A DNA stretch of 64,000 nucleotides from Solobacterium sp. Its GTDB lineage: Bacteria; Bacillota_I; Bacilli_A; Erysipelotrichales; Erysipelotrichaceae. The notes beneath the pieces are model-generated. The model saw nothing but the letters and a program-made list of their open reading frames with translations. It was not told where the DNA came from and did not search any database. This document shows positions 1 through 64,000 of this stretch, in pieces. Positions within the stretch are counted from its first letter, which is position 1. Every line of letters begins with the position of its first letter. The stretch is taken from positions 1 through 64,000 of the forward strand of contig JAFUGM010000007.1 in NCBI GenBank assembly GCA_017469355.1, in the 5' to 3' direction. A program made the position numbers and the translations under genes.

Positions 1-52
1 AGCAGTTTGATTGAGCTGTGCTGTGATATCACGCAATCCAGTTATATCAATT

Positions 53-102
53 AAAAAGGCTGTCCCGATTCGATCTTCATGGGATCGATGAGACAGCCTT
101 TT
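53..102 (-). terminator. Intrinsic terminator of the recombinase-like gene
   Basis: The arms GGCTGTC (58-64) and GACAGCC (92-98) pair, extended inward by GATC/GATC. On the minus strand the stem is followed by a run of T (the A run at 53-57). It lies just beyond the stop of the minus-strand gene at 108. The plus-strand side also has a short T run, so it may act in both directions. Confidence 0.75.
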
Positions 103-107
103 GAATG

Positions 108-1202
108 TTACAGTCCGACCACTTTCTTCAGGAAGTCATTTCCAAGATGATTCTGAATCGAATCAATCCGCTCCTGCATCGGTACCGGGAAGCGCTCTTC
201 CCATTGACCGATACTGCCAAATGCGAGCAGAGGTTCTGCCGTGTTATGAGCAGCTTCATCTTCCGGATTCCGCTGTGCGCGATCAATCAGATAGGCATGA
301 ACCAATCCATAGCGGGAAATAAGATTTGGTGTGATGGCACTGCTGTCAACGTTGGCCGCAGCACATACGCCAAGAATCATATGATGCATTGCCCGGTAAT
401 TAAATTCCAGATGACGCGCAGTCAGGAAGAAGGCTCTGCTGTCGGTAGAGGTACCGATGAATTCATAGTAATTGCGAAGTTCCTCTGCGAAGGAATCGGA
501 GAACACAAAGGTTCCGGTATAGTCCCAGGTGATGGAACGGTTATGGGAACTCCGGACAAACTTCACCGGATAGTTGTTCAGATAATAACTGCTTTCTTTC
601 CATGGCTTGGTGGTGGGTTCAAGAAAGGTTCCGCACCCGATTCTTACTGCGAGCCGGCGGGTTTCCCCCGGCAACAGGAAGAAGTCACTGATCTTGAGAT
701 TCTGGATCTGCGCTGGGGTTAATCCAAGATACATCATGAAGGAAAGAATCAGACGTTCTTCTTTTGACAGCTGATCAAACGTGTCATGAATGCGATGAAT
801 ATCTTCTGCATTCGCAAACATGTCGGTACGGTATTCCGTCCGCTTGCGGTTTTCATTTGTCACAAGACCGCTGAATGGATTGTGATAACCCGGCCAGAGA
901 TCCGGATGACTTTCAATTCTTGTGCCGATGGAGCGGAGAGTTGCCTTATACCGATGAACCGTATTTTCAGAAAGGGTTCCTTCGGCCTGACGTTGATCAA
1001 GATAGGCAAAATATTCTTCTGCCTGTTCTTTGGTCATGGTATCGATACGATACTCCCCATCCTTATAAGAATGGAGAAGATTTAGGACTTTGCGATAGTC
1101 GTTCACGGTGGAGGGACGGTGTTCAAGCCCTTCGATGACGGCGGTCCACTGTCCGGATGTGAGTCCGTCCGGAGTCCTGTTTTTCATGGTGAATCCATAC
1201 AT
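108..1202 (-). CDS. Tyrosine-recombinase-like protein, probably catalytically degenerate
   Basis: The 364-residue protein has the layout of a phage-type integrase. An N-terminal SAM-like core-binding region (about residues 30-105) is followed by a C-terminal region whose segment LILSFMMYLGLTPAQIQNLK resembles the box I helix of tyrosine recombinases (LxxxTGLRxxELLxLxW). The catalytic Arg of that box is replaced by Thr. The box II region (ITPNLISRYG) lacks the usual His-x-x-Arg spacing, and the expected C-terminal Tyr position reads WEERFP. I therefore infer the fold but not strand-transfer activity; a DNA-binding role is possible. The start at 1202 has AGGAG about 12 nt upstream. An inverted repeat containing GGAGG lies in its leader (1241-1258). 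It has no neighbouring phage genes. Confidence 0.6.
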   Translation of the reverse strand: MYGFTMKNRTPDGLTSGQWTAVIEGLEHRPSTVNDYRKVLNLLHSYKDGEYRIDTMTKEQAEEYFAYLDQRQAEGTLSENTVHRYKATLRSIGTRIESHPDLWPGYHNPFSGLVTNENRKRTEYRTDMFANAEDIHRIHDTFDQLSKEERLILSFMMYLGLTPAQIQNLKISDFFLLPGETRRLAVRIGCGTFLEPTTKPWKESSYYLNNYPVKFVRSSHNRSITWDYTGTFVFSDSFAEELRNYYEFIGTSTDSRAFFLTARHLEFNYRAMHHMILGVCAAANVDSSAITPNLISRYGLVHAYLIDRAQRNPEDEAAHNTAEPLLAFGSIGQWEERFPVPMQERIDSIQNHLGNDFLKKVVGL

Positions 1203-1240
1203 AATTCAGCGGAAGCTCCTGAATTTGTTTTTCCTTTCTT

Positions 1241-1258
1241 CCTCCATGTTGCTGGAGG
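1241..1258 (-). other. Leader hairpin of the recombinase-like gene
   Basis: CCTCCA (1241-1246) pairs with TGGAGG (1253-1258) around a 6-nt loop, about 40 nt upstream of the start at 1202. In the minus-strand mRNA the arm contains a Shine-Dalgarno-like GGAGG. Its function is unknown; it could be chance or a structured leader. Confidence 0.35.
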
Positions 1259-1409
1259 AGTGTTTGACCTGATGCCCGTCTTCCGAAGTCAGTAGAGTTA
1301 TGTAATAGTCAAATATTACTTGCGGACGTTCCTTTTTGCAAGAAAGAAACATAAATATCGCTCATAATGCCATATATATTTCACATACTTTCACATTTTT
1401 TAACCATAT

Positions 1410-1437
1410 TTTTACGTAACGCGAAAGATATTATGAT
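1410..1437 (+). promoter_or_regulatory. Putative promoter of the small RNA
   Basis: TTTTAC (1410-1415), a 16-nt spacer and TATGAT (1432-1437) form a reasonable sigma-A promoter. It points to the structured, terminator-ended segment that begins at about 1441. Confidence 0.45.
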
Positions 1438-1440
1438 CTT

Positions 1441-1560
1441 GCAAGCAGATAACTTGCCCTGATGCCTTGCTCCCCCTTTAGCAGGTATTCAGAGATTCTA
1501 TCCCCTAAGACAGCCGAAAGGCAAAAAAAGAAAGAGTGAGGACCCGCGAGGGTCTTTTCT
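1441..1560 (+). ncRNA. Candidate structured small RNA with C-rich loops
   Basis: This stretch has no plausible reading frame but folds well by eye. There is a hairpin GCAAG/CTTGC (1441-1457) and a long interrupted hairpin (1459-1492; CTGA-TGCC-TGCT against AGCA-GGTA-TCAG) that presents CCCCC in its loop. A single-stranded TATCCCCTAA (1499-1508) follows, then a GCC-GAAA-GGC tetraloop hairpin (1513-1522). It ends in a terminator GGACCC-GCGA-GGGTCT-TTT (1540-1558). C-rich unpaired motifs that can pair with Shine-Dalgarno sites are typical of RsaE/RoxS-like regulatory RNAs of Firmicutes. I do not recognise a named family; it could instead be a leader/attenuator of the gene at 1584. Confidence 0.45.
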
Positions 1561-1583
1561 CATGGACATGATACAATCGACCT

Positions 1584-2114
1584 ATGAACTGGCTGCTTAT
1601 CGCAAATCTTCTGTATGTTTATTTGACTGCCGCAATCCTGATCCTTGTCTTCAGTGTGGGGTCTTACTCAGATATATTGACTTCCTTTCTTCTGGAGAAT
1701 CCGCAGGTTCCTTTTCTTCTTTTGATTCTTCTTGCGGTGGTGATATTGATTGGTACGGTGATTTTTGCGATTCGCTTGCGGAAGAAAATACTGACAAAAG
1801 AAGAGATCTATACGCTTGCAGGGTCTTATCGAACCATGAAGCTGCTTCAGATTCCAGCCTATCTGATTATTTTTGCGACTGGGGTATTATGCCTGTTAAC
1901 GATCTTTACCTTTGGTATTTCCGTTATTCTTTTAATCATCGATGGCATCGGTGTGGCGCTTTCAGGAATTTATGCGTTGGCAGTACTGCAGAAACTGCGG
2001 GAGAGGGAACTGATTACCACAACCAGGCAGATAGTGCTGGGTGTGATGTCTTTTGTGTTCTGCCTGGATGTAATTGCGGCAGTGATTGCGGGCAGTACAC
2101 GTACCCGAAAATAA
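1584..2114 (+). CDS. Small multi-pass membrane protein, unknown function
   Basis: The 176-residue protein has four hydrophobic segments (about residues 4-26, 42-63, 88-125 as a long pair, and 148-170) and a short charged loop (RLRKKILTKEE) after the second. No enzymatic motif is visible. An overlapping frame starting at 1562 is less hydrophobic and Cys-rich, and I judged it spurious. The ATG at 1584 has no Shine-Dalgarno sequence, but TACAAT (1572-1577) lies exactly 6 nt upstream, as expected for a leaderless transcript. The gene follows the terminator of the candidate small RNA, so it is probably transcribed from its own promoter. Confidence 0.6.
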   Translation: MNWLLIANLLYVYLTAAILILVFSVGSYSDILTSFLLENPQVPFLLLILLAVVILIGTVIFAIRLRKKILTKEEIYTLAGSYRTMKLLQIPAYLIIFATGVLCLLTIFTFGISVILLIIDGIGVALSGIYALAVLQKLRERELITTTRQIVLGVMSFVFCLDVIAAVIAGSTRTRK

Positions 2115-2182
2115 ATCCTGTTTTGGGATTCTTTTTCCGATAAGGGAATGGTAAAATGCGGTCGGACTGGGGGGAGATGACA

Positions 2183-3013
2183 ATGAAGTATATATTTCTG
2201 GATATTGACGGGACGTTATTCAGCCCAGAGCTGGGACGGATTCCTGATAGTGCGCTGGATGCGGTAGCACAGGCACGTGCCAATGGATCGAAGGTATTTC
2301 TGTGTACGGGACGGTCATTAGCGGAATGTAATCAATATCTTCAGACGGAAGTAAATGGATTTGTATTTGCGGCTGGATCGATGGTTTATGCGGATCACAA
2401 ACGGATCTTTGATCATCCGCTGGCTAAGGAAGATGAAGGCTATCTGAAACAGCTCATCCATGAGATGGGAATGGGGTATGTGGCCGAAGGTCAGGCTGGT
2501 GGTTACTGTGATGAATTTGGATATGATGCGTTGAGTCGGTATTTTGGGGGAGTTGACTGCACGGAAGAAACCCGTAAACGCCGGGCAATGATGGAAAACT
2601 GCTTCTATCCGGAGTATTACGAACACGATGAGGAAAAGATCTATAAGATCTGCGCCTATGTAAAGCACGGTGGTCATTTTACCCCGTTAAAAAACCGTCT
2701 GCCTGAGAAATATACATTGACGGTTACCGTCCGGGATCCGGACTTTGATGACTGCGCTGAGATTACCGATGCCTCCATCACCAAAGCGACCGGTATCGCA
2801 AAGATTCTGGAATTCTATGGCGCGGATGTCAGTGATGCTGTGGGAATCGGAGACAGTGAAAATGATCTGCCAATGCTCGAATACTGTGGATTCGGTATTG
2901 CGATGGGCAATGCGATGGAATCACTGAAAGCGAAGGCGGATTGGGTAACTACACCGATTCTTGAAGATGGCATTCGAAATGCTTTCCTCCATATCGGAGT
3001 TATTGAACAGTAA
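2183..3013 (+). CDS. Cof-like HAD-family sugar/nucleotide phosphatase
   Basis: The 276-residue protein belongs to the HAD Cof/YidA type. It starts with motif I DIDGTL (nucleophile and acid-base Asp), has motif II CTGRS, a large C2 cap, and the C-terminal motif GIGDSENDLPML with the Mg-binding Asp pair followed by GIAMGNA. Such enzymes dephosphorylate sugar phosphates or flavin/pyridoxal phosphates in the cytosol; the substrate cannot be read from sequence. I chose the ATG at 2183 because GGGGGAG sits 7 nt upstream and the protein then starts right at MKYIFLDIDG; an in-frame ATG at 2156 has no ribosome site. A terminator follows directly. Confidence 0.85.
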   Translation: MKYIFLDIDGTLFSPELGRIPDSALDAVAQARANGSKVFLCTGRSLAECNQYLQTEVNGFVFAAGSMVYADHKRIFDHPLAKEDEGYLKQLIHEMGMGYVAEGQAGGYCDEFGYDALSRYFGGVDCTEETRKRRAMMENCFYPEYYEHDEEKIYKICAYVKHGGHFTPLKNRLPEKYTLTVTVRDPDFDDCAEITDASITKATGIAKILEFYGADVSDAVGIGDSENDLPMLEYCGFGIAMGNAMESLKAKADWVTTPILEDGIRNAFLHIGVIEQ

Positions 3014-3037
3014 GGGATGAGACAGAACATCCCTTTT
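3014..3037 (+). terminator. Terminator after the HAD gene
   Basis: GGGATG (3014-3019) pairs with CATCCC (3028-3033), followed by TTTT. Confidence 0.7.
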
Positions 3038-3046
3038 CTATATACG

Positions 3047-3069
3047 AAAAACCCGTGGTTTCCCACGGG
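3047..3069 (-). terminator. Terminator of the CHAP gene
   Basis: CCCGTGG (3052-3058) and CCACGGG (3063-3069) form a 7-bp stem. On the minus strand it is followed by a T run (AAAAA at 3047-3051), correctly placed after the stop at 3099. Confidence 0.75.
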
Positions 3070-3098
3070 ATGATGCTCGCAATTCTCGTTCACTTTAC

Positions 3099-3575
3099 TT
3101 AATAAAGATAGATATATCCGTAAAGTGCCTGCCAGGAACGGGGATAATACGCAGGGAACCAACCTTCATGGTATCCACCGCAATAACCTCCTTCTCTGAC
3201 ATAAATCATTGAACCGTCTTCACTGACGGCACTGACATATCCAACATGGTTGGACCATACAACAATACTGTTCTCCACTGGTACGGACGATACATAGTAT
3301 CCCATCGATGCCGCACTGTTCAGCCAGCTGCCAGCTCGCCCGAAGGCGGGCAGGGCAATGCCGGTGGTTTCATAGGCAATCTGCCATGCGGACCATGTGC
3401 AGTTGCCATAGCCTCCCCAATAGGGGTTATATGCCTGGGGTGCTTCCCAGGAGGTCTCAGCTTCCCATTCCTGTGGGTCGTCCCATTCCTCTGCCTGTAC
3501 GGTGGTGGTGGTCCCCATCAGAATCCCTGCTGTAAGAATTGCGTTCATCACTTTTCTGAATCCTTTGAATTTCAT
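3099..3575 (-). CDS. Secreted CHAP-domain peptidoglycan amidase/endopeptidase
   Basis: The 158-residue protein starts with a signal peptide (basic start, hydrophobic MNAILTAGILMGTTTT, likely cleavage near VQA-EE). A short acidic, Trp-rich linker follows, and then one CHAP domain (about residues 50-158). The catalytic Cys lies in NCTWSAWQ and the His in NHVGYVSAV. CHAP enzymes cut the peptide part of peptidoglycan outside the membrane. It is clearly paralogous to the CHAP domain of the larger protein at 59737-61122 (same NCTW-AWQ, AG-WLN and GYIYL blocks) but lacks the coiled coil. An AGGAG site precedes the ATG. It is transcribed alone, divergent from metA. Confidence 0.85.
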   Translation of the reverse strand: MKFKGFRKVMNAILTAGILMGTTTTVQAEEWDDPQEWEAETSWEAPQAYNPYWGGYGNCTWSAWQIAYETTGIALPAFGRAGSWLNSAASMGYYVSSVPVENSIVVWSNHVGYVSAVSEDGSMIYVREGGYCGGYHEGWFPAYYPRSWQALYGYIYLY

Positions 3576-3900
3576 AATCAGGATGCTCCTTTCAGGTCCT
3601 TTTTGGACACTTCGGGCAGTTTAACGCTCCAGAAACACCCCGTCAACAAAGAGAAAAATGTCACAAAATTAAGCGGTTACATCCGAAAACGCTTTCATTA
3701 CATGCATGCATATACATTCTCAAGTGCGCATCAAATAAAGCTTTCCTTCACTGGACATTTAGAAACAACATGAATGCATGTATATATAGAGAAAACCTAT
3801 AGTTTCAATAAACATTTAGTATGTGAAACAACGGACAGATTTCCGCTTCAAAATGTTACAATTCTAATAATTATTAGAGTTAAGGAAAGGAGGAGAGGAA
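3576..3900. promoter_or_regulatory. Divergent intergenic region with cre-like box and palindrome
   Basis: These 325 nt between the CHAP gene and metA hold no gene. A near-perfect CcpA cre box, CGAAAACGCTTTCA, lies at 3684-3697 (one mismatch to the symmetric core TGAAAACGCTTTCA). A perfect 14-bp palindrome, CTAATAATTATTAG, lies at 3864-3877, just downstream of a possible TACAAT -10 box (3857-3862) for metA. No S-box or T-box leader is visible upstream of metA, so methionine control, if present, must use another mechanism. Confidence 0.45.
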
Positions 3901-4863
3901 ATGCCTATTAAGATCCCTGCGGGACTCCCGGCACGACAGACACTGGAATCGGAGAATATTTTCGTCATGGACAGCGATCGTGCCGTCTCACAGGATATTC
4001 GTCCTCTCCATATTCTGATCCTGAATCTGATGCCGACAAAGATCGCAACGGAGACTCAGCTTGCCAGGCTTCTGGGAAATACGCCGATCCAGGTGGATAT
4101 GGAATTACTGCGGGTACGCACGCATATCGCAAAGAATGTTTCGGCAGAACACATGATTACCTATTATCGTACTTTTGAAGAAGTGAAGGATCGCTTCTAT
4201 GACGGAATGATTATTACCGGAGCTCCGGTGGAACAGATGGAGTTTGAAGAGGTGGAGTACTGGTCAGAACTCTGTGAAATCATGGAATGGACCAAGACAC
4301 ATGTCTACAGCACATTCCACATCTGCTGGGGAGCTCAGGCTGCGCTGTACTATCACTATGGTGTTCCAAAATATCCGTTGCCGGAAAAACTGTTTGGAAT
4401 CTACCCTCATAAAGTGACACATAAGGGATCGATTCTCTTCCGCGGGTTCGATGATATCTTCCTCGTTCCGCAATCCCGCCATACAACAATTTATCGAGAG
4501 GATATTGAAAAAGTTAAGGAGCTCAAGATTCTTTCTGAAAGTGATGAAGCAGGCGTATATGCGGTTTCAACGGACGGAGGGACACAGATCTTTATCACCG
4601 GGCATTCCGAATATGATTCCAAAACACTGGAACAGGAGTACCTGCGTGACAAGAATGCCGGACTTCCGATTCATGTGCCGAGAAACTATTATCCTGACGA
4701 TGATGATACGAAAGAGCCGATTAATTCCTGGCGAAGCAGTGCAAATCTGCTTTACAGCAACTGGCTGAATTACTTTGTTTATCAGAATACTCCATACGAT
4801 CTCAGTACCTTATGGGAAATGCGCAGAACCTCAGTGAACACGAAGGATGAACTCGATCACTGA
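3901..4863 (+). CDS. metA: Homoserine O-acetyltransferase (MetA type)
   Basis: The 320-residue protein activates homoserine for methionine synthesis in the cytosol. It is a full-length Met[11 protein letters not shown] start, [13 protein letters not shown], the catalytic Cys142 in [10 protein letters not shown] and the catalytic His in TGHSEYD. Residue 111 is Glu (GAPVEQ). In characterised MetA proteins Glu at this position selects acetyl-CoA, whereas Gly selects succinyl-CoA, so I predict an acetyltransferase despite common annotation as succinyltransferase. The start has a strong AGGAGAGG site. No other methionine genes adjoin it. Confidence 0.92.
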
Positions 4864-4927
4864 GGTTCTTTACATTATTGATATCTGGGTATCTGTAATT
4901 CCTATCATATGGCAAAGGGCAATTCTG

Positions 4928-4956
4928 TTTTCAATCGCCGTACTTTTATTTATAAT
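4928..4956 (+). promoter_or_regulatory. Promoter of the amino-acid-binding lipoprotein gene
   Basis: TTTTCA (4928-4933), a 17-nt spacer and a perfect TATAAT (4951-4956) lie 45 nt upstream of the start at 5001. Confidence 0.6.
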
Positions 4957-5000
4957 TCCTGCGTACAGTTCCGGATGGGTTCCGGAAAGGGGGAAATGAA

Positions 5001-5780
5001 ATGAAGAAATTGACGACGGCGTTACTGGCAGGCGTATTACTTCTTGGAGGATGCGCAGGGACTTCCTCATCTGAGGATCATCTGGCCCGGATTAAGAGTG
5101 CAGGAAAGATTACGGTTGGTCTTGAAGGTGACTGGCAGCCGTTCTCCTTCCATGATGATGCGGATCAGCTGGTTGGATTTGATGTGGAAGTTGCCCAGAA
5201 TATCGCAGAGATCCTCGGTGTGGAAGCGGATATTATTGAAGCTCCCTGGGATGGATTGTTTGCGGGTGAGACAGCGGGTACTTACGATATCGTAGTTAAC
5301 GGTGTCGATGTAACAGATGAACGTGAAAAGATCTATGACTTCACGGATCCGTACGCCTATGACCACACCGTTCTTGTGACGAAGGTCGGATCTTCGATTA
5401 CTACGTTTGACGACCTCGCAGGAAAAACCACAGCGAATTCCATCGGCTCCACCTATATGGAGATTGGCGAACTCTATGGCGCAGAGGTAAAGGGTGTGGA
5501 TACACTTGCGGAAACCATGAGCCTTGTGCTCAATGATCAGGTCGATGCGACAATCAACGCAGAAACATCCGTTCAGGATTACCTGGTGACAACAGGGGAA
5601 ACCAACCTTGTGGTTGCGGCTCGTCTGGAGGAAGCTACTTCCTATGCGATTCCGCTGGTAAAGGGGAATGATAATGACTCCCTGCGGGCAGCGATCAACG
5701 ATGCGATCAAGCAGCTGAAGGACAGCGGTAAGCTTGCGGAACTCTCCATTAAATACTTCGGAGCGGATCTTACCAAATAA
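5001..5780 (+). CDS. Amino-acid ABC transporter substrate-binding lipoprotein
   Basis: The 259-residue protein has a lipoprotein signal with lipobox LLGGC (lipidated Cys at about residue 19). A family-3 solute-binding domain follows, with typical blocks KITVGLEGDWQPFSF, LVGFDVEVAQNIAEIL and DFTDPYAY. This family binds polar amino acids or cystine at the membrane surface and hands them to an ABC permease. No permease or ATPase gene is adjacent, so it is an orphan that must share a transporter encoded elsewhere. It is closed by a terminator. Confidence 0.88.
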   Translation: MKKLTTALLAGVLLLGGCAGTSSSEDHLARIKSAGKITVGLEGDWQPFSFHDDADQLVGFDVEVAQNIAEILGVEADIIEAPWDGLFAGETAGTYDIVVNGVDVTDEREKIYDFTDPYAYDHTVLVTKVGSSITTFDDLAGKTTANSIGSTYMEIGELYGAEVKGVDTLAETMSLVLNDQVDATINAETSVQDYLVTTGETNLVVAARLEEATSYAIPLVKGNDNDSLRAAINDAIKQLKDSGKLAELSIKYFGADLTK

Positions 5781-5791
5781 GTAATTCCATA

Positions 5792-5813
5792 AACCGGCAC
5801 AGCCGGTTTTTTG
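5792..5813 (+). terminator. Terminator after the binding-protein gene
   Basis: AACCGGC (5792-5798) and GCCGGTT (5802-5808) form a stem around a 3-nt loop, followed by a T run. Confidence 0.8.
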
Positions 5814-5895
5814 GTGGGATGGATGCGGTGAGTATTCATTGACGGAGAAAACAGCTTGTGCTAAATTGAATAAGCATTTGAGGAGTTTTTTCATT

Positions 5896-6048
5896 ATGGC
5901 AAAGGACAGTAAAGTAATTCTGGCTTGTTCGGAATGTCTGTCGCGGAACTACACAACGAACCGCAGAAAAAACAGCTCAAAGAGACTGGAGCTGAACAAG
6001 TACTGCCCGAAATGCGGCAGAAAGACGCTTCATAAGGAAACGAAGTAG
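5896..6048 (+). CDS. rpmG: Ribosomal protein bL33
   Basis: The 50-residue basic protein carries two zinc-ribbon Cys pairs (CSEC and CPKC) and the family signature NYTTNRR. It is the zinc-binding (C+) form of bL33 of the large ribosomal subunit. The start at 5896 (MAKDSK) follows a GAGGAG site; an upstream in-frame ATG at 5839 would add 19 unrelated residues and is rejected. It leads the rpmG-secE-nusG cluster common in bacteria. Confidence 0.95.
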
Positions 6049-6061
6049 GAGAGAGCTTATT

Positions 6062-6247
6062 ATGGATAAGACATTTACCTGGAGCGGTGTAAAAAAGGAA
6101 GCCAAGCGTGTACGCTGGCCCAAGCGCAAGGATGTGACGGAAGATACCATTGAAGTAGTTTCGTTCACTGCGTTTTTTGCGGTATATTTTGTGATCTGTG
6201 AGTTTGTGGTGACACAGATTCTGAAGCTGATCGGAATTGGAGCGTAA
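6062..6247 (+). CDS. secE: Preprotein translocase subunit SecE
   Basis: The 61-residue protein has the short Gram-positive SecE form. A cytoplasmic amphipathic helix with KREAKRVRWPKRKD-like basic residues precedes one C-terminal membrane helix (about residues 33-55). SecE clamps SecY in the membrane channel. AGGAGAG lies 8-10 nt upstream of the ATG, 13 nt after rpmG. Confidence 0.93.
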   Translation: MDKTFTWSGVKKEAKRVRWPKRKDVTEDTIEVVSFTAFFAVYFVICEFVVTQILKLIGIGA

Positions 6248-6252
6248 GGGAT

Positions 6253-6840
6253 ATGAGTGATAAAGAGACAAAACCTGTAAACCCCATCATTGATGATGAA
6301 CATGAGAAGCGCTGGTATGTAGTAAATACATATTCCGGGCATGAAAACCGGGTAAAGGAAAACCTTGAGAAACGTGTAGAATCCATGGGTATTCAGGATT
6401 CCCTGTTCCGGATTCTGGTTGCGGAAGAACCTGTCATTGAAGTGAAAAACAACAAGCAGGTGGAAAAGATGCAGAATATGTTTCCGGGCTATGTATTCGT
6501 TGAGATGATCATGACGGATGATGCCTGGTATGTTGTGCGTAATACTCCGGGTGTTACCGGATTTATCGGATCATCCGGTGGTGGTGCGAAACCGTTCCCG
6601 GTTTCTCCGGTAGAAATGGAATCTATTCTGCGTCGTATGGGTCAGAGTGAGAAGAAGGTTGCGGTCGACTTTGCGATTGGCGATACCGTACGGATTCTCA
6701 GCGGACCTTTCTCCGGCATGGAAGGACGTGTGAACGCGATGAATGATCAGACCCAGATTGCCAGTGTACTGACCATGCTGTTTGGCCGTGAAACACCGAC
6801 AGACATCAGCTATAACGATCTTCAGAAAGTAACCGACTAA
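6253..6840 (+). CDS. nusG: Transcription elongation/antitermination factor NusG
   Basis: The 195-residue protein has the NGN domain (KRWYVVNTYSGHENRVKENL; MFPGYVFVEMI; VVRNTPGVTGFIGSSGG) and a C-terminal KOW domain (FAIGDTVRILSGPFSGMEGRV). It binds RNA polymerase and links it to Rho or the ribosome. It starts 5 nt after secE, so translation is probably coupled. Unlike in many Bacillota, it is followed by terminators and a convergent gene rather than rplK-rplA. Confidence 0.95.
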   Translation: MSDKETKPVNPIIDDEHEKRWYVVNTYSGHENRVKENLEKRVESMGIQDSLFRILVAEEPVIEVKNNKQVEKMQNMFPGYVFVEMIMTDDAWYVVRNTPGVTGFIGSSGGGAKPFPVSPVEMESILRRMGQSEKKVAVDFAIGDTVRILSGPFSGMEGRVNAMNDQTQIASVLTMLFGRETPTDISYNDLQKVTD

Positions 6841-6861
6841 TGCATGCTCCGCATGCATTTT
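6841..6861 (+). terminator. Terminator of the rpmG-secE-nusG operon
   Basis: TGCATGC (6841-6847) and GCATGCA (6851-6857) form a stem that begins at the nusG stop, followed by TTTT. Confidence 0.75.
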
Positions 6862-6886
6862 CGTTATGAGAAGCAGATGAGATGAG

Positions 6887-6915
6887 TAAAAACAGGCAGA
6901 AGTTTGCCTGTTTTT
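6887..6915. terminator. Bidirectional terminator between nusG and the GGDEF gene
   Basis: AAACAGGCA (6890-6898) pairs with TGCCTGTTT (6905-6913), flanked by A and T runs, so it can stop transcription from both sides. Confidence 0.8.
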
Positions 6916-6938
6916 GATAGCGTCGTATTTACAGAGAA

Positions 6939-8390
6939 TCAGAGAGCTTTGTCGGGGTCCTCTTCATTTTTGAGGATGCGTTTATCGCTGTACATCTGCG
7001 TATCTGCTCTTGTAAAGACATCTGAGAATGTCTGATCGATGGTCGGATCATAAACCGCCAGTCCTGATGCGATGACCACATTGCCATGTTCGGCGTTTGA
7101 TATTGCTGCTTCCTTGATGGAAGAGAATAACTGGTTCCGATTTTCATAATCGCTGTTGGTCATGACCACCGCAAATTCATCTCCGCCGATCCGGAATACC
7201 GGGCTGTGTTTGAATGTGGTACAGATCATTTTTGCGGCATCAATAATCAGCTGGTCTCCAGCTTTATGACCATAGGTGTCATTGGTGACTTTCAGATCAT
7301 TAACGTCGAAGACCGCAATCGCAAATTTAGACACGGATTCTCCGCCGGTAATAATCTGATCCCACATGCTTTCTTCCTGTGCGAAGGCATTATGATTCTT
7401 TACCTTGGTCATTGCGTCCTGATTCGCAAGAACTGACATGGAGTGAAGACGATCTTCATACTCTGCTTCCCGGCGTTTTTGAATATCGATATTCCGGATT
7501 GCCAGTAACATATGAGTCTGGTTGTCTGCGTACAGCGCCTTGATGGAATACCATTCCGGGGTACCGTGTTCTGTGGAACGATAGGTGATGGTGAAGGGCG
7601 CGTCAATCATCAGATCCATCATGAGTTCCTTGTCCATGGCCGCAGAGACACGCTCGAGATCTGCCCGGTACACATGGGCCCGTGCGATTTCCTGAATCTC
7701 ATTAAAGAAATGATCGCCATTTCGGGTGACGGTAAGTTCGGAACTGATTTCATCCGGTTCAAATTCCATGAAGGTATCTTCCTGCAGGTCGACATAGAAT
7801 ACACGGACAAAGTCGGAAAGAAGCGCATTACCGATATTTCTTGTCATATGATTTTCGTTCTTTGCGGCTTCGAATTCCTTTTCACGCTGAATTTCCTTGT
7901 CTACATTTGCCCAACCGATAATCAGATGATTCGGGTCTTCCGGTCCGCCTTTGGTAATACGCCCATTGTAATAATGCGGGACTCCGTCAAACATCAGACG
8001 ATAGGTAAATGACACCAGGGAGTCTTTCTCCAGTTCAGAAAGTATATATTCCTTGTTATGAACCATTAACGCAAAGTCCAGATCATCCGGGTGAACTACC
8101 CGCCGGATATTTCTGGCACTGTCCGCGAAAAAATCATCTCCGCCGGTTTCAATCTTCAGATCCTGATATTCACTGCTGGAGGTATATTCCACATAATGAT
8201 CATTTCTCAGATCAACATAATAGATACTGTCATAGCGATGTGCCAGGGCGTGAGCGATACTGGAATAGGTCATGGAATCCTGTGCGTTATGTCCCTCTGG
8301 GATCCGTTCATTTCCACTGTTTTCCAGCCCGGATTCTATTCCGTCCTTCACATTCGCGATCCGTTCTATATCTCTGACTGTTTTTGGCAT
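6939..8390 (-). CDS. Diguanylate cyclase with N-terminal sensor region
   Basis: The 483-residue soluble protein ends in a GGDEF domain (about residues 320-480) with an intact RIGGDEFAVVM active-site loop and the nucleotide-binding segment NDLKVTNDTYGHKAGD. It should therefore make cyclic di-GMP. The upstream part has two related PAS-like segments (about 45-165 and 185-300) with similar blocks (FYVDLQEDTFMEF, YYVDLRNDHYVEY). No RxxD inhibitory site precedes GGDEF, so product feedback is not expected. No membrane segment is seen; the sensed signal is unknown. The start is preceded by AGGTGGGG on the minus strand. Confidence 0.85.
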   Translation of the reverse strand: MPKTVRDIERIANVKDGIESGLENSGNERIPEGHNAQDSMTYSSIAHALAHRYDSIYYVDLRNDHYVEYTSSSEYQDLKIETGGDDFFADSARNIRRVVHPDDLDFALMVHNKEYILSELEKDSLVSFTYRLMFDGVPHYYNGRITKGGPEDPNHLIIGWANVDKEIQREKEFEAAKNENHMTRNIGNALLSDFVRVFYVDLQEDTFMEFEPDEISSELTVTRNGDHFFNEIQEIARAHVYRADLERVSAAMDKELMMDLMIDAPFTITYRSTEHGTPEWYSIKALYADNQTHMLLAIRNIDIQKRREAEYEDRLHSMSVLANQDAMTKVKNHNAFAQEESMWDQIITGGESVSKFAIAVFDVNDLKVTNDTYGHKAGDQLIIDAAKMICTTFKHSPVFRIGGDEFAVVMTNSDYENRNQLFSSIKEAAISNAEHGNVVIASGLAVYDPTIDQTFSDVFTRADTQMYSDKRILKNEEDPDKAL

Positions 8391-8468
8391 AAATTCTTAC
8401 CCCACCTAAAGAAACTATGCGTTAATCGCAACTAATTTTATAACATATTATCCCCAGTTCTGCATTAT

Positions 8469-9542
8469 CTACCCCGCATTATCCATGCGGCGAATTCGGA
8501 GTGCGAGATACAGTGTTACCGCATCCTGAAACTTTCTTGGGTCAAGCCCGCATTTTTTATGAATGCGGTCAAGCTGATATTGAAGGGTGTTTTTATGAAT
8601 ATAAAGTTGTTCCGCACTTTCTTTCAGGGACTGCCCGGATTCAAAGTATACCTCCAGCACATGGAACTCCTTTTCAGATAGCGATGCGACCGTTGTCTCG
8701 AGGTAGCGTGTTCTTCCATGCGCACTGGTATCCGCAAACAGCAGTTCTATGGTCAGTTCATCAATTTCCTGAAACGAGTCAAACTGACCACGCAATACCA
8801 GTTTGGCATCCTCATAGGAACGCTTTAATTCCGCAAGGCGGCGGGAACTTCCGACTGCCAGTACGGATGGAAGAAGGAGAAGCTCTTTTAACAGTTCCTT
8901 TTGTTTCTCATAATAGTGCTCTTCTATCACAAGGAGATAGGTAGAAGGATATTCAAACAGCCAGAACACACCGTTGAGTTCCGACAACATGGATTCAATT
9001 CTGCTTTCCATTGTCCCGATATCCTGCAGACTATGGGTTTCCGGTGTCATCAGGATCACTCGGTACGCATCGTTATAGGAAAGGTTCTTCCGTTTCAGAA
9101 ATGCACGGACATAACCGGTATTCGGTTCACCTTCCAGAAGTGTTCGAATTACCTGTGAGGCTTCTGCACGCTTGGTTTCATGAGATTGTTCCAGTTCCTT
9201 TTCCTTAAGCAGTAACCGCATGATGCGTATCGCGAGATGACCATACTGGCGTACATCATCCGGTTCGCCGCTGATACCGATAATACCGATCAGCTCGTCA
9301 TGATAAATACAGGGAATATTAACTCCCTTCTGTGTTCCGTCAAACCGGTTGTTTTCCGTGACTTCAATGATTTCTCGAGTTGAAGCGCACTGATAGCCGA
9401 TCTCATGAAATGTATTGATGCGGCTGGGGTCTGTAGACGCCAGGATGATTCCCTGATCTGTGATGTAGTTGATATCATACCCGCAGGCATCTTTCACGCT
9501 TTCTACAATCTGCTGGGCAAGTGAAGAACTGATTTTCGGCAT
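8469..9542 (-). CDS. CdaR-type sugar-diacid/glycerate regulator
   Basis: The 357-residue protein has an N-terminal diacid-recognition domain (residues 1-135: AQQIVESVKDACGYDINYITDQGIILAS) and a C-terminal PucR/CdaR helix-turn-helix (about 295-350: SLKESAEQLYIHKNTLQYQLDRIHKKCGL). Family members sense glycerate or sugar diacids and activate their catabolic genes. It is divergent from glycerate kinase and a GntP permease across a 120-nt gap, so it very probably controls them. Confidence 0.88.
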   Translation of the reverse strand: MPKISSSLAQQIVESVKDACGYDINYITDQGIILASTDPSRINTFHEIGYQCASTREIIEVTENNRFDGTQKGVNIPCIYHDELIGIIGISGEPDDVRQYGHLAIRIMRLLLKEKELEQSHETKRAEASQVIRTLLEGEPNTGYVRAFLKRKNLSYNDAYRVILMTPETHSLQDIGTMESRIESMLSELNGVFWLFEYPSTYLLVIEEHYYEKQKELLKELLLLPSVLAVGSSRRLAELKRSYEDAKLVLRGQFDSFQEIDELTIELLFADTSAHGRTRYLETTVASLSEKEFHVLEVYFESGQSLKESAEQLYIHKNTLQYQLDRIHKKCGLDPRKFQDAVTLYLALRIRRMDNAG

Positions 9543-9662
9543 AGGATCTCCTGATTGTTTTACATACTAAAAATAACATAAAAACAGGCATCTTATTTAT
9601 CTTGTATAACATATACATTCCCATGTGCTTTTCATAAACTGAAACTGTGAGGTGAACAGAGT

Positions 9663-10808
9663 ATGAGAGTAGTAGTTGCGATTGATTCATTGAAGGGAAG
9701 TATGACCTCGCTGGAAGCGGGAGACGCGATCCGGGAAGGCATTCTGAAAGCAGATCGGAATGCCAGTGTACTGGTTCGTCCGCTTGCGGATGGGGGAGAA
9801 GGAACGGTAGAAGCACTGACTCTGGGAATGGGTGGTCAGCTTCAAAAAGTCCAGGTGACTGGCCCGCTGGGAACTCCAGTGGAAGCGGTATACGGCATCT
9901 TAAATGATGGAACAACCGCAGTAGTGGAAATGTCTGCCGCATCAGGAATCACACTGGTGGAAGAACAGGACCGCAATCCGCTTCTTACCACGACCTATGG
10001 AGTAGGTGAGATGATTGCGGATGCGATCCGGAAAGGATGTCGGCATTTTATTGTTGGAATCGGAGGCAGCGCAACCAATGACGGTGGAATCGGAATGTTA
10101 CAGGCGCTGGGATATGGAATTCTGGACTGTGATGGGAATCCGGTTGCCTATGGAGCACAGGGACTGGAACAGATTGAAACCATTACCGATACCACTGTGA
10201 TTCCTTTATTAAAGGAATGTGACTTCAAAATTGCCTGCGATGTGACAAACCCGCTGTGCGGAGAAAACGGAGCCAGTGCAGTATACGGACCGCAGAAGGG
10301 TGCGACACCTTCCATGATACTTTCGATGGACCGATGGCTGGATCGTTTCGCGGACCTTACAGCGAGTACCTTAGGAACGGGTGATAAGAATGCGCCGGGA
10401 ACCGGGGCAGCTGGTGGTCTTGGCTTTGCGTTCCTTGCGTATACGAATGCGACGCTGGAATCAGGAATTTCCATTGTATTAAGAGAAACTGATCTGGAAT
10501 CTTATGTCAAAGAGGCGGATCTTGTGATTACCGGAGAAGGACGTCTGGATGGGCAGACAGTATATGGAAAAGCGCCGATTGGCGTTGCCGGGATTGCCAA
10601 GAAGTTCAATAAACCGGTCATCGCTTTCAGTGGTGCAGTAACTCCGGATGCCGTCGCATGTAATGATCATGGCATCGACGCATTCTTCCCGATTCTGCGC
10701 AGAATTTCCACATTGCAGGAAGCGATGGACCCGGAAACAGCACGGACGAATATGATTGAAACCGCAGAACAGGTATTCCGCCTGATTCGTACGATGAGGG
10801 AGGCATAA
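9663..10808 (+). CDS. garK: Glycerate 2-kinase (GlxK/GarK family)
   Basis: The 381-residue protein phosphorylates D-glycerate, feeding lower glycolysis. It shows the family start VVAIDSLKGSMTS, the block PLADGGEGTVEAL, the glycine-rich GIGGSATNDGGIGMLQALG, and GTGAAGGLGFA followed by LVITGEGRLDGQ. The length matches the family. It is translated from a GAGGTG site and is followed after 3 nt by the permease gene, forming a two-gene operon under the CdaR-type regulator. Confidence 0.93.
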   Translation: MRVVVAIDSLKGSMTSLEAGDAIREGILKADRNASVLVRPLADGGEGTVEALTLGMGGQLQKVQVTGPLGTPVEAVYGILNDGTTAVVEMSAASGITLVEEQDRNPLLTTTYGVGEMIADAIRKGCRHFIVGIGGSATNDGGIGMLQALGYGILDCDGNPVAYGAQGLEQIETITDTTVIPLLKECDFKIACDVTNPLCGENGASAVYGPQKGATPSMILSMDRWLDRFADLTASTLGTGDKNAPGTGAAGGLGFAFLAYTNATLESGISIVLRETDLESYVKEADLVITGEGRLDGQTVYGKAPIGVAGIAKKFNKPVIAFSGAVTPDAVACNDHGIDAFFPILRRISTLQEAMDPETARTNMIETAEQVFRLIRTMREA

Positions 10809-10811
10809 TTC

Positions 10812-12068
10812 ATGAGTGCACAGTTTTCAACCCTAGGGGCTATTGTGGGTCTTGTGATTGCGATCATCCTGATCATTCGTAAACTTCAGCCGGCATACTG
10901 CCTGATTCTTGGGGCATTGATCGGCGGTCTCATCGGAGGCGGAGGCCTTGAGGCGACAGTCAGCACAATGGTAAGCGGAGCTGCTTCCATGATGTCGAGC
11001 ATCCTGCGTATTCTGACCAGTGGAATTCTTGCGGGAGCATTAATTAAAACCGGTTCGGCACAGAAGATCGCGGAAACGATTGTAGAAAAGCTCGGAGAGA
11101 AACGGGCGGTTGCGGCAGTCGCCGTTGCGACGATGATCATCTGTGCGGTAGGGGTATTCGTTGATATCTCGGTCATTACTGTCGCACCGATTGCCCTGGC
11201 AATTGCGGAACGTACCGGGCTTTCCAGATATGCGGTTCTGTTAGCGATGATTGGTGGTGGGAAGGCAGGAAATATTCTTTCGCCAAATCCGAATACCATT
11301 GCGATTTCAGAAGCATTTGAAGTAGACCTTACCGCGGTCATGATGAAAAATGCGCTGCCTGCGCTGGGCGCGTTAGTCGTAACGATTCTTCTTTCCTCGC
11401 TTCTTTCGAAGAAAAATGACGCTCCGGTTACTGCAGATGAGCTGGATCATAACTCCTCCAGAAATCTTCCTAGCTTCCTTCAGGCCGCAGCTGGACCACT
11501 CTGTGTCATTGTGATGTTGATGTTAAGACCGATCGCGGGAATTACCATTGATCCGTTAATCGCATTACCTGCAGGAGGACTCATCTGTATTCTGGTTTGC
11601 GGACAGGCGAAGAACCTGATTCTGTATACAGAGTTTGGTCTCTCTAAAGTAATTGGAGTTTCCATCCTTCTGATCGGTACCGGAACGATTGCGGGAATCA
11701 TCAAGGCAAGTGCCTTGCAGTATGATGTCACAAATGTTCTGGAAGCGATGCATATGCCTGCGTTTATCCTGGCTCCTTTATCCGGAATACTGATGGCTGG
11801 TGCTACTGCCTCTACGACCGCAGGGGCAACCGTAGCAGCGCAGACCTTTGCGTCAACCCTGCTCAGCTCTGGCGTCCCGGCTCTTTCTGCCGCAGCTATG
11901 ATTCATGCGGGGGCTACGGTCATTGATTCCCTCCCTCACGGTTCTTTCTTTCACGCAACCGGTGGGGCAGTAGGAATGAATATCAAGGACCGGATGAAGC
12001 TGATACCCTATGAGGCATGTGTTGGATTGACCAGTACCTTGTTATCGGTAATTCTGTATCTCATCTGA
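10812..12068 (+). CDS. GntP-family permease, likely for glycerate
   Basis: The 418-residue protein has about 10-12 hydrophobic helices and GntP/GntT-type blocks (GLVIAIILIIRKLQPAYCLI; the FVDISVITVAPIALAIA helix; GGGKAGNILSPNPNTIA; a SLPHGSFFHATGG segment near the end). GntP carriers import gluconate-like acids by proton symport. Because it directly follows glycerate kinase, I infer glycerate (or a related hydroxy-acid) as substrate. Confidence 0.85.
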   Translation: MSAQFSTLGAIVGLVIAIILIIRKLQPAYCLILGALIGGLIGGGGLEATVSTMVSGAASMMSSILRILTSGILAGALIKTGSAQKIAETIVEKLGEKRAVAAVAVATMIICAVGVFVDISVITVAPIALAIAERTGLSRYAVLLAMIGGGKAGNILSPNPNTIAISEAFEVDLTAVMMKNALPALGALVVTILLSSLLSKKNDAPVTADELDHNSSRNLPSFLQAAAGPLCVIVMLMLRPIAGITIDPLIALPAGGLICILVCGQAKNLILYTEFGLSKVIGVSILLIGTGTIAGIIKASALQYDVTNVLEAMHMPAFILAPLSGILMAGATASTTAGATVAAQTFASTLLSSGVPALSAAAMIHAGATVIDSLPHGSFFHATGGAVGMNIKDRMKLIPYEACVGLTSTLLSVILYLI

Positions 12069-12109
12069 AACAACTTTGGAAACCTGCAGTAAATCATGCA
12101 AAAAAGTGC

Positions 12110-12142
12110 AGTCAAACTATGAAAATGTTTGGCTGTTTTTTG
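12110..12142 (+). terminator. Terminator of the glycerate operon
   Basis: AGTCAAAC (12110-12117) pairs with GTTTGGCT (12127-12134, one G-T pair), then GTTTTTT. Confidence 0.75.
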
Positions 12143-12199
12143 TTTTCTGGCTTTTTTACACTGCAGTTGTAAGAACTAAATGAAAGGAGGAAATAATAC

Positions 12200-12532
12200 G
12201 TGGAAGATAAAAGGATTCTGTTGTGCTGCGGTGCTGGGATGAGTTCCGGATTCCTGGCTACAAGCACAGCCAAGGCTGCCAAGGAGCTTGGCTATGACTG
12301 GTATGTGACTGCCAAGAGCCAGTCCGTAGCGATCGACGAGATGCCTGATTATGATGCGTGCCTGCTTGGACCGCATTACGAATCTCATCTTCAGGAGTTT
12401 AAAGACGCTGCTGAAGAAATGGATTCCGACGTAGCAATCGCTGTCATTCCGCAGAAGGTTTACGGAAACATCGATGGCAAGGCGCTCGTAGAGTTTGCGC
12501 TTCAGGTACTAAAAGAAGCTGGAAAAGCATAA
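12200..12532 (+). CDS. PTS lactose/cellobiose-family EIIB
   Basis: The 110-residue cytosolic phosphocarrier has the family P-loop with the phospho-accepting Cys10 in LLCCGAGMSS. It accepts phosphate from EIIA and passes it to the sugar in EIIC. The start codon is GTG, 10 nt after a strong AAAGGAGGA site. It is the first gene of a PTS operon running to 18428. Sugar specificity (cellobiose or other beta-glucosides) is inferred from the family and the downstream 6-phospho-beta-glucosidase. Confidence 0.9.
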   Translation: MEDKRILLCCGAGMSSGFLATSTAKAAKELGYDWYVTAKSQSVAIDEMPDYDACLLGPHYESHLQEFKDAAEEMDSDVAIAVIPQKVYGNIDGKALVEFALQVLKEAGKA

Positions 12533-12557
12533 TGATTTGATTGAAAGGGAGGTAATT

Positions 12558-13826
12558 ATGTCTGAGAAAGCTAAATCCAACAAATTTATGGACTGGCTGC
12601 AGTTTAAGTTCGCACCGGCCGTAAAGACGTTCATGTCCAAACCGTGGATCGCAGGATTCTCGGAAGGCGTAGTCAAGTGTCTTCCGTTTATCCTCACTGG
12701 CGCACTGATCTTCTTCTATGAAGCAATCGCATCCTGGATTCCGTTCTTGCCGGTGATCACATTCGTAAGAACCTATACATTCCAGCTGATGGGCATTCTT
12801 GCGGCATATAACATTGCGGCACAGATCATGGTTCATCTGCGCCACAGAAGCTTTTCTATCGTTGCAGGTCTTACAGCTGTATGTGCGCACATCATGGCAT
12901 GCAACGGGCAGACAAACGATGCAGGATTGTGGGAAGTGTCCTATTCCCGTTTCGGCCCTTCCGGAATTCTGCTTGGAATGTTCATCGCTGTTTATGTTGC
13001 GTTGATCTTCCATCTGTTTGCGAAGGTTAGATTCTTCAAGTCTGACTCCGCAGTACCTACTTTCGTTCAGGAGTGGGTTACCAATATTATTCCAATCTTC
13101 GTAACGATTCTGATTGAAGGAATCATCGTCATCGATTTCGGTGTTGACCTGCTCCCTCTGATTCTGTCTCTGTTCTCGCCGATTCAGGCAATTGCGCAGT
13201 CCTTCTTTGGATGGATTATCTACAACACAATGATGGCACTGTTCTATGGTCTTGGTGTATCCGGCTGGACATGGTCTGGTCTGAACAATGCGATCTCCGT
13301 TCCTGCTCAGGAAGCTAACATGATCGCTCTTGCGGCAGGCCAGATTCCGCAGTACATCAACGTTACTGAAATCCGTTCCGGTATCGGTCTCATTAACCTT
13401 GGTGGTATCGGGGCGACGCTGGCATTGAACGTAATGTTCCTGTTCTCCAAATCCAAGAGACTCAAGACACTTGGTAAGGTATGTATCGGACCTGGCCTGT
13501 TCTCCATCAATGAGCCGATTCTCTATGGTGCACCGATGGTCTACAATCCCATCCTTCTGCTTCCAATGCTGTTATGCTCGGTAGCTGGTTCCATTATTAC
13601 CTGGGTTATCTTCAAAGGCGGTCTTCTGAATTATCCAAACGTGGCACTGCCTAATGTCGGTACACTTCCTGTTATTGCCGGAACTGTTATGCTGACAGGT
13701 GATTTCAGAGGTATTCTCTGGTGGTTCGTTTGCTTCGCAGTTTATGCAGCGATCTACTATCCGTTCTTCAAGGTATTTGAAAAGGGTGTTCTCGAAGAGG
13801 AAGCCGCAGCAGTAGCAAACAGCTGA
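12558..13826 (+). CDS. PTS lactose/cellobiose-family EIIC permease
   Basis: The 422-residue membrane protein has about ten helices and the CelB/LicC-type segments KFMDWLQFKFAPAVKTFMSKPW and GPGLFSINEPILYGAPMVYNP; the conserved Glu in NEPILYG lies in the sugar site. I chose the ATG at 12558 with GGGAGG 6 nt upstream; an in-frame TTG at 12537 has no support. It lies 25 nt after EIIB and ahead of EIIA, so the three PTS parts are encoded together. Confidence 0.92.
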   Translation: MSEKAKSNKFMDWLQFKFAPAVKTFMSKPWIAGFSEGVVKCLPFILTGALIFFYEAIASWIPFLPVITFVRTYTFQLMGILAAYNIAAQIMVHLRHRSFSIVAGLTAVCAHIMACNGQTNDAGLWEVSYSRFGPSGILLGMFIAVYVALIFHLFAKVRFFKSDSAVPTFVQEWVTNIIPIFVTILIEGIIVIDFGVDLLPLILSLFSPIQAIAQSFFGWIIYNTMMALFYGLGVSGWTWSGLNNAISVPAQEANMIALAAGQIPQYINVTEIRSGIGLINLGGIGATLALNVMFLFSKSKRLKTLGKVCIGPGLFSINEPILYGAPMVYNPILLLPMLLCSVAGSIITWVIFKGGLLNYPNVALPNVGTLPVIAGTVMLTGDFRGILWWFVCFAVYAAIYYPFFKVFEKGVLEEEAAAVANS

Positions 13827-13839
13827 TTCAACAAAACTC

Positions 13840-13880
13840 AAGGTACAGATAGATGAGATAGATAAATCTATCTGTACCTT
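13840..13880 (+). other. Intercistronic 14-bp perfect hairpin
   Basis: AAGGTACAGATAGA (13840-13853) and its exact reverse complement (13867-13880) form a strong stem with a 13-nt loop between EIIC and EIIA. There is no T run after it, so it is more likely an mRNA stability or processing element than a full terminator; the EIIA ribosome site AAGGAG lies just downstream. Confidence 0.6.
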
Positions 13881-13902
13881 CATTATTAAGGAGAATTAGT
13901 CC

Positions 13903-14253
13903 ATGACTGAAATGAACGAAACTTATGACTTTCCCACAATCTCCATGAATATCATCATGCCTGCAGGAAACGCACGCACCACTGCGATGGAATCCATGGA
14001 CGCTTTGATGAATGGTGATAGTGAGAAAGCTGCAGCGCTTCTGAGAGAAGCGAAAGAATATGTGAAGCAGGCTCACAAGGCGCAGACGGATGTGCTGCAG
14101 TCCCTTGCGGCCAGAGATTACAACGGCGGTGAACCGGTCGTTCTTCCCATGTTATTTGTGCATGCGCAGGATACGATCATGACCATCATGACGGAAATCA
14201 ATCTGATTGAAAAAATGGAACAGATGTATGTGAAGCTCAAGGAGGAGCAGTGA
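13903..14253 (+). CDS. PTS lactose/cellobiose-family EIIA
   Basis: The 116-residue helical protein has the LacF/CelC fold signature, with the phosphorylated His in LFVHAQDTIMT and the stretch NGDSEKAAALLREAKEYVKQAHKAQTD-like helix pair. It receives phosphate from HPr and passes it to EIIB. A ribosome site AAGGAGAA precedes it, and its stop overlaps the start of the glucosidase gene (TGATG). Confidence 0.9.
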   Translation: MTEMNETYDFPTISMNIIMPAGNARTTAMESMDALMNGDSEKAAALLREAKEYVKQAHKAQTDVLQSLAARDYNGGEPVVLPMLFVHAQDTIMTIMTEINLIEKMEQMYVKLKEEQ

Positions 14254-15698
14254 TGGAATTTGTAGAAGAATTCCCCAAGAATTTCATGTGGGGAGCAGCG
14301 ACTTCCGCATATCAGTGTGAAGGTGCTGCGCTGGAAGATGGCAAGAAAGAAAATCAACAGGATGTGATTAATCGTCAGATCCATGAGGAATATGGTTATG
14401 CGGATGCATCTGTGACAACGGATCATTATCATCACTACAAGGAAGACGTTGCGTTAATGGCGGAAATGGGATTTCAGTCCTATCGCTTCTCTATGAACTG
14501 GTCACGTATTCTTCCTGATGGTGTTGGAGAGCCTAACCCGAAAGGGGTGCAGTTCTACCATGATCTGATTAAAGAACTGCGAGATCATAATATTGAGCCG
14601 ATTGTCACTATGTGGCACTATGATCTGCCGATGGCTCTGGTTGAAAAATACGGTGGCTGGCGAGATCGTCAGATTGTCGATGACTTTGAATACTACGCTC
14701 GTTTTATCCTCAATGAATATAAGGATGAGGTGAAGTACTGGCTCACCATAAATGAGCAGAGTATCGTCGTGAACTATATTGACCGGAAGAATCTGATTTC
14801 CAAGGAAGACATGTTCAATCCGAAGTTCCGCTGGCAGGCAAACCATTATATGAACCTTGCGCATGCCAAGGCGGCAATCGCAGCTCATGAGATTGTAAAG
14901 GATGTTCAGGTTGGTGCGGCCCTTGATACTGCTCCGTACTATGCCGCAAGTTCCGACCCTAAGGATGTCATGGCCGGGAAGAATGCGAATGCCATGAAGA
15001 ATTATTTCTACATGGACGCATATTTCAAGGGAATCTATACACCTTCCGTGCTTGCATATCTGAAGCGCCAGGGACTGGAGTTTGAAATCCAGGACGGTGA
15101 TATGGATATCATCAAAAAAGGAAGTGAAAACATGGACTTCCTTGGCATTAATTATTATCAGAGTGCGTGTATGAAGGCTCCGACCCCAGGTGCTGCTCGC
15201 CGCTTCAAGCAGAATAACAAGATTGGTAAAGGCGGAAAGGTAACTTATGAAATTCAGCCGGATTTCTATGAGGGATGCCATAACGACTTCCTGCAGGATA
15301 CTGATTTCTCATTCCCGATTGATCCAGACGGACTGCAGTATGTTCTGGAAGAAATCAATGACCGCTATGGCGTTCCTGTTATGATCTGCGAAAACGGATT
15401 TGGCGCATATGACAAGCTTGAGAAGGATGGATCAATTCATGATCCTTATCGGATTGAATATATCCGTGAGCACATCAAAGCGATGAAGCGGGCCATTGCC
15501 AATGGAGTGACTATCATCGCATACAATCCCTGGAGTGCATTTGATCTGCTCAGCACCTCTAACGGCATTGCCAAGCGCTATGGATTCATCTATGTGGATC
15601 GCACAGATGATGAAGAGCGCGATTGCAAACGGTATCGCAAAGATTCCTTCTATTGGTATCAGAGAGTAATTGCCTCCAACGGCAAGAATCTGGAGTGA
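14253..15698 (+). CDS. 6-phospho-beta-glucosidase, glycosyl hydrolase family 1
   Basis: The 481-residue enzyme cleaves phosphorylated beta-glucosides delivered by the PTS. It has the GH1 start FMWGAATSAYQCEGA, the acid/base Glu in LTINEQ (the usual Pro after NE is Gln here) and the nucleophile Glu in ICENGFG. The C-terminal Ser-x6-Lys-x-Tyr set (STSNGIAKRYGFIYVD) that binds the sugar 6-phosphate is present, which separates it from plain beta-glucosidases. The ATG at 14253 overlaps the EIIA stop and has GGAGGAG upstream. Confidence 0.92.
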   Translation: MEFVEEFPKNFMWGAATSAYQCEGAALEDGKKENQQDVINRQIHEEYGYADASVTTDHYHHYKEDVALMAEMGFQSYRFSMNWSRILPDGVGEPNPKGVQFYHDLIKELRDHNIEPIVTMWHYDLPMALVEKYGGWRDRQIVDDFEYYARFILNEYKDEVKYWLTINEQSIVVNYIDRKNLISKEDMFNPKFRWQANHYMNLAHAKAAIAAHEIVKDVQVGAALDTAPYYAASSDPKDVMAGKNANAMKNYFYMDAYFKGIYTPSVLAYLKRQGLEFEIQDGDMDIIKKGSENMDFLGINYYQSACMKAPTPGAARRFKQNNKIGKGGKVTYEIQPDFYEGCHNDFLQDTDFSFPIDPDGLQYVLEEINDRYGVPVMICENGFGAYDKLEKDGSIHDPYRIEYIREHIKAMKRAIANGVTIIAYNPWSAFDLLSTSNGIAKRYGFIYVDRTDDEERDCKRYRKDSFYWYQRVIASNGKNLE

Positions 15699-15706
15699 GA
15701 AGTTCG

Positions 15707-15741
15707 CTGCCGGGTAGTTCAGGGAGAGAATTGCCCGGCAG
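15707..15741 (+). other. Intercistronic hairpin downstream of the glucosidase gene
   Basis: CTGCCGGG (15707-15714) and CCCGGCAG (15734-15741) form an 8-bp stem just upstream of the ribosome site of the next gene. No T run follows, so partial attenuation or 3'-end protection is more likely than full termination. Confidence 0.5.
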
Positions 15742-15760
15742 TACTTCCAAGGAGGTTTGT

Positions 15761-16531
15761 ATGTCATTGGAAATGTTCAGTGCGGTGTTCTCTGTCATCG
15801 CAGTTATCGGATCGCCGATTGCGTTTGCGGTGTTTCAGAAAAAAGGGAATCACAGTAAGTTTGGCTTCTGGAATGTCATTGCTGGGATTGTGTCGACATT
15901 TCTGTTCAAGTATGTCCTGTTCGGGTTTCTTTCGAGTTGGGCTGTACGTCTGCTTGGACTTGATGTTTCTTCTGCTGTTACCGCATGCCTTGTTTCTGTC
16001 ATCTGTACTGCAGCTATGATAATGCTGGCGCTTGCGGTGGCGGAATTTATCTATTGCGGAAGGCATATGGATAAAGATCAGGCAGTTGGATTTGCACTTG
16101 GGGCAACAATCACAGACATTATGAACAGTTTCCTGATGGCAGCGTTATCGAATCTTGTTTATCTGGAACAGACTTCGGCAGGTACGTTCTATACTAACCT
16201 GCTGGAAACTCTCACAGAGGAACAGGCGCTTGCGGTAATGGATACCTATGCCGCATATACACCGGCAGTATTCATTTATCCTGGTGTAATCACTCTGGCA
16301 TTTCTGGCGGGAAATTATCTTTCCGCAGTTCTATTTGCGGGCAGGACGGAGCGCCATAGCTTCTCTTATGTATTTCTTGCGGTGTTATGTACCGCTACCT
16401 ATTCCGCAATATTTTACTGGATGGCTCCCGATACCATCGCCAATGCGGATCTCTTTCTCGTAATTACAGCTCTTCTGCTGTTTATGACTGCACAGTTTAT
16501 TTACAAACATTACACGGTTCATCATGGCTAA
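15761..16531 (+). CDS. Polytopic membrane protein in the PTS operon, unknown function
   Basis: The 256-residue protein has about seven hydrophobic segments. Helix 4 runs into the charged motif AEFIYCGRHMDKDQ, and a loop with GFALGATITD follows. The overall pattern loosely recalls YhfC-type intramembrane peptidase-like proteins, but the usual paired Glu/His motifs are not convincing and I do not assign that function. The start at 15761 has AAGGAGG 6 nt upstream; a longer in-frame form from 15623 would overlap the glucosidase. Its stop overlaps the start of the regulator gene, indicating co-translation. Confidence 0.65.
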   Translation: MSLEMFSAVFSVIAVIGSPIAFAVFQKKGNHSKFGFWNVIAGIVSTFLFKYVLFGFLSSWAVRLLGLDVSSAVTACLVSVICTAAMIMLALAVAEFIYCGRHMDKDQAVGFALGATITDIMNSFLMAALSNLVYLEQTSAGTFYTNLLETLTEEQALAVMDTYAAYTPAVFIYPGVITLAFLAGNYLSAVLFAGRTERHSFSYVFLAVLCTATYSAIFYWMAPDTIANADLFLVITALLLFMTAQFIYKHYTVHHG

Positions 16532-18428
16532 GAATGAGGAAAAAATCCTGAAGTATCTGCTGTCCCGGCAGACTTATGTAAATGTGAAAGAAGCAGCGGC
16601 TCAGTGCGGTGTATCTGAACGGACTTTTTATAATTACCTGACACAGTTTCGGAATGATCCGGAGTTGGAGGTGTATTCCGGCCGGAATGGAATTCGTGTC
16701 ATTGCGGCTCCGGAGCGGCTTATGAAAGAACAGGTTCCCGATGACTACGAAGGGCGTCGGGCATTTATTCTGCGAAAGGGACTGATTGCCGGAAGAACGC
16801 TTCATGTTGATCGCTTACTGGACTACTTTTCCGTAAGTGATTCCACGCTTCGCAATGACATTATCAAGATCCGCAGGGAGATTGCCCGATATCACGTCCG
16901 TCTTTCCGCTAAGGGAGATGAACTGAGTTTCACCGGAAACTATCATGACCTCAAGAAACTGACGCAATCCATCATCTATCAGGATAATAATTCTGATCAT
17001 TCGATGCTTTCTGCGATGAATCTTCAGGAGATGTTTCCTGAATTAAATGTTCCGGAAATCAAACAGGTGATTGAAGAAGAGATTAACCGTCGTAATTCCT
17101 TTATGGATGAGTATTCTCTGATGAATCTTCTCCTTCATATTCTGATCAGTATGAATCAGGAAATGAATGGTATTGTACCGGAAGACATCGGGGAAGAAGA
17201 AACAATTGATGAGACAACAGACGCAATCTGCAGTGCGATTGAAGATACCTATGGATTTCATTTTTCCAGAATCGCAAAGAAGCAGTTTGCGCTGATCCTC
17301 AATACCCGGGCTAAGAAAAGCGGAGATGATGTTTCTGCGCTGAATCTCAAGCACCCGGAAGTAAGCGGGCTGATGGAACGGATCGTTAAGCGGTTATATA
17401 CCAGCTATAACATCGATCTTAATCTGCCGGAATTCAAACTGCCGTTTGTCATGCATCTGGATAATATGCTGGAGCGACTGAAAATGGGAGTGAGTCTGAA
17501 TAACCCGTTACTTGGCAATATCAAGCAGTTTTCCCCGATCACATATGATCTTGCGGTGTCCGTCGCTAATATCATCACTGAAGAAACCGGCTTCTCTATG
17601 TCAGAGAGTGAGATTGCATATATTGCCCTTCATATCGGTGCCCGGATCGAAGAAACGATTTCCACCAAATCCAAGCTGACTACGGTGATTGTATGTCCGG
17701 AATATTACACCTATCATTCCAACCTCAAGAAGATCATCAATCTGTACAGCGAAGATCTCTATATTATGAATGTATATACTACATTCGATGAACTGATGGC
17801 AGTGGAAGGTATTGATCTGATTATTACCACTGTGCCGACATCTATTTATATTTCGGAAGCGGTTGTGCTGCAGATTTCTGATTTCCTTACCGGAGATGAC
17901 AGACGGAATATCACGAAGACAATTAATACAATTAAGACGAGTCATCGGCTGGATCGAAGCAGAAAATCGGTCAATGAAGTATTTCGTGAAGATCTGTTCT
18001 ACAAGAATCTGAGTTTCAATACTTCCATGGAGGCGATTGATTATCTGTGTGCCAACATGTACAAGTGCGGGTACGTGAACGAAAACTATAAAGAAGCACT
18101 GCTGTATCGGGAGAGTGTAGCCCCAACGGACTTCAATGCCATTGCGATTCCCCATCCGGTGGAATATTCTTCACGGCAGACGGTGATCAGCACCGCATTG
18201 TTAAGCAAACCACTGAAATGGAATCGCAGTAAGGTTCGAATCATATTCATGATTGCGGTAAACAATCAGGATTTCACTACCTTTGAGGAAATGTTTTCTT
18301 CTTTGATTACGGTATGTTCTGATACCTCCAGTCTTGATTATCTGTTGGAATGCACAGATTATGCGGATTTTGTAAATCGACTTCTGGAACAATTCTCCCG
18401 CTCAGATAATGGGAAGGAGTCCAGTTAA
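16524..18428 (+). CDS. LicR/MtlR-type PTS-regulated transcription activator
   Basis: The 634-residue protein has an N-terminal HTH pair (residues 5-55, NVKEAAAQCGVSERTFYNYL; and about 90-130), two PRD domains (His in LLLHILISMNQE and in YIALHIGARIEE), and an EIIB-like segment starting at LTTVIVCPEYY. It ends in an EIIA-like domain with its phospho-His in AIPHPVEYSS. Such regulators are switched by PTS phosphorylation of the PRD and EIIA/EIIB parts, activating the operon when substrate is transported. As the last gene of the beta-glucoside operon it probably controls its own cluster. Confidence 0.88.
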   Translation: MAKNEEKILKYLLSRQTYVNVKEAAAQCGVSERTFYNYLTQFRNDPELEVYSGRNGIRVIAAPERLMKEQVPDDYEGRRAFILRKGLIAGRTLHVDRLLDYFSVSDSTLRNDIIKIRREIARYHVRLSAKGDELSFTGNYHDLKKLTQSIIYQDNNSDHSMLSAMNLQEMFPELNVPEIKQVIEEEINRRNSFMDEYSLMNLLLHILISMNQEMNGIVPEDIGEEETIDETTDAICSAIEDTYGFHFSRIAKKQFALILNTRAKKSGDDVSALNLKHPEVSGLMERIVKRLYTSYNIDLNLPEFKLPFVMHLDNMLERLKMGVSLNNPLLGNIKQFSPITYDLAVSVANIITEETGFSMSESEIAYIALHIGARIEETISTKSKLTTVIVCPEYYTYHSNLKKIINLYSEDLYIMNVYTTFDELMAVEGIDLIITTVPTSIYISEAVVLQISDFLTGDDRRNITKTINTIKTSHRLDRSRKSVNEVFREDLFYKNLSFNTSMEAIDYLCANMYKCGYVNENYKEALLYRESVAPTDFNAIAIPHPVEYSSRQTVISTALLSKPLKWNRSKVRIIFMIAVNNQDFTTFEEMFSSLITVCSDTSSLDYLLECTDYADFVNRLLEQFSRSDNGKESS

Positions 18429-18559
18429 TCCTATGAAACCAGGCAGTGATATCCCTCGTAACACTGCTTTTTCTTCTCAGGAATGTTCAGTCATGATTTC
18501 ATGCAAGAGAGGGGGCAATGATCTAATCATCCCGTAACAATTCCGGTTTGAGCGCTATA

Positions 18560-18566
18560 ATAATTC
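18560..18566 (+). promoter_or_regulatory. Putative -10 box upstream of the DUF308 gene
   Basis: The 168-nt gap 18429-18596 contains TATAAT at about 18557-18562 with a weak GTAACA -35 box 16 nt upstream, and no other feature that I can see. Confidence 0.4.
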
Positions 18567-18596
18567 TGTTCGGAACCTTCCGAAGGAGGTAGTCAT

Positions 18597-19313
18597 ATGT
18601 TGAGTCGGATGAAATGGTCATCGATCGCATTCTCGATAGTATATATCGCTGCAGGGGTGCTGCTATTGTTGTATCCGGGGCAGATCAGTGAGATGTTCTG
18701 TGATCTCTTCGGTATTGCGCTCATCGTATATGGAATCATCAATATCGTTGTATATTTCATGATTGATATTGAAGAATCACTGTATCGGGATGACTTTGCG
18801 GATGGAATTGTTAAGATCCTGATCGGAATCATGGTCATTTATCACAAGGCATTGTTCCAGCAGATCATTCCGTTCCTTCTTGCCATAGCGATTATCGGAA
18901 GCGGCTTTTCCAAGCTGCAGGATGGAGTGGATTCCGCCAGAATCGGATACCCCAAGTGGTGGCAGTTTCTTGTGCTGGCATGTATTTCCATCGTATTAGG
19001 GGCAGTACTTCTTCTGAACCTGATTCCTGCGGGTGATTTGATGTTACAGGTAGCAGGGGCGGCACTTCTGTACAGTGGACTGACTGATCTTTATACCACG
19101 CTGTATCTTTCTGGAAAGATTCGGAAATACTTCAAGTCTCTGGAGAAACCGGAAGTGATGGAACCGGATATTCCGGAAACCACTGCCGCATATGTCAACT
19201 GGAATACCAGCGCAGAAGGGATGAAGGCGATTCGGGAAGAAGAGCCGGTTCCCGCACCGGTACTGCCAGACAGCACAACAGAGTCTTCTTCGGAAGAACC
19301 CATAGAACAGTAA
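18597..19313 (+). CDS. DUF308/HdeD-like membrane protein
   Basis: The 238-residue protein has six predicted membrane helices within residues 8-175, in three similar pairs, typical of the DUF308 (HdeD-like) family. An acidic, Pro-rich cytoplasmic tail follows (residues 185-238, rich in Glu, Pro and Ser). The family is linked to acid or stress tolerance in some bacteria, but its biochemical role is unknown. A strong GGAGG site precedes the ATG; a hairpin terminator follows. Confidence 0.75.
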   Translation: MLSRMKWSSIAFSIVYIAAGVLLLLYPGQISEMFCDLFGIALIVYGIINIVVYFMIDIEESLYRDDFADGIVKILIGIMVIYHKALFQQIIPFLLAIAIIGSGFSKLQDGVDSARIGYPKWWQFLVLACISIVLGAVLLLNLIPAGDLMLQVAGAALLYSGLTDLYTTLYLSGKIRKYFKSLEKPEVMEPDIPETTAAYVNWNTSAEGMKAIREEEPVPAPVLPDSTTESSSEEPIEQ

Positions 19314-19350
19314 GAGAAGAACCGGAGCGATCCGGTTCTCTGCACTTTAC
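19313..19350 (+). terminator. Terminator after the DUF308 gene
   Basis: GAACCGGA (19319-19326) and TCCGGTTC (19331-19338) form an 8-bp stem; the T-rich tract behind it is interrupted. Confidence 0.6.
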
Positions 19351-19403
19351 TTTTCAACAATAGGTTCCTGTTCTACAATTTGGAGCGGAGGTCATAGAGA
19401 ATT

Positions 19404-20183
19404 ATGTACAATGACTGGTTAACAATTGGACCGATTACAATCCATGGATATGGAGTAATGATAGCTGTAGGTATTCTGATGGCGTTTTTTGTTGGCGAAA
19501 AGCAGGCAAAAAAACACAACATGGATGCCAATCAGGTAGATAATCTGATCTTTGTGTGCCTGGCGACAGGATTTCTTGGGTCCAAGATCACGTATATTCT
19601 GACAAACTGGCAGGCGTTTCTCCTGAATCCGAAACCCTATCTTGGCGCAGATGGCTGGGTTGTGTGGGGCGGCATTATCGGAGGCCTGATCGGTGCCTTT
19701 GCCTGGTGTAAATGGAGGAAGCTGGACTACAAAGGTTATCTGAATCTGCTGTTTCCCGAGGTTGCGCTGGCGCAGGGATTCGGACGGATTGGCTGTTTCT
19801 TTGCGGGATGCTGCTATGGGAAGGAAACTCATGGCATTGGCCTCAAGTTTCCCAGTGGATCTCTGGCTCCCTCGGGTGTGACACTTGTGCCAACGCAGTT
19901 AATTTCATCGTTTGGTGATTTCGTGCTGTTTTATATTCTGTTCCGTAACTTCAATGAAGGAAAGCACCCGGAAGATACGGACGCATGGTATCTGATTCTA
20001 TACAGCGTTGGAAGATTTGTTGTTGAAATGTTCCGGGGAGATGAAATCCGTGGTCATATTGGAATCTTCTCTACATCACAGTTCATTTCCATCTTCATGT
20101 TTGCGGCAGGACTGATTCTTCTTTACCTGCATCAGAAAGATCGTGATGAGACCAAGTCTCAGCTGGCAGGAGGTGCCGTATGA
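19404..20183 (+). CDS. lgt: Prolipoprotein diacylglyceryl transferase
   Basis: The 259-residue membrane enzyme moves diacylglycerol from phosphatidylglycerol to the lipobox Cys of prolipoproteins. It has seven helices, the HGYGVMIAVGILMAF N-terminal segment and the family signature region GFGRIGCFFAGCCYG, a Cys-rich variant of the usual GRxGNFxNxE. The late segment GRFVVEMFRGDEIRG matches the conserved RxxxExFR block. A GGAGG-like site precedes the start. It overlaps rpiB by 4 nt (ATGA). Confidence 0.85.
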   Translation: MYNDWLTIGPITIHGYGVMIAVGILMAFFVGEKQAKKHNMDANQVDNLIFVCLATGFLGSKITYILTNWQAFLLNPKPYLGADGWVVWGGIIGGLIGAFAWCKWRKLDYKGYLNLLFPEVALAQGFGRIGCFFAGCCYGKETHGIGLKFPSGSLAPSGVTLVPTQLISSFGDFVLFYILFRNFNEGKHPEDTDAWYLILYSVGRFVVEMFRGDEIRGHIGIFSTSQFISIFMFAAGLILLYLHQKDRDETKSQLAGGAV

Positions 20184-20635
20184 AAATTGCGTTTGGAAAT
20201 GATCACAGCGCAGTAGAGCTGAAGAAAGAACTGATTCCCTGGATGGAAGAACAGGGATATGAGGTAATCAATGTCGGTACCGATACCGCAGAATCCATCG
20301 ATTATCCGATCGTTGGAGAAAAAGTCGCATTGCTTGTGGCCTCGCATGAAGCAGATCTTGGGATTGCGGTATGCGGGACCGGGTTAGGAATCAGCCTTGC
20401 ATGCAATAAAGTAAATGGGATCCGGGCCTGTGTCTGTTCTGAATCCTATACAGCGCGGTATTCCCGGCTTCACAATAACTGCAACATTCTCTGCTTCGGC
20501 GCCCGTGTAATCGGACCGGAAACGGCGAAGCTTCTGATACATGAATTCCTTACAACGGAATTTGAAGGCGGAAGACATGAGCGCAGAGTCAATGAAATTA
20601 TGGATATAGAACGGAGAAACAGCAGCGGCGGATGA
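20180..20635 (+). CDS. rpiB: Ribose-5-phosphate isomerase B
   Basis: The 151-residue enzyme interconverts ribose 5-phosphate and ribulose 5-phosphate. It carries the RpiB/LacAB signatures: GNDHSAVELK start, DYPIVGEKVA, the active-site loop VCGTGLGISLACNK with the catalytic Cys, and RLHNNCNILCFGARVIG. RpiB is distinguished from LacA/LacB subunits mainly by context; no lactose genes adjoin it. Start and stop overlap neighbours by 4 nt each. Confidence 0.9.
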   Translation: MKIAFGNDHSAVELKKELIPWMEEQGYEVINVGTDTAESIDYPIVGEKVALLVASHEADLGIAVCGTGLGISLACNKVNGIRACVCSESYTARYSRLHNNCNILCFGARVIGPETAKLLIHEFLTTEFEGGRHERRVNEIMDIERRNSSGG

Positions 20636-21426
20636 AACGACTGAAACATTGCATCATCGCACTGGCTGTCCTTCTGGCATTGTACTTCATGCCGTTTATT
20701 ACCGTCATGAGTGAAACGCCTGATGGAGACGCATGGCGGGTTCCGCTTGGGACATGGTTTGCGGAACAAAGTGAAACGGATATTACGTTCAAGGGACCGC
20801 GAAGCGCCTATGCGCTTGCCAGGGACAGTGAGATCGCTCTTCATTCAGGAGAAGAGATCAAGTGTTATGGCGAAACCTACTACTATCAGGAAGACAAGGA
20901 TCTTTCCCTGAGCGGATATTCGGTATCCTCTGGACTGCTTTCCTCGGTAACCTACCACTACCTTACAGGAAATGCATGTCTTGGATGGAATGAAGATAAG
21001 GAAATCCGCTGGGAACTTGGAGAACTGAGTGAAGCAGATATCCACACGAGTGTGGAAGATGCCATCGAGAAGGAATGGCTGGTGATCGAAAACGGTATCG
21101 CTTTGAACCCATGGCGATACAACGACTTCTCACGTCTTGTAAAGCAGGGCGTTTATTCCATTCTCAGAACGATGGTGATTGAAGGGGAAGAAGTGACGCT
21201 GGTAGATATCCAGCTGCTGGAGACCCCTGCAGTACAGGTTGTTGGAGACAATGAGCAGGAAGCCTATTATCGGGCTGCGATACGACAGGGAGAGTCCATT
21301 CAGGAAAACTACTATACGCGGTACAGTGAAACTGCGGAAGTAAATCCCAGGGTTGTGTCAGTGTACGAAAAAGATGCGGAAGGGGTAGAACACGAAACTG
21401 TGCTCTTCACATATTCCCTGCAATAG
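20632..21426 (+). CDS. Secreted or membrane-anchored protein of unknown function
   Basis: The 264-residue protein begins with a signal peptide or anchor (KHCIIALAVLLALYFMPFI) and is otherwise hydrophilic and extracellular in type. I see no known domain. The mature part is rich in Glu, Tyr and Ser, with no Cys pairs likely to form a defined motif. It is coupled to rpiB by a 4-nt overlap, but a shared function is not evident. Confidence 0.65.
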   Translation: MKRLKHCIIALAVLLALYFMPFITVMSETPDGDAWRVPLGTWFAEQSETDITFKGPRSAYALARDSEIALHSGEEIKCYGETYYYQEDKDLSLSGYSVSSGLLSSVTYHYLTGNACLGWNEDKEIRWELGELSEADIHTSVEDAIEKEWLVIENGIALNPWRYNDFSRLVKQGVYSILRTMVIEGEEVTLVDIQLLETPAVQVVGDNEQEAYYRAAIRQGESIQENYYTRYSETAEVNPRVVSVYEKDAEGVEHETVLFTYSLQ

Positions 21427-21513
21427 AAACCCTGCAGTGATTTGGCTTTTAAAAAACTTGTTACATGCATAAAAAATGTGAAATAATAAATTTTATGTTA
21501 GGAGATCAGACTT

Positions 21514-22878
21514 ATGAACAAACCGGTATTCAATGATGACAAACTGAAGGAGAGGAGAAGAGAGCATAAGGCTTTCGGCGGTTATGTCGTCGAATACCTG
21601 TATGGTGCCAAAAACGCTGAAGGCGCAGCGGTAGAGCCGCGCGAAGATGCCGATGACGGACACGGCCGCTGGTATGGAATTGACTGCGGAGGAAATTACA
21701 CCATGTTCGTCTGGAATCATTCCAGAGAAGAAGGCGGCGAAACAGAGTATGGCACAGAATATAACGAAAACGCAGTTGCGGTAATGGAAGATCAGCTGAA
21801 GCAGAAAGCGGATCTCTGCCGTGATGCAGAAGAAATTGCGCGTTCCTACGAAGGCGATGACGGCCAGGAAAAGCTGGACGAAGTCAAAGCGAAGTGGGAA
21901 GCACTCAAGGACTGGGGAACACCGAAGGATGCGGAATTGAACAAGCGGTTCCAGCGGGCAGCGGATGAATACGCTCCCCGGGCAGAAGCGATTAAGGAAA
22001 ACAAGGCCGCAAAGCTTGAGGTTCTCGCAAAGACAGCCGAAATCGAAGCGATGACAAACTTCAAGGAAGCTAAGAACGCGGTTCGTAAGCTCCGTGATGA
22101 ACTGTATGAGATCGGATCTGCCGGTGAGGAAAATGATCGTGCGTTCTCCAAACAGCTCAATGATCTGGAAAAGGATATTGACCGTCGCAGAAGAGAATTC
22201 TTCGACAACCTGGATTCCAACCGTGCCGCCGCAAAGGAAAAGAAAACACAGATTATCGAGAGTGCCACAAATCTCGTTAAGAATGTCTCCAACTGGAAGG
22301 CAGCCGGAGAACAGCTGAATGGACTGTTCGCGGATTGGAAGGCAGCGGGTTCTGCCGGACGGGACGATGATGATACATTATGGGCAGAATTCAACGCTGT
22401 GCGTGATGATTTCTACGCAAAGCGTAAGGTGTTCTTTGAAGAGCGTAATGAAAAGTTCCGTCAGAGTGTTGAAGCGAAGAAAGCAATTATTGAGGAAGCT
22501 GCGAAAATCGCAGAGTCCGCAGTATACTCCCGTGAAAATACTGACCGCATGAAGCAGCTTGATGTGGAATGGCGTGCGGCTGGATATTCCGGAAAGGAAG
22601 AGAATGACCGTCTCTGGGATGAGTTCTCCAAAACCAAGGAATCCTTCTGGGATGGAAAGAAAGCGATCGCTGTTGGCCGCTTCCAGACAGAGCTGAATGA
22701 AAAAGAAGCGAAGCTGGAGAGCCTGAAGGCACGGGTCAAGGATCTGGAATACCGGATTGAGATCGCGGAAACACCATCCATCAAGGAAGGCGTTGAAAAG
22801 GACATCTACATCACACAGTCTCAGATCAATGATCTGGAAGATGCGATCAGCGTCCTGAAAGACAAGATCAACGGTTAA
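21514..22878 (+). CDS. DUF349 coiled-coil repeat protein
   Basis: The 454-residue protein is mostly helical and highly charged. At least four DUF349-type units are visible; their hallmark is a Trp-containing helix ending in AAGxxGRxxD-DxLWxEF (for example WKAAGSAGRDDDDTLWAEF and WRAAGYSGKEENDRLWDEF). A distinct N-terminal section (residues 15-75, GYVVEYLYGAKNAEG) precedes them, and a leucine-rich coiled coil closes the protein. The family's function is not known. It has its own promoter region and terminator. Confidence 0.8.
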   Translation: MNKPVFNDDKLKERRREHKAFGGYVVEYLYGAKNAEGAAVEPREDADDGHGRWYGIDCGGNYTMFVWNHSREEGGETEYGTEYNENAVAVMEDQLKQKADLCRDAEEIARSYEGDDGQEKLDEVKAKWEALKDWGTPKDAELNKRFQRAADEYAPRAEAIKENKAAKLEVLAKTAEIEAMTNFKEAKNAVRKLRDELYEIGSAGEENDRAFSKQLNDLEKDIDRRRREFFDNLDSNRAAAKEKKTQIIESATNLVKNVSNWKAAGEQLNGLFADWKAAGSAGRDDDDTLWAEFNAVRDDFYAKRKVFFEERNEKFRQSVEAKKAIIEEAAKIAESAVYSRENTDRMKQLDVEWRAAGYSGKEENDRLWDEFSKTKESFWDGKKAIAVGRFQTELNEKEAKLESLKARVKDLEYRIEIAETPSIKEGVEKDIYITQSQINDLEDAISVLKDKING

Positions 22879-22884
22879 TCAAAT

Positions 22885-22920
22885 AAGGGAGACAATGCAT
22901 GTGCATCATCTCCCTTTTCT
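22885..22920 (+). terminator. Terminator after the DUF349 gene
   Basis: AAGGGAGA (22885-22892) pairs with TCTCCCTT (22909-22916), followed by TTCTT. It overlaps the end of the convergent pncC gene. Confidence 0.75.
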
Positions 22921-23396
22921 TATGCGTTGATGGCAGAAAGGATATCCTGTAATGCCTGAACTGCAGTCGCTTCCCGGATAGCCTGGCGCTCACCTGGAAA
23001 GACATATTCATGAACGGTCACCTGGTCGAGGTAGGAAACCGCAATATATACCTGCCCTACAGGTTTTCCTTCCATCGGGTCTGGTCCGGCATTGCCGGTC
23101 ACCGCAACTGAGACATCAGTATGCAGTTTTTCCTGAATGCCAGAAGCCATCTGAATGGCAGTTTCTGGATCAACTGCCCCATGGCAGTCTAGCTGTGCTT
23201 CCTTCACATCCGCAAGCAGATGCTTGGTATAAGTCATATAAGTGACTGCGCCTCCGGCATAGACAGCGGAGATTCCCGGTACTCCTCCCAGTATGGACGC
23301 AATCATTCCGCAGGTTAGAGACTCACAGGTGGATAAGGTCAGCTGATGCTTCTCCAACTGGTTCTTTACCTCGACTGCCAGTGCTTCACTGTTCAT
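22920..23396 (-). CDS. pncC: CinA C-terminal-domain amidase (nicotinamide-nucleotide amidase, PncC)
   Basis: The 158-residue protein is a stand-alone CinA C-terminal domain: TCESLTCGMIASILGGVPG with the catalytic Ser region, and AVTGNAGPDPMEGKPVGQVYIAV. Characterised members deamidate nicotinamide mononucleotide to recycle pyridine nucleotides. The N-terminal molybdopterin-like half of full CinA is absent. Its start overlaps the end of ftsH by 11 nt, so it is co-transcribed with ftsH. Confidence 0.85.
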   Translation of the reverse strand: MNSEALAVEVKNQLEKHQLTLSTCESLTCGMIASILGGVPGISAVYAGGAVTYMTYTKHLLADVKEAQLDCHGAVDPETAIQMASGIQEKLHTDVSVAVTGNAGPDPMEGKPVGQVYIAVSYLDQVTVHEYVFPGERQAIREATAVQALQDILSAINA

Positions 23397-25230
23397 CGAG
23401 TGCCTCCTTTGGGCTGTTCAACAGGCTCATGAACTCTTCGCCGGTAATTGTTTCCTTTTCATAAAGATACATGGAAAGCCGATCCAGATCGTCGATATGT
23501 TCGGTTAACAGCGCTTTTGCCTTATCATGTTGTGTTCGTACCAGCTCGATTACCTTACGGTCGATCTCCGCTGCGGTTTCATCACTGCAGGACAAAGACG
23601 CATCACCGCCAAGATATTGATTCTGCACATGTTCCATAGCTACCATATCAAACTCATCAGACATGCCATAACGGGTAATCATGGATCGTGCGATTCTGGT
23701 AGCCTGCTCAATATCATTGGAGGCACCGGTGGAAACGGAGTTAAACTTGATTTCTTCGGCGGCCCGTCCAGCCGTCAGAGTAGCGATCTTGTTTTCCAGC
23801 TCGGTTCGGGAATACAGATAATGGTTTCCTTCTTCCACCTGCATCGTATATCCAAGTGCTCCTCCGGTTCGTGGGATAATCGTAATCTTCTGAACCGGGG
23901 CAGAGTGGGTCTGTAGTGCCGCTACCAGCGCATGACCGGTCTCATGGTAAGCTACCATCTTCTTCTCTTCATCTGTAAGAATTGCATTTTTCTTTTCATA
24001 TCCTGCAAATACCACTTCAATGCTTTCTTCAAGGTCCCGCTGAGAAACGGCCTTACGATTTTCACGAACAGCACGCAGGGCACCTTCATTGATGATATTT
24101 GCCAGCTCCGCACCGCTGGCACCACTGGCCATACGGGCAATTGCGTTATAGTCGATATCCGGCTCGGTTTTCACTTTCGCCGCATGAACCTTGAGAATAT
24201 CCTCCCGGCCCTTAAGATCCGGCAGTTCCACCGGTACGCGGCGATCGAAGCGACCTGGGCGCAATAACGCGGGGTCCAGGTTTTCCGGACGGTTGGTGGC
24301 AGCGAGAATAACCACACCGTTGTTGCTGTCAAAACCATCCATTTCGGTTAACAGCTGATTGAGAGTCTGTTCACGCTCATCATTTCCACCGAAGTTTCCG
24401 GCTGTGCGTTTACCGCCAATCGCGTCGATTTCATCAATGAATACAATACATGGAGCTTTTTCCTTTGCCTGACGGAACAGGTCACGCACCTTGGAGGCAC
24501 CCATACCGACAAACATTTCTACGAATTCCGATCCACTGATGGAGAAGAAGGGAACATTCGATTCACCAGCGACTGCCTTGGCAAGCATGGTCTTTCCGGT
24601 TCCCGGAGGACCGACAAGCAGAATTCCCTTGGGCATGGATGCGCCGATGTCACTGTAGCGGCTGGGGTCATGAAGGTAAGTCACAATCTCCTGAAGAGAT
24701 TCCTTGGCTTCATCTTCACCTGCCACATCCTTGAAGAGTATTCCCGTTGTGGATTTGATATAAACACGGGCATTGGACTTTCCCATATTGAACATCAGGG
24801 AGTTTCCGCCTTCCTTGTTCATATAGCGTCTCATCAGCAGCTGTCCCATCGCATAGAAAAATAACAGAGGCAATACCCATGACAACAGCAGGCTGATCCA
24901 GGGAGATGTCGGCTGCTGAATAGTGGAGGAGAACTCTGCGCCCGATTCATAAAGACGCTCTGTCAGTCCCGGGTCATCCATGATTCCGGTTTTGTATATC
25001 TCATCCTCATTGTTTTTCAATGTATAGAGAATCTGATTCTCTTCTACCTGAACTTCCTTGATCAGCTGATCCTGTGTCGCCTTCATGAAGGTGCCATAAT
25101 CCACTTCTGTTACCTGCGCTTTATTCATGGCAGGAACAGCAAATAAATTCAGCAGCGCCAGCACCAACATGACGACCGCATAATAATAGATCAGCGGTTT
25201 TTTTGGTTTGTTTATCTGATCCATAAACAC
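23386..25230 (-). CDS. ftsH: ATP-dependent zinc metalloprotease FtsH
   Basis: The 614-residue membrane protease degrades misfolded membrane and regulatory proteins. It has two N-terminal membrane helices (residues 12-32 and 105-127) flanking a short extracytoplasmic domain. An AAA module follows (Walker A GPPGTGKT, Walker [38 protein letters not shown]), and then the protease domain with zinc site HETGH (Ala to Thr variant of HEAGH) and the third ligand region. A CIRCE operator lies about 45 nt upstream, indicating HrcA-type heat-shock repression. pncC overlaps its end. Confidence 0.95.
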
Positions 25231-25272
25231 TTCCTTCTTTCCTGCAGAGAAGATCTCTGCACTGGTGTCAGT

Positions 25273-25299
25273 TTAGCACACTCGGTATGAGAGTGCTAA
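25273..25299. promoter_or_regulatory. CIRCE operator (HrcA binding site)
   Basis: TTAGCACAC, nine spacer bases and GAGTGCTAA match the CIRCE consensus TTAGCACTC-N9-GAGTGCTAA with one mismatch. It lies upstream of ftsH on the minus strand and 200 nt from the uracil permease start on the other side. Confidence 0.85.
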
Positions 25300-25440
25300 A
25301 TCACATGCACTTTCACACACAAATCACATTTTTGTTGTGTTTGGACAGGGCGCGTGCTAGTATACTTAGGAAATCTTTAAATCGGCACAGCGATGCCGGC
25401 AAGATGAACATCGTGATAAGCATTTCAGGTATATTCGACG

Positions 25441-25472
25441 GGGATCTTGCGGGTAAAGCAGGATCCCTTTTC
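25441..25472 (+). terminator. Leader terminator upstream of the uracil permease gene
   Basis: GGGATC (25441-25446) pairs with GATCCC (25462-25467), then TTTTCT, all inside the 5' leader before the start at 25499. The upstream leader (25377-25440) has its own pairing segments (GATG against CATC). This suggests an attenuator; I find no PyrR box or known purine riboswitch consensus in it. Confidence 0.55.
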
Positions 25473-25498
25473 TGAAGATTTCGAAGGAGGATAGAATT

Positions 25499-26971
25499 AT
25501 GAAGCTTATGTATGACGTGGAGGATCGGCCACAGACGTCACAGACACTGATCTTTGCCTTCCAGCAGATGATCGCGATCATGGCTGCGACACTGCTTGTT
25601 CCGATGCTGATGAGCAGTTTTGCGACCGGCACCGGAGACACACTTTCGTTTGACCCGGCAGCGGCGCTGTTTGGCGCAGGTATCGGTTCGCTGGTGTACA
25701 TCTTCTTTACACAGCGTAAGAGCCCGGTATTCCTGGGAAGTTCCTTCACATTCCTTGGCGCATATGCGGCAGTACTCGGTCAGAACTATGGGTACTGGGG
25801 CGTAATCCTTGGAATTCTGTTTGCGGGACTTGTCTATGTCATTATGGCGCTTGTGATCCGTGCGGTTGGAAGTGAGTGGGTAAACAAACTGATGCCGGCA
25901 GTCATCATTGGCCCCATCGTCGCATTAATCGGACTTTCTCTTTCCGGAACCGCCACATCCTGGATGGCTACCAATGGCGGAGCGAATTACAGTCTTGTGA
26001 CAATCCTTGTCGGAACCATTACCTTCCTTTCCATCGTTGCGGCTTCCATCTATGGTGGTAAAACCGTAAAGCTGATTCCCTTCGTAGTAGGAATCGGAGT
26101 TGGCTTCCTGGTAGCACTGGTCCTGACACTCATCGGAAATGCGGCAGGCATTGAAGCTCTTAAGATCATGGATTTCTCATTCCTTCAGAGTGCATTCTCT
26201 CCGTTTACACTTGGCTCCATTATTCGAGTTCCGCAGTTCACCATCATCAAGGCAATTCAGTCCAATACACTGAGTTCCATCGATGGAGCGGCACTTTCCA
26301 ACATCGCAATCACCTTCATTCCGATCGCGGTTGTAGAACTGGCTCAACATATTGCGGACCACAAGAACCTGTCTTCGATCATTGAACGTGATCTGATTAC
26401 GGATCCGGGTCTTGATAAGACACTGCTTGGGGATGGAATTGGCTCGATCATCGGTGGAATCTTCGGTGGTGCCGCAAATACAACCTATGGTGAATCCATC
26501 GGTTGTGTAGCGATTACCGGAAACGCATCCATCATCACGATTATTACTGCCGGAATCGGCTGTATGGTACTCTCGTTCTTCACACCGTTTGTGGCTGTGA
26601 TCAATACAATTCCCAAGTGCGTCATGGGCGGTGCCTGCGTTGCGCTGTATGGATTCATTGCTGTATCCGGTCTGCAGATGTTGAAGAAGGTTGACCTTGG
26701 CAACAACAAAAACCTGTTTGTGGTAAGCGCAATCTTCGTTACCGGTATCGGTGGTCTTACACTTGAATTTGGTACGAACAATACAACCGGCGGTTCACTG
26801 CTTACTATCACTGCACTTGCGACCGCATTAATTCTCGGTATTATCACAAATCTTGTGGTAAACGGCGGAAAGCTTCAGTCAGATGAGGAAGTAGATGGCA
26901 TTACCGCTCATGTTAAGAGTATGAGTGAAGCGAAGTTCGAAGATACCAATTCCAAAAAGAAAAAGAAGTAA
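25499..26971 (+). CDS. NCS2-family uracil permease
   Basis: The 490-residue carrier has 12-14 helices and the NCS2 pattern of UraA/PyrP: an early FAFQQMIAIMAATLLVP segment, a mid-protein ELAQHIADHKNL (position of the substrate-binding Glu/His of UraA), and RDLITDPGLDKTLLGDGI followed by GGAANTTYGESIG. It imports uracil, consistent with upp lying 0.6 kb downstream. A C-terminal poly-Lys tail ends the protein. The start has GGAGG. It is preceded by an attenuator-like leader terminator. Confidence 0.85.
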   Translation: MKLMYDVEDRPQTSQTLIFAFQQMIAIMAATLLVPMLMSSFATGTGDTLSFDPAAALFGAGIGSLVYIFFTQRKSPVFLGSSFTFLGAYAAVLGQNYGYWGVILGILFAGLVYVIMALVIRAVGSEWVNKLMPAVIIGPIVALIGLSLSGTATSWMATNGGANYSLVTILVGTITFLSIVAASIYGGKTVKLIPFVVGIGVGFLVALVLTLIGNAAGIEALKIMDFSFLQSAFSPFTLGSIIRVPQFTIIKAIQSNTLSSIDGAALSNIAITFIPIAVVELAQHIADHKNLSSIIERDLITDPGLDKTLLGDGIGSIIGGIFGGAANTTYGESIGCVAITGNASIITIITAGIGCMVLSFFTPFVAVINTIPKCVMGGACVALYGFIAVSGLQMLKKVDLGNNKNLFVVSAIFVTGIGGLTLEFGTNNTTGGSLLTITALATALILGIITNLVVNGGKLQSDEEVDGITAHVKSMSEAKFEDTNSKKKKK

Positions 26972-26979
26972 GTAAATGA

Positions 26980-27017
26980 AAAGCAGAAGGGGAAGTGATT
27001 GATTCTCCTTCTGCTTT
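26980..27017. terminator. Bidirectional terminator
   Basis: AAAGCAGAAGG (26980-26990) pairs with CCTTCTGCTTT (27007-27017) between convergent genes. Confidence 0.75.
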
Positions 27018-27025
27018 AATAAATG

Positions 27026-27454
27026 TTACACAGGCCATTCGTCTTCTTCGGTATAGACGGGGATATGATGCGCTAATAACAGTTCTGTTGTGACACCGTT
27101 GCCGGGAATCTTAGCTCCGGTAAAGGTGCCGTCATATATGATGCCTTTCCCGCAGGAAGGACTCTTTGCCTTGAGAATAGCGAAGTCCACCTGAGCGATC
27201 AGAGCAGTTTCCAGTGCGGCTTCCGCACCTTTGACAAACTGTTTTGTCACATTGCGGCCACCGCTGGACATCACTTTGTCTCCAACGCGTTCGCTTGGTT
27301 TACGGGGGGTTCGAAGGCCTCCCATCTGTTCCGGGCATACCGGAATCAGGGTGTGCTCCTTCTGAAGATCAAGCAGACGCTGGCACTTGCAGTTATCTCC
27401 CTTATATCGGCAGTCGAATCCAAGCAGACATCCGCTCACAAGTATTCTGGCCAT
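27026..27454 (-). CDS. DUF523 family protein
   Basis: The 142-residue protein has the DUF523 signature: Cys-rich start SGCLLGFDCRYKGDN, PVCPEQMGGLRTPR, and KAKSPSCGKGIIYDGTF. Conserved Cys residues suggest metal or thiol chemistry, but no function is established. It stands alone, convergent with the uracil permease. Confidence 0.8.
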   Translation of the reverse strand: MARILVSGCLLGFDCRYKGDNCKCQRLLDLQKEHTLIPVCPEQMGGLRTPRKPSERVGDKVMSSGGRNVTKQFVKGAEAALETALIAQVDFAILKAKSPSCGKGIIYDGTFTGAKIPGNGVTTELLLAHHIPVYTEEDEWPV

Positions 27455-27568
27455 GACAGTTCTCCTTTATGTTCCTATTATAGGACCCGGGCGGAGAAAG
27501 AACACGGATAATCTTGGCTGGAAAACATAAATGAATAGTAGAATTAGAAAAAAGATGAGGTAAGAGAC

Positions 27569-28231
27569 ATGGAAGACTTTATGAAAAACGTAACCGTATT
27601 TGATCATCCGCTGATTGCCCACAAGGTAACACATCTCTGTGATGTGAATACCGGATCCAAGGAGTTTGGAGAACTGGTCAATGAGATCGCTTCCCTGATG
27701 GGATATGAAGCGCTGAAAGACCTTCCCTTAAAAGACGTTGAAGTAAAGGCACCCTTAGCGACATTTGACTCTCCGGTGCTTGCGGAAGACTTTACGATTG
27801 TCCCGATTTTAAGAGCGGGACTTGGCATGGTGGATGGTCTGCGCATGTTATGTCCCACGGCAAAAGTCGGCCATGTCGGACTGTATCGTGATGAAGAAAC
27901 ACTGCTTCCTAAAACCTATTACTTCAAGCTTCCAGTAGATGTGGCAGATGGTCAGGTGATTATTGTTGATCCGGCACTTGCGACAGGAGGAAGTGTGGAT
28001 GCGGCGATTGATTTCATCAAGAAGGAAGGCTGCACACGCATTAAAGTAATGTGCATTTTCGCTTCTGAAGTCGGTGTGCGGATGTTAGCAGAGCGGCATC
28101 CGGATGTTCCGATCTACTGTGCCCGCTATATTGAGGGAGAGCTGGATGAACACGGCTATATTCCTACCGCTGCAGGTGATGCGGGTGATCGCATTAACGG
28201 AACGGTCAGCTATAAGCCGAAAGCAGAATGA
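27569..28231 (+). CDS. upp: Uracil phosphoribosyltransferase
   Basis: The 220-residue enzyme makes UMP from uracil and PRPP. It has VTVFDHPLIAHKVT, the RAGLGMVDG segment, the PRPP loop IIVDPALATGGSVDAAI and the C-terminal GDAGDRINGT uracil-binding loop. An in-frame ATG at 27581 would match the usual start more closely, but the GAGG site spacing favours 27569. It pairs functionally with the nearby uracil permease and overlaps the next gene by 4 nt. Confidence 0.93.
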   Translation: MEDFMKNVTVFDHPLIAHKVTHLCDVNTGSKEFGELVNEIASLMGYEALKDLPLKDVEVKAPLATFDSPVLAEDFTIVPILRAGLGMVDGLRMLCPTAKVGHVGLYRDEETLLPKTYYFKLPVDVADGQVIIVDPALATGGSVDAAIDFIKKEGCTRIKVMCIFASEVGVRMLAERHPDVPIYCARYIEGELDEHGYIPTAAGDAGDRINGTVSYKPKAE

Positions 28232-29043
28232 CAAACACGATGGAGATTACTCCCCAGGTATGTGAGGCAGTGCGGCGTGCGGCAGCCATACTGGAAGGGC
28301 GGCCAGAACAGGTCATTCAGAAAGGAAACAACTCCAACTACGTAACTGATGCGGACCTCAGGGTTCAACAGTCACTTGAGCATGATCTGACGGCGCTGAT
28401 TCCGGGCAGTGTTGTGCTTGGGGAAGAAAACAAGGTTTGGAACCATGATAGTTCGTACGCATGGATTGTTGACCCGATTGACGGAACTTCCAATTTTATA
28501 CGAGATCTAGGGGCATCCTGTATTTCAGTGGCACTCATGAAAGGGGAAGAACTGATCTCCGGTGTGATTTACAATCCATATCGGAATGAGTTGTTTTATG
28601 GTGAAACCGGATGCGGCGCCTGGTTGAATGGCACACGCATTCATGTGTCGGATCGGGACTATGCCCATTCGCATCTCTGTGCCGCAATGAGCCTGTATGA
28701 TAAGCGGTTTGCGCCGCAGTGCTTCCGTATTATTGAACGGATATATGAACATACGGATGATTTACGAAGATTTGGCTCCGCAGCCATGGAGGTGGCACAG
28801 TTAGCAGCGGGACGAGTGGAACTGTATTTTGAAATTCGCATCGCCCCATGGGACGTGGCGGCCGGCGCACTGTTAATTCAGGAAGCAGGAGGGGTTTATG
28901 AATGCCTGTATGATAAGGGAATGCAGGCGGACAAAATGTTTCCGTTTATAGCCGCAAATAGCCCAGAGAACTTCGAACAGCTAAGAAGAATTGTCACAGA
29001 AGAACTCCCTGTGATTCCATATCCGCAGAATCTTGTGCTTTAA
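28228..29043 (+). CDS. Inositol monophosphatase family protein
   Basis: The 271-residue protein has the metal-binding motifs of the IMPase/SuhB/CysQ fold: GEEN, the WIVDPIDGTSNF core and the late WDVAAGALLIQEAGG. Such enzymes hydrolyse inositol phosphates, 3',5'-bisphosphonucleosides or related compounds; the exact substrate is not readable. It overlaps the end of upp (ATGA), so the two are co-translated. Confidence 0.88.
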   Translation: MTNTMEITPQVCEAVRRAAAILEGRPEQVIQKGNNSNYVTDADLRVQQSLEHDLTALIPGSVVLGEENKVWNHDSSYAWIVDPIDGTSNFIRDLGASCISVALMKGEELISGVIYNPYRNELFYGETGCGAWLNGTRIHVSDRDYAHSHLCAAMSLYDKRFAPQCFRIIERIYEHTDDLRRFGSAAMEVAQLAAGRVELYFEIRIAPWDVAAGALLIQEAGGVYECLYDKGMQADKMFPFIAANSPENFEQLRRIVTEELPVIPYPQNLVL

Positions 29044-29121
29044 AAAAACGCATCACAAAGCAGTAAATGCATGAATTACCTCGGATCGGTTCTATGTATG
29101 GATCGACCATGATAACAAAGT

Positions 29122-29168
29122 AAAGCCAGTGCCTTTCATTACAGATTTGTATGATAGGAACTGGCTTT
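29122..29168. terminator. Hairpin between convergent genes
   Basis: AAAGCCAGT (29122-29130) pairs with ACTGGCTTT (29160-29168) around a long loop. It is placed between convergent genes, so likely works both ways. Confidence 0.6.
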
Positions 29169-29208
29169 GATTATTTGCCGCTATTCTTTGAATGCCTATA
29201 AATGAAGA

Positions 29209-29820
29209 TCATTTATAGATCTCAAAATTATGGAGAAGTACGATATACAGCACATCGAAGATACAGCAGATCAACCCCATAATACAGATGTAGGGATTAA
29301 AATCCCAGACAACAGTCATCAGTATGGTTGGGGCCAGAGTGCCAATCCATTTTGCAACAGCGATTACGGGAGATTGCCCACGGGTGCTGTTTCTGCGAAA
29401 TAACATCACTACAAACAGGATGGACATCGCAGCGTTCTGCGCAAAGGCGGAATACTGTGCCGCAGGCAGTGCATCAAACGACAGGAAGAATGCCAGCTGT
29501 AACAGTACGCAGGTCGCAAAGGACAACAGCGAGAATGGCACAAAGTATTTCCTTGTATTCTGCGGGAACTCCTTCTTTCCGAATTTGAAGTAGGTATATA
29601 CGATAACCGCGTCCAGACACATCCATACCAGGTTCACAATTGCCTGGAGCTGAACGCTTTCTAAAAGGTCATGAATCGTATAAATTGTCTCCCACGCAAT
29701 ATTCAATCCTAATGCATACAGCGGCATTGCGTAGGTTTTATCACGGAATCCGACTCTGATACATTCGATATAAACGATGGACCATGCAATTCCGCTCACA
29801 AGCTGTAAAAATGCTTCCAT
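29209..29820 (-). CDS. Seven-helix membrane protein resembling PaxB/Pyr4-type terpene cyclases
   Basis: The 203-residue protein is almost entirely membrane helices. The segment YAMPLYALGLNIAWETIY (residues 30-47) closely resembles the hallmark of the fungal membrane terpene cyclases of meroterpenoid pathways (PaxB, Pyr4, Trt1), which have a Trp-Glu at this site. The C-terminal helix CCIFDVLYIVLL carries an Asp where that family has its second essential acid. These enzymes cyclise prenylated aromatic substrates in the membrane. No prenyltransferase gene is adjacent, so substrate and activity are open. AGGAGG precedes the ATG. Palindromic operators of the divergent TetR gene cover its promoter. 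Confidence 0.55.
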   Translation of the reverse strand: MEAFLQLVSGIAWSIVYIECIRVGFRDKTYAMPLYALGLNIAWETIYTIHDLLESVQLQAIVNLVWMCLDAVIVYTYFKFGKKEFPQNTRKYFVPFSLLSFATCVLLQLAFFLSFDALPAAQYSAFAQNAAMSILFVVMLFRRNSTRGQSPVIAVAKWIGTLAPTILMTVVWDFNPYICIMGLICCIFDVLYIVLLHNFEIYK

Positions 29821-29829
29821 AACTCCTCC

Positions 29830-29881
29830 TTGACACGTGTCAGTCTTGTTGTAAAATAGCTAAAAAGTCTGACGTGTGTCA
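29830..29881. promoter_or_regulatory. Divergent promoters with two TetR-type palindromes
   Basis: TGACACGTGTCA (29831-29842) is a perfect palindrome and TGACGTGTGTCA (29870-29881) a near copy, with centres 39 bp apart. Plus strand: TTGACA (29830-29835), 16-nt spacer, TAAAAT (29852-29857). Minus strand: TTGACA inside the right palindrome, 18-nt spacer, TATTTT. Each -35 box thus lies within one palindrome, so one repressor could shut both genes. Confidence 0.7.
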
Positions 29882-29938
29882 ATGTATTGTCATAAAGTCA
29901 GACATAAATCGTATTCTGTAAGACTTTCGGAGGTGAAA

Positions 29939-30490
29939 ATGTATCAGGGAACCAATCCGTCGGCGCTCCGTTCGCGGGCGTGGATTACCGAAGCTCTGAT
30001 GGAGCTTCTTAAGACGAAGACATATCAGGAAATTACGGTAAAGGACATCTGTCGTAAAGCTGATCTTTCAAGACAGACGTTTTATCAGATTTTTGAATCA
30101 AAGGATGAAGTGATGATCTTTCAATTCAGTGAATTGTTTTCACAGTTTAGAGAATCAGGGAAGGCGTTCAGTGAAGTGACATTAAAGGAGCTTTCCATCC
30201 GCTTCTATGAATTCTTTCAGACACATCAGGAGTTTCTTGGTGTTCTGATCGAAAATAATATGTCATATCTTCTGGAACAGGAATTTGAACGGTATCTTCC
30301 TCAGATTGATCTGTTCCGCCGCATCAATGAAACAGAACCATATCCGGATTACTCCATTTCCTACCTTGCGGGAGCGTTATCCCGGATATTGATTCACTGG
30401 TATGAAAAGGGGTTGGATCTTCCTTCGGAAGTGCTTGGATCGCTTACCGAACAAATCGTTTCAGGCAGCGCGTTCCAGAACTATCAGTAA
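29939..30490 (+). CDS. TetR/AcrR-family repressor
   Basis: The 183-residue protein has an N-terminal TetR helix-turn-helix (ITVKDICRKADLSRQTFYQIFESKDE, about residues 33-58) and an all-helical ligand domain with no recognised ligand. The ATG at 29939 has GGAGGTG upstream; an in-frame ATG at 29876 would lie inside the operator and is rejected. It is divergent from the membrane-cyclase-like gene and very probably represses that gene and itself through the palindromes in between. Confidence 0.85.
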   Translation: MYQGTNPSALRSRAWITEALMELLKTKTYQEITVKDICRKADLSRQTFYQIFESKDEVMIFQFSELFSQFRESGKAFSEVTLKELSIRFYEFFQTHQEFLGVLIENNMSYLLEQEFERYLPQIDLFRRINETEPYPDYSISYLAGALSRILIHWYEKGLDLPSEVLGSLTEQIVSGSAFQNYQ

Positions 30491-30496
30491 TGAAAA

Positions 30497-30514
30497 CGAT
30501 GCCCGCAGGCATCG
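30497..30514. terminator. Short terminator between convergent genes
   Basis: CGATGCC (30497-30503) and GGCATCG (30508-30514) form a 7-bp stem with a CGCA loop. On the minus strand TTTTCATT follows. Confidence 0.6.
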
Positions 30515-30516
30515 CA

Positions 30517-30960
30517 TTATTCACCCCAGAGAATGGGAACAGATATTGAGGAGGCTGATGTTTCTTCTTCCACATAACTCCGCATGGCAGCAGGGAATGG
30601 GGAGGGAATATTCAGAAAACTTGATACCCTCTCATAAAACCTTACTAACGCAATGGAACCAAAGGACTCATCAAAGTCAGCAGGATCTTCTTTCAGAAAT
30701 TGAAGGTCCTGTTTTAACATGATGCGAAGGGATTCCGGAATGGAATCAAACGGGCGTTCTGCTTCACTCAGGTGGAGCTGTTCTACCAGTGTTTTCGCTT
30801 CCGGTAACAGAGCGCTCAACGAACGAATGAAGTATTTCAGTTCTCCGTTGGCTAATGCAAGGGCATTTTCCTCACCAGGAATAGTTTCGTCAAGGAAGAG
30901 AAACCCTCCCTGAATGTATTCCCACGATTCTGCCAGTTTTTTAATTTCAAGACTCATCAT
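30517..30960 (-). CDS. Conserved-looking cytosolic protein, unknown function
   Basis: The 147-residue protein is acidic, Leu/Glu-rich and probably helical, with no membrane segment or known motif. Two adjacent ATG codons (30960 and 30957) could start it; CGGAGAA lies about 10 nt upstream. It is convergent with the TetR gene. I do not recognise it. Confidence 0.55.
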   Translation of the reverse strand: MMSLEIKKLAESWEYIQGGFLFLDETIPGEENALALANGELKYFIRSLSALLPEAKTLVEQLHLSEAERPFDSIPESLRIMLKQDLQFLKEDPADFDESFGSIALVRFYERVSSFLNIPSPFPAAMRSYVEEETSASSISVPILWGE

Positions 30961-31107
30961 AATGTGTTTCTCCGATAACTATACTAGCATGTACTGCACG
31001 ATTGGATGAATGGAAACCAGATGAATTTCAATACAAAACGCTGTTTCAAAAACCCCCAACTGAATAACTCGTTTGGCCTGTTGCGTACGGCGTAATGACT
31101 AAGAGAA

Positions 31108-31200
31108 GCACAGTATGAGTATCAGGGAAGAAAGATTACTCTGCCCAATTGATGGGTATCGACCTCAATGTAAGAATCAAACGTACTGTGCACTTTTTCT
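31108..31200 (+). ncRNA. Candidate structured RNA in a gene-free gap
   Basis: The gap 30961-31281 has no good reading frame. Within it GCACAGTA (31108-31115) pairs exactly with TACTGTGC (31184-31191), enclosing hairpins GAGTA/TACTC (31117-31141) and CCCA/TGGG (31144-31156). The closing stem is followed by ACTTTTTCT, as in an intrinsic terminator. A multi-branch RNA of about 90 nt is suggested. I do not match it to a known family, and no strong promoter is evident upstream. Confidence 0.35.
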
Positions 31201-31243
31201 GGCACTTTTATAAGAATTGAGGTTCTTTTAGAAAAATTCAAAA

Positions 31244-31271
31244 ATAAAGAAAAACCGCATGGTTATGCGGT
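31244..31271 (-). terminator. Terminator of tRNA-Pro
   Basis: ACCGCAT (31254-31260) and ATGCGGT (31265-31271) form a stem; on the minus strand it is followed by TTTTTC. Confidence 0.8.
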
Positions 31272-31281
31272 CTATGAGTGA

Positions 31282-31355
31282 TCGGGATGACAGGATTTGA
31301 ACCTGCGACCACTTCGTCCCTAACGAAGTGCGCTACCAAGCTGCGCTACATCCCG
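31282..31355 (-). tRNA. tRNA-Pro(AGG)
   Basis: On the minus strand the acceptor stem is CGGGATG/CATCCCG, the D arm AGCGC-AGCTTGGTA-GCGC, the anticodon stem CTTCG/CGAAG with loop TTAGGGA (anticodon AGG), and the T arm GCAGG-TTCAAAT-CCTGT. The discriminator is A and CCA is not encoded. Confidence 0.93.
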
Positions 31356-31409
31356 GCGCTGCGTTTCAAATTATAAAATGAAACCCCGTTTCCTGCAACC
31401 GAAAACATT

Positions 31410-31961
31410 TCAGTCAAGCAGATCGGTCAGACTGACACTGAGGAGTTCCAGAATGTTTCGGGCAACTTCATGGGTGTCTTTGGTATTTTCTTTGCGGAAT
31501 ACATACTCACGGATATGGAATGCCAGGCTTTCCGCATAATACCTTCCAAGGAATTCATTTGTATACTGCTCAATCACTGCCGGACGTCGGTGATCCACAA
31601 AATACTCTGTCAACGACCTGGCCAGGTTCATGCGTACCATATCCTCAAAGCTGTTCTGACCGACAACCGAATAGGCGACACGATAAAACTCACGATTCTC
31701 GTCAATCGTAGCCAGAATGTCCCTGACAATCTCGGCTGAATCATGAGATGTTGAGTTCTTCAGAATACGTTCAAAGTCCAGTCTGACAATGGTATTCAGA
31801 CAGTCATATTTATCTTCAAAATAGTTGTAGAAGGTTGCCCGTATGACTCCAGCCTGATCACAGATCTGTTTGATGGTTATCTTTTCAAACAGTTGTCTTA
31901 ACATCAATTTCCGAAGGCTCTCACACAGGTAGAACCTCATCATTTCCTTATGGCTTTCCAT
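31410..31961 (-). CDS. TetR/AcrR-family regulator
   Basis: The 183-residue protein has a TetR helix-turn-helix (ITIKQICDQAGVIRATFYNYFEDKYD, about residues 27-52) followed by a helical C-terminal domain of the type seen in DhaS-like regulators. It lies 9 nt downstream of the MntP-like transporter gene on the same strand, so the two form an operon and the regulator may control that transporter. Confidence 0.82.
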   Translation of the reverse strand: MESHKEMMRFYLCESLRKLMLRQLFEKITIKQICDQAGVIRATFYNYFEDKYDCLNTIVRLDFERILKNSTSHDSAEIVRDILATIDENREFYRVAYSVVGQNSFEDMVRMNLARSLTEYFVDHRRPAVIEQYTNEFLGRYYAESLAFHIREYVFRKENTKDTHEVARNILELLSVSLTDLLD

Positions 31962-31970
31962 GGCTCACCT

Positions 31971-32546
31971 TCAGAACTTAGGAACGATGACATAGATGTT
32001 TAAAAGATAGATGCTGAACAGAATCATAAGCGCTCCGCTGCTGATTCCGACAACCCTTGCCAGGATAGGACCTTGATGGTATCCCACCTGGAGTGCTGCC
32101 AAGGTACAGATGAACGTGATGCTCATCATTGTAATGACACCGATAGATAAGGAAATACCGATCAGGAAACAACCAGATCCGATCAGCAGGGTAGGAACGG
32201 AAGAGCGGACAGCCAGACGAAGGCAGTTAATTTCATTGAAGTCTCGATCCAGCTTTTCTTCAGCTTTTCGTGAGAAGAATGACCGGGTAATGATGTATAT
32301 TCCTAACGCAAATACAATCATGCATGCGGTAAGAATTTCGGTTCTTCGAATCATTAACTCGCGGAATATGACGGAAAGTAAATAGCCGACGATTACAGAC
32401 AAGCCACTTACGGCAGCGCACAGTAAAGAATAAATAATACTTTTGCGAAGCGTTAATTCCCGCAGAGAGGCTCCTTTAATTAACATGACGACAAAGCCGT
32501 CAAGTGAAAAACTCAAAAATAATAACAACACATGGATCAGTTTCAT
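31971..32546 (-). CDS. MntP-like membrane transporter
   Basis: The 191-residue protein has six helices in two related halves. The first begins LSFSLDGFVVMLIKGASLRE, resembling the MntP manganese-efflux pattern (SMDAFAVSIAKG) with the conserved Asp retained. The second half has SVPTLLIGSGCFLIGISL in place of the second conserved Asp motif, so metal export is only a suggestion. It is followed by a TetR gene. Confidence 0.6.
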   Translation of the reverse strand: MKLIHVLLLFLSFSLDGFVVMLIKGASLRELTLRKSIIYSLLCAAVSGLSVIVGYLLSVIFRELMIRRTEILTACMIVFALGIYIITRSFFSRKAEEKLDRDFNEINCLRLAVRSSVPTLLIGSGCFLIGISLSIGVITMMSITFICTLAALQVGYHQGPILARVVGISSGALMILFSIYLLNIYVIVPKF

Positions 32547-32857
32547 AGTCTTTTACCTGTAAGTAAGCTTTATTTTAAGATAAGTTATTTTCTTCCGAAT
32601 ATACAAACTGAGATATTTGTAAAACATAAAGAAAGGGATCCGCTAGCATTCAGATCCCTTATCTTCAATAGGGGGAAAGAAATATCAATTTCGATTGACA
32701 CCCTCATATTACCCCATCCTTGTGTAAAAATGATGCGAGTTTTGTGAAAGATTGGCGAAAATTATGTACCATGACGTTAGCAGCATCCATTTTAGCGATC
32801 CGTATTTTGTGTATAATAGAACTGCTTTTACGAATAAGTTATAAAAGTAGGTCATTT
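32547..32857. promoter_or_regulatory. Gene-free region upstream of tRNA-Arg
   Basis: These 311 nt contain an 8-bp hairpin AAGGGATC/GATCCCTT (about 32636-32661) and the tRNA promoter: TATAAT at 32812-32817 with a weak TTTTAG -35 box 16 nt upstream. No other feature is visible. Confidence 0.5.
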
Positions 32858-32931
32858 GTCTGCGTAGCTCAGTTGGATAGAGCGACCGCCTCCTAAGCGG
32901 TAGGTCGGGTGTTCGAGTCACCTCGCGGACG
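32858..32931 (+). tRNA. tRNA-Arg(CCT), attachment site of the island
   Basis: Acceptor GTCTGCG/CGCGGAC (one G-T pair), D arm GCTC-AGTTGGATA-GAGC, anticodon stem ACCGC/GCGGT with loop CTCCTAA (anticodon CCT), T arm GGGTG-TTCGAGT-CACCT. The discriminator is G and CCA is not encoded. Its 3' part recurs exactly at 35982-36025. Confidence 0.95.
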
Positions 32932-32933
32932 CT
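32890..32933 (+). repeat. Left direct repeat (attL) within tRNA-Arg
   Basis: This 44-bp segment, from the anticodon loop through the 3' end plus two bases, is identical to 35982-36025. This is the classic footprint of site-specific integration into a tRNA gene. Confidence 0.88.
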
Positions 32934-32942
32934 AGATAACAG

Positions 32943-32980
32943 TCCGGACACCCGCGTAAATATAGGGTTTCCGGTTTTTT
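32943..32980 (+). terminator. Terminator behind tRNA-Arg
   Basis: CCGGA..CCC (32944-32953) pairs with GGG..TCCGG (32965-32974) with an internal mismatch, followed by TTTTTT. The group II intron remnant starts right behind it. Confidence 0.7.
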
Positions 32981-32982
32981 AT

Positions 32983-33771
32983 GTACACCCGACATGGGTG
33001 ATAGCTATGCGGTGAAAATCCGCTGTGCGGTTGTGGCGACAAGCAGTAAAGCACTAGCCGAAGGCAAGGAGCGCATCGTGAGGTGCGATCTGTAGGAAGC
33101 TGGATGTGGGGAAGAAACTAGCCCACGGGCAAAATCCCGAGCCTACGGACACGGAACCGGATATAAGGCTGTAAGTCTGGATGAGTGTCCATGACAACAC
33201 GAAGTCCAAGTTGCCGAACATGACGAAGCAGTAAATCCGGAGGCTACACGGGAGGAAAGTTATCACACCTTCTTCGGGGAGGTCTCATCGACGTGGAATC
33301 GAGGTGAAGAACGTCACGCAGGTAAAGCGCAGTAACAACGAACGATGAGAAGTCAGCAGAAGCCGTAGTAGTGAAGAAGTCCCGTAACGGGGATGGAGTG
33401 AAGGGCTGAATAATGAACCAGCTTGAATTTCATGAATGTAGGAAGGGCCCTCAGAATGATCTGTCAGTCACCTCAAGAGGTGTGAAGGTCAGGGAACTTC
33501 CGGCGACGGAAAGGAGAAAGTGTATCTGGAAACAATGGAAGACGATCCGTAAGAGATATGAGAGCCTCATCAAACTGGGCATGTCCAAAAGGTGGGCATG
33601 GCGATGTGCCAACAGCAGAAAAGGGATCTATGTCATGGGGAAACATCTCGGATGATGGATCCGGAATGATCATCTTAAAAGAAAAGATCTGGTTTTCATG
33701 TCAGACCATTACTACAAGAAACATCACACGATTCAGTTACAGTTTGTGGGGATTTGTTTGAGCAGAGATTG
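32983..33771 (+). mobile_element. Decayed group II intron
   Basis: The 430 nt from 32983 have the look of the ribozyme 5' part of a bacterial group II intron. A GTACACCC-GACAT-GGGTG first hairpin parallels the GUGCGCCC-AGAU-AGGGUG ends of known introns. Typical domain I-III strings follow, and then an AGTCAGCAGAAGCCGTAGTAG block near 33350 that precedes the intron ORF in many elements. The encoded reverse transcriptase is reduced to its C-terminal tail, and I find no domain V (GAGCC...GAAA...GGTTC) or 3' end. It sits directly after a terminator stem, as group IIC introns do. Confidence 0.75.
33413..33771 (+). pseudogene. Remnant of group II intron reverse transcriptase/maturase
   Basis: An ATG at 33413 opens 80 codons. 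The second half, RKCIWKQWKTIRKRYESLIK followed by LGMSKRWAWRCANSRKG, matches the C-terminal maturase/DNA-binding end of intron-encoded proteins. The finger-palm reverse-transcriptase domain (YADD) is entirely missing, so an internal deletion joined the start to the tail. After the TGA at 33653 the same frame continues with LKRKDLVFMSDHYYKKHH, which fits the normal end of this protein, so there is also an in-frame stop. Confidence 0.75.
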
Positions 33772-33890
33772 AACTACACATTCAATGACAAGGGGCATTG
33801 TGGCGGAAATAATGAGTGTTATCTGCCAAGCGTCGTCATGATATGGCATTACAAGACCATGAATTCAGTTTCGTAAAAAAGATGGAAAAA

Positions 33891-33978
33891 TGACAAAACT
33901 GCACTTGATTTATCGTTCCGTCTGCTGCATAGTATTTGTGCAGTTACGTCAATTATCAGAAAAAATGACAAAACTGCA
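33891..33978 (+). promoter_or_regulatory. Repeated operator-like sites upstream of the AbiEi gene
   Basis: TGACAAAACTGCA occurs at 33891-33903 and 33966-33978, and an inverted, slightly diverged copy TGCAGTTACGTCA at 33939-33951. A TTGATT box (33905-33910) and CATAGT (17-nt spacer) between them could be the promoter. AbiEi antitoxins are known to autoregulate by binding inverted repeats, so this is a plausible operator set. Confidence 0.55.
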
Positions 33979-34009
33979 AAAGCCAAAAAGCAGAAAGGCG
34001 GTGATTGCT

Positions 34010-34750
34010 ATGGCAGAGACGGGAAGAATAGCAAGCTTTCTGATGGATAATCCATCTTTTTCCACAAAGGAATTCGTCGGCATGGTGCGGGAGACACAGG
34101 CAGCCTACTCTGACAGAAAGGCATACCGTATGCTGCGGGATCTTCAGGATAATGGAAAAATCATGAAGATTGGACGGGGGAGATACTCGAACATCTCCGT
34201 AAAAAGGCAGTACAGATTTGAGGCATCCCCGCAGGTAAAGGAGATCACGCAGCTGATCAGGACGCAGTACCCGCTCGTATCATTTCAGGTGTGGGAGCTG
34301 TACCAATGGAATGAATTCGTCAACCACCAGTTGGCGCATAATACGTTCTTTATCGAGGTGGAAAATCCTTTAGAGACCACGATATTCGAATACCTTACTG
34401 AACGATATCCTAAAGTTTTGCTGAGTCCGGACACGGAAACCTATTACCGCTACCGGGCGGACGATATGGTTATCGTGCAGCGTCTGATTACCGGTGCGCC
34501 TGCGCCGATTCCGGGCACATGTCAGGCGTCTCTGGAAAAGCTTCTTGTGGATATCTTCAGCAAAAAGCTTACCGGACAGCTGATTGAGCGGGCGGAGTAC
34601 CGCCGGATCTATGAGGATGCCTTTGGAAAATATGCAATTAACGAGTCTGCGCTGTTCCGTTATGCGGGCAGACGGCATCTGGAAGGAGATATCCGCGAAT
34701 TTATTGATTGTGATACGGATATCCGGCTCAGACTGGAGGAGAGAGCATGA
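34010..34750 (+). CDS. AbiEi-type antitoxin/transcriptional regulator
   Basis: The 246-residue protein has an N-terminal winged-helix region (residues 1-65: FSTKEFVGMVRETQAAYSDRKAYRMLRDLQDNGKI then GRGRYS), as in AbiEi antitoxins and DUF6577-like proteins. A C-terminal domain follows with VSFQVWELYQWNEFVNHQL. The reading frame is open from 33890, but that stretch contains the repeats; the ATG at 34010 has AAGGCGG upstream and gives the natural domain start. Its stop overlaps the toxin start (ATGA). In AbiE systems this protein represses the operon and counters the nucleotidyltransferase toxin without direct binding. Confidence 0.72.
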   Translation: MAETGRIASFLMDNPSFSTKEFVGMVRETQAAYSDRKAYRMLRDLQDNGKIMKIGRGRYSNISVKRQYRFEASPQVKEITQLIRTQYPLVSFQVWELYQWNEFVNHQLAHNTFFIEVENPLETTIFEYLTERYPKVLLSPDTETYYRYRADDMVIVQRLITGAPAPIPGTCQASLEKLLVDIFSKKLTGQLIERAEYRRIYEDAFGKYAINESALFRYAGRRHLEGDIREFIDCDTDIRLRLEERA

Positions 34751-35785
34751 TCGACAAGAGAATATACGATTTGGATTATGTGCGCGAGCTGCAGGCAAGA
34801 TACAAGACGGATCCAGGTCTTTTGGAGAGGGTGTTGTACGCATTTGGGCTCCTGGAGGCATTAGGTGGGAATGAAGTTCACATTCAAGGGCGGCTCCAGT
34901 ATGATGCTGCTATTGGATCATCCGGTTCGCCTTTCCACTGACATTGATATAATCGTGGATCCGGGAACAGATGTGGATGGATATATAGAGGCGGCAGGGA
35001 CGATTTTCCCATTTCTGCGGAAGGAGGAAGACATCCGGAAAGGCCGCAACAATATTGAGAAGCGCCACTTCAAGTTCATCTATTTTTCGCCTATTCGGCA
35101 GGCAGAGTTCTATATTTTGCTGGACATCGTTTTCATGGAGTCGCCGTATGATCAGGTAGTGACGAAGCCTATTAAAAACGATCTTCTCGCGACAGAGCCG
35201 GAAGACCTGACAGTCACCATGCCGACGCTGGAATGCCTTCTGGGAGATAAGCTTACTGCGTTTGCCCCGCATACAACCGGGGTTCCGCTCGGGAAGAAGA
35301 AGGAACTGGAGATTGCAAAGCAGCTGTTTGATGTGTCGACTCTTGCGGAGCAGATGCAGGATCAGCTTCAGTTTCGGATGACCTATGATAAAGCAGTGGC
35401 AGAAGAGCTAGCCTTTCGGGGTATAGGGCAAACCAGGGAGGATGTCTTGCGTGATACCATCCGGGCCTGTGTCAGTATTATCAGTCGCGGAGCATTTGAT
35501 GAAGGGGATTATGCGGAATACATGAAAGGAATCCGCGCTCTTACGGATCATATTCTGGGCAGAAAATTTACTCCTGAAGTAGCCGCCGAGAAAGCCTGTT
35601 CCGTAATGTGCCTCGCTGCCAGCGTACTTACCCGGACGGACTATCCGAGGATTGGCGATCCGGCAGAATATGCGAGGGCTCGCCTTGCTGGAGGACAGTA
35701 TAAGCGCCTGGCATATATCAGAAAGCGGAATCTCGAGGCCTACGGGTATCTTGTGGAGGCTACGAAAATGCTTGAAACCATATGA
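34747..35785 (+). pseudogene. AbiEii-type nucleotidyltransferase toxin, interrupted by a +1 frameshift
   Basis: The first 39 codons from 34747 (MIDKRIYDLDYVRELQARYK) stay open to 34941, but homology continues in the +1 frame from about 34865: MKFTFKGGSSMMLLLD, then LSTDIDIIVD. These are the GGS and DxD motifs of the AbiEii/DUF1814 nucleotidyltransferases. One extra G in TTAGGTGGG at about 34864 explains it. The rest, to 35785, is full length (EDLTVTMPTLECLLGDKLTA is the usual KL-A block). A GTG (34865) or ATG (34871) could restart translation and give a toxin lacking its first ~40 residues. Either the toxin is inactivated, or expression uses recoding or restart. Confidence 0.7.
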
Positions 35786-35981
35786 AAGATTGAGAATATA
35801 AAGGTCAATGATGCCCAGGAAATGCCCAAGAACGCCCAAGAAAGCGCTTTGGATAATCCGCAATCCGCGTATGACCAGCCATCATTTATTGGCAAAATCC
35901 GAGAAGCTGAGCCGTAGAAAAGCTGGAAAATCAGGGACTTCTAAATTTCAGACATCTCATGCGAGTACGAAATTAGGGCTA
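35786..35981 (+). other. Island right arm, no intact gene
   Basis: After the toxin stop the same frame stays open for 43 more codons (to the TAG at about 35915), with a peptide ending PSFIGKIREAEP. This could be the tail of a lost gene. Nothing else is supported up to the right repeat. Confidence 0.3.
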
Positions 35982-36025
35982 CTCCTAAGCGGTAGGTCGG
36001 GTGTTCGAGTCACCTCGCGGACGCT
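35982..36025 (+). repeat. Right direct repeat (attR), partial tRNA-Arg copy
   Basis: A 44-bp exact copy of the 3' part of tRNA-Arg (32890-32933). It lacks the 5' half of the tRNA and cannot be functional by itself. A terminator follows at 36035. Confidence 0.88.
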
Positions 36026-36034
36026 GGAAATACC

Positions 36035-36072
36035 GCAGAAGATCAAGGTTTCTTGGTTTTCTGCTTTTTTTC
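36035..36072 (+). terminator. Terminator behind the partial tRNA copy
   Basis: GCAGAA (36035-36040) pairs with TTCTGC (36059-36064), followed by seven T. It was probably the original terminator of tRNA-Arg before the island entered. Confidence 0.7.
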
Positions 36073-36339
36073 ATCTCTACATAAAATACCATCGATTTCT
36101 GTTAACCAGCTAAAACCGCAGGCCAGAAGTTCGATGCCTTCTGCCTTTGTCAGCCAGTTAACGTGTTAGGAAAAAATCATCGATTTGATAACACGAGCAA
36201 AGATTCCTCAATTTTTCCTGCTGACAATAATGCGATTGCATGAGTTCAATGCCGCTACAGGAAGTAACATCTGGTCATCACCAATGCATCTGGAGAAGAT
36301 AGCTCCGATGCCGCACTGCTGCGAATTAGAAGAGATCAT
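36073..36339. other. Gene-free spacer
   Basis: I see no gene here. GTTAACCAGC (about 36098) and GCCAGTTAAC (about 36154) are loose inverted copies, and GGCCAGAAG/CTTCTGCC (36123-36147) is a small hairpin. Confidence 0.35.
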
Positions 36340-36414
36340 TTATCGGAAATAATCGGAAATTTGTGAGAAATAATTTCCGATAAATTGCACATTATTTCCG
36401 ATAATTGTTATGAT
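36340..36414 (+). promoter_or_regulatory. Promoter with repeated inverted sites before the AAA-ATPase gene
   Basis: TTATCGGAAATAA (36340-36352) recurs as its reverse complement TTATTTCCGATAA at 36392-36404. Partial copies lie at 36353-36360 (TCGGAAAT) and 36374-36383 (TTTCCGATAA). The promoter TTGCAC (36385-36390), 18-nt spacer, TATGAT (36409-36414) is embedded in them, so a protein bound to the repeats would block or steer RNA polymerase. Confidence 0.65.
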
Positions 36415-36437
36415 ATTTCTGAACGGAGAAATGATTT

Positions 36438-38318
36438 ATGGATAAATACATAGGGACGACAGAAGCTGCAAAGCTTTTGGGTATGACTGGTCGACGGGTT
36501 GTTGGACTTTGTGGAGAAGGAAAGTTTTCTGGAGTAATTCGCTCAGGCAGAAACTGGAAGATTCCAGTCGAATCAGTAAAACAATATATGACAGATATGG
36601 GAATCTCGGGGATGGAGGGATTTGAGGTAGACGCTCAGAACCTTCTTCCGGTTGCGATTGGAAATACATCATATATTGAAGTATCCAGCGAATGCTATTA
36701 TGTGGACAAAACACTTCTGATACGGGATCTGATTGATGACCATAATATGGTGACTCTGTTTACTCGTCCGCGTCGTTTTGGTAAAACACTTGCGATTAAT
36801 ACGATCAAGACATTCTTTGAAAAAACTGAGGAGGATACATCTCGGTATTTTGCGGATAAGAAGATCTGGCGGTGTGGGGAGAAGTACCAAGCCATGCAGG
36901 GAAAGTATCCAGTAATCATGCTCACGTTCAAAGATGTTAAATACAACTCTTGGGAAGAATCCATGGAAGCGATTCGATTGGTCGTTAAAGATGAATATAA
37001 ACGTCATTTGGAATTGTTCCAAAGTACGGCTCTGGATGCTGATACAAAAAAATATATGGAAAGGATGGAGAATGGAATCTTAAGCGGTGTAGAACTGCAG
37101 CGCTCCCTGTTGAACCTTGCACATATGCTTTCGATTCATCATGGATCCAAAGTAGTAATCCTGATTGATGAATATGATACGCCAATCCAGCAGGGCTATT
37201 CCCATGGCTTTTATGAAGAAGTGATTTCCTTTATGCGTAATTTTCTCTCCGGTGGTCTTAAGGATAATGCGGATCTGGCATTTGGTGTTCTAACAGGAAT
37301 TATGCGAGTTTCCAAAGAAAATTTGTTCAGTGGCCTGAATAATCCAATGGTAAACACCGTACTTGATAACAAGTACAGCGAATATTTTGGGTTTACAGAA
37401 GATGAAGTAAGGCAAATGGCTTCTTACTACGATAAATCTGAGATGATGGATGAAATCCGAGTCGGGTATGATGGATATCATTTCGGAAATACGAAAATCT
37501 ATAATCCCTGGTCTGTAACTAATTACTTCGCTTCAGGATGTCAGGCAAAGCCTTACTGGGCAACTACCAGTGATAATGAGATTATCCGGGACATCCTGAC
37601 TGATCTTACACCAGAGATTTCGGATGACTTAACAAAAGTCATACAGGGGGAACCGATTCACGCATCACTGGATATGGAGGTTGTTTATCCTCGAATGACG
37701 GATGGTAATGACACGATCTTCAGTTTTCTGCTTCTGGCAGGATACCTGACAACTGTAGGGAAACCAGAAGAAACGGAGATCGGGACATTCGCGACTCTTC
37801 GTCTTCCAAATGCTGAAATCAAACGTATTTACAATACGGAAATTCTTAGTTGGATTCGTACCAGACAGCACGGGACTATTATTTCTGAGATTGAAAAAGC
37901 TGTTTATCTAAGTGATGCAAGACGATTGCAGGAAGCACTCAGAAAATATATGATCACCAGCATTTCCTTTTATGATAGCGGAACAGAAGGGTTTTATCAT
38001 GGGATGGTACTTGGATTAGTGGCCAGTCTTTCTTCAAAGTATTACATACGTTCTAACAGAGAATCTGGTGAAGGAAGTTTTGATCTCCAGCTTGAGCCTA
38101 AGGATAAGGTGCTTCCCGGCATTTTGATGGAGTTCAAGGCTTCATCTGCAGCTGAGAAAGATAAACTATCTGAATTGGCGGAAGAAGCGCTTATTCAAAC
38201 GGAAGATAAAAACTATAAGAGAGATTTGGAAGAACGCGGCGTAGGTGACATTGTGAACTATGGCATCGCTTTCTCTGGAAAGAATGTCGAGGTAAAGATT
38301 GCGCGAAAAGATAATTGA
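36438..38318 (+). CDS. AAA-ATPase with N-terminal HTH and C-terminal PD-(D/E)XK nuclease domain
   Basis: The 626-residue protein starts with an excisionase/MerR-like helix-turn-helix (residues 1-50: IGTTEAAKLLGMTGRRVVGLC followed by GRNWKIP). The AAA-ATPase-like domain follows (Walker A-like TRPRRFGKTL near residue 115, Walker B ILIDEYDTPI near 240). It ends in a DUF1703-type nuclease domain, with GEGSFDLQLEP and GILMEFKAS supplying the Asp and Glu-x-Lys residues. This AAA/DUF1703 family is abundant in gut anaerobes and of unknown role; defence or mobile-element control is often suspected. The HTH is an unusual addition, and repeats over its promoter suggest autoregulation. Confidence 0.8.
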   Translation: MDKYIGTTEAAKLLGMTGRRVVGLCGEGKFSGVIRSGRNWKIPVESVKQYMTDMGISGMEGFEVDAQNLLPVAIGNTSYIEVSSECYYVDKTLLIRDLIDDHNMVTLFTRPRRFGKTLAINTIKTFFEKTEEDTSRYFADKKIWRCGEKYQAMQGKYPVIMLTFKDVKYNSWEESMEAIRLVVKDEYKRHLELFQSTALDADTKKYMERMENGILSGVELQRSLLNLAHMLSIHHGSKVVILIDEYDTPIQQGYSHGFYEEVISFMRNFLSGGLKDNADLAFGVLTGIMRVSKENLFSGLNNPMVNTVLDNKYSEYFGFTEDEVRQMASYYDKSEMMDEIRVGYDGYHFGNTKIYNPWSVTNYFASGCQAKPYWATTSDNEIIRDILTDLTPEISDDLTKVIQGEPIHASLDMEVVYPRMTDGNDTIFSFLLLAGYLTTVGKPEETEIGTFATLRLPNAEIKRIYNTEILSWIRTRQHGTIISEIEKAVYLSDARRLQEALRKYMITSISFYDSGTEGFYHGMVLGLVASLSSKYYIRSNRESGEGSFDLQLEPKDKVLPGILMEFKASSAAEKDKLSELAEEALIQTEDKNYKRDLEERGVGDIVNYGIAFSGKNVEVKIARKDN

Positions 38319-38330
38319 CGTGATGGAGAT

Positions 38331-38537
38331 ATGAAGATGCAGAAAATTATCAGAAACAGAATAAAATGCAATTCCTGTGGGGCTGTTATCGAGAGCAGAA
38401 CGGTTCATGAATTCGTACAATGCCCCTGCGGACGAGTATATGTAGATGGTGGCCTCGACTATCTCAGACGAGGTTATAAAGATGGACCAGATGATTACAT
38501 TGAGATGGCAGAAGTGAAGAAACTGGATCTGAAATAA
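38331..38537 (+). CDS. Small zinc-ribbon-like protein
   Basis: The 68-residue protein has two Cys pairs, CNSCG and CPCGRVYVDGG, that could bind one zinc, and a YLRRGYKD segment. It starts 12 nt after the ATPase gene with GGAGAT upstream, so the two are probably expressed together. Its function is unknown; a similar small protein is often found near mobile or defence genes. Confidence 0.65.
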   Translation: MKMQKIIRNRIKCNSCGAVIESRTVHEFVQCPCGRVYVDGGLDYLRRGYKDGPDDYIEMAEVKKLDLK

Positions 38538-38636
38538 AAGGATTTGTGGTTATGGAGTTGTGAAGCTCTTGCGAATACTTCGATGCTTTTCGTATGAATA
38601 ATCAATACTGCATGGCCACAGGAATTATCTTTTACA

Positions 38637-39338
38637 TCATTCAACCTTTATCATTCGGTAACCAATACCTACATGTGTCTGGATGAATTCGGGAGAATGA
38701 GGATCTGACTCAAGCTTCTTTCTAAGCGAAACCATAAACACCCTAAGAGAAGCAATGTCATTATCCCAGCTCCGTCCCCATATATGTTGTGTTATATATG
38801 TGTGGGTCAGCACTTTCCCGGTGTTTTTGGCAAGAAGGCATAGCAGTTTGAATTCGATCGGGGTGAGTTTTAACTCTTTGTTATTCAAAAATGCACATCC
38901 AGCCGGATAATCTATTTTCAGATTCCCATTTGTATAGGTAGAGCTATCAGCGTTGCTGTCGGTGTTTTGCATGGAAAGACGCCGTACTGTAACACGAAGA
39001 CGTGCCAGTAATTCTTCAACTGAAAATGGCTTTGTCAGATAATCATCTGCACCTGCATCCAGCGCAGTGATTTTATCGTCGTCTTCACTTCGTGCGCTGA
39101 TTACTATAATCGGCATATTTGACCAGCTCCTAATCTGCCTTATTACCTCAACGCCATCCATATCGGGTAAGCCCAGATCCAGGAATACGACATCGGGATT
39201 ATGCGATGAGGCCATCATGACCGCATCCGTCCCGGATGGTGCCGTTAAATACTTATAATCATGCGTTTTCAAGGTTGTACTGATCAGGTTGCGGACAGGT
39301 ACATCGTCCTCAACAATGAGAATTACAGGCTTATTCAT
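38637..39338 (-). CDS. kdpE: KdpE-type response regulator
   Basis: The 233-residue protein has a receiver domain (EDD acidic pocket, phospho-Asp in VVFLDLGLPDMDG, Thr/Lys switch in DDYLTKPF) and an OmpR/PhoB winged helix (LTPIEFKLLCLLAKNTGKVLTH; SLRVFMVSLRKKLE). Sequence and pairing with a KdpD-like kinase identify it as KdpE, which activates potassium-uptake genes. Its start overlaps the kinase stop by 8 nt. Confidence 0.88.
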   Translation of the reverse strand: MNKPVILIVEDDVPVRNLISTTLKTHDYKYLTAPSGTDAVMMASSHNPDVVFLDLGLPDMDGVEVIRQIRSWSNMPIIVISARSEDDDKITALDAGADDYLTKPFSVEELLARLRVTVRRLSMQNTDSNADSSTYTNGNLKIDYPAGCAFLNNKELKLTPIEFKLLCLLAKNTGKVLTHTYITQHIWGRSWDNDIASLRVFMVSLRKKLESDPHSPEFIQTHVGIGYRMIKVE

Positions 39339-41307
39339 TAATTGCTACCTCTTCTGCGGGTATAGAGACAGTAAACCAGCATCCAGTAGGATGATTGGCC
39401 TTCAAGGTTATTCTTCCATCATGGGCTTCGACTATGGATTTGCATAAAGCCAGACCCAGTCCGATTCCTCTTCTTCCGTCAGAGATACTATTCTGTCCGG
39501 TATAAAACATCTCGAACATGTGCGGTTTCAAATCATCTGCGATACCAGGTCCATCATCAATGATATGAACATTAATGAAGTTATCAACTTTTTCACTTAC
39601 GATTCTAATCTCAGAGCCGGATTGTGTGTTTTTAATGGCGTTGTTAACCAGATTGATCAGCACCTGAGTAATCAGGCGCGCATCCATTCTTGCGATTAGA
39701 ACATCACTGCTTGGCTGAATTACGATGTGGTGTTGATCAGCTTTTTTATCCACATGATGCAAAGATTCTTCAATGACATCATTCACAACTTCCAGAGATA
39801 GATGAAGATCCATCTTTCCGTTTTCAATTCTGGAGATAGAAAGCAGGTTTTCAACAAGATCGATCAGCCATTCTGAGTCGTCATAGATATCGGAGAAGAT
39901 CTGCTTTAATGTATCTGTATCCAATTGCTCATAATGGGTCAGAAGATTACTTGCATTCCCGGATATTGAGGTTAAAGGAGTGCGTATATCATGAGAGATT
40001 GAACGAAGGAGATTAGAGCGAAGTTGTTCATTGCGCATTGCGATTGCGGCCTGCTTTTTTTCTTCTGCATTTGTAAGACCTTCTGCCGCCAGAGCACATT
40101 CTCCTACAATAGATGAAAATACGCTGTACTCAAATGCTTCCAGACGCTCATCATTCAAGTAAATCGAGATGACGCCATAGCAATTTCCATTGATGCAGAT
40201 AGGATAGTATAAGAACTTCGCGTCTTCATAAATTTCCGTATGAGCACCAGCAGCTGATTGATTGGTAAAGACCCATTCCGCAATCTCACTGAAGTTTTCA
40301 TCTTTCCGATACCTTTTAGAAGAGTCGGGAACATTGCTCAATTCTATCGTGTCACCAAGTTTCTTGTTTTTGGCCAGAGCAAAGACAACGACATCACGGT
40401 TTAATAACGTTTTCACCTGATGTGCTGTGATGAGGATAACATCATCGGTGCTGTCAGCCTTTTGCAGTAACTGATTTGTGTCGAAAAGAACTTTGGCACG
40501 GAACGCTTCATGAGAAGACTGCCGGGCGCTTTCTTTCAATTTGTTTGCCAGGGTTCCTGTGATCAGCGAAGAAATAAGCATAATGGCAAAGGTGACCGCA
40601 TATTCTGGCTCATACGTATGGAAGCTGAATCTCGGCTCTATGAAAAACCAGTTAAACAGCAGGACGCTGGCCAGCGAACTAATAATGCTGTAAATCGGGC
40701 TCACTGTAAGAACTGCGATTATCAGTACACCTAAAATTAGAACTGTAATGTTATTTGCTTCTGAGAAGCCAAGAAGTGTGAATAAAAGGCTGATGCCTGC
40801 AGAAGTGGCCAGTAGCACAAGTGTTATAAAAGAATCTCTCCATGTTGGCTGAATCTGGCTTGTCATTCGCAGTTTCTTATTATGATTCTGTATATCCGCT
40901 GAAGAATCAGGAATGATATATACATCAACATCTGGTGCATTCAGAATAATCTGCTCTGTCAAAGGCGATTTGCTCCAGAAATGTCGTTTTTCCGCACCGC
41001 TTCGTCCCACTACGATCTTTGTAGTGCTGGAAATTCTGGCATACTCTGCAATCTGAACGGGGACGTTATCTCCAACAATTGTGACAATCGCTGCTCCATT
41101 CTGCTCAGCAAATGCCATATTATTTTGAAGGCAGACTTCATCATGTTCAGAAAGCTTATCGTAGTTCACTGGTTTCACGTAGATAGCTGAGAATGCTGCA
41201 TGAAACGCTTCGGCCATTCTGGCAGCGGCATCAATAACCTTCTGATTTGAAGGAGAAGAAGAAAGACACACCAGAATTCGTTCATTGTTATCTAATTCAC
41301 TCTTCAT
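39331..41307 (-). CDS. kdpD: KdpD-like sensor histidine kinase lacking the N-terminal KdpD domain
   Basis: The 658-residue membrane kinase starts directly with the universal-stress-protein-like domain (ERILVCLSSSPSNQKVIDAAARMA). Four closely spaced membrane helices (DUF4118, about residues 165-265), a GAF domain, HisKA with the phospho-His in SISHDIRTPLT and a complete HATPase domain (N box NLVNNAIKNT, GRRGIGLGLAL) follow. Typical KdpD proteins are about 900 residues and begin with a Walker-containing KdpD domain, which is absent here. No upstream in-frame extension exists, since the next gene ends 38 nt before the start. It likely senses potassium or turgor. Confidence 0.87.
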   Translation of the reverse strand: MKSELDNNERILVCLSSSPSNQKVIDAAARMAEAFHAAFSAIYVKPVNYDKLSEHDEVCLQNNMAFAEQNGAAIVTIVGDNVPVQIAEYARISSTTKIVVGRSGAEKRHFWSKSPLTEQIILNAPDVDVYIIPDSSADIQNHNKKLRMTSQIQPTWRDSFITLVLLATSAGISLLFTLLGFSEANNITVLILGVLIIAVLTVSPIYSIISSLASVLLFNWFFIEPRFSFHTYEPEYAVTFAIMLISSLITGTLANKLKESARQSSHEAFRAKVLFDTNQLLQKADSTDDVILITAHQVKTLLNRDVVVFALAKNKKLGDTIELSNVPDSSKRYRKDENFSEIAEWVFTNQSAAGAHTEIYEDAKFLYYPICINGNCYGVISIYLNDERLEAFEYSVFSSIVGECALAAEGLTNAEEKKQAAIAMRNEQLRSNLLRSISHDIRTPLTSISGNASNLLTHYEQLDTDTLKQIFSDIYDDSEWLIDLVENLLSISRIENGKMDLHLSLEVVNDVIEESLHHVDKKADQHHIVIQPSSDVLIARMDARLITQVLINLVNNAIKNTQSGSEIRIVSEKVDNFINVHIIDDGPGIADDLKPHMFEMFYTGQNSISDGRRGIGLGLALCKSIVEAHDGRITLKANHPTGCWFTVSIPAEEVAINE

Positions 41308-41344
41308 CGCTTCATTCCTTTCGTTCTTCTTTTATGATCATCTA

Positions 41345-41656
41345 TTATCTGGACTCTGATTCAATTACATAGCCTGATTCTTTCAGCGTTTCAATGACAC
41401 GGGAATCAATTGGCGAACAAATTATAAGTATGCATTCATCATGTTTGGTCAAAGTGTGTACTATACGATTGACTTTTCGTAATGCTGCATCTGAGCTGCG
41501 ATCATTAATCATAAATTGATACATCTTTTTATCTGATGATAGAGGATGATGGTGGATAGAATTATCATCCATGAATTTCCCAATCCGATCCACAACATAA
41601 TAGCCGAGGAAAAATGGGGCAAGTATAAGTAATACTAATAACAGTTTTTCTGCCAT
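41345..41656 (-). CDS. Small membrane-anchored protein in the potassium operon
   Basis: The 103-residue protein has one N-terminal membrane helix (LLLVLLILAPFFLGYYVV) and a cytoplasmic part of about 75 residues with HHH and a final IESESR tail. No known domain is recognised. Its place between the RCK subunit and the kinase suggests a role in potassium transport or in signalling to KdpD. Confidence 0.6.
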   Translation of the reverse strand: MAEKLLLVLLILAPFFLGYYVVDRIGKFMDDNSIHHHPLSSDKKMYQFMINDRSSDAALRKVNRIVHTLTKHDECILIICSPIDSRVIETLKESGYVIESESR

Positions 41657-41689
41657 GCCAACTCACCTCCGAAATAAAATGAGCGAAAA

Positions 41690-42337
41690 CTAAATTTCAA
41701 AGTACTTCTGTAAGACGTTCCGTTCCCCGAGTACAAGCATGCTCATGTATTCATACAGAATCGTTCCGGGTGTTACAGATAAATTCATCTTCCCATTTTC
41801 TTTTACTGCAAGAATAGTGATTCCATGACGTTTTCGAATGTCAATCTGACCGATGGATTTTCCGATCCACTCCTTCGGCACAGAGACTTCATAAATTGCG
41901 TGGTCATTGTCGAGATTGATGTAATCCAGAATATGATTGGAAGCATAGCGTATTGCTGCCCATTCTGCGATCTGCTTCTCAGGCATGATCACCTCATCTG
42001 CACCATTTTTGAGCAGAAATTTTGCCTGAACTTCTCTGTCAGCACGGGATACTACAAACTTGCCACCCAGTTCTTTCAGCAAAGAAGTGGTTTCCAGTGA
42101 GCTTTGAAAATCACTGCCTATGGTGATAATGCATACATCAAAATTGTTGATGCCAAGGGAACGAAGAAATGCCTCATTCGTACTGTCACCAATCTGGGCA
42201 TCTGTGACAACCGGGAGGATTGCGTTGATTCGCTCCTCATCCCGGTCAACCGCCAGAACCTGGTGCCCAAGTTTACTGAGTTTATTTGCCAGCATGGTTC
42301 CAAAGTTGTTGATTCCAATCAGTAATATAGATTTCAT
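41690..42337 (-). CDS. ktrA: Potassium-channel RCK subunit (KtrA/TrkA type)
   Basis: The 215-residue cytosolic gating subunit has an RCK_N Rossmann domain (SILLIGINNFGTMLANKLSKLG, the GxGxxG-like loop with Asn and the acidic end AVDRDEERI) and an RCK_C domain from about residue 135. It binds nucleotides and gates the membrane subunit encoded just upstream. The two genes are 9 nt apart. Confidence 0.88.
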   Translation of the reverse strand: MKSILLIGINNFGTMLANKLSKLGHQVLAVDRDEERINAILPVVTDAQIGDSTNEAFLRSLGINNFDVCIITIGSDFQSSLETTSLLKELGGKFVVSRADREVQAKFLLKNGADEVIMPEKQIAEWAAIRYASNHILDYINLDNDHAIYEVSVPKEWIGKSIGQIDIRKRHGITILAVKENGKMNLSVTPGTILYEYMSMLVLGERNVLQKYFEI

Positions 42338-42346
42338 GTTATCTCC

Positions 42347-43675
42347 TTACCCAACATTTATTTTCTCGATCGGACGATGGGAAACATCCGCATGATTCAC
42401 ATTGATGGCAGCATAAATCAGTGTCAGCCCACCTACACGCCCCAAAAACATCAAAAGAATAAGAATAATGTGGGAAAAAGGGCTGAGTGAAGGCGTGATT
42501 CCCAATGACAGACCGACCGTGCCAATTGCAGAAACTGTTTCAAAGAGACAAGCTCCTACCGGAATTGTTTCAACTGTACTGATTACAACTGCACATAAGA
42601 TCGGTACCGTGATATACATCATGAAGAGTGTGATAGCATGCTTGATTGTGTTGTCTTCAATTCTTCTTCCGAAGAGCTGCACATCCTTTTTCTTCTGAAA
42701 TACCGAAGATGCAGTTGCGATTAGAACTGCTGCAGTTGTCGTTTTCATACCTCCTGCAGTTGATCCGGGGGAACCACCAATCAGCATCAATGCAATTAGA
42801 AGAATCCTTCCTGATCCTGATAGGGAAGAAAGAGAGGCAGTATTAAACCCGGCAGTTCTTGGAGTAACTGCTTGAAACAATGAAAGAAAGAAACGCTCAG
42901 AGAATGGCTTCCCTGAATACTCAAATAAAAACAGAAGCAGCACTGGAACAATAATTAGAAAGCCAGTGGTGACAAGAATGACTTTGCTCTGCATCCGATA
43001 TTTATGAAACTTCAGTTTATTAACAGCGACATCTTCCCAGGTGAGGAATCCAATACCACCCACAATGATTAACAGACAGATCGGTATTATGATGCCAGGG
43101 GTTCCTGCATAGGAAGTCAAAGAGGAGAATTCCCCGGTCTTATCTCCCATCAGATCAAAGCCCGCATTGCAGAAGGCGGATACAGAATGGAAAATTGCCA
43201 TCCATATTCCAGAAACTCCATATCGACTGCAGAAGGTTGGCATCATCAGAAGTGCTCCAATGACTTCGATGATCAGGGAAATCCTGAAAATAAATCCAGT
43301 CATCCTAACAACTCCACCTATCTGGTGAGCAGAGAAGCTGTCCTGCAGCATGTTACGCTGTAACAGTGAGATCTTTCTTCCGGAAATCATTGTGATAAAT
43401 GCCGCAACAGATACGATACCAAGACCACCAATCAGTATCAGAGTCAGGATGACTGCCTGGCCAAACCCTGACCAATACGAAGCGGTATCCTTTACAATTA
43501 GTCCTGTGACACAGACTGCGGATGTTGAAGTGAATAGTGCGTCTTCAAGCGAAGCACCATAACCACCCTTAACAGATATTGGAAGCATAAGAAGTATGGT
43601 TCCGATCAGGATCAGTCCAAGAAATCCTGCGATGATGATCTGGAAGGAAGATAGTCTTTTACCTGGAAACTGCAT
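42347..43675 (-). CDS. ktrB: Potassium uptake membrane subunit (KtrB/TrkH type)
   Basis: The 442-residue protein has the four-fold M1-P-M2 layout of the TrkH/KtrB superfamily, with filter-like pore segments such as STSAVCVTGL, SVSAFCNAGFDLMG, AVTPRTAGFN and TVSAIGTVGLSLG. The glycines in these loops line the potassium filter. It is the first gene of a five-gene operon with the RCK subunit, a small protein and KdpDE. No ydaO-type c-di-AMP riboswitch is visible upstream. Confidence 0.9.
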   Translation of the reverse strand: MQFPGKRLSSFQIIIAGFLGLILIGTILLMLPISVKGGYGASLEDALFTSTSAVCVTGLIVKDTASYWSGFGQAVILTLILIGGLGIVSVAAFITMISGRKISLLQRNMLQDSFSAHQIGGVVRMTGFIFRISLIIEVIGALLMMPTFCSRYGVSGIWMAIFHSVSAFCNAGFDLMGDKTGEFSSLTSYAGTPGIIIPICLLIIVGGIGFLTWEDVAVNKLKFHKYRMQSKVILVTTGFLIIVPVLLLFLFEYSGKPFSERFFLSLFQAVTPRTAGFNTASLSSLSGSGRILLIALMLIGGSPGSTAGGMKTTTAAVLIATASSVFQKKKDVQLFGRRIEDNTIKHAITLFMMYITVPILCAVVISTVETIPVGACLFETVSAIGTVGLSLGITPSLSPFSHIILILLMFLGRVGGLTLIYAAINVNHADVSHRPIEKINVG

Positions 43676-43961
43676 AGCTTTATGTCTGCTCCCTTACATT
43701 GATGCAGAAGTATCGTATTGTCCGATTCGCAAAGACGACATTAAGATGTCACATAATGGAATTAAGATTGAATAAAGATTACTTCACCTGAAAGAAATGG
43801 ATTTCTTGATGGATTCAAAAGAAGAAGCGAATACAGTTACAGAAATAATCTGTTGAAATAGCGATGCACTGCAGTGATGAGGACAGGGGTTACAGTTGAA
43901 AACAGGGGGAATTTATTGTATATATGAGAAGCGGATTTTTTAAAGAAAATCTCGTTGGAAT

Positions 43962-44038
43962 GCGCCGATAGCTCAACTGGATAGAGTATTTGACTACGAA
44001 TCAAAAGGTTGCGGGTTCGACTCCTGCTCGGCGCGCCA
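43962..44038 (+). tRNA. tRNA-Arg(ACG)
   Basis: Acceptor GCGCCGA/TCGGCGC, D arm GCTC..GAGT, anticodon stem TTTGA/TCAAA with loop CTACGAA (anticodon ACG), T arm GCGGG-TTCGACT-CCTGC, discriminator G and an encoded CCA. It is immediately upstream of argS. Confidence 0.94.
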
Positions 44039-44049
44039 TAAGAGAAGAG

Positions 44050-44072
44050 AAAGCCCGCATGGGCTTTTTTTC
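44050..44072 (+). terminator. Terminator between tRNA-Arg and argS
   Basis: AAGCCC (44051-44056) and GGGCTT (44061-44066) with a GCAT loop and a long T run. Transcription of argS must read through or start beyond it. Confidence 0.85.
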
Positions 44073-44091
44073 GGGAATAGAGGATAGTATT

Positions 44092-45741
44092 ATGAGCGAT
44101 TTTGAACATCAGATTTATGAAGCGGTAAAGAATGCGGTCTCCAGTGTTTATGGGATTGATGCGACGGATGTGCTGGCAGTGGAAACTCCTCGTGATCCAA
44201 AGATGGGGGACTACAGTACCAGTATTGCGATGCGTCTGGCAAAACAGCTTCATAAGAAGCCATCGGATATTGCGGAGCCGATTGTTGAAGAACTCAAAAA
44301 GACATTTACACAGGCAAAATCCATTGAAATCGCTAATCCTGGATTCATTAACTTCCGTATTTCTGAAGATTCGCTGTCACAGGTGATCAACCGGATTCTT
44401 GAGGCTGGTGATTCCTATGGATCCAATGACTCCGGCAAAGGAACAAAGGTGCTTGTTGAATGGGTCAGTGCTAATCCCACTGGTGACCTGCATTGTGGCC
44501 ATGCGCGTAATGCGGCATGGGGTGACAGTATCTGCCGTCTGATGGAGACAAGCGGCTATGATGTGCTTCGGGAATACTATATTAATGATGCGGGAAACCA
44601 GGTGAACATGCTGGGGGAATCCCTGATCGCCAGATACTTTGAGTACTTTGGAAAGGAATATCCGCTTCCGGAAGATGGTTATCATGCGGAAGATGTAAAG
44701 AAGATCGCAGAAGAGATTGCGGTGCAGGATGGGGAGCGTTGGCTTGATGCGGATCCATCCGAGCGTCTTGCTTATTTCCGTAAGGAAGGTGTGAACCGTG
44801 AGTTGGCGAAGATCGAGAAGGATCTTGAAATGTATCGGGTATCGATGGACTCCTGGATGCATGAGACGTTTTTCTATGAAGATGATTCACGGCGCATTCG
44901 GGATTGTCTTTCCCGTATGGAATCCATGGGACTCACCTATGAAAAGGACGGAGCGCTCTGGTTCAAGAGCACGGATTATGGAGATGATAAGGATCGGGTT
45001 CTCCGTAAGAGTGATGGAAGTCTGTCTTACCTGACACCGGATATTGCAAACCATGTATACAAGGTGGAGCGTGGTTATCCCAACCTGATTGATCTCTGGG
45101 GTGCAGATCATCACAGTTATGTCATCCGTATGAATGCGGCACTGAAAGCACTGGGATATCCTGCGGATACGTTACATGTGGATCTGATTCAGATGGTTCG
45201 CCTGGTAGAAAATGGTGAAGAAGTAAAGATGTCCAAGCGTACCGGAAATGCGATTACGATCCGGGAACTCTGTGAGGATGTCGGCGTGGATGCGGCACGT
45301 TGGTTCTTTGTCTCAAAGGATGTGGCGACGCATATGGACTTCGATATGTATCTTGCACGTCAGAAAGACAATAACAATCCGGTGTATTACTGTCAGTATG
45401 CTTACAGCCGGATTCATTCCATTCTGGAAAAGGCACAGACATTTGAGAAGAAAGATACCTATGACCGCCTGAGTGAAGAGAAGGAACTGCTGCTTCTGAA
45501 GATGCTGGGGGATTTCCCGAACCATGTGGCCGAAGCCGCAAGGACACGGAAACCGAATAAGATCACTGATTATGTACTTTCCCTTGTGAAGGTATATCAC
45601 AGTTATTACAACAGCTGCCGTGTCATCAATAATGATGATCCGGATCTCACCAACCAGCGGCTTGGACTCGTCAAGGCAACCGGCATTACCTTAAAGAATG
45701 CACTGGGGCTGCTTGGCGTATCTGCACCAGACAGTATGTAA
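44092..45741 (+). CDS. argS: Arginyl-tRNA synthetase
   Basis: The 549-residue class I synthetase charges tRNA-Arg. It has the N-terminal additional domain, the HIGH-type motif as HCGH in ANPTGDLHCGHARNAAWGD, KMSKRTGNA as the KMSK loop, and the C-terminal DALR anticodon-binding domain ending in LGLLGV. The frame is open back to 43990 through the tRNA; I chose 44092 because it lies outside the tRNA and its terminator. Being only 53 nt behind a tRNA-Arg, it might respond to read-through from it. Confidence 0.93.
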   Translation: MSDFEHQIYEAVKNAVSSVYGIDATDVLAVETPRDPKMGDYSTSIAMRLAKQLHKKPSDIAEPIVEELKKTFTQAKSIEIANPGFINFRISEDSLSQVINRILEAGDSYGSNDSGKGTKVLVEWVSANPTGDLHCGHARNAAWGDSICRLMETSGYDVLREYYINDAGNQVNMLGESLIARYFEYFGKEYPLPEDGYHAEDVKKIAEEIAVQDGERWLDADPSERLAYFRKEGVNRELAKIEKDLEMYRVSMDSWMHETFFYEDDSRRIRDCLSRMESMGLTYEKDGALWFKSTDYGDDKDRVLRKSDGSLSYLTPDIANHVYKVERGYPNLIDLWGADHHSYVIRMNAALKALGYPADTLHVDLIQMVRLVENGEEVKMSKRTGNAITIRELCEDVGVDAARWFFVSKDVATHMDFDMYLARQKDNNNPVYYCQYAYSRIHSILEKAQTFEKKDTYDRLSEEKELLLLKMLGDFPNHVAEAARTRKPNKITDYVLSLVKVYHSYYNSCRVINNDDPDLTNQRLGLVKATGITLKNALGLLGVSAPDSM

Positions 45742-45748
45742 GAAATAA

Positions 45749-45774
45749 GGGTCAGCGAACGGCTGGCCTTTTTC
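45749..45774 (+). terminator. Terminator after argS
   Basis: GGTCAGC (45750-45756) pairs with GCTGGCC (45762-45768), then TTTTT. Confidence 0.8.
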
Positions 45775-45787
45775 ATGCTCGAATGTT

Positions 45788-45859
45788 TTGACACATTTTG
45801 AATATTGTCTTCATAAAAGAGTGAACTCACATTAGATTCCCACGTTCCTGAGGTACAAT
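45788..45859 (+). promoter_or_regulatory. Promoter region of the large ABC transporter gene
   Basis: TTGACA (45788-45793), a 17-nt spacer and TCATAA form one promoter. A TACAAT box (45854-45859) only 9 nt before the ATG suggests a second, near-leaderless start. No Shine-Dalgarno sequence is at a useful distance (GAGG is 16-19 nt away). Confidence 0.45.
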
Positions 45860-45868
45860 AAAACAGTT

Positions 45869-48800
45869 ATGTTACAGATCAAAGATATCTCAAAGGAGTA
45901 TCGGACCGGGAACCTCGTACAGAAGGCGCTGGACCATGTATCCCTGAATCTGAGAGATAACGAATTTGTGGCGATTCTTGGACCGAGCGGGTCAGGAAAA
46001 ACCACGCTTTTGAACGTGATCGGCGGACTTGACCGCTATGACAGCGGTGATCTGATTATTAACGGTGTATCCACCAGAAAATATAAAGACCGTGACTGGG
46101 ACTCATATCGTAACCATACGATTGGATTTGTATTTCAGAGTTATAACCTGATTCCCCATCAGACGGTTCTGGCAAATGTTGAACTGGCATTGACGATTTC
46201 CGGTATTTCGGGAAAGGAACGCCGTGAGCGGGCATTGGAAGCACTGAATAAGGTTGGCCTTGGGGAACAGGCACATAAGAAACCCTCGCAGATGTCCGGT
46301 GGGCAGATGCAGAGAGTTGCGATTGCGCGTGCACTTGTGAATGATCCGGACATTTTATTAGCAGATGAGCCAACCGGCGCATTGGATTCCGAAACCAGCG
46401 TACAGGTCATGAATCTTCTCAAGGAAGTAGCCAGTGACCGCCTAGTTGTCATGGTTACACATAACCCGGAGCTGGCGGAAGAATACGCAACCCGTATTGT
46501 AAACCTCAAGGATGGAGTCATTCGTTCTGATACGGATCCTTATGTGGTAGACCAGGAGGAAGAAGCCGTACATCGGAATCTGGGCCGTTCTTCGATGTCC
46601 TTTTTTACCGCACTTTCCCTGAGCTTTAATAACCTTCGAACCAAGCTTGCCCGGACCATCCTGGTCGCATTTGCAGGGTCGATCGGAATCATCGGAATTG
46701 CGATGATCCTTTCCCTGTCCAATGGGGTGAATCAGTATATTAAGGATACAGAAGAAGAAACACTGCTTGGGTATCCGGTAACCATACAAAGCACCAGCTT
46801 TGATATCACGTCCATGATGGCGCAGGCGGCAGACAATCAGAAATCGGATGAAGAGCAGACCGATGATGTAAAGGAACGTGCTTTCCTTAACAATATGCTT
46901 TCCCGTACCAAATCCAACGATCTGGAAGCGTTGCGGAATTACCTTGAAGATGAAAGCAATATTTATGATTATGCATCGGCGATTGAATACAGTTTTTCTC
47001 TTACACCTCATATCTATCGGATTGAGGGGGACTCCTATCGTCAGGTAAACCCGGATAATTCTTTTGCGCCATTAGGGTTTGGCGGTTCTTCTACCAGCTC
47101 CATGTTAGCGAGCGCATGGTCAACGGATGTATTCTATTCGCTTCCTGAAAATGAGTCTTTATACATCGATTCCTATGAATTGAAGGCGGGACACTGGCCG
47201 CAGAATAACAACGAGTTGGTACTGGTGCTGTTTTCCGATGGAAGTATTACCGACTTCATGTTATATACGCTTGGATTCCGTGATTCGAAAGAACTGGATC
47301 AGATGATCGAACAGTTCATGAATGAGGAAGATGTGGATACCAGTATTTCTTCCAGGCACTATGCGTATGAGGATTTCCTTGGAATTAAATTTAAGCTCGT
47401 CAACAGTGCGGGTTATTACCGCTATGATGCGGAATATGATATCTGGGTGGATAAGAGCGATGATGAAGACTACATGATGGATCTGATCCAAAGAGGAGAG
47501 GATCTGGAAATTGTCGGTGTAGTAAAACGCAAGGAAGATACTGACATTTCCATGTTGTCATCGGGAATCTACTATCCGTATGACATGACATCTCATGTGA
47601 CAAAGGTTTCCTATTCCAGCATGATCACACAGGAACAGCTGGATGATAAGAACTGGAACGTGTTTACGGGACGTGACTTCAATGATACGGAATCTCCGGA
47701 TATTGATTTCAATTCCATGTTTGCGATTAATACCGATCTGCTTGGGAATGCATTTCAATTCGATACCAGTAAACTGAGTTTTGACGCATCCATGTTTTCT
47801 GATCTTTCGGAACTCGATTTTTCCTCTTCGATGGGGGACAGTTCCTCCTTCAGTATGGATATGTCTTCTCTTCCTGATATGGATCTGGAATCCATTCTCA
47901 AAGATATCAATGTTGAAATAGATTACGAAGAAGCCGGAACATTGATTGAAGATGTGTTCACTTCTTATACAGAATATGCAAAAAAGGATCCGGCAACGGA
48001 TTTCACACAGTTTCCTGATGCACTGAGAAGTTTTCTCAGTGAGTCAAGTACACAGACATTCCTGCAGAATCAGATCCAGCAAATGATTGAGCAGGGTGGT
48101 TATGTAACAACGGATACGATTGTCCAGCTCATTACCGAGAAGTACCTTGAGCGCATAGCACAACCAGCACCAGAGGATGAAAGTGATCCGACAGAAGAAG
48201 TTATTCCTGAGCCGGAAACTGGAGATGAGGGAGAAGCAGAACCACCTGTTGAAGGGGAAGAAGAGGTTATTACCGAACCGACGCTGCTTGATATGCTCAA
48301 TGCGTTAACTCCGGAGGATCTTCAGGACATCATCAGCCAATTGGTAAGCCAGCAGGCAGAAGCAGAAATTACCCGGGAAGATATGGAAACGCTAGCGGTG
48401 TCTCTTCTTGGGGCATATACCGCCTATGCGCAGGAACGCGGTGATATACCGGATCCGACAAAGCTATCTTCTTCCTTTGAACAGTTCATGACCAATGGCG
48501 GAGGAGAAACACTGATCACCAAAGGAATTACCAAAGTGATCAATGTCGATGATCTTCAGAAACAGCTGAGTGGTGCTTTTAATGATATTGGTGGCGCATT
48601 TGGTGAAGCGATTACCTCCATGATCACAGAGATGATGGGTGGTATGGTAGATCAGATTACAACCGGAATCACTTCATCCATGGAAAAGGCCATGACACAG
48701 TTGGCAGAGCAGCTGCCGGAAGCGATTCATTTCGATACCGGGGTGTTTGCGAGAGCATTCTCCATGACAATCGATCCTGATGACATGCAGGATCTGATCA

Positions 48801-49447
48801 TGTCCATGATGTCATCGGCACAATATACCTATGACGGAAATCTCAGAAAGCTTGGATACATTGACATGAATAAGCCATCTTCCATCTCTATCTATCCAAG
48901 AGACTTTGAAGGGAAGGCGGAAGTCATCCGGATTCTCGATGAGTACAATGAGCGGATGAAAGTGGAAGATGAAGATAAAGTCATCACATATACTGACCTC
49001 GTTGGTACACTGATGTCCTCAGTAACCGATATTGTGGATACCGTATCTTATGTATTGATTGCGTTTGTAGCGATCTCACTCGTGGTTTCTTCCATCATGA
49101 TTGGTGTTATCACTTATATCAGTGTGCTGGAACGCAGAAAAGAGATTGGTATTCTTCGTGCGATCGGTGCTTCCAAACGTAATATTTCGGAAGTATTCAA
49201 CGCTGAGACGTTTATTATCGGTCTGCTTGCGGGATTGTTTGGAATTGGAATTACAGAGCTTCTTCTGATTCCTGGAAATTATCTGATACATACGATTGCG
49301 GATAACAGTAATGTGAATGCATATCTTCCAATTGAATCAGGACTGATTCTGATCGTTCTCAGTGTCATTCTGACGCTGATTGGCGGTATTATTCCTTCCC
49401 GGAAAGCTGCAAAGAGTGACCCAGTCACTGCATTACGCACCGAATAA
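45869..49447 (+). CDS. Fused ABC ATPase/FtsX-type permease with giant external domain
   Basis: The 1192-residue protein begins with a MacB/LolD-type ATPase (Walker A GPSGSGKTT at 38-46, signature MSGGQ, Walker B ILLADEPTGALD). A first membrane helix lies near residue 265 and a very large extracytoplasmic part spans about 290-1035. Three C-terminal helices with the FtsX-type ISVLERRKEIGILRAIGASKRNI loop close it. The external part has several low-complexity, Asp/Ser/Met-rich stretches and an acidic Pro-Glu linker near residue 770-800. Such transporters act by mechanotransmission on peptides, lipoproteins or cell-wall hydrolases rather than classical import. Substrate is unknown. Confidence 0.85.
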   Translation: MLQIKDISKEYRTGNLVQKALDHVSLNLRDNEFVAILGPSGSGKTTLLNVIGGLDRYDSGDLIINGVSTRKYKDRDWDSYRNHTIGFVFQSYNLIPHQTVLANVELALTISGISGKERRERALEALNKVGLGEQAHKKPSQMSGGQMQRVAIARALVNDPDILLADEPTGALDSETSVQVMNLLKEVASDRLVVMVTHNPELAEEYATRIVNLKDGVIRSDTDPYVVDQEEEAVHRNLGRSSMSFFTALSLSFNNLRTKLARTILVAFAGSIGIIGIAMILSLSNGVNQYIKDTEEETLLGYPVTIQSTSFDITSMMAQAADNQKSDEEQTDDVKERAFLNNMLSRTKSNDLEALRNYLEDESNIYDYASAIEYSFSLTPHIYRIEGDSYRQVNPDNSFAPLGFGGSSTSSMLASAWSTDVFYSLPENESLYIDSYELKAGHWPQNNNELVLVLFSDGSITDFMLYTLGFRDSKELDQMIEQFMNEEDVDTSISSRHYAYEDFLGIKFKLVNSAGYYRYDAEYDIWVDKSDDEDYMMDLIQRGEDLEIVGVVKRKEDTDISMLSSGIYYPYDMTSHVTKVSYSSMITQEQLDDKNWNVFTGRDFNDTESPDIDFNSMFAINTDLLGNAFQFDTSKLSFDASMFSDLSELDFSSSMGDSSSFSMDMSSLPDMDLESILKDINVEIDYEEAGTLIEDVFTSYTEYAKKDPATDFTQFPDALRSFLSESSTQTFLQNQIQQMIEQGGYVTTDTIVQLITEKYLERIAQPAPEDESDPTEEVIPEPETGDEGEAEPPVEGEEEVITEPTLLDMLNALTPEDLQDIISQLVSQQAEAEITREDMETLAVSLLGAYTAYAQERGDIPDPTKLSSSFEQFMTNGGGETLITKGITKVINVDDLQKQLSGAFNDIGGAFGEAITSMITEMMGGMVDQITTGITSSMEKAMTQLAEQLPEAIHFDTGVFARAFSMTIDPDDMQDLIMSMMSSAQYTYDGNLRKLGYIDMNKPSSISIYPRDFEGKAEVIRILDEYNERMKVEDEDKVITYTDLVGTLMSSVTDIVDTVSYVLIAFVAISLVVSSIMIGVITYISVLERRKEIGILRAIGASKRNISEVFNAETFIIGLLAGLFGIGITELLLIPGNYLIHTIADNSNVNAYLPIESGLILIVLSVILTLIGGIIPSRKAAKSDPVTALRTE

Positions 49448-49456
49448 AGCAGAAAA

Positions 49457-49519
49457 AAACGGAGCTTGTAATTCCTATCCAGGTCATAAAGACCTGTTTG
49501 GAACTGCAGAGCTCCGTTT
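49457..49519. terminator. Long bidirectional terminator
   Basis: AACGGAGCT (about 49458-49466) pairs with AGCTCCGTT (about 49509-49517), with an inner AGGTC/GACCT hairpin, flanked by A and T runs. Confidence 0.75.
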
Positions 49520-49843
49520 TCAATTGTTCTGTTTATATGCAATTCCAAAGTCAGCCATGGCATTGATCACTGGCCGCATGGATTCTCCGATGTCACTCAG
49601 TGCGTATTCTACGCGCGGAGGAACTTCGGGATAAACCGTGCGTGTAATGATGCCATCAGACTCCATGGAGCGCAGGCTTTCTGTTAATACTTTCTGACTG
49701 ATACCTTCAAGATCTCTGCGAAGCTCGTTAAACCGCCATGGGCGCTGTAACAGATTTCTGATAATCAACAACTTCCATTTACTTCCAACCAGGGAAACGG
49801 TAGTCGCTACCGGGCATTCCGGGAGTTCTTCCTTCTTTTTCAT
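49520..49843 (-). CDS. HxlR-family transcriptional regulator
   Basis: The 107-residue protein is a typical HxlR winged helix: a Cys near the start (ELPECPVATTVSLVG), SKWKLLIIRNLLQRPWRFNELRRDL, ISQKVLTESLRSMESDGIITR and the wing EVPPRVEYALSDIG. HxlR proteins such as YodB and QorR use the N-terminal Cys to sense quinones, electrophiles or thiol stress. I start it at 49843 with AGGAGAA upstream; 20 extra codons to 49903 are unsupported. It is divergent from the ACGX peptide operon and shares paired sites with it. Confidence 0.85.
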   Translation of the reverse strand: MKKKEELPECPVATTVSLVGSKWKLLIIRNLLQRPWRFNELRRDLEGISQKVLTESLRSMESDGIITRTVYPEVPPRVEYALSDIGESMRPVINAMADFGIAYKQNN

Positions 49844-49861
49844 AGCTGTTCTCCTGCCTAA

Positions 49862-49937
49862 TAGTTTCAAAAAGAATATAGCATATGATTTCTCATTCTG
49901 CACTAATAATAAACACCATCCATATAGTTACAAAAAG
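49862..49937. promoter_or_regulatory. Paired HxlR-type sites between the regulator and the RiPP operon
   Basis: TAGTTTCAAAAAG (49862-49874) and TAGTTACAAAAAG (49925-49937) are a 12-of-13 direct repeat spaced 63 bp (six helical turns) in the divergent region. They are the best candidates for the regulator's binding sites. Confidence 0.45.
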
Positions 49938-50015
49938 GTGGCTTCTTTCAGAGTACATGAACGCATGCTAGTGTCAATATATCGAACAATGTTTCGGAAA
50001 GAAAGGAGAACCATC

Positions 50016-50234
50016 ATGGCATTAAGCAATCTGAACAGCTGGGCATCTGAGGAAAAGGCTCCTGCCGCATGCGGAACTGCATGTGGTGCGGCTGACAAGC
50101 CTGCAGAGGCACCTGCGGCCTGTGGTGCAGCAGAAGCACCCGCAGCCTGCGGAGCAGCAGATAAGCCGGAAGAAGCTCCTGCAGCGTGTGGTGCAGCGGA
50201 AGCACCTGCGGCTTGCGGTGCGGCAGATAAGTAA
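50016..50234 (+). CDS. ACGX-repeat RiPP precursor peptide
   Basis: The 72-residue peptide has a short leader (MALSNLNSWASEEK) followed by tandem units of the form PAACGAAEA and PAACGAADK. It contains six ACG-x motifs (one ACGT, five ACGA) and six Cys, each in this setting. This is the pattern of precursors paired with radical SAM/SPASM maturases of the so-called ACGX system; the modification is not known to me, though thioether links from Cys are typical for SPASM enzymes. AAAGGAG precedes the ATG at 50016. The maturase gene follows after 79 nt. Confidence 0.88.
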   Translation: MALSNLNSWASEEKAPAACGTACGAADKPAEAPAACGAAEAPAACGAADKPEEAPAACGAAEAPAACGAADK

Positions 50235-50246
50235 GCCCGGAATTAT

Positions 50247-50297
50247 CCTCCGGAACTGATCCGGAGGACTCAGGATTATTCACAGCATTTGTGCTGT
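50247..50297 (+). other. Two hairpins between precursor and maturase genes
   Basis: CCTCCGG (50247-50253)/CCGGAGG (50261-50267) and ACAGCA (50282-50287)/TGCTGT (50292-50297) follow the precursor stop. Only a short T run (TTT) follows the second. They could stabilise the peptide mRNA and lower expression of the maturase, a common arrangement in RiPP operons. Confidence 0.55.
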
Positions 50298-50313
50298 TTA
50301 AGAAGGTGTTCGC

Positions 50314-51390
50314 ATGAATCCATATTTTGCCTTTCAATGGCACATTACCGATGAGTGTGATCAGCGTTGTAAACACTGTTATATTTATTCTTCTGGTCAG
50401 TGTCATAAGATTACATCCATGACCTGGCATGAGATGGAGGAAACCTTTTATAACTGCCTGGATTTCTGTGAGGTATACCATCGAACACCCTACATATATC
50501 TGACCGGAGGCGATCCGATTCTCCATACTGACTTCTGGCGGCTTCTTGAACTGTTTCATGAACATCATGTTCCATTTACCATAATGGGAAATCCCTTCCA
50601 TCTGAATGATCAGGTATGCCGGGAACTGAAGTGGTATGGATGTGAAAAGTATCAGCTTTCCATTGATGGACTTCGGGAAACGCATGATTGGTTTCGCAAA
50701 CCGGGATCATTTGACTGCACACTTGAAAAGATTGATGTCATCAATCAGGCAGGTATTCGCTCGGTAATCATGACAACTGTTTCTAAAACTAATATGGCAG
50801 AGATTCCCGGGATCATTGATGAAGTGGTAAAGGCGGGTGCCAATATCTTTGCGTTTTCAAGATATGTTCCTTCCGGCGGTGATCTCGATGCCAGTATGAC
50901 TGCCTTAGAGTATCGTGCGGTATTGGAACACTGTGATCGGAAATTCCGGGAGTATGAAGCAGAAGGATGTAATACTTACTTCAGCCGGAAGGATCATCTC
51001 TGGACATTATTTGATTATGAAACTGGGAAATTTCGCATCCCGGAATCGGCTCGGGAGGGAATCATTTATGGCGGTTGTAATTGCGGCAACTGTCATATGA
51101 CCATTCTTCCTACGGGTGATGTCTATGCCTGCCGCAGGGTCGCGGAAAGCAGAGTAGGGTCAGTCTATGAAGACCGCCTTGCGGATGTGTGGGTAACTTC
51201 CATGGAGGAATATCGGGAATATGAGCGATTCTCCAAGTGTTCAAGGTGTAAACTTCTCGCCTGGTGCAGGGGATGCCCAGCTGTGGCAAGAGGCACAAAC
51301 GGAAGCTTTTATGAAGAAGATCCGCAATGCTGGGCAAGCGTGCAGAATGGATTATTGACGGAAGAGAAAGCGGAGGAGCGAATGATATGA
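50314..51390 (+). CDS. Radical SAM/SPASM peptide maturase of the ACGX system
   Basis: The 358-residue enzyme has the radical SAM Fe-S motif CDQRCKHCY (CX3CX2C, residues about 16-24), the LTGGDPILH glycine-rich strand, and LSIDGLRETHDWFR. A C-terminal SPASM domain is rich in Cys (GGCNCGNCHMTILPTGDVYACRR, CSRCKLLAWCRGCPAVA and a final PQCW), which would bind auxiliary clusters. It should act on the Cys-rich peptide encoded upstream. Its stop overlaps the start of the oxidoreductase gene (ATGA). Confidence 0.9.
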   Translation: MNPYFAFQWHITDECDQRCKHCYIYSSGQCHKITSMTWHEMEETFYNCLDFCEVYHRTPYIYLTGGDPILHTDFWRLLELFHEHHVPFTIMGNPFHLNDQVCRELKWYGCEKYQLSIDGLRETHDWFRKPGSFDCTLEKIDVINQAGIRSVIMTTVSKTNMAEIPGIIDEVVKAGANIFAFSRYVPSGGDLDASMTALEYRAVLEHCDRKFREYEAEGCNTYFSRKDHLWTLFDYETGKFRIPESAREGIIYGGCNCGNCHMTILPTGDVYACRRVAESRVGSVYEDRLADVWVTSMEEYREYERFSKCSRCKLLAWCRGCPAVARGTNGSFYEEDPQCWASVQNGLLTEEKAEERMI

Positions 51391-52334
51391 AGGCGGTCGT
51401 GTTAAACGGAGTGACAGAGGCGAAGGATATTCAACTTTCCGAAGTGCCTGTTCCCTATGTAAAGCCAGGATGGGTTCTGGTTCGGGTAAAGGCATTTGGC
51501 CTGAATCATTCCGAACAGATACTTCGTCATGGTGAAATCAATGCGAACTATATCGCAAAACCGATCATTCCAGGAATTGAATGCGTCGGAGAAATTGAGG
51601 ACCCTTCTGACAGTGGTTTCATCAAGGGGCAGAAAGTAATCGCCATGATGGGAGGTATGGGAAGAAGCTTTAACGGAAGCTATGCGGAATTCGCATTACT
51701 GCCAAGACATAATGTATTCAGGATAGATACGGATCTTGACTGGACGTCGCTTGCGGCAGTTCCGGAGACTTACTTTACCGCATGGGGTTCACTCTTTGAC
51801 TGCCTCCAGCTGAATAAAGAAGATACATTATTGATCCGTGGAGCTACCTGCGCACTTGGCTATGCGGCAATTCAGATCGCAAACGCAGTAGGTTGTCACG
51901 TCGTAGCGACAACGCATCGTCAAGCGAAACTCTCACTTCTGGAAGATGCGGATGAAGTGGTTCTGGATAATGGGGGTCTTCCCGGGACACTTCATGGTAT
52001 TACAAAGGCATTAGATCTCGTTGGGGCAGGAGTAATAAAAGAGACATTGAGGACTGTAGAGAAAGGCGCTATTGTCTGTGATACCGGAGTATTAGGCGGA
52101 GCCTCTTCCCTGAATGGGTTTGATCCGATTAAAGATATCCCAAATGGGGTATATCTGACAGGATTTTTCTCCAATTATCCGAATCAGGAAACCGTTGATT
52201 CAATGTTCGAATTCTTCCGTAAGAAGGAGCTTGTTCCGCTGTATGGAAAAGCATTTGCGTTTTCAGATATTCAAAGCGCATTGCTTGCGCAGGACAGCGG
52301 CAGTGTTAATGGGAAGATTGTTGTGACAGTATAA
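51387..52334 (+). CDS. MDR-family quinone-oxidoreductase-like dehydrogenase
   Basis: The 315-residue protein belongs to the zinc-independent medium-chain dehydrogenase family: MKAVVLNGVTEAKDIQLSEVPVP, GLNHSEQILRHGEI, PGIECVGEI, and a Rossmann loop IRGATCALGYAAIQIANAVG. No structural zinc Cys cluster is present. QorA/YfmJ-like members reduce quinones or enones with NADPH. I start it at 51387, overlapping the maturase stop, with GGAGGAG upstream. Being translationally coupled, it may act in maturation of the peptide or in the stress response sensed by the HxlR regulator. Confidence 0.85.
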   Translation: MKAVVLNGVTEAKDIQLSEVPVPYVKPGWVLVRVKAFGLNHSEQILRHGEINANYIAKPIIPGIECVGEIEDPSDSGFIKGQKVIAMMGGMGRSFNGSYAEFALLPRHNVFRIDTDLDWTSLAAVPETYFTAWGSLFDCLQLNKEDTLLIRGATCALGYAAIQIANAVGCHVVATTHRQAKLSLLEDADEVVLDNGGLPGTLHGITKALDLVGAGVIKETLRTVEKGAIVCDTGVLGGASSLNGFDPIKDIPNGVYLTGFFSNYPNQETVDSMFEFFRKKELVPLYGKAFAFSDIQSALLAQDSGSVNGKIVVTV

Positions 52335-52348
52335 ATAGACAAAGTGAA

Positions 52349-52376
52349 AAGAACACGGACAGCAGGTGTTCTTTTT
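52349..52376 (+). terminator. Terminator of the RiPP operon
   Basis: GAACAC (52351-52356) pairs with GTGTTC (52366-52371), then TTTTT. Confidence 0.75.
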
Positions 52377-52391
52377 GAAAGATATGAGTGA

Positions 52392-53447
52392 TTACTGCAG
52401 GACTTCCTGTTCCCTGAAAGCAGAGGGGAGAATTCCATAGTTTTCCTTGAACTTATGGTAGAAGACGGTCTCGGAGGAGAATCCGGTCCGCTCACAGATT
52501 TCCTTGATGGAGAGATTCGTGTTTTTAAGTAATTCCTCCGCATGAGTGAAGCGTTTATGAAATACATAATCTTTGAAGTTCATTCCGGTCACTCTTTGAA
52601 TCTGACGGGAGATATAATCCGGGTGATATCCGTATTTCGTGGAATAATCCTTTAATCTGGCAGTGGCGTAATTCTGGTCGATATCATCCAATATGGTAGA
52701 TATCGTAAGAAAAGTGCGGCTCTTCTGTGAGGATTCAAATGCGTAGTCACAATTCATCATTTCTACCAGGAGAATCTGCAGGTAGGCCTGAAGCAGCACT
52801 TCACCTAACTTGGTTGGTTCAATAAACTCATGAATGATGTTTTCCATGAGTTCGGGAATCCGAGAGTTTTCATTCCCATGAAAAATGACGTAGTTATTCG
52901 GATCGGAATTATCCATCAGATAGTCATAAATAAAACGTGAAATCACATTGTTTCCTGCGCGATGATTCAGTACATCATGCATGAGATAGTCTTTTTCAAA
53001 CATGAGTGTAAGACCGATATCTTCTTCATTCGCGAGATATTGTGAGTGAACAAAGCCGCAGTTCATCATAATCAGGTCATTCTTCTTAAGAGTGAATTCA
53101 TTCTTCAATGTTTTCATACGTATGGATCCGGAGTACACATACCGGATCGAGAAAAACGATGTATGAATCATTGGCTCTTCCTGGAAACGGGTGCCTTTTT
53201 TGAGCCGAAACAACATCTGCCGGGGGCTGGTGTCAATCAACTCTCCAATGTTGTTCGGTGCTCTGTGCAGATCAAAATCAGGCCCAAGAAAAATACTTGG
53301 AATATGGTAGACCCCATTGATCAGATATCCCTTTTTCTCCAATAACTGATAAAACGCATTATCTCCGCTATGCGGATGGGTTTGATTCCATTGTTCCTTT
53401 TCAGTCAGTGCGTACAGCGCCGCGATCATCTCATCTTTAGTCATCAT
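52392..53447 (-). CDS. AraC-family transcriptional regulator
   Basis: The 351-residue protein has an N-terminal cupin-like sensing part and a C-terminal AraC double HTH (TARLKDYSTKYGYHPDYISRQIQ; LSIKEICERTGFSSETVFYHKFKENYGILPSAF). The frame is open to 53567 from a TTG, but a perfect TATAAT (53477-53472 on the minus strand) and TTTCAA -35 box lie within that part. I therefore start at the ATG pair 53447/53444, about 18 nt behind the predicted transcript start and without a Shine-Dalgarno. It is divergent from a PTS/deacetylase operon and probably activates it. Confidence 0.8.
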   Translation of the reverse strand: MMTKDEMIAALYALTEKEQWNQTHPHSGDNAFYQLLEKKGYLINGVYHIPSIFLGPDFDLHRAPNNIGELIDTSPRQMLFRLKKGTRFQEEPMIHTSFFSIRYVYSGSIRMKTLKNEFTLKKNDLIMMNCGFVHSQYLANEEDIGLTLMFEKDYLMHDVLNHRAGNNVISRFIYDYLMDNSDPNNYVIFHGNENSRIPELMENIIHEFIEPTKLGEVLLQAYLQILLVEMMNCDYAFESSQKSRTFLTISTILDDIDQNYATARLKDYSTKYGYHPDYISRQIQRVTGMNFKDYVFHKRFTHAEELLKNTNLSIKEICERTGFSSETVFYHKFKENYGILPSAFREQEVLQ

Positions 53448-53471
53448 ATTAAAATATCGGATTTTAATAGT

Positions 53472-53509
53472 ATTATACTCGGAATGTAATATTGTTGAAA
53501 GCGCTTTAT
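53472..53509. promoter_or_regulatory. Promoter and cre box in the AraC-PTS divergent region
   Basis: TGAAAGCGCTTTAT (53496-53509) matches the CcpA cre core TGAAAGCGCTTTCA in 12 of 14 positions. It overlaps the -35 box (TTTCAA, 53500-53495) of the AraC promoter, whose -10 is TATAAT (53477-53472), and lies upstream of the PTS gene, so carbon-catabolite repression of both is likely. Confidence 0.65.
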
Positions 53510-53606
53510 ATTCCGATAATAAAGGAGAATTCTGATACATTCCGATTCTGAGTTTCCGGAGATTCAAATCGGTAAATGACAGTTAGTTAAAGGAGACAAG
53601 TAACAT

Positions 53607-54983
53607 ATGGCTGACAACAGAAAAATTGCGGAAGACATCGTTTCTGCCGTTGGAGGAGTTGAAAACATCAATAGTGCGACTCATTGTATGACACGGCTTC
53701 GTCTGAATCTCAAAGATGAAAAGTCCGTAGATGATGAAGTGGTGAAGAAGATTGATGGTGTACTGGGAGTGGTTCATTCCGGTGGGCAGTATCAGGTAAT
53801 CGTCGGACAGAATGTCCCCAAGGTATATAGCGAAGCAGTTGAACACCTCGGTGTAAAAGGCGGCGGAAGTGTAGAAGAAGAGCCGGAAGTGAAAGACAGA
53901 AGTCTGAAGGGAATCTTCTCTTCCATCATGGATTATCTCGCCGGATCTCTTACACCGTTGATTCCAATCCTGATCTCGGCTGCGATGTTCAAGACCGTAC
54001 TTTCTATCTTTGGCCCGGATATGTTAAATGTGTTCGGTGCAGAAAGTGATATCTACAAACTGCTCGATTTCGTTTATGACGCAGGTTTCTACTTCCTTCC
54101 GATCTTTATCGGATATACTGCAGCGAAAAAGATCAACGCTTCCCCGGTACTCGGTATGTTCATGGGAGCGATTCTCATCGCACCGGATCTGATCAATCTT
54201 GTGGCGGAAGGCGGATCTTTCCATGTATTCGGAATTCCTGCTGCACTGAATGATTATTCGCAGTCGGTACTCCCGATCATTCTGTCGGTATGGGTTCTGA
54301 GCTATGTTGAGAGATTCCTGAAGAAATATATTCCGGATGCTTTATCAACAATCTTCGTACCGTTCCTGACAATTCTGATCATGCTGCCGCTGTCATTATG
54401 TGTACTCGCGCCTCTGGGTGCGTTCGTAGGTCAGTATGTGTCAACTGCCCTGATCGCCATCGGAAACAGCACCGGATTTATCGGAATCGCTCTGATCGCT
54501 GCTTTGTGGGAGTATCTGGTCATGTCCGGTATGCATATCATCATGGTTGTAACAGTACTCAACATCTATATGACAACGGGATCCGAAGCGATTATCTGGC
54601 CGGCAGCACTCTGCGCAACTGCAGCTGTCTTTGGTATGGCACTTGGTGCATTCCTCAAAGTTAAGGATAAGAAAGAAAAATCTCTGTGCTTTGGTTACTT
54701 CATTTCTGGAATTATCGGTGGTGTTACCGAACCGGCATTATACGGTATCGGATTCAAATATAAGAAGCCATTCCTTGGATATATGATCGGTGCTGCTGCA
54801 GGAGGACTTTATGTCGGACTTACACATGCAGTAATGTATGCGCTTGGCGCAACCAACTTCCTGATGGTGTTAAGTTTTGCGGGCGGAACTGCAGGCAACC
54901 TCATCAATGGCTGTATTGGATGCCTGATCTCTCTGGTTGTTGCGGCAATAGCTACCTATGTCATTGGATTTGAAGAAAAATGA
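53607..54983 (+). CDS. PTS glucose/beta-glucoside-superfamily EIIBC
   Basis: The 458-residue protein joins an EIIB domain (residues 1-85, phospho-Cys in NSATHCMTRLRLNL) to an EIIC domain with about ten helices (SLTPLIPILISAAMFKTVL; GGVTEPALYGI with the conserved Glu). No EIIA domain is attached or adjacent, so it must borrow EIIA from another system. Together with the deacetylase that overlaps it, import of an N-acetylated amino sugar or disaccharide is likely. AAAGGAGAC precedes the ATG. Confidence 0.88.
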   Translation: MADNRKIAEDIVSAVGGVENINSATHCMTRLRLNLKDEKSVDDEVVKKIDGVLGVVHSGGQYQVIVGQNVPKVYSEAVEHLGVKGGGSVEEEPEVKDRSLKGIFSSIMDYLAGSLTPLIPILISAAMFKTVLSIFGPDMLNVFGAESDIYKLLDFVYDAGFYFLPIFIGYTAAKKINASPVLGMFMGAILIAPDLINLVAEGGSFHVFGIPAALNDYSQSVLPIILSVWVLSYVERFLKKYIPDALSTIFVPFLTILIMLPLSLCVLAPLGAFVGQYVSTALIAIGNSTGFIGIALIAALWEYLVMSGMHIIMVVTVLNIYMTTGSEAIIWPAALCATAAVFGMALGAFLKVKDKKEKSLCFGYFISGIIGGVTEPALYGIGFKYKKPFLGYMIGAAAGGLYVGLTHAVMYALGATNFLMVLSFAGGTAGNLINGCIGCLISLVVAAIATYVIGFEEK

Positions 54984-55726
54984 ATCTGTTGATTCGTGCA
55001 GATGATCTCGGCTTTTCTGAAGCAGTAAATCTCGGGATCGCAAAGACAGTAAAGGAAGGTCTGATTCGGAATATCGGTCTTATGACCAATATGCCTTATT
55101 CCCAACATGGGTATGATCTGATCAAAGACAATACTGTGAGTCTTGGGCTTCATACGAATATTTCTACCGGGAAACCGCTATTGCCTGCGGAGCAGATTCC
55201 TTCAATCTGCGATGAGACGGGGAAATTCAAAAGTTCCAGGGAATACCGCAGTGCGATAGAAGACTTTGTGAATCTGGAAGAGGTAACCGCTGAAATCGAA
55301 GCGCAATATGAAGCATTCCGGGCGATCACCGGAAGAGATCCTGATTATTTCGAAGGACATGCGGTGGCCAGTCAGAACTTCTTCCGAGGTCTTGAAACCG
55401 TGGCCGAGCGGCATGGACTTCGGTACCTGCCATTTATGATGGGGAGTTCAGTCACATTCGGGGCTGCCAGGTTGTTTGTGGAAATGGATTCCATGAAGCC
55501 GGATTATGATCCATATAAGACCCTGGAGAGGATTATTCATACCGAGTATGATGGAATTCCGGTGATGGTATGTCATCCTGGATTCCTGGATGCCTACCTG
55601 TTAAGTAATTCCTCACTCACACATGCAAGAGCATATGAAACGGAAATGCTATGTGACCCTGCGAGCGCTGCGTTACTGAAAAAACACGATGTGACATTGG
55701 TAACGTATTCGGAAATCTACGAGTAA
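54980..55726 (+). CDS. ChbG/YdjC-family carbohydrate deacetylase
   Basis: The 248-residue protein has the YdjC signature: LLIRADDLGFSEAVNLGI with the metal-binding Asp pair, LGLHTNISTGKPLL with the His, and FEGHAVASQNF. Family enzymes remove N-acetyl groups from phosphorylated chitobiose-like sugars, a step needed before hydrolysis. It overlaps the PTS gene by 4 nt, which supports a shared substrate. No hydrolase gene follows. Confidence 0.87.
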   Translation: MNLLIRADDLGFSEAVNLGIAKTVKEGLIRNIGLMTNMPYSQHGYDLIKDNTVSLGLHTNISTGKPLLPAEQIPSICDETGKFKSSREYRSAIEDFVNLEEVTAEIEAQYEAFRAITGRDPDYFEGHAVASQNFFRGLETVAERHGLRYLPFMMGSSVTFGAARLFVEMDSMKPDYDPYKTLERIIHTEYDGIPVMVCHPGFLDAYLLSNSSLTHARAYETEMLCDPASAALLKKHDVTLVTYSEIYE

Positions 55727-55744
55727 TAATTCATCTGGAGATGA

Positions 55745-55787
55745 AAAAGCACATGCGTCTGAGATATTGACACATGTGCTTTTAAAA
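55745..55787. terminator. Bidirectional terminator
   Basis: AAAAGCACATG (55745-55755) pairs with CATGTGCTTTT (55773-55783) between convergent genes. Confidence 0.75.
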
Positions 55788-55803
55788 TGGAATTTTAAGT
55801 GAA

Positions 55804-56775
55804 CTAAAGCGATGTTGTCTTCCATCGTATAGCCGCATTCACCGTATCATGAAGGACCTGGATAACGTTTACCGGATATGTACCAACAGCTGTTTCGTTA
55901 GTGACCATCACTGCCGAAGCACCATCCAGTACTGCATTGAAGATATCAGATACTTCTGCTCTGGTCGGGGTTGGCTGAAGAATCATGCTTGTTAACATTT
56001 GTGTTACCACAAGAAATGGGATGCCGGCATTCAGACAACTTCTGGCGATGTCTTTCTGTATACCGGGAAGCTCACTCAGCGGAACATCATTTCCAAGATC
56101 ACCTCTGGCGATGACGATCATGTCGGAACAGGCAATGATTTCATCCAGATGTTCCAGTCCTTCCCGATTTTCAATCTTGGAAAAGATACGAATATCACCA
56201 GCCTGAACTTCTTCTAACTGAGCACGCACCTGATGAATATCATCCGCATTTCTAACAAATGGCTGCATCACTGCAGTTACCCCATATGCCTTGGCAGAAG
56301 CCAGGTTGTTTCGGTCAGTTTCTGTGAGTGCTGGCATGGGAACGGAGGTTCCAACAATCTTAATGCTTTTGCGGGAAGAAAGTGTTCCGCCATGGATCAC
56401 GGTAAATGCATGATCTTCGTACCGAAGGAGCAGTTTCCCATCGTCAAGCAGCACATCATCTTTTTCAGTAAGACAGCGGATGACTTCCGTGGGAAGCTTT
56501 AATGATTCTATTGAAATACGGGATCCCTCCTGAAGGATAAGTGGAGAAGAAAATGTCCCAACACGAAGCTCCGGCCCTTGAAGATCAATCAACAGCTCCG
56601 CTTTTTTATCAGCACGCGAAGCGGCACGATGAAATTGTTCGATCATTGCTGCGCTTTCATTTAATCCCGCATGGGATAGGTTTAATCGCATGCCGATCAT
56701 CCCCGCCTGAAACATTTCATAAAGAATATCTTCATCCTGACAGGCAGGACCCAGTGTTCCGAATAGTTCAATCAT
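55804..56775 (-). CDS. Short pyruvate-kinase-like protein without C-terminal domain
   Basis: The 323-residue protein covers only the barrel and B domain of pyruvate kinase (usual length 470-590). Key active-site residues remain: Arg and Asn in MRLNLSH, Lys and Glu in SKIENREG, ARGDLGNDVP with the metal Asp, Thr in VTQML, and the PTPTRAEVSDI block. Deviations are LQGPELR (Gln for Lys) and ETAVGTYP (Val for Lys). The allosteric C-terminal domain is absent and the stop is followed by normal intergenic sequence, so this is a distinct short form rather than a recent truncation. Activity on PEP is plausible but unproven. Confidence 0.75.
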   Translation of the reverse strand: MIELFGTLGPACQDEDILYEMFQAGMIGMRLNLSHAGLNESAAMIEQFHRAASRADKKAELLIDLQGPELRVGTFSSPLILQEGSRISIESLKLPTEVIRCLTEKDDVLLDDGKLLLRYEDHAFTVIHGGTLSSRKSIKIVGTSVPMPALTETDRNNLASAKAYGVTAVMQPFVRNADDIHQVRAQLEEVQAGDIRIFSKIENREGLEHLDEIIACSDMIVIARGDLGNDVPLSELPGIQKDIARSCLNAGIPFLVVTQMLTSMILQPTPTRAEVSDIFNAVLDGASAVMVTNETAVGTYPVNVIQVLHDTVNAAIRWKTTSL

Positions 56776-56819
56776 ATGTTCATGATAGCAGAAGAAAAGG
56801 AATCCGTTTCCGAATTCCT

Positions 56820-57761
56820 TTAACTGAAATATACGTAGGGATCTTCCATCGGCGGATAGAATTGAATTCTGGTTGCGTAGAGGACGACGGTCTTTTCTCC
56901 GCCTTCCATATCCACAAGCCGGAAGTCACCTTCAACTTCCACCCAATCACCAAGTTTCATCTGATCGATGCGTACACCGGTAACGGTGATTCCGCAAAGA
57001 CTGGTGTCAGCACTGCAGCAAACCATGGCCTGGCGCCCAAGAATGAACGATATATCATAGCCGGGAATGCGTTGGGAATAAATCCCGCGGAGGATGACGT
57101 GTTTGTCGGCATATTTTGTCGGATCTTCCATACAATCCATATACCAGAGTCCATAATCATCATCCTTGATGTCCAGCACCTCTGCGTTTAGATCGAAGGG
57201 AAGTGTACCGCTTTTTAATACAACCTGTTCACCATGAGACCCTTCATAGAAGATCTGTGCTCGACGATTGATTGCTTTGATGTTTCCTCTCAACATGCGA
57301 CCATTGGTATCGGGAGTGCAGCGATTCACGATCACCACATCAGAGTAGCGAAGCTGCTCAAACATGATTCCTCGCATATTGTTTATGAAGGTTTCAAAAG
57401 TTGTCGCATCTACGGTGGTCAGAATTTCAACCAGCGGCCAGAAATCCGGCATTCCGGATAACAGTGTTTCCGAAATCGGTTCACTCCCGTTGTATTCAAT
57501 GAATACCTGAGACGGATGGTAAATGGTATCCAGTTCCCTCATTCGCTCAGTTGTCAGTTCCTCTATGGAATCAAAGGTTTCCACAAATGCGCTATGGGCA
57601 TCTCTCCATGGCTCATCATACTCTGTCTCACCTTCTTCAAAACACAGGATCAACGTGCGTTCTGTGCCTTCCATGAAGGACAGATCATCCATGGTTTCCC
57701 GGATCAGTGTGGTTTTCCCGCTGTCTAGAAATCCGGTAAACAGATACACCGGTGTCGGCAT
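56820..57761 (-). CDS. CobW-type GTPase with DUF1980-like C-terminus
   Basis: The 313-residue protein has a G3E GTPase domain (P-loop TGFLDSGKTTLI; the guanine motif is less clear at VIVNRCTPD). The C-terminal half resembles the YcgQ/DUF1980 (TIGR03943-like) domain, with VILRGIYSQRIPGYDISFILGRQAMVCC and GDWVEVEGDF. The usual CxCC metal motif is not present in the GTPase part, but a Cys pair occurs later. These proteins accompany permeases and metal chaperones in zinc-responsive loci. Its start overlaps the stop of the preceding CobW gene by 1 nt. Confidence 0.8.
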   Translation of the reverse strand: MPTPVYLFTGFLDSGKTTLIRETMDDLSFMEGTERTLILCFEEGETEYDEPWRDAHSAFVETFDSIEELTTERMRELDTIYHPSQVFIEYNGSEPISETLLSGMPDFWPLVEILTTVDATTFETFINNMRGIMFEQLRYSDVVIVNRCTPDTNGRMLRGNIKAINRRAQIFYEGSHGEQVVLKSGTLPFDLNAEVLDIKDDDYGLWYMDCMEDPTKYADKHVILRGIYSQRIPGYDISFILGRQAMVCCSADTSLCGITVTGVRIDQMKLGDWVEVEGDFRLVDMEGGEKTVVLYATRIQFYPPMEDPYVYFS

Positions 57762-58954
57762 CAGTGCACCCCGAAGAGATCTTTCATCTGCTCGATATCG
57801 ACATGTTCACCAATCACGGTAATAAGACCGGTATACGCAGGCTTCCCAGCACGGATATCGATATCTCCCGGAACATAGTCGAAGAAGATCCAGGATCCTT
57901 CATGATTCGGGACGATACCCTTGGCACGGATAATGTTCTCTCCAAGACCGGAAAGAGCTGTGCGGATTTCTTCTTCGGAATACTTATTGATAGTTTCAAT
58001 ACCGATGGAGTCAAATACTTCATCCGCATCATGTTCACCATGGTGGTGATGATGGTGATGGTGGTGCTCATGTTCATCCTCGCCCACATGAATCCGGTTT
58101 CCTTCAGAAAGACCTTCATTCACATCGCCATGATCATGGTGGGGATGATGTTCATGTTCTTCCTCATCGTGGTCATGGTGGTGATGGTGTTCATGTTCTT
58201 CCTCATCGTGGTCATGGTGATGATGGTGTTCGTGTTCTTCCTCATCGTGGTCATGGTGATGATGGTGTTCATGTTCTTCCTCATCGTCGTGATCATGGTG
58301 GGGATGATGTTCGTGTTCTTCTTCCTCATCATCTTCATCATCTTCGAGACCTTCCGGGAAACCGTTGGAACTGCCGGTCATCGCATCGAAGATTGCCTGA
58401 CCACTCAGTTCATCCCATGGAGTTGTGATGATTCGCGCATCCGGATTGAGTTCATGAATGATTTCCACATCCGTGGTGAGCTTGTCCTCTGAGATACTCT
58501 GTGTTCTGGACAGAATGACACATGCGGCGGTCGCGATCTGATCATCAAAGAACTCCTTGAAGTTCTTGTGATAGATCTTTGCGCGGTTTCCATCAACTAC
58601 AGTTGAATAACTGGAAAGTTCCAGTCCTTCCACTGTCTGGATTGCCCGAAGAATATCAGAGAGCTTTCCGACACCGGAAGGCTCAATGATGATGCGCTCC
58701 GGATGATAGGTATCCACAACCTGCTTCAGGCTTTCTTCAAAATCACCTTTTAATGTGCAGCAGATACATCCGCTGTTTATCTCACGGATTTCAATTCCAG
58801 CTTCCTTTAGGAAACCTCCATCAATACCGATTTCTCCGAATTCATTTTCTACCAGTACTACCTGCTGACCAGGGAATACTTCCTGAATCAGTTTCGAGAT
58901 CAGTGTTGTTTTTCCGGCTCCCAGAAAACCGGATATTACATCAACTTTTGTCAT
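57761..58954 (-). CDS. CobW/COG0523 metallochaperone GTPase with His-rich repeats
   Basis: The 397-residue protein has the G3E P-loop GFLGAGKTTLI, Switch-region ENEFGEIGIDG, the metal-binding NSGCICCTLKGD (CxCC) and the SRTQ guanine motif. A 5-unit, 13-residue His/Glu/Asp repeat (about residues 210-275) is followed by another His9 block. A C-terminal CobW domain ends the protein. COG0523 proteins deliver or store zinc, cobalt or nickel in the cytosol; the large His repeat suggests strong metal buffering. I see no clear Zur box upstream. Confidence 0.88.
   Translation of the reverse strand: MTKVDVISGFLGAGKTTLISKLIQEVFPGQQVVLVENEFGEIGIDGGFLKEAGIEIREINSGCICCTLKGDFEESLKQVVDTYHPERIIIEPSGVGKLSDILRAIQTVEGLELSSYSTVVDGNRAKIYHKNFKEFFDDQIATAACVILSRTQSISEDKLTTDVEIIHELNPDARIITTPWDELSGQAIFDAMTGSSNGFPEGLEDDEDDEEEEHEHHPHHDHDDEEEHEHHHHHDHDEEEHEHHHHHDHDEEEHEHHHHHDHDEEEHEHHPHHDHGDVNEGLSEGNRIHVGEDEHEHHHHHHHHHGEHDADEVFDSIGIETINKYSEEEIRTALSGLGENIIRAKGIVPNHEGSWIFFDYVPGDIDIRAGKPAYTGLITVIGEHVDIEQMKDLFGVH
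58126..58326 (-). repeat. In-gene 39-bp tandem repeat encoding His-rich units
   Basis: Five near-identical 39-bp units (13 codons, pattern EEEHEHHHHHDHD) lie in tandem. The middle three are almost perfect in DNA, and the outer two carry HHPHH variants. Such repeats expand and contract by slippage. Confidence 0.85.
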
Positions 58955-59104
58955 TGCTACATCCTTCTTTCTTTTTGCTTTTTAATTATAGTAAACGTGT
59001 CAAGTTCTTTCAGAAAAAATGACCTGTAATCCTATTGAAGAATACAGGTTCATATCATTGTGAAAAAGAGCGATTTTATGCAGGTGAGCTGATTAACCTG
59101 ATAT

Positions 59105-59740
59105 TCAGGTATTATCTGACGCGAGAAGCTCTTCCCTGTCGCATGGAGTTAACGTGGAAAGGGCAGGGTGATTCGTCAATGTTTTGATAATACGCCATCC
59201 AAGAATCGAATTCTGCCAGTTCTCCTTTGTTGGGCGGAAGCCGAAATCAAGATAAATTCTGCACGCAAGCCAGGTTGTAGTCTGGGTAGGAAGTTTCACA
59301 TGGGTAAAGCCAAGCTCATCCATGCGGGACAGAAGTTTTGCGATCAGAGGCTTTGAAAGACCATTTCCTTGTGCGTTTTTACTTACTGCTACCCAATGCA
59401 TCCAGGCATCGGGAGAAGTATCAATCCCATGAACATCAAACCACACCGAACCGGTAGCGACTTTATGTCCATTGGAATCTTCGATAAACAACATCCGTTC
59501 TTCCAACATGGAAGCCCATGGCTCAAAGTAGGTATTCCATGCCTGAATACCTTCTTCATAAGAAGAGAACTCTCCGGCAGACTGTTCGATCACAATCCAG
59601 GCATCCCGATCACCCGGCTGATAGAACACAAAGTGGAAGCCATCTGGAAGCACAGCATCGGGAATGGGAAGTACATCCCGTTCCAGTTTCAGTTTTACAA
59701 AGCGGATTCGATGATCCAGCGGGTCGAACTCGTTTCTCAT
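59105..59740 (-). CDS. GNAT-family N-acetyltransferase
   Basis: The 211-residue protein has a GNAT fold: YEEGIQAWNTYF, HKVATGSVWFDVHG, the acetyl-CoA loop segment VAVSKNAQGNGLSKPLIAKLL (Q/RxxGxG/A form) and LGFTHVKLPTQTTTWLACRIYLDFGF. The substrate is not evident. It overlaps the end of the PcsB-like gene by 4 nt, so the two are co-translated. Confidence 0.82.
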   Translation of the reverse strand: MRNEFDPLDHRIRFVKLKLERDVLPIPDAVLPDGFHFVFYQPGDRDAWIVIEQSAGEFSSYEEGIQAWNTYFEPWASMLEERMLFIEDSNGHKVATGSVWFDVHGIDTSPDAWMHWVAVSKNAQGNGLSKPLIAKLLSRMDELGFTHVKLPTQTTTWLACRIYLDFGFRPTKENWQNSILGWRIIKTLTNHPALSTLTPCDREELLASDNT

Positions 59741-61122
59741 AAGTAGATATACCCAAGACAGCTTTGGCCAGTATAGGGCAAACCTTCAACCGGTACCCAG
59801 CGCTCATAATAATGTCCAAGATAGTTTCCTTCCTTGATATAAACCATGTCACCGTCAATTGCCGTCACAAATGCCACATGCCAGGAATAGACTGCGATGG
59901 AATAGACCCTCGGTGTGCTGCCTGTCGCATATCCAGAAGCCCGGGCATCATTGAGCCAGTTTCCGGCCATTCCCCATCCGGGAAGTGAGATGCCAAGTGT
60001 ATCGTAGGTCAGCTGCCATGCGCCCCAGGTACAATTACTCCAACCTCCGTAATAAGGGTTATTTCCGGTGGAGGTGACTGCTGGTGTGCTGATGGGAGAA
60101 GATGAGGGAGATGGGGAAGGAGAAGCAGAGGGTGTCGAAGAAGGAGAGGGAGAAGGCGAAGCGGAAGAGGAAGGAGAAGGTGACTCACTGGTCTCTTCTT
60201 TGGATGGCTCTGAGGATTCCGTTGAAGCAGATGCAGAAGGACGGGTGCTTAGTGAATTGTTAATCTCCGCAATTGATGACTGGTTGGAAGAGATTGCGGC
60301 TGCGGCACTTCCCTGCTCTGATTCCGCCTGCGCAAGCATATTGTAGTAATTCTGCTGGAGCACCTGGAGCTCATAGGTTGTCGAAAGTAAGGCAGCTTGT
60401 TGGGCGCTCAGTGCCTGACGACCCTGCTCGAGTTCCGCTTCCATGGCCTCAACTTCTTCCTGATCGGAAAGAAGCTGATTCTGAATCTGTTCCAGCTCTT
60501 CGATATTGTCATTCAACTCAGTCAATGAATAGTTGTCACGCTGATAAATCGCATTGATTCCGCTGGCCAGCCGAAGGAATTCCGCAAAGGACTCGGAGCC
60601 CATCAGAATATCAATATATTCATGAAGCCTCATGGTTTTCTGCTGTTCAACCATACGGTCAGATACTTTCTCCACAAGAGAATCAATCGCATCCTGTTTT
60701 TGAACCAGTTCCTTCTGGTTGGATTCAATCCGGCCATGAATATCTGCGACCTGTTCTTCCACAGCTTGAATCTGGTAGTTCAGGTCTGTGATCATACCAT
60801 TGATTCCTTCTACCTGCGCATTCATTCCAGCCAATTGGTTATTGTAGTCTGCGATCTGCGAAGAGAGCTGTTCTTTCCGTGTATCAATTTCTGATATCTG
60901 TTCCTGAAGCTGTTGGTTCTGTTCCTGTATGTAGTCCATATAAGCTCTGCACTTCTGAGCTTCTTCGTCAGTGATTGCGCTGTCTCCGGTACAGAGATCA
61001 TTCCAGAATGTGGTATCAGAAAAATCCGGATATTCCTCAGCGGATACCGGAAGGAGGGGATTCAGTGTCAACAGACATGCGCTGAAACATAACAGCGATA
61101 CGATGGAGTTTTTTAATTTCAT
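59737..61122 (-). CDS. PcsB-like secreted peptidoglycan hydrolase (coiled coil + CHAP)
   Basis: The 461-residue protein has a signal peptide (SLLCFSACLLTLNPLLPVSA) and a long coiled coil (residues 60-270, rich in Gln/Glu heptads). A Ser/Pro/Glu linker (about 285-345, repeats of SPSPSSS) leads to a CHAP domain (350-461) with the catalytic Cys in NCTWGAWQ and His in SWHVAFV. PcsB/CwlO-type enzymes act at the septum and are activated by FtsEX; the coiled coil is the docking part. The giant FtsX-type transporter at 45869 is not obviously its partner. Its CHAP domain is a paralogue of the small protein at 3099. Confidence 0.88.
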   Translation of the reverse strand: MKLKNSIVSLLCFSACLLTLNPLLPVSAEEYPDFSDTTFWNDLCTGDSAITDEEAQKCRAYMDYIQEQNQQLQEQISEIDTRKEQLSSQIADYNNQLAGMNAQVEGINGMITDLNYQIQAVEEQVADIHGRIESNQKELVQKQDAIDSLVEKVSDRMVEQQKTMRLHEYIDILMGSESFAEFLRLASGINAIYQRDNYSLTELNDNIEELEQIQNQLLSDQEEVEAMEAELEQGRQALSAQQAALLSTTYELQVLQQNYYNMLAQAESEQGSAAAAISSNQSSIAEINNSLSTRPSASASTESSEPSKEETSESPSPSSSASPSPSPSSTPSASPSPSPSSSPISTPAVTSTGNNPYYGGWSNCTWGAWQLTYDTLGISLPGWGMAGNWLNDARASGYATGSTPRVYSIAVYSWHVAFVTAIDGDMVYIKEGNYLGHYYERWVPVEGLPYTGQSCLGYIYL

Positions 61123-61221
61123 AACAACAGAGCGAATTCCTGCTCATCAGTATTATATGCCAGAGGTTGTGAACAAAACAGGGTTGAGGTTTTATGATTA
61201 AGTAAGAAAGGCGATGCCGTG

Positions 61222-61380
61222 ATGAGACGTTGGATTGGATTAGCTGGAGTGGTGGTAACACTGGCATATGTGTCTGTAACGCATGCATATGCACTATTTA
61301 CCTATATCAAGGATCGGGAAGAAGAATCGGAAAAGGAATCCGAAAGCATTCCAATAGACACGGATTCTTCGCAACGATAA
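61222..61380 (+). CDS. Small single-pass membrane protein
   Basis: A 52-codon frame starts at 61222 (MRRWIGLAGVVVTLAYVSV) with AAAGGCG upstream. One N-terminal membrane helix is followed by a charged tail rich in Glu and Ser (DREEESEKESESI). No homologue is recognised. It precedes the thioredoxin-fold gene by 27 nt and is probably in the same transcript. Confidence 0.55.
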   Translation: MRRWIGLAGVVVTLAYVSVTHAYALFTYIKDREEESEKESESIPIDTDSSQR

Positions 61381-61407
61381 TCTTATGGAAAAAGGAGGCA
61401 GTATCTC

Positions 61408-61725
61408 ATGATTAACGTATTTGGCAGCCATCTTTGTCCTGACTGTATCGCATTCCGGAAGAACCTTGATCATTATGGGGTAGAGTATAAGTTTACAGAT
61501 ATTCTGGAGTCTCTTCCCAATTTGAAGAAATTTCTCAGCTTAAGAGATTCCAATCCGGTATTTGAATCTGTGCGCAATGCGGGCGGAATTGGAATTCCAG
61601 CAATTGTTCGGGAAGATGGAAGTGTTTCCCTGGATTGGGAAAGTGAGCTGAGAGATGCAGGATATGAAGTTCTTGCGGAAGAAGCCACGGGTGAAGCCTG
61701 CTCAATTGACCACAAAAACTGCTGA
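61408..61725 (+). CDS. Glutaredoxin/thioredoxin-fold protein with CPDC motif
   Basis: The 105-residue protein has a thioredoxin-fold start INVFGSHLCPDCIAFRKNLD with a CxxC redox motif, and GGIGIPAIVREDGS as the cis-Pro loop. A short Cys-containing tail (ACSIDHKNC) adds two more Cys. It is probably a glutaredoxin-like thiol oxidoreductase; partners are unknown. AAGGAGG precedes the ATG. Confidence 0.82.
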   Translation: MINVFGSHLCPDCIAFRKNLDHYGVEYKFTDILESLPNLKKFLSLRDSNPVFESVRNAGGIGIPAIVREDGSVSLDWESELRDAGYEVLAEEATGEACSIDHKNC

Positions 61726-61743
61726 AGGAAACAGACTGTGCTG

Positions 61744-61778
61744 ACATGTACATCGGAGTGACGCATGTACATGTTTTC
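61744..61778 (+). terminator. Terminator after the thioredoxin-fold gene
   Basis: ACATGTACAT (61744-61753) and ATGTACATGT (61765-61774) form a perfect 10-bp stem followed by TTTCTT. Confidence 0.8.
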
Positions 61779-61805
61779 TTCTTGTCGTGTGTTAGGATGA
61801 GATGG

Positions 61806-63314
61806 ATGAAAACGAGTGAGCGTGTTTACGCGGCAATTGATCTGAAATCGTTTTACGCCTCGGTAGAATGCCATGAGCGGGGACTCGATCCGTTGAGAAC
61901 CAACCTTGTGGTAGCGGATGAATCACGAACGGATAAAACTATCTGTCTTGCGGTATCGCCATCCTTAAAAGCGTATGGGATTCCCGGGCGGGCACGGTTG
62001 TTTGAAGTGAAGCAGAAACTGCGGGAACTCAATCGGCAGCGTCAGTACCGCGCTCCAGGTAGGCAGTTTCATGGACGCAGTATTGATGCCCAGGAGTTAA
62101 ACAAGGATCCTTCGCTTGAGATTGATTTTGTGGCGGCGATGCCGCAGATGGCGAAATATATGGAATACAGCAGGAGAATTTATGGGATCTACCTTCGCTA
62201 TATTGCGCCGGAAGATATTCACGTCTATTCCATTGATGAAGTATTCATTGACCTGACAGATTACCGGAATCTGTATCAGAAAAATGCACATGAACTGACC
62301 GAACAGTTAATTCATGAAGTGCTGAAGGAGACGGGCATTACTGCGACTGCCGGCATCGGAACAAATCTCTATCTTGCCAAAGTTGCGATGGATATTGTCG
62401 CAAAGCATATTCCTGCCGACCCTCATGGGGTGCGGATTGCGGAACTGGATGAATCCAGTTACCGAAGACTTCTTTGGGCCCACGAACCCTTGACCGACTT
62501 CTGGCGGGTTGGAAAGGGGATTGCCGGAAAGCTGAATGCGAACGGTATGTATACCATGGGTGATATTGCCCGTAAGGCGCTTCAGGATGAAGGGTTTTTC
62601 TATACGCTATTCGGGGTGAATGCGGAATATCTGATTGACCATGCGTTTGGTGTCGAAGAAACAACCATCGCTGATATCCAGAATTATGAGCCGGAAAATC
62701 ACAGTCTTGGCAGCGGTCAGGTGCTGATGGAGCCATATACGCATGAAAAAGGAAAAGTGATTCTGAGGGAGATGAGTGACGCATTAGCCGATGAGCTTCT
62801 TCGCAAAGGACTTGTATCAGATGTGTTTCTGCTTTATGTCGGCTATGACATCGCCAATGTGAGTGAACGATCGATTGCTGGAACGCACGAAGGACCGCTC
62901 ACGAAAGACTGGTATGGTCGTACCATCCCCAAAGCTGCCTCAGGAACCCTGCGGTTAAAGGAATATACCAACTCCGCTAAAGCGATCGTATCCGGGATGC
63001 TGGAATTGTATGAAAAAGTGACAGACCATTCATTGCTGGTACGGCGGTTCAATATATCTGCCGGTAATGTCATCCCCGAAGGAGATGCTCCGATCCATCA
63101 GGTTGAACAGATGAGTCTGTTTGCGGACTATGAAGTACAGGAAAAACAGCACCAGAAGCAGGAAGAAGAGCAGGAGAAGGAACGTAAGGCCAGAGAAGCT
63201 GTGATTGCGCTGCGGAAGAAGTTTGGCAAGAATGCAGTGCTGAAAGGAACCAATCTCCAGGAAGGCGCAACGACAACCGCACGAAACCAGCAGATTGGAG
63301 GGCATAAGGCATGA
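61806..63314 (+). CDS. Y-family DNA polymerase (UvrX/DinB-like)
   Basis: The 502-residue protein is a translesion polymerase. It has the palm motif AAIDLKSFYASVECHERGLDP, the catalytic VYSIDEVFIDLT (SIDE), the GIGTNLYLAKVAMDIVAKH block, a helix-hairpin-helix region and the little-finger domain. A Gln/Glu/Lys-rich tail (about residues 445-475) ends it. Its length and YolD partner place it with the UvrX group found on phages and chromosomes of Bacillota. The ATG at 61806 is chosen over an in-frame one at 61746 that lies in the terminator. No LexA box of the CGAAC-N4-GTTCG type is visible upstream. Confidence 0.9.
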   Translation: MKTSERVYAAIDLKSFYASVECHERGLDPLRTNLVVADESRTDKTICLAVSPSLKAYGIPGRARLFEVKQKLRELNRQRQYRAPGRQFHGRSIDAQELNKDPSLEIDFVAAMPQMAKYMEYSRRIYGIYLRYIAPEDIHVYSIDEVFIDLTDYRNLYQKNAHELTEQLIHEVLKETGITATAGIGTNLYLAKVAMDIVAKHIPADPHGVRIAELDESSYRRLLWAHEPLTDFWRVGKGIAGKLNANGMYTMGDIARKALQDEGFFYTLFGVNAEYLIDHAFGVEETTIADIQNYEPENHSLGSGQVLMEPYTHEKGKVILREMSDALADELLRKGLVSDVFLLYVGYDIANVSERSIAGTHEGPLTKDWYGRTIPKAASGTLRLKEYTNSAKAIVSGMLELYEKVTDHSLLVRRFNISAGNVIPEGDAPIHQVEQMSLFADYEVQEKQHQKQEEEQEKERKAREAVIALRKKFGKNAVLKGTNLQEGATTTARNQQIGGHKA

Positions 63315-63808
63315 ACCATACACGTCCGATCAATCAATGGCATTCCGTGTATGGAATTACGGATTCTGAGCTTCATGGTGCGGAGCAGAAGGTTCTGGAG
63401 CACTATGGAGATATTATAGATGCGCCTCGCCCGCACGATCCTTCCCGATCCCGGGCAACCCGCCAGCAGCGTGCTGCCCAGTTTTCTCCCTTTGCGGCAC
63501 TGACAGGATTTGAAGAAGAGATTGCGGAAGAGGAACGTCAGACGGAATCCTGGGTAGAACCTGGGGAAGAACAGAGTGAGATGCTGAATCGAAAGTTTTC
63601 CTATATTGATGCCCATACGAAAGAACATCCGCTTGTGACGGCGGTATATTTTGAAATGGATGAGAAAAAGAGCGGTGGCTCTTATCATACAGTTCACGGA
63701 GCCGTGAAAGCGGTGGATATGATTGCGGGAACACTGATTCTTACCGATCGAACCACAATTCCGATCCCTTACTTATGGGATCTGCAGGTAGAGGGATGCG
63801 ATGAATAA
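63311..63808 (+). CDS. YolD-like protein
   Basis: The 165-residue protein has the YolD motif RAAQFSPFAALTGFEE followed by an acidic region and a beta-rich C-terminal part (TVHGAVKAVDMIAGTLILTD, IPIPYLWDL). YolD proteins occur next to UvrX-type polymerases and are thought to assist or control them. It overlaps the polymerase gene by 4 nt, as in other such pairs. Confidence 0.85.
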   Translation: MNHTRPINQWHSVYGITDSELHGAEQKVLEHYGDIIDAPRPHDPSRSRATRQQRAAQFSPFAALTGFEEEIAEEERQTESWVEPGEEQSEMLNRKFSYIDAHTKEHPLVTAVYFEMDEKKSGGSYHTVHGAVKAVDMIAGTLILTDRTTIPIPYLWDLQVEGCDE

Positions 63809-63904
63809 ACCGGCTGATTTTGGGATGAACTTGGGATATGAAGCGAACCATGCGTTAGGAATAAGAACTCTGGCGTATAATATGAATCGTTTTTGGAGGG
63901 GAGT

Positions 63905-64000
63905 ATGATCGAAACGCTGAATGTAATACTGGCTGATATTGATGAAACGCTGTGCCGTAAAGGCGGACAGATTTTTCCGATTACCCGGCAGGCGATCGAA
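63905..64000 (+). CDS. HAD-superfamily hydrolase, 5' part only
   Basis: The frame starts at 63905 with TGGAGGGG upstream and runs off the window. The visible part contains VILADIDETLCRKGG, the HAD motif I (DxDxT), as in Cof-like phosphatases. A TATAAT box lies at about 63876-63881. Nothing more can be said from 32 residues. Confidence 0.75.
   Translation, partial: MIETLNVILADIDETLCRKGGQIFPITRQAIE

Follow-up and report, generated by a model that had tools for sequence, protein, structure and literature searches.

A stand-alone Pyr4-like membrane terpene cyclase gene beside a divergent TetR regulator in a Solobacterium genome without a UbiA match

Introduction

Pyr4-type cyclases carry out late steps in meroterpenoid pathways, and the fungal Pyr4/PaxB members work in meroterpenoid clusters, usually with prenyltransferase and epoxidase genes. 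The characterised bacterial Pyr4-like cyclases XiaH, TylF, GroF and ZigF, of the same family as the gene described here, are all four encoded inside terpenoid gene clusters, and Kakumu and Helfrich (2026) collected 1,107 bacterial candidates, keeping 264 with terpenoid neighbours, mainly from Actinomycetota (PMC13307353). DmtA1 from Streptomyces youssoufiensis, a drimentine-type diketopiperazine-terpene cyclase, is a seven-helix membrane protein, for which mutagenesis showed that E60 is essential, that variants of W29, W59 and Y33 are inactive and that variants of D214, N56 and Y217 are weak; it also needs D94 (PMC6173783).

Here we describe a Pyr4-like gene in a 64,000-nucleotide stretch of a Solobacterium sp. 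contig (JAFUGM010000007.1, positions 1 to 64,000, hereafter the window). The enzyme family and its residues were already known; the setting, a single gene with a TetR switch and no prenyltransferase, differs. By the criterion of Kakumu and Helfrich, the gene belongs to the unstudied majority without terpenoid neighbours (PMC13307353). The first-pass annotation had called such a gene unusual in Bacillota. What it said of the setting, with its own TetR regulator and no adjacent prenyltransferase, holds, but the claim of rarity is weaker, as bacterial Pyr4-like genes had already been reported (PMC13307353).

Results

A full-length Pyr4-like cyclase encoded as a single-gene unit

The features of the locus are as follows.

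28228..29043, plus strand: inositol-monophosphatase-family gene (PF00459, E=2e-52), convergent with the cyclase gene, outside the unit and marking its boundary
29209..29820, minus strand: Pyr4-like transmembrane terpene cyclase gene, 203 aa, seven transmembrane helices, assigned from PF25129, conservation, the AlphaFold2 model and the residue match to DmtA1
29830..29857, plus strand: predicted TetR promoter, TTGACA-16-TAAAAT, 11/12, by consensus match only
29831..29842: putative operator O1 with the perfect palindrome TGACACGTGTCA, covering the TetR -35 box and lying between the start codon and the -10 box of the cyclase gene
29853..29882, minus strand: predicted cyclase promoter, TTGACA-18-TATTTT, 10/12, by consensus match only
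29870..29881: putative operator O2, which covers the cyclase -35 box and is an imperfect copy reading TGACGTGTGTCA (on the minus strand, the complement TGACACACGTCA)
29939..30490, plus strand: TetR-family regulator gene, 183 aa, divergent from the cyclase gene (PF00440 TetR_N, E=6.6e-08)

The cyclase reading frame starts with ATG, with the Shine-Dalgarno sequence AAGGAGGAG closely 5' of it, and it forms a single-gene unit with no co-directional downstream neighbour and no operon partner. In a hmmscan search against Pfam, residues 4-196 of the protein matched positions 19-221 of the 227 in PF25129 (Pyr4-TMTC) with E=1.9e-28 and a score of 100.1 bits, where the curated cut-off is 27. Genome contigs yielded 153 relatives of the cyclase, 80 of which were kept for an alignment of 81 rows, and PF25129 was matched by all 81 aligned proteins. 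The window protein is thus almost certainly a full-length Pyr4-like family member, and at the level of sequence chance is excluded as the source of the likeness. The homology to fungal PaxB/Pyr4 cyclases proposed in the first-pass annotation was borne out by the profile search, which placed the protein in the Pyr4/PaxB family and in no unrelated membrane family, and by a complete catalytic set. NCBIfam gave nothing useful with the cyclase.

Beyond the regulator, a 147-aa reading frame (30517-30960, minus strand) with no significant Pfam and no PADLOC match lies between the TetR gene and a tRNA-Pro gene. Farther along, the minus strand encodes another TetR-family regulator and, in tandem with it, a membrane protein that resembles MntP and is putatively involved in manganese efflux (31410-31961 and 31971-32546), and the plus strand encodes an AbiEi/AbiEii type IV toxin-antitoxin (abortive infection) pair (33890-34750 and 34865-35785; PADLOC E=1.4e-85 and 1.1e-103).

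Seven catalytic residues of DmtA1 are conserved

All seven residues that are conserved family-wide among the mutagenised positions of DmtA1 are present in the window cyclase. W13, Y17, N40, W43 and E44 correspond to W29, Y33, N56, W59 and E60 of DmtA1, each shifted by 16, and D189 and Y192 to D214 and Y217, each shifted by 25; D94 of DmtA1 lies outside this mapped set. E44 is invariant in the 81 rows of the alignment, as are W13, Y17, N40 and W43, and D189 and Y192 do not vary among the 77 rows long enough to include their columns (77/77). Both catalytic acids of the family, the Glu of TM2 and the Asp of TM7, are therefore present and conserved. This agrees with the hallmark segment and two acids that had been picked out from the sequence alone: YAMPLYALGLNIAWE spans residues 30-44 and ends in Glu44, and the C-terminal acid is Asp189, within FDVLY in the last helix. 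The window protein shares with fungal Pyr4/PaxB both the full length of PF25129 and the two proposed catalytic acids, whereas the fungal proteins act in meroterpenoid clusters and the window gene stands alone.

Further invariant residues in the alignment are W66, D70, Q128, N129, K157 and G160. By helical-face analysis, all seven helices are conserved along one side (p from 0.0005 to 0.046), and the conserved faces of TM1, TM2 and TM7 hold the DmtA1-matched residues. In their orientation, these faces are consistent with a single central cavity that both acids may face. By homology to characterised enzymes, the window cyclase probably performs protonation-initiated prenyl chemistry.

The predicted fold resembles SWEET and PQ-loop proteins

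The AlphaFold2 model of the cyclase (pLDDT 95.5, pTM 0.89) consists of seven long helices. Compared with PDB structures, it came closest to the KDEL receptor (Z 15.8, 3.7 A over 188 residues), followed by cystinosin (Z 14.7) and SWEET transporters (Z 12.2), and the first unrelated chain scored Z 7.8. SemiSWEET fitted residues 1-80 (1.9 A over 79) and also residues 117-199 (2.4 A over 81). The model thus predicts for the cyclase the 3+1+3 fold of the PQ-loop/SWEET/KDEL-receptor superfamily, with an internal repeat of two similar, SemiSWEET-like halves. We found no paper in the open-access literature that links Pyr4-like cyclases to this fold.

The claim is limited to the fold, and common descent with PQ-loop/SWEET proteins is not claimed. 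The window protein matched neither the PQ-loop nor the MtN3 (SWEET) family profile, and MtN3 was matched by one of the 81 relatives (E=0.024). When the two halves were compared by hhalign with a small PQ-loop/SemiSWEET alignment, the register was the one that the fold predicts and the probabilities of 1.61 and 1.25 exceeded all 60 rotated or reversed controls (maxima 1.23 and 0.95), though they were very low. With values barely over the controls, sequence homology to PQ-loop repeats was not adopted.

The structural matches, with SemiSWEET lying on each half, would also suit a non-enzymatic function as a transporter or receptor, as in the SWEET, PQ-loop and KDEL-receptor proteins. We give this reading very little credence, since the sequence falls in the cyclase family and not in MtN3 or PQ-loop, the profile-profile comparison hardly rose above its controls, and the characterised Pyr4-like proteins with these residues are cyclases; those relatives whose function is known work as enzymes and not as transporters or receptors. 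If confirmed, the SWEET/PQ-loop fold would suggest an origin for the cyclase family and provide a structural template, which is useful because a PDB profile search by sequence gave no relative of the family.

A divergent TetR gene and shared operator-like palindromes

The cyclase gene adjoins a divergent TetR gene, in line with the TetR control that the annotation made from the sequence alone had proposed. An initial TetR start at GTG 29876 was replaced by the likely ATG at 29939 because homologues begin MYQGTNPSALRS, and with this start the intergenic region measures about 118 bases. Palindromes of the TGACAnnTGTCA type, resembling operators, cover both divergent -35 boxes. At the position aligned with O2, the related loci L010 and L011 carry TGACACCTGTCA and L054 carries TGACACGTGTCA. 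The motif TGACANNTGTCA occurs seven times in 1.23 Mb of related loci, each time upstream of the cyclase gene (7/7), spread over five loci (the window, L010, L011, L025 and L054), counts that are not fully independent because three of the five loci are close relatives.

In 19 of 85 loci, the cyclase gene has a TetR gene no more than 1.5 kb away. In Bacillota it is directly divergent in the window, L010, L011, L054, L064 and L082, and in L010, L011, L054 and L064 the adjacent divergent gene is a homologue of the window's TetR; in 11 actinobacterial loci a TetR gene stands directly upstream on the same strand. The adjacent TetR gene, the palindromes over the promoters and their conservation in relatives together point to a TetR-regulated divergent unit. 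By analogy with the general behaviour of TetR proteins, we infer that the regulator represses the unit and is released by a ligand. In the whole window genome, TGACANNTGTCA was present in 10 copies, compared with one of the reversed control, most of them inside genes. A wider TetR regulon built on these copies is unsupported, because the other genomic sites are mostly intragenic.

Prenyl pathway genes are scarce in the genome and around the cyclase

The first reading of the sequence had also noted that no prenyltransferase adjoins the cyclase gene. None does, and no UbiA match was found anywhere in the window genome, while all 14 control genomes were matched; at 98.5% completeness, a UbiA gene could nevertheless be absent from the assembly. 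UbiA was likewise not matched in six of 12 other Bacillota carrier genomes. The squalene/phytoene synthase family (SQS_PSY) was not found in the window genome, and its one polyprenyl synthase is encoded on a contig other than that of the cyclase. For the neighbourhood search we built a UbiA model that strongly recovered 23 of 30 left-out training sequences. It placed a UbiA gene within 8 kb of the cyclase in one of 85 loci, a lower bound because contig ends shorten some loci, and in 84 of the 85 no polyprenyl synthase gene was detected within that distance. Neither of these two marks of a meroterpenoid cluster was found near the cyclase gene of the window. The DmtA1 cluster, by comparison, also encodes a cyclodipeptide synthase and an enzyme resembling phytoene synthase (PMC6173783), whereas the window gene stands alone under a TetR switch in a UbiA-less Bacillota genome.

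The genes of a biosynthetic pathway may lie apart, and the genome search covered the UbiA, SQS_PSY and polyprenyl synthase families, which leaves some room for a dispersed meroterpenoid pathway with a prenyltransferase elsewhere in the genome or of a non-UbiA type (ABBA, DMATS). Given the missing UbiA matches in a 98.5% complete genome and in six of the 12 other Bacillota carriers, and nearby genes without recognisable biosynthetic function, such a pathway is highly improbable.

Few candidate partners at related loci

Proteins of the CrtC/AsqO-like lipocalin type are encoded near the cyclase in L012, L013, L006 and L018, and L013 also has a flavin reductase. An amidohydrolase and an esterase accompany the cyclase in L082 and a MATE pump in L054, and in L028 (Nonomuraea terrae) a fusion of polyprenyl synthase and Lipocalin_9 domain (2573-4783) is encoded about 3 kb from the cyclase gene. 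These few candidate partners would fit prenyl chemistry or small-molecule modification. The CrtC-like protein was rejected as a general partner because 14 of the 15 other carrier genomes contained no match to it.

The reductive or degradative look of the neighbours in L013 and L082 and the near absence of terpenoid context would also suit a different chemistry, in which a proton-transfer enzyme, an alkene isomerase or hydratase, acts on non-terpenoid unsaturated lipids or xenobiotics; CrtC-type proteins, indeed, include hydratases. However, the window protein keeps all seven family-wide residues of a true cyclase, including aromatics of the carbocation-stabilising kind, and we consider this alternative decidedly improbable.

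A patchy distribution across phyla

Relatives of the cyclase occur in Actinomycetota, Bacillota, Bacteroidota, Chloroflexota, Cyanobacteriota and archaea. Phylogenetically, the window cyclase clusters with those of two rumen MAGs from roe deer (77-81% identity, support 98), and its Bacillota group adjoins 48 Actinomycetota sequences. The window gene belongs to a subfamily of Actinomycetota and Bacillota that almost never stands in a terpenoid cluster. Among 100 genomes of relatives, one other carrier was found, a Solobacterium MAG of the same genus, whose cyclase is 50% identical and groups with that of an Agathobacter MAG. This low prevalence and the discordance of the tree suggest horizontal spread of the gene, with errors in MAG binning as another possible source. 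No homologue was found in phages, and plasmid homologues were confined to Streptomyces and Nostoc. L004, from another family of the same class, carries a split, divergent Pyr4-like gene with an in-frame stop (1492-2112); the match in L005 was false.

This distribution bears on whether the substrate could be endogenous, that is, a lipid of the undecaprenyl, farnesyl or other polyprenyl type that the cell supplies through its own polyprenyl synthase and converts under stress into a cyclized membrane lipid. The single polyprenyl synthase of the window genome and the fusion in L028 would agree with this, and for a gene that stands alone a ubiquitous substrate would be convenient. Yet a gene with one further carrier in 100 relatives and scattered over phyla is unlike a lipid-maintenance gene, and a polyprenyl synthase is hardly ever detected beside it, so we judge an endogenous lipid unlikely.

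Discussion

We favour, by a modest degree of belief, a stand-alone, TetR-induced prenyl cyclase of the Pyr4 type whose substrate most likely comes into the cell from its environment, because the genome has neither a UbiA nor a squalene/phytoene synthase match and the bacterium appears unable to produce prenylated compounds by the usual route. That the substrate originates outside the cell's own biosynthesis is, taken by itself, somewhat probable. TetR families can also control a cell's own biosynthetic genes, which counts against this reading.

Under the favoured reading, the regulator, a switch of the drug-sensor type, would keep expression off until it binds its ligand and leaves the two operators over the divergent -35 boxes. 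The substrate would be a free polyprenyl lipid or a small hydrophobic molecule that carries a polyprenyl chain, and it would leave the bilayer for the central cavity between the two three-helix bundles. There, Glu44 in TM2, tuned by Asn40 and Tyr17, would donate a proton to an alkene or epoxide. The folded chain and its cation could be held by Trp13, Trp43 and Trp66, and the Asp189/Tyr192 side would complete the reaction. The compound may be a prenylated product of plants, fungi or microbes, encountered in the habitat of the cell or in its membrane, and the role of the enzyme would be its modification or detoxification. Orphan members of the family may also have shifted to hydration or isomerization.

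A broader proposal, which we offer as possible but doubtful, is that the widespread Bacillota/Actinomycetota subfamily consists of inducible single-gene enzymes that act outside natural-product biosynthesis and cyclize the prenylated compounds of other organisms, and that the family arose on a SWEET/PQ-loop transporter scaffold with its acids placed at the transporter's substrate cavity.

With one enzyme, one regulator and one operator region, the locus is a small testable system, in which the operator offers a direct route to the inducer and thereby perhaps to the substrate. An intact, ligand-switched cyclase in a gut or rumen bacterium that lacks UbiA would imply a role for this family outside secondary metabolism.
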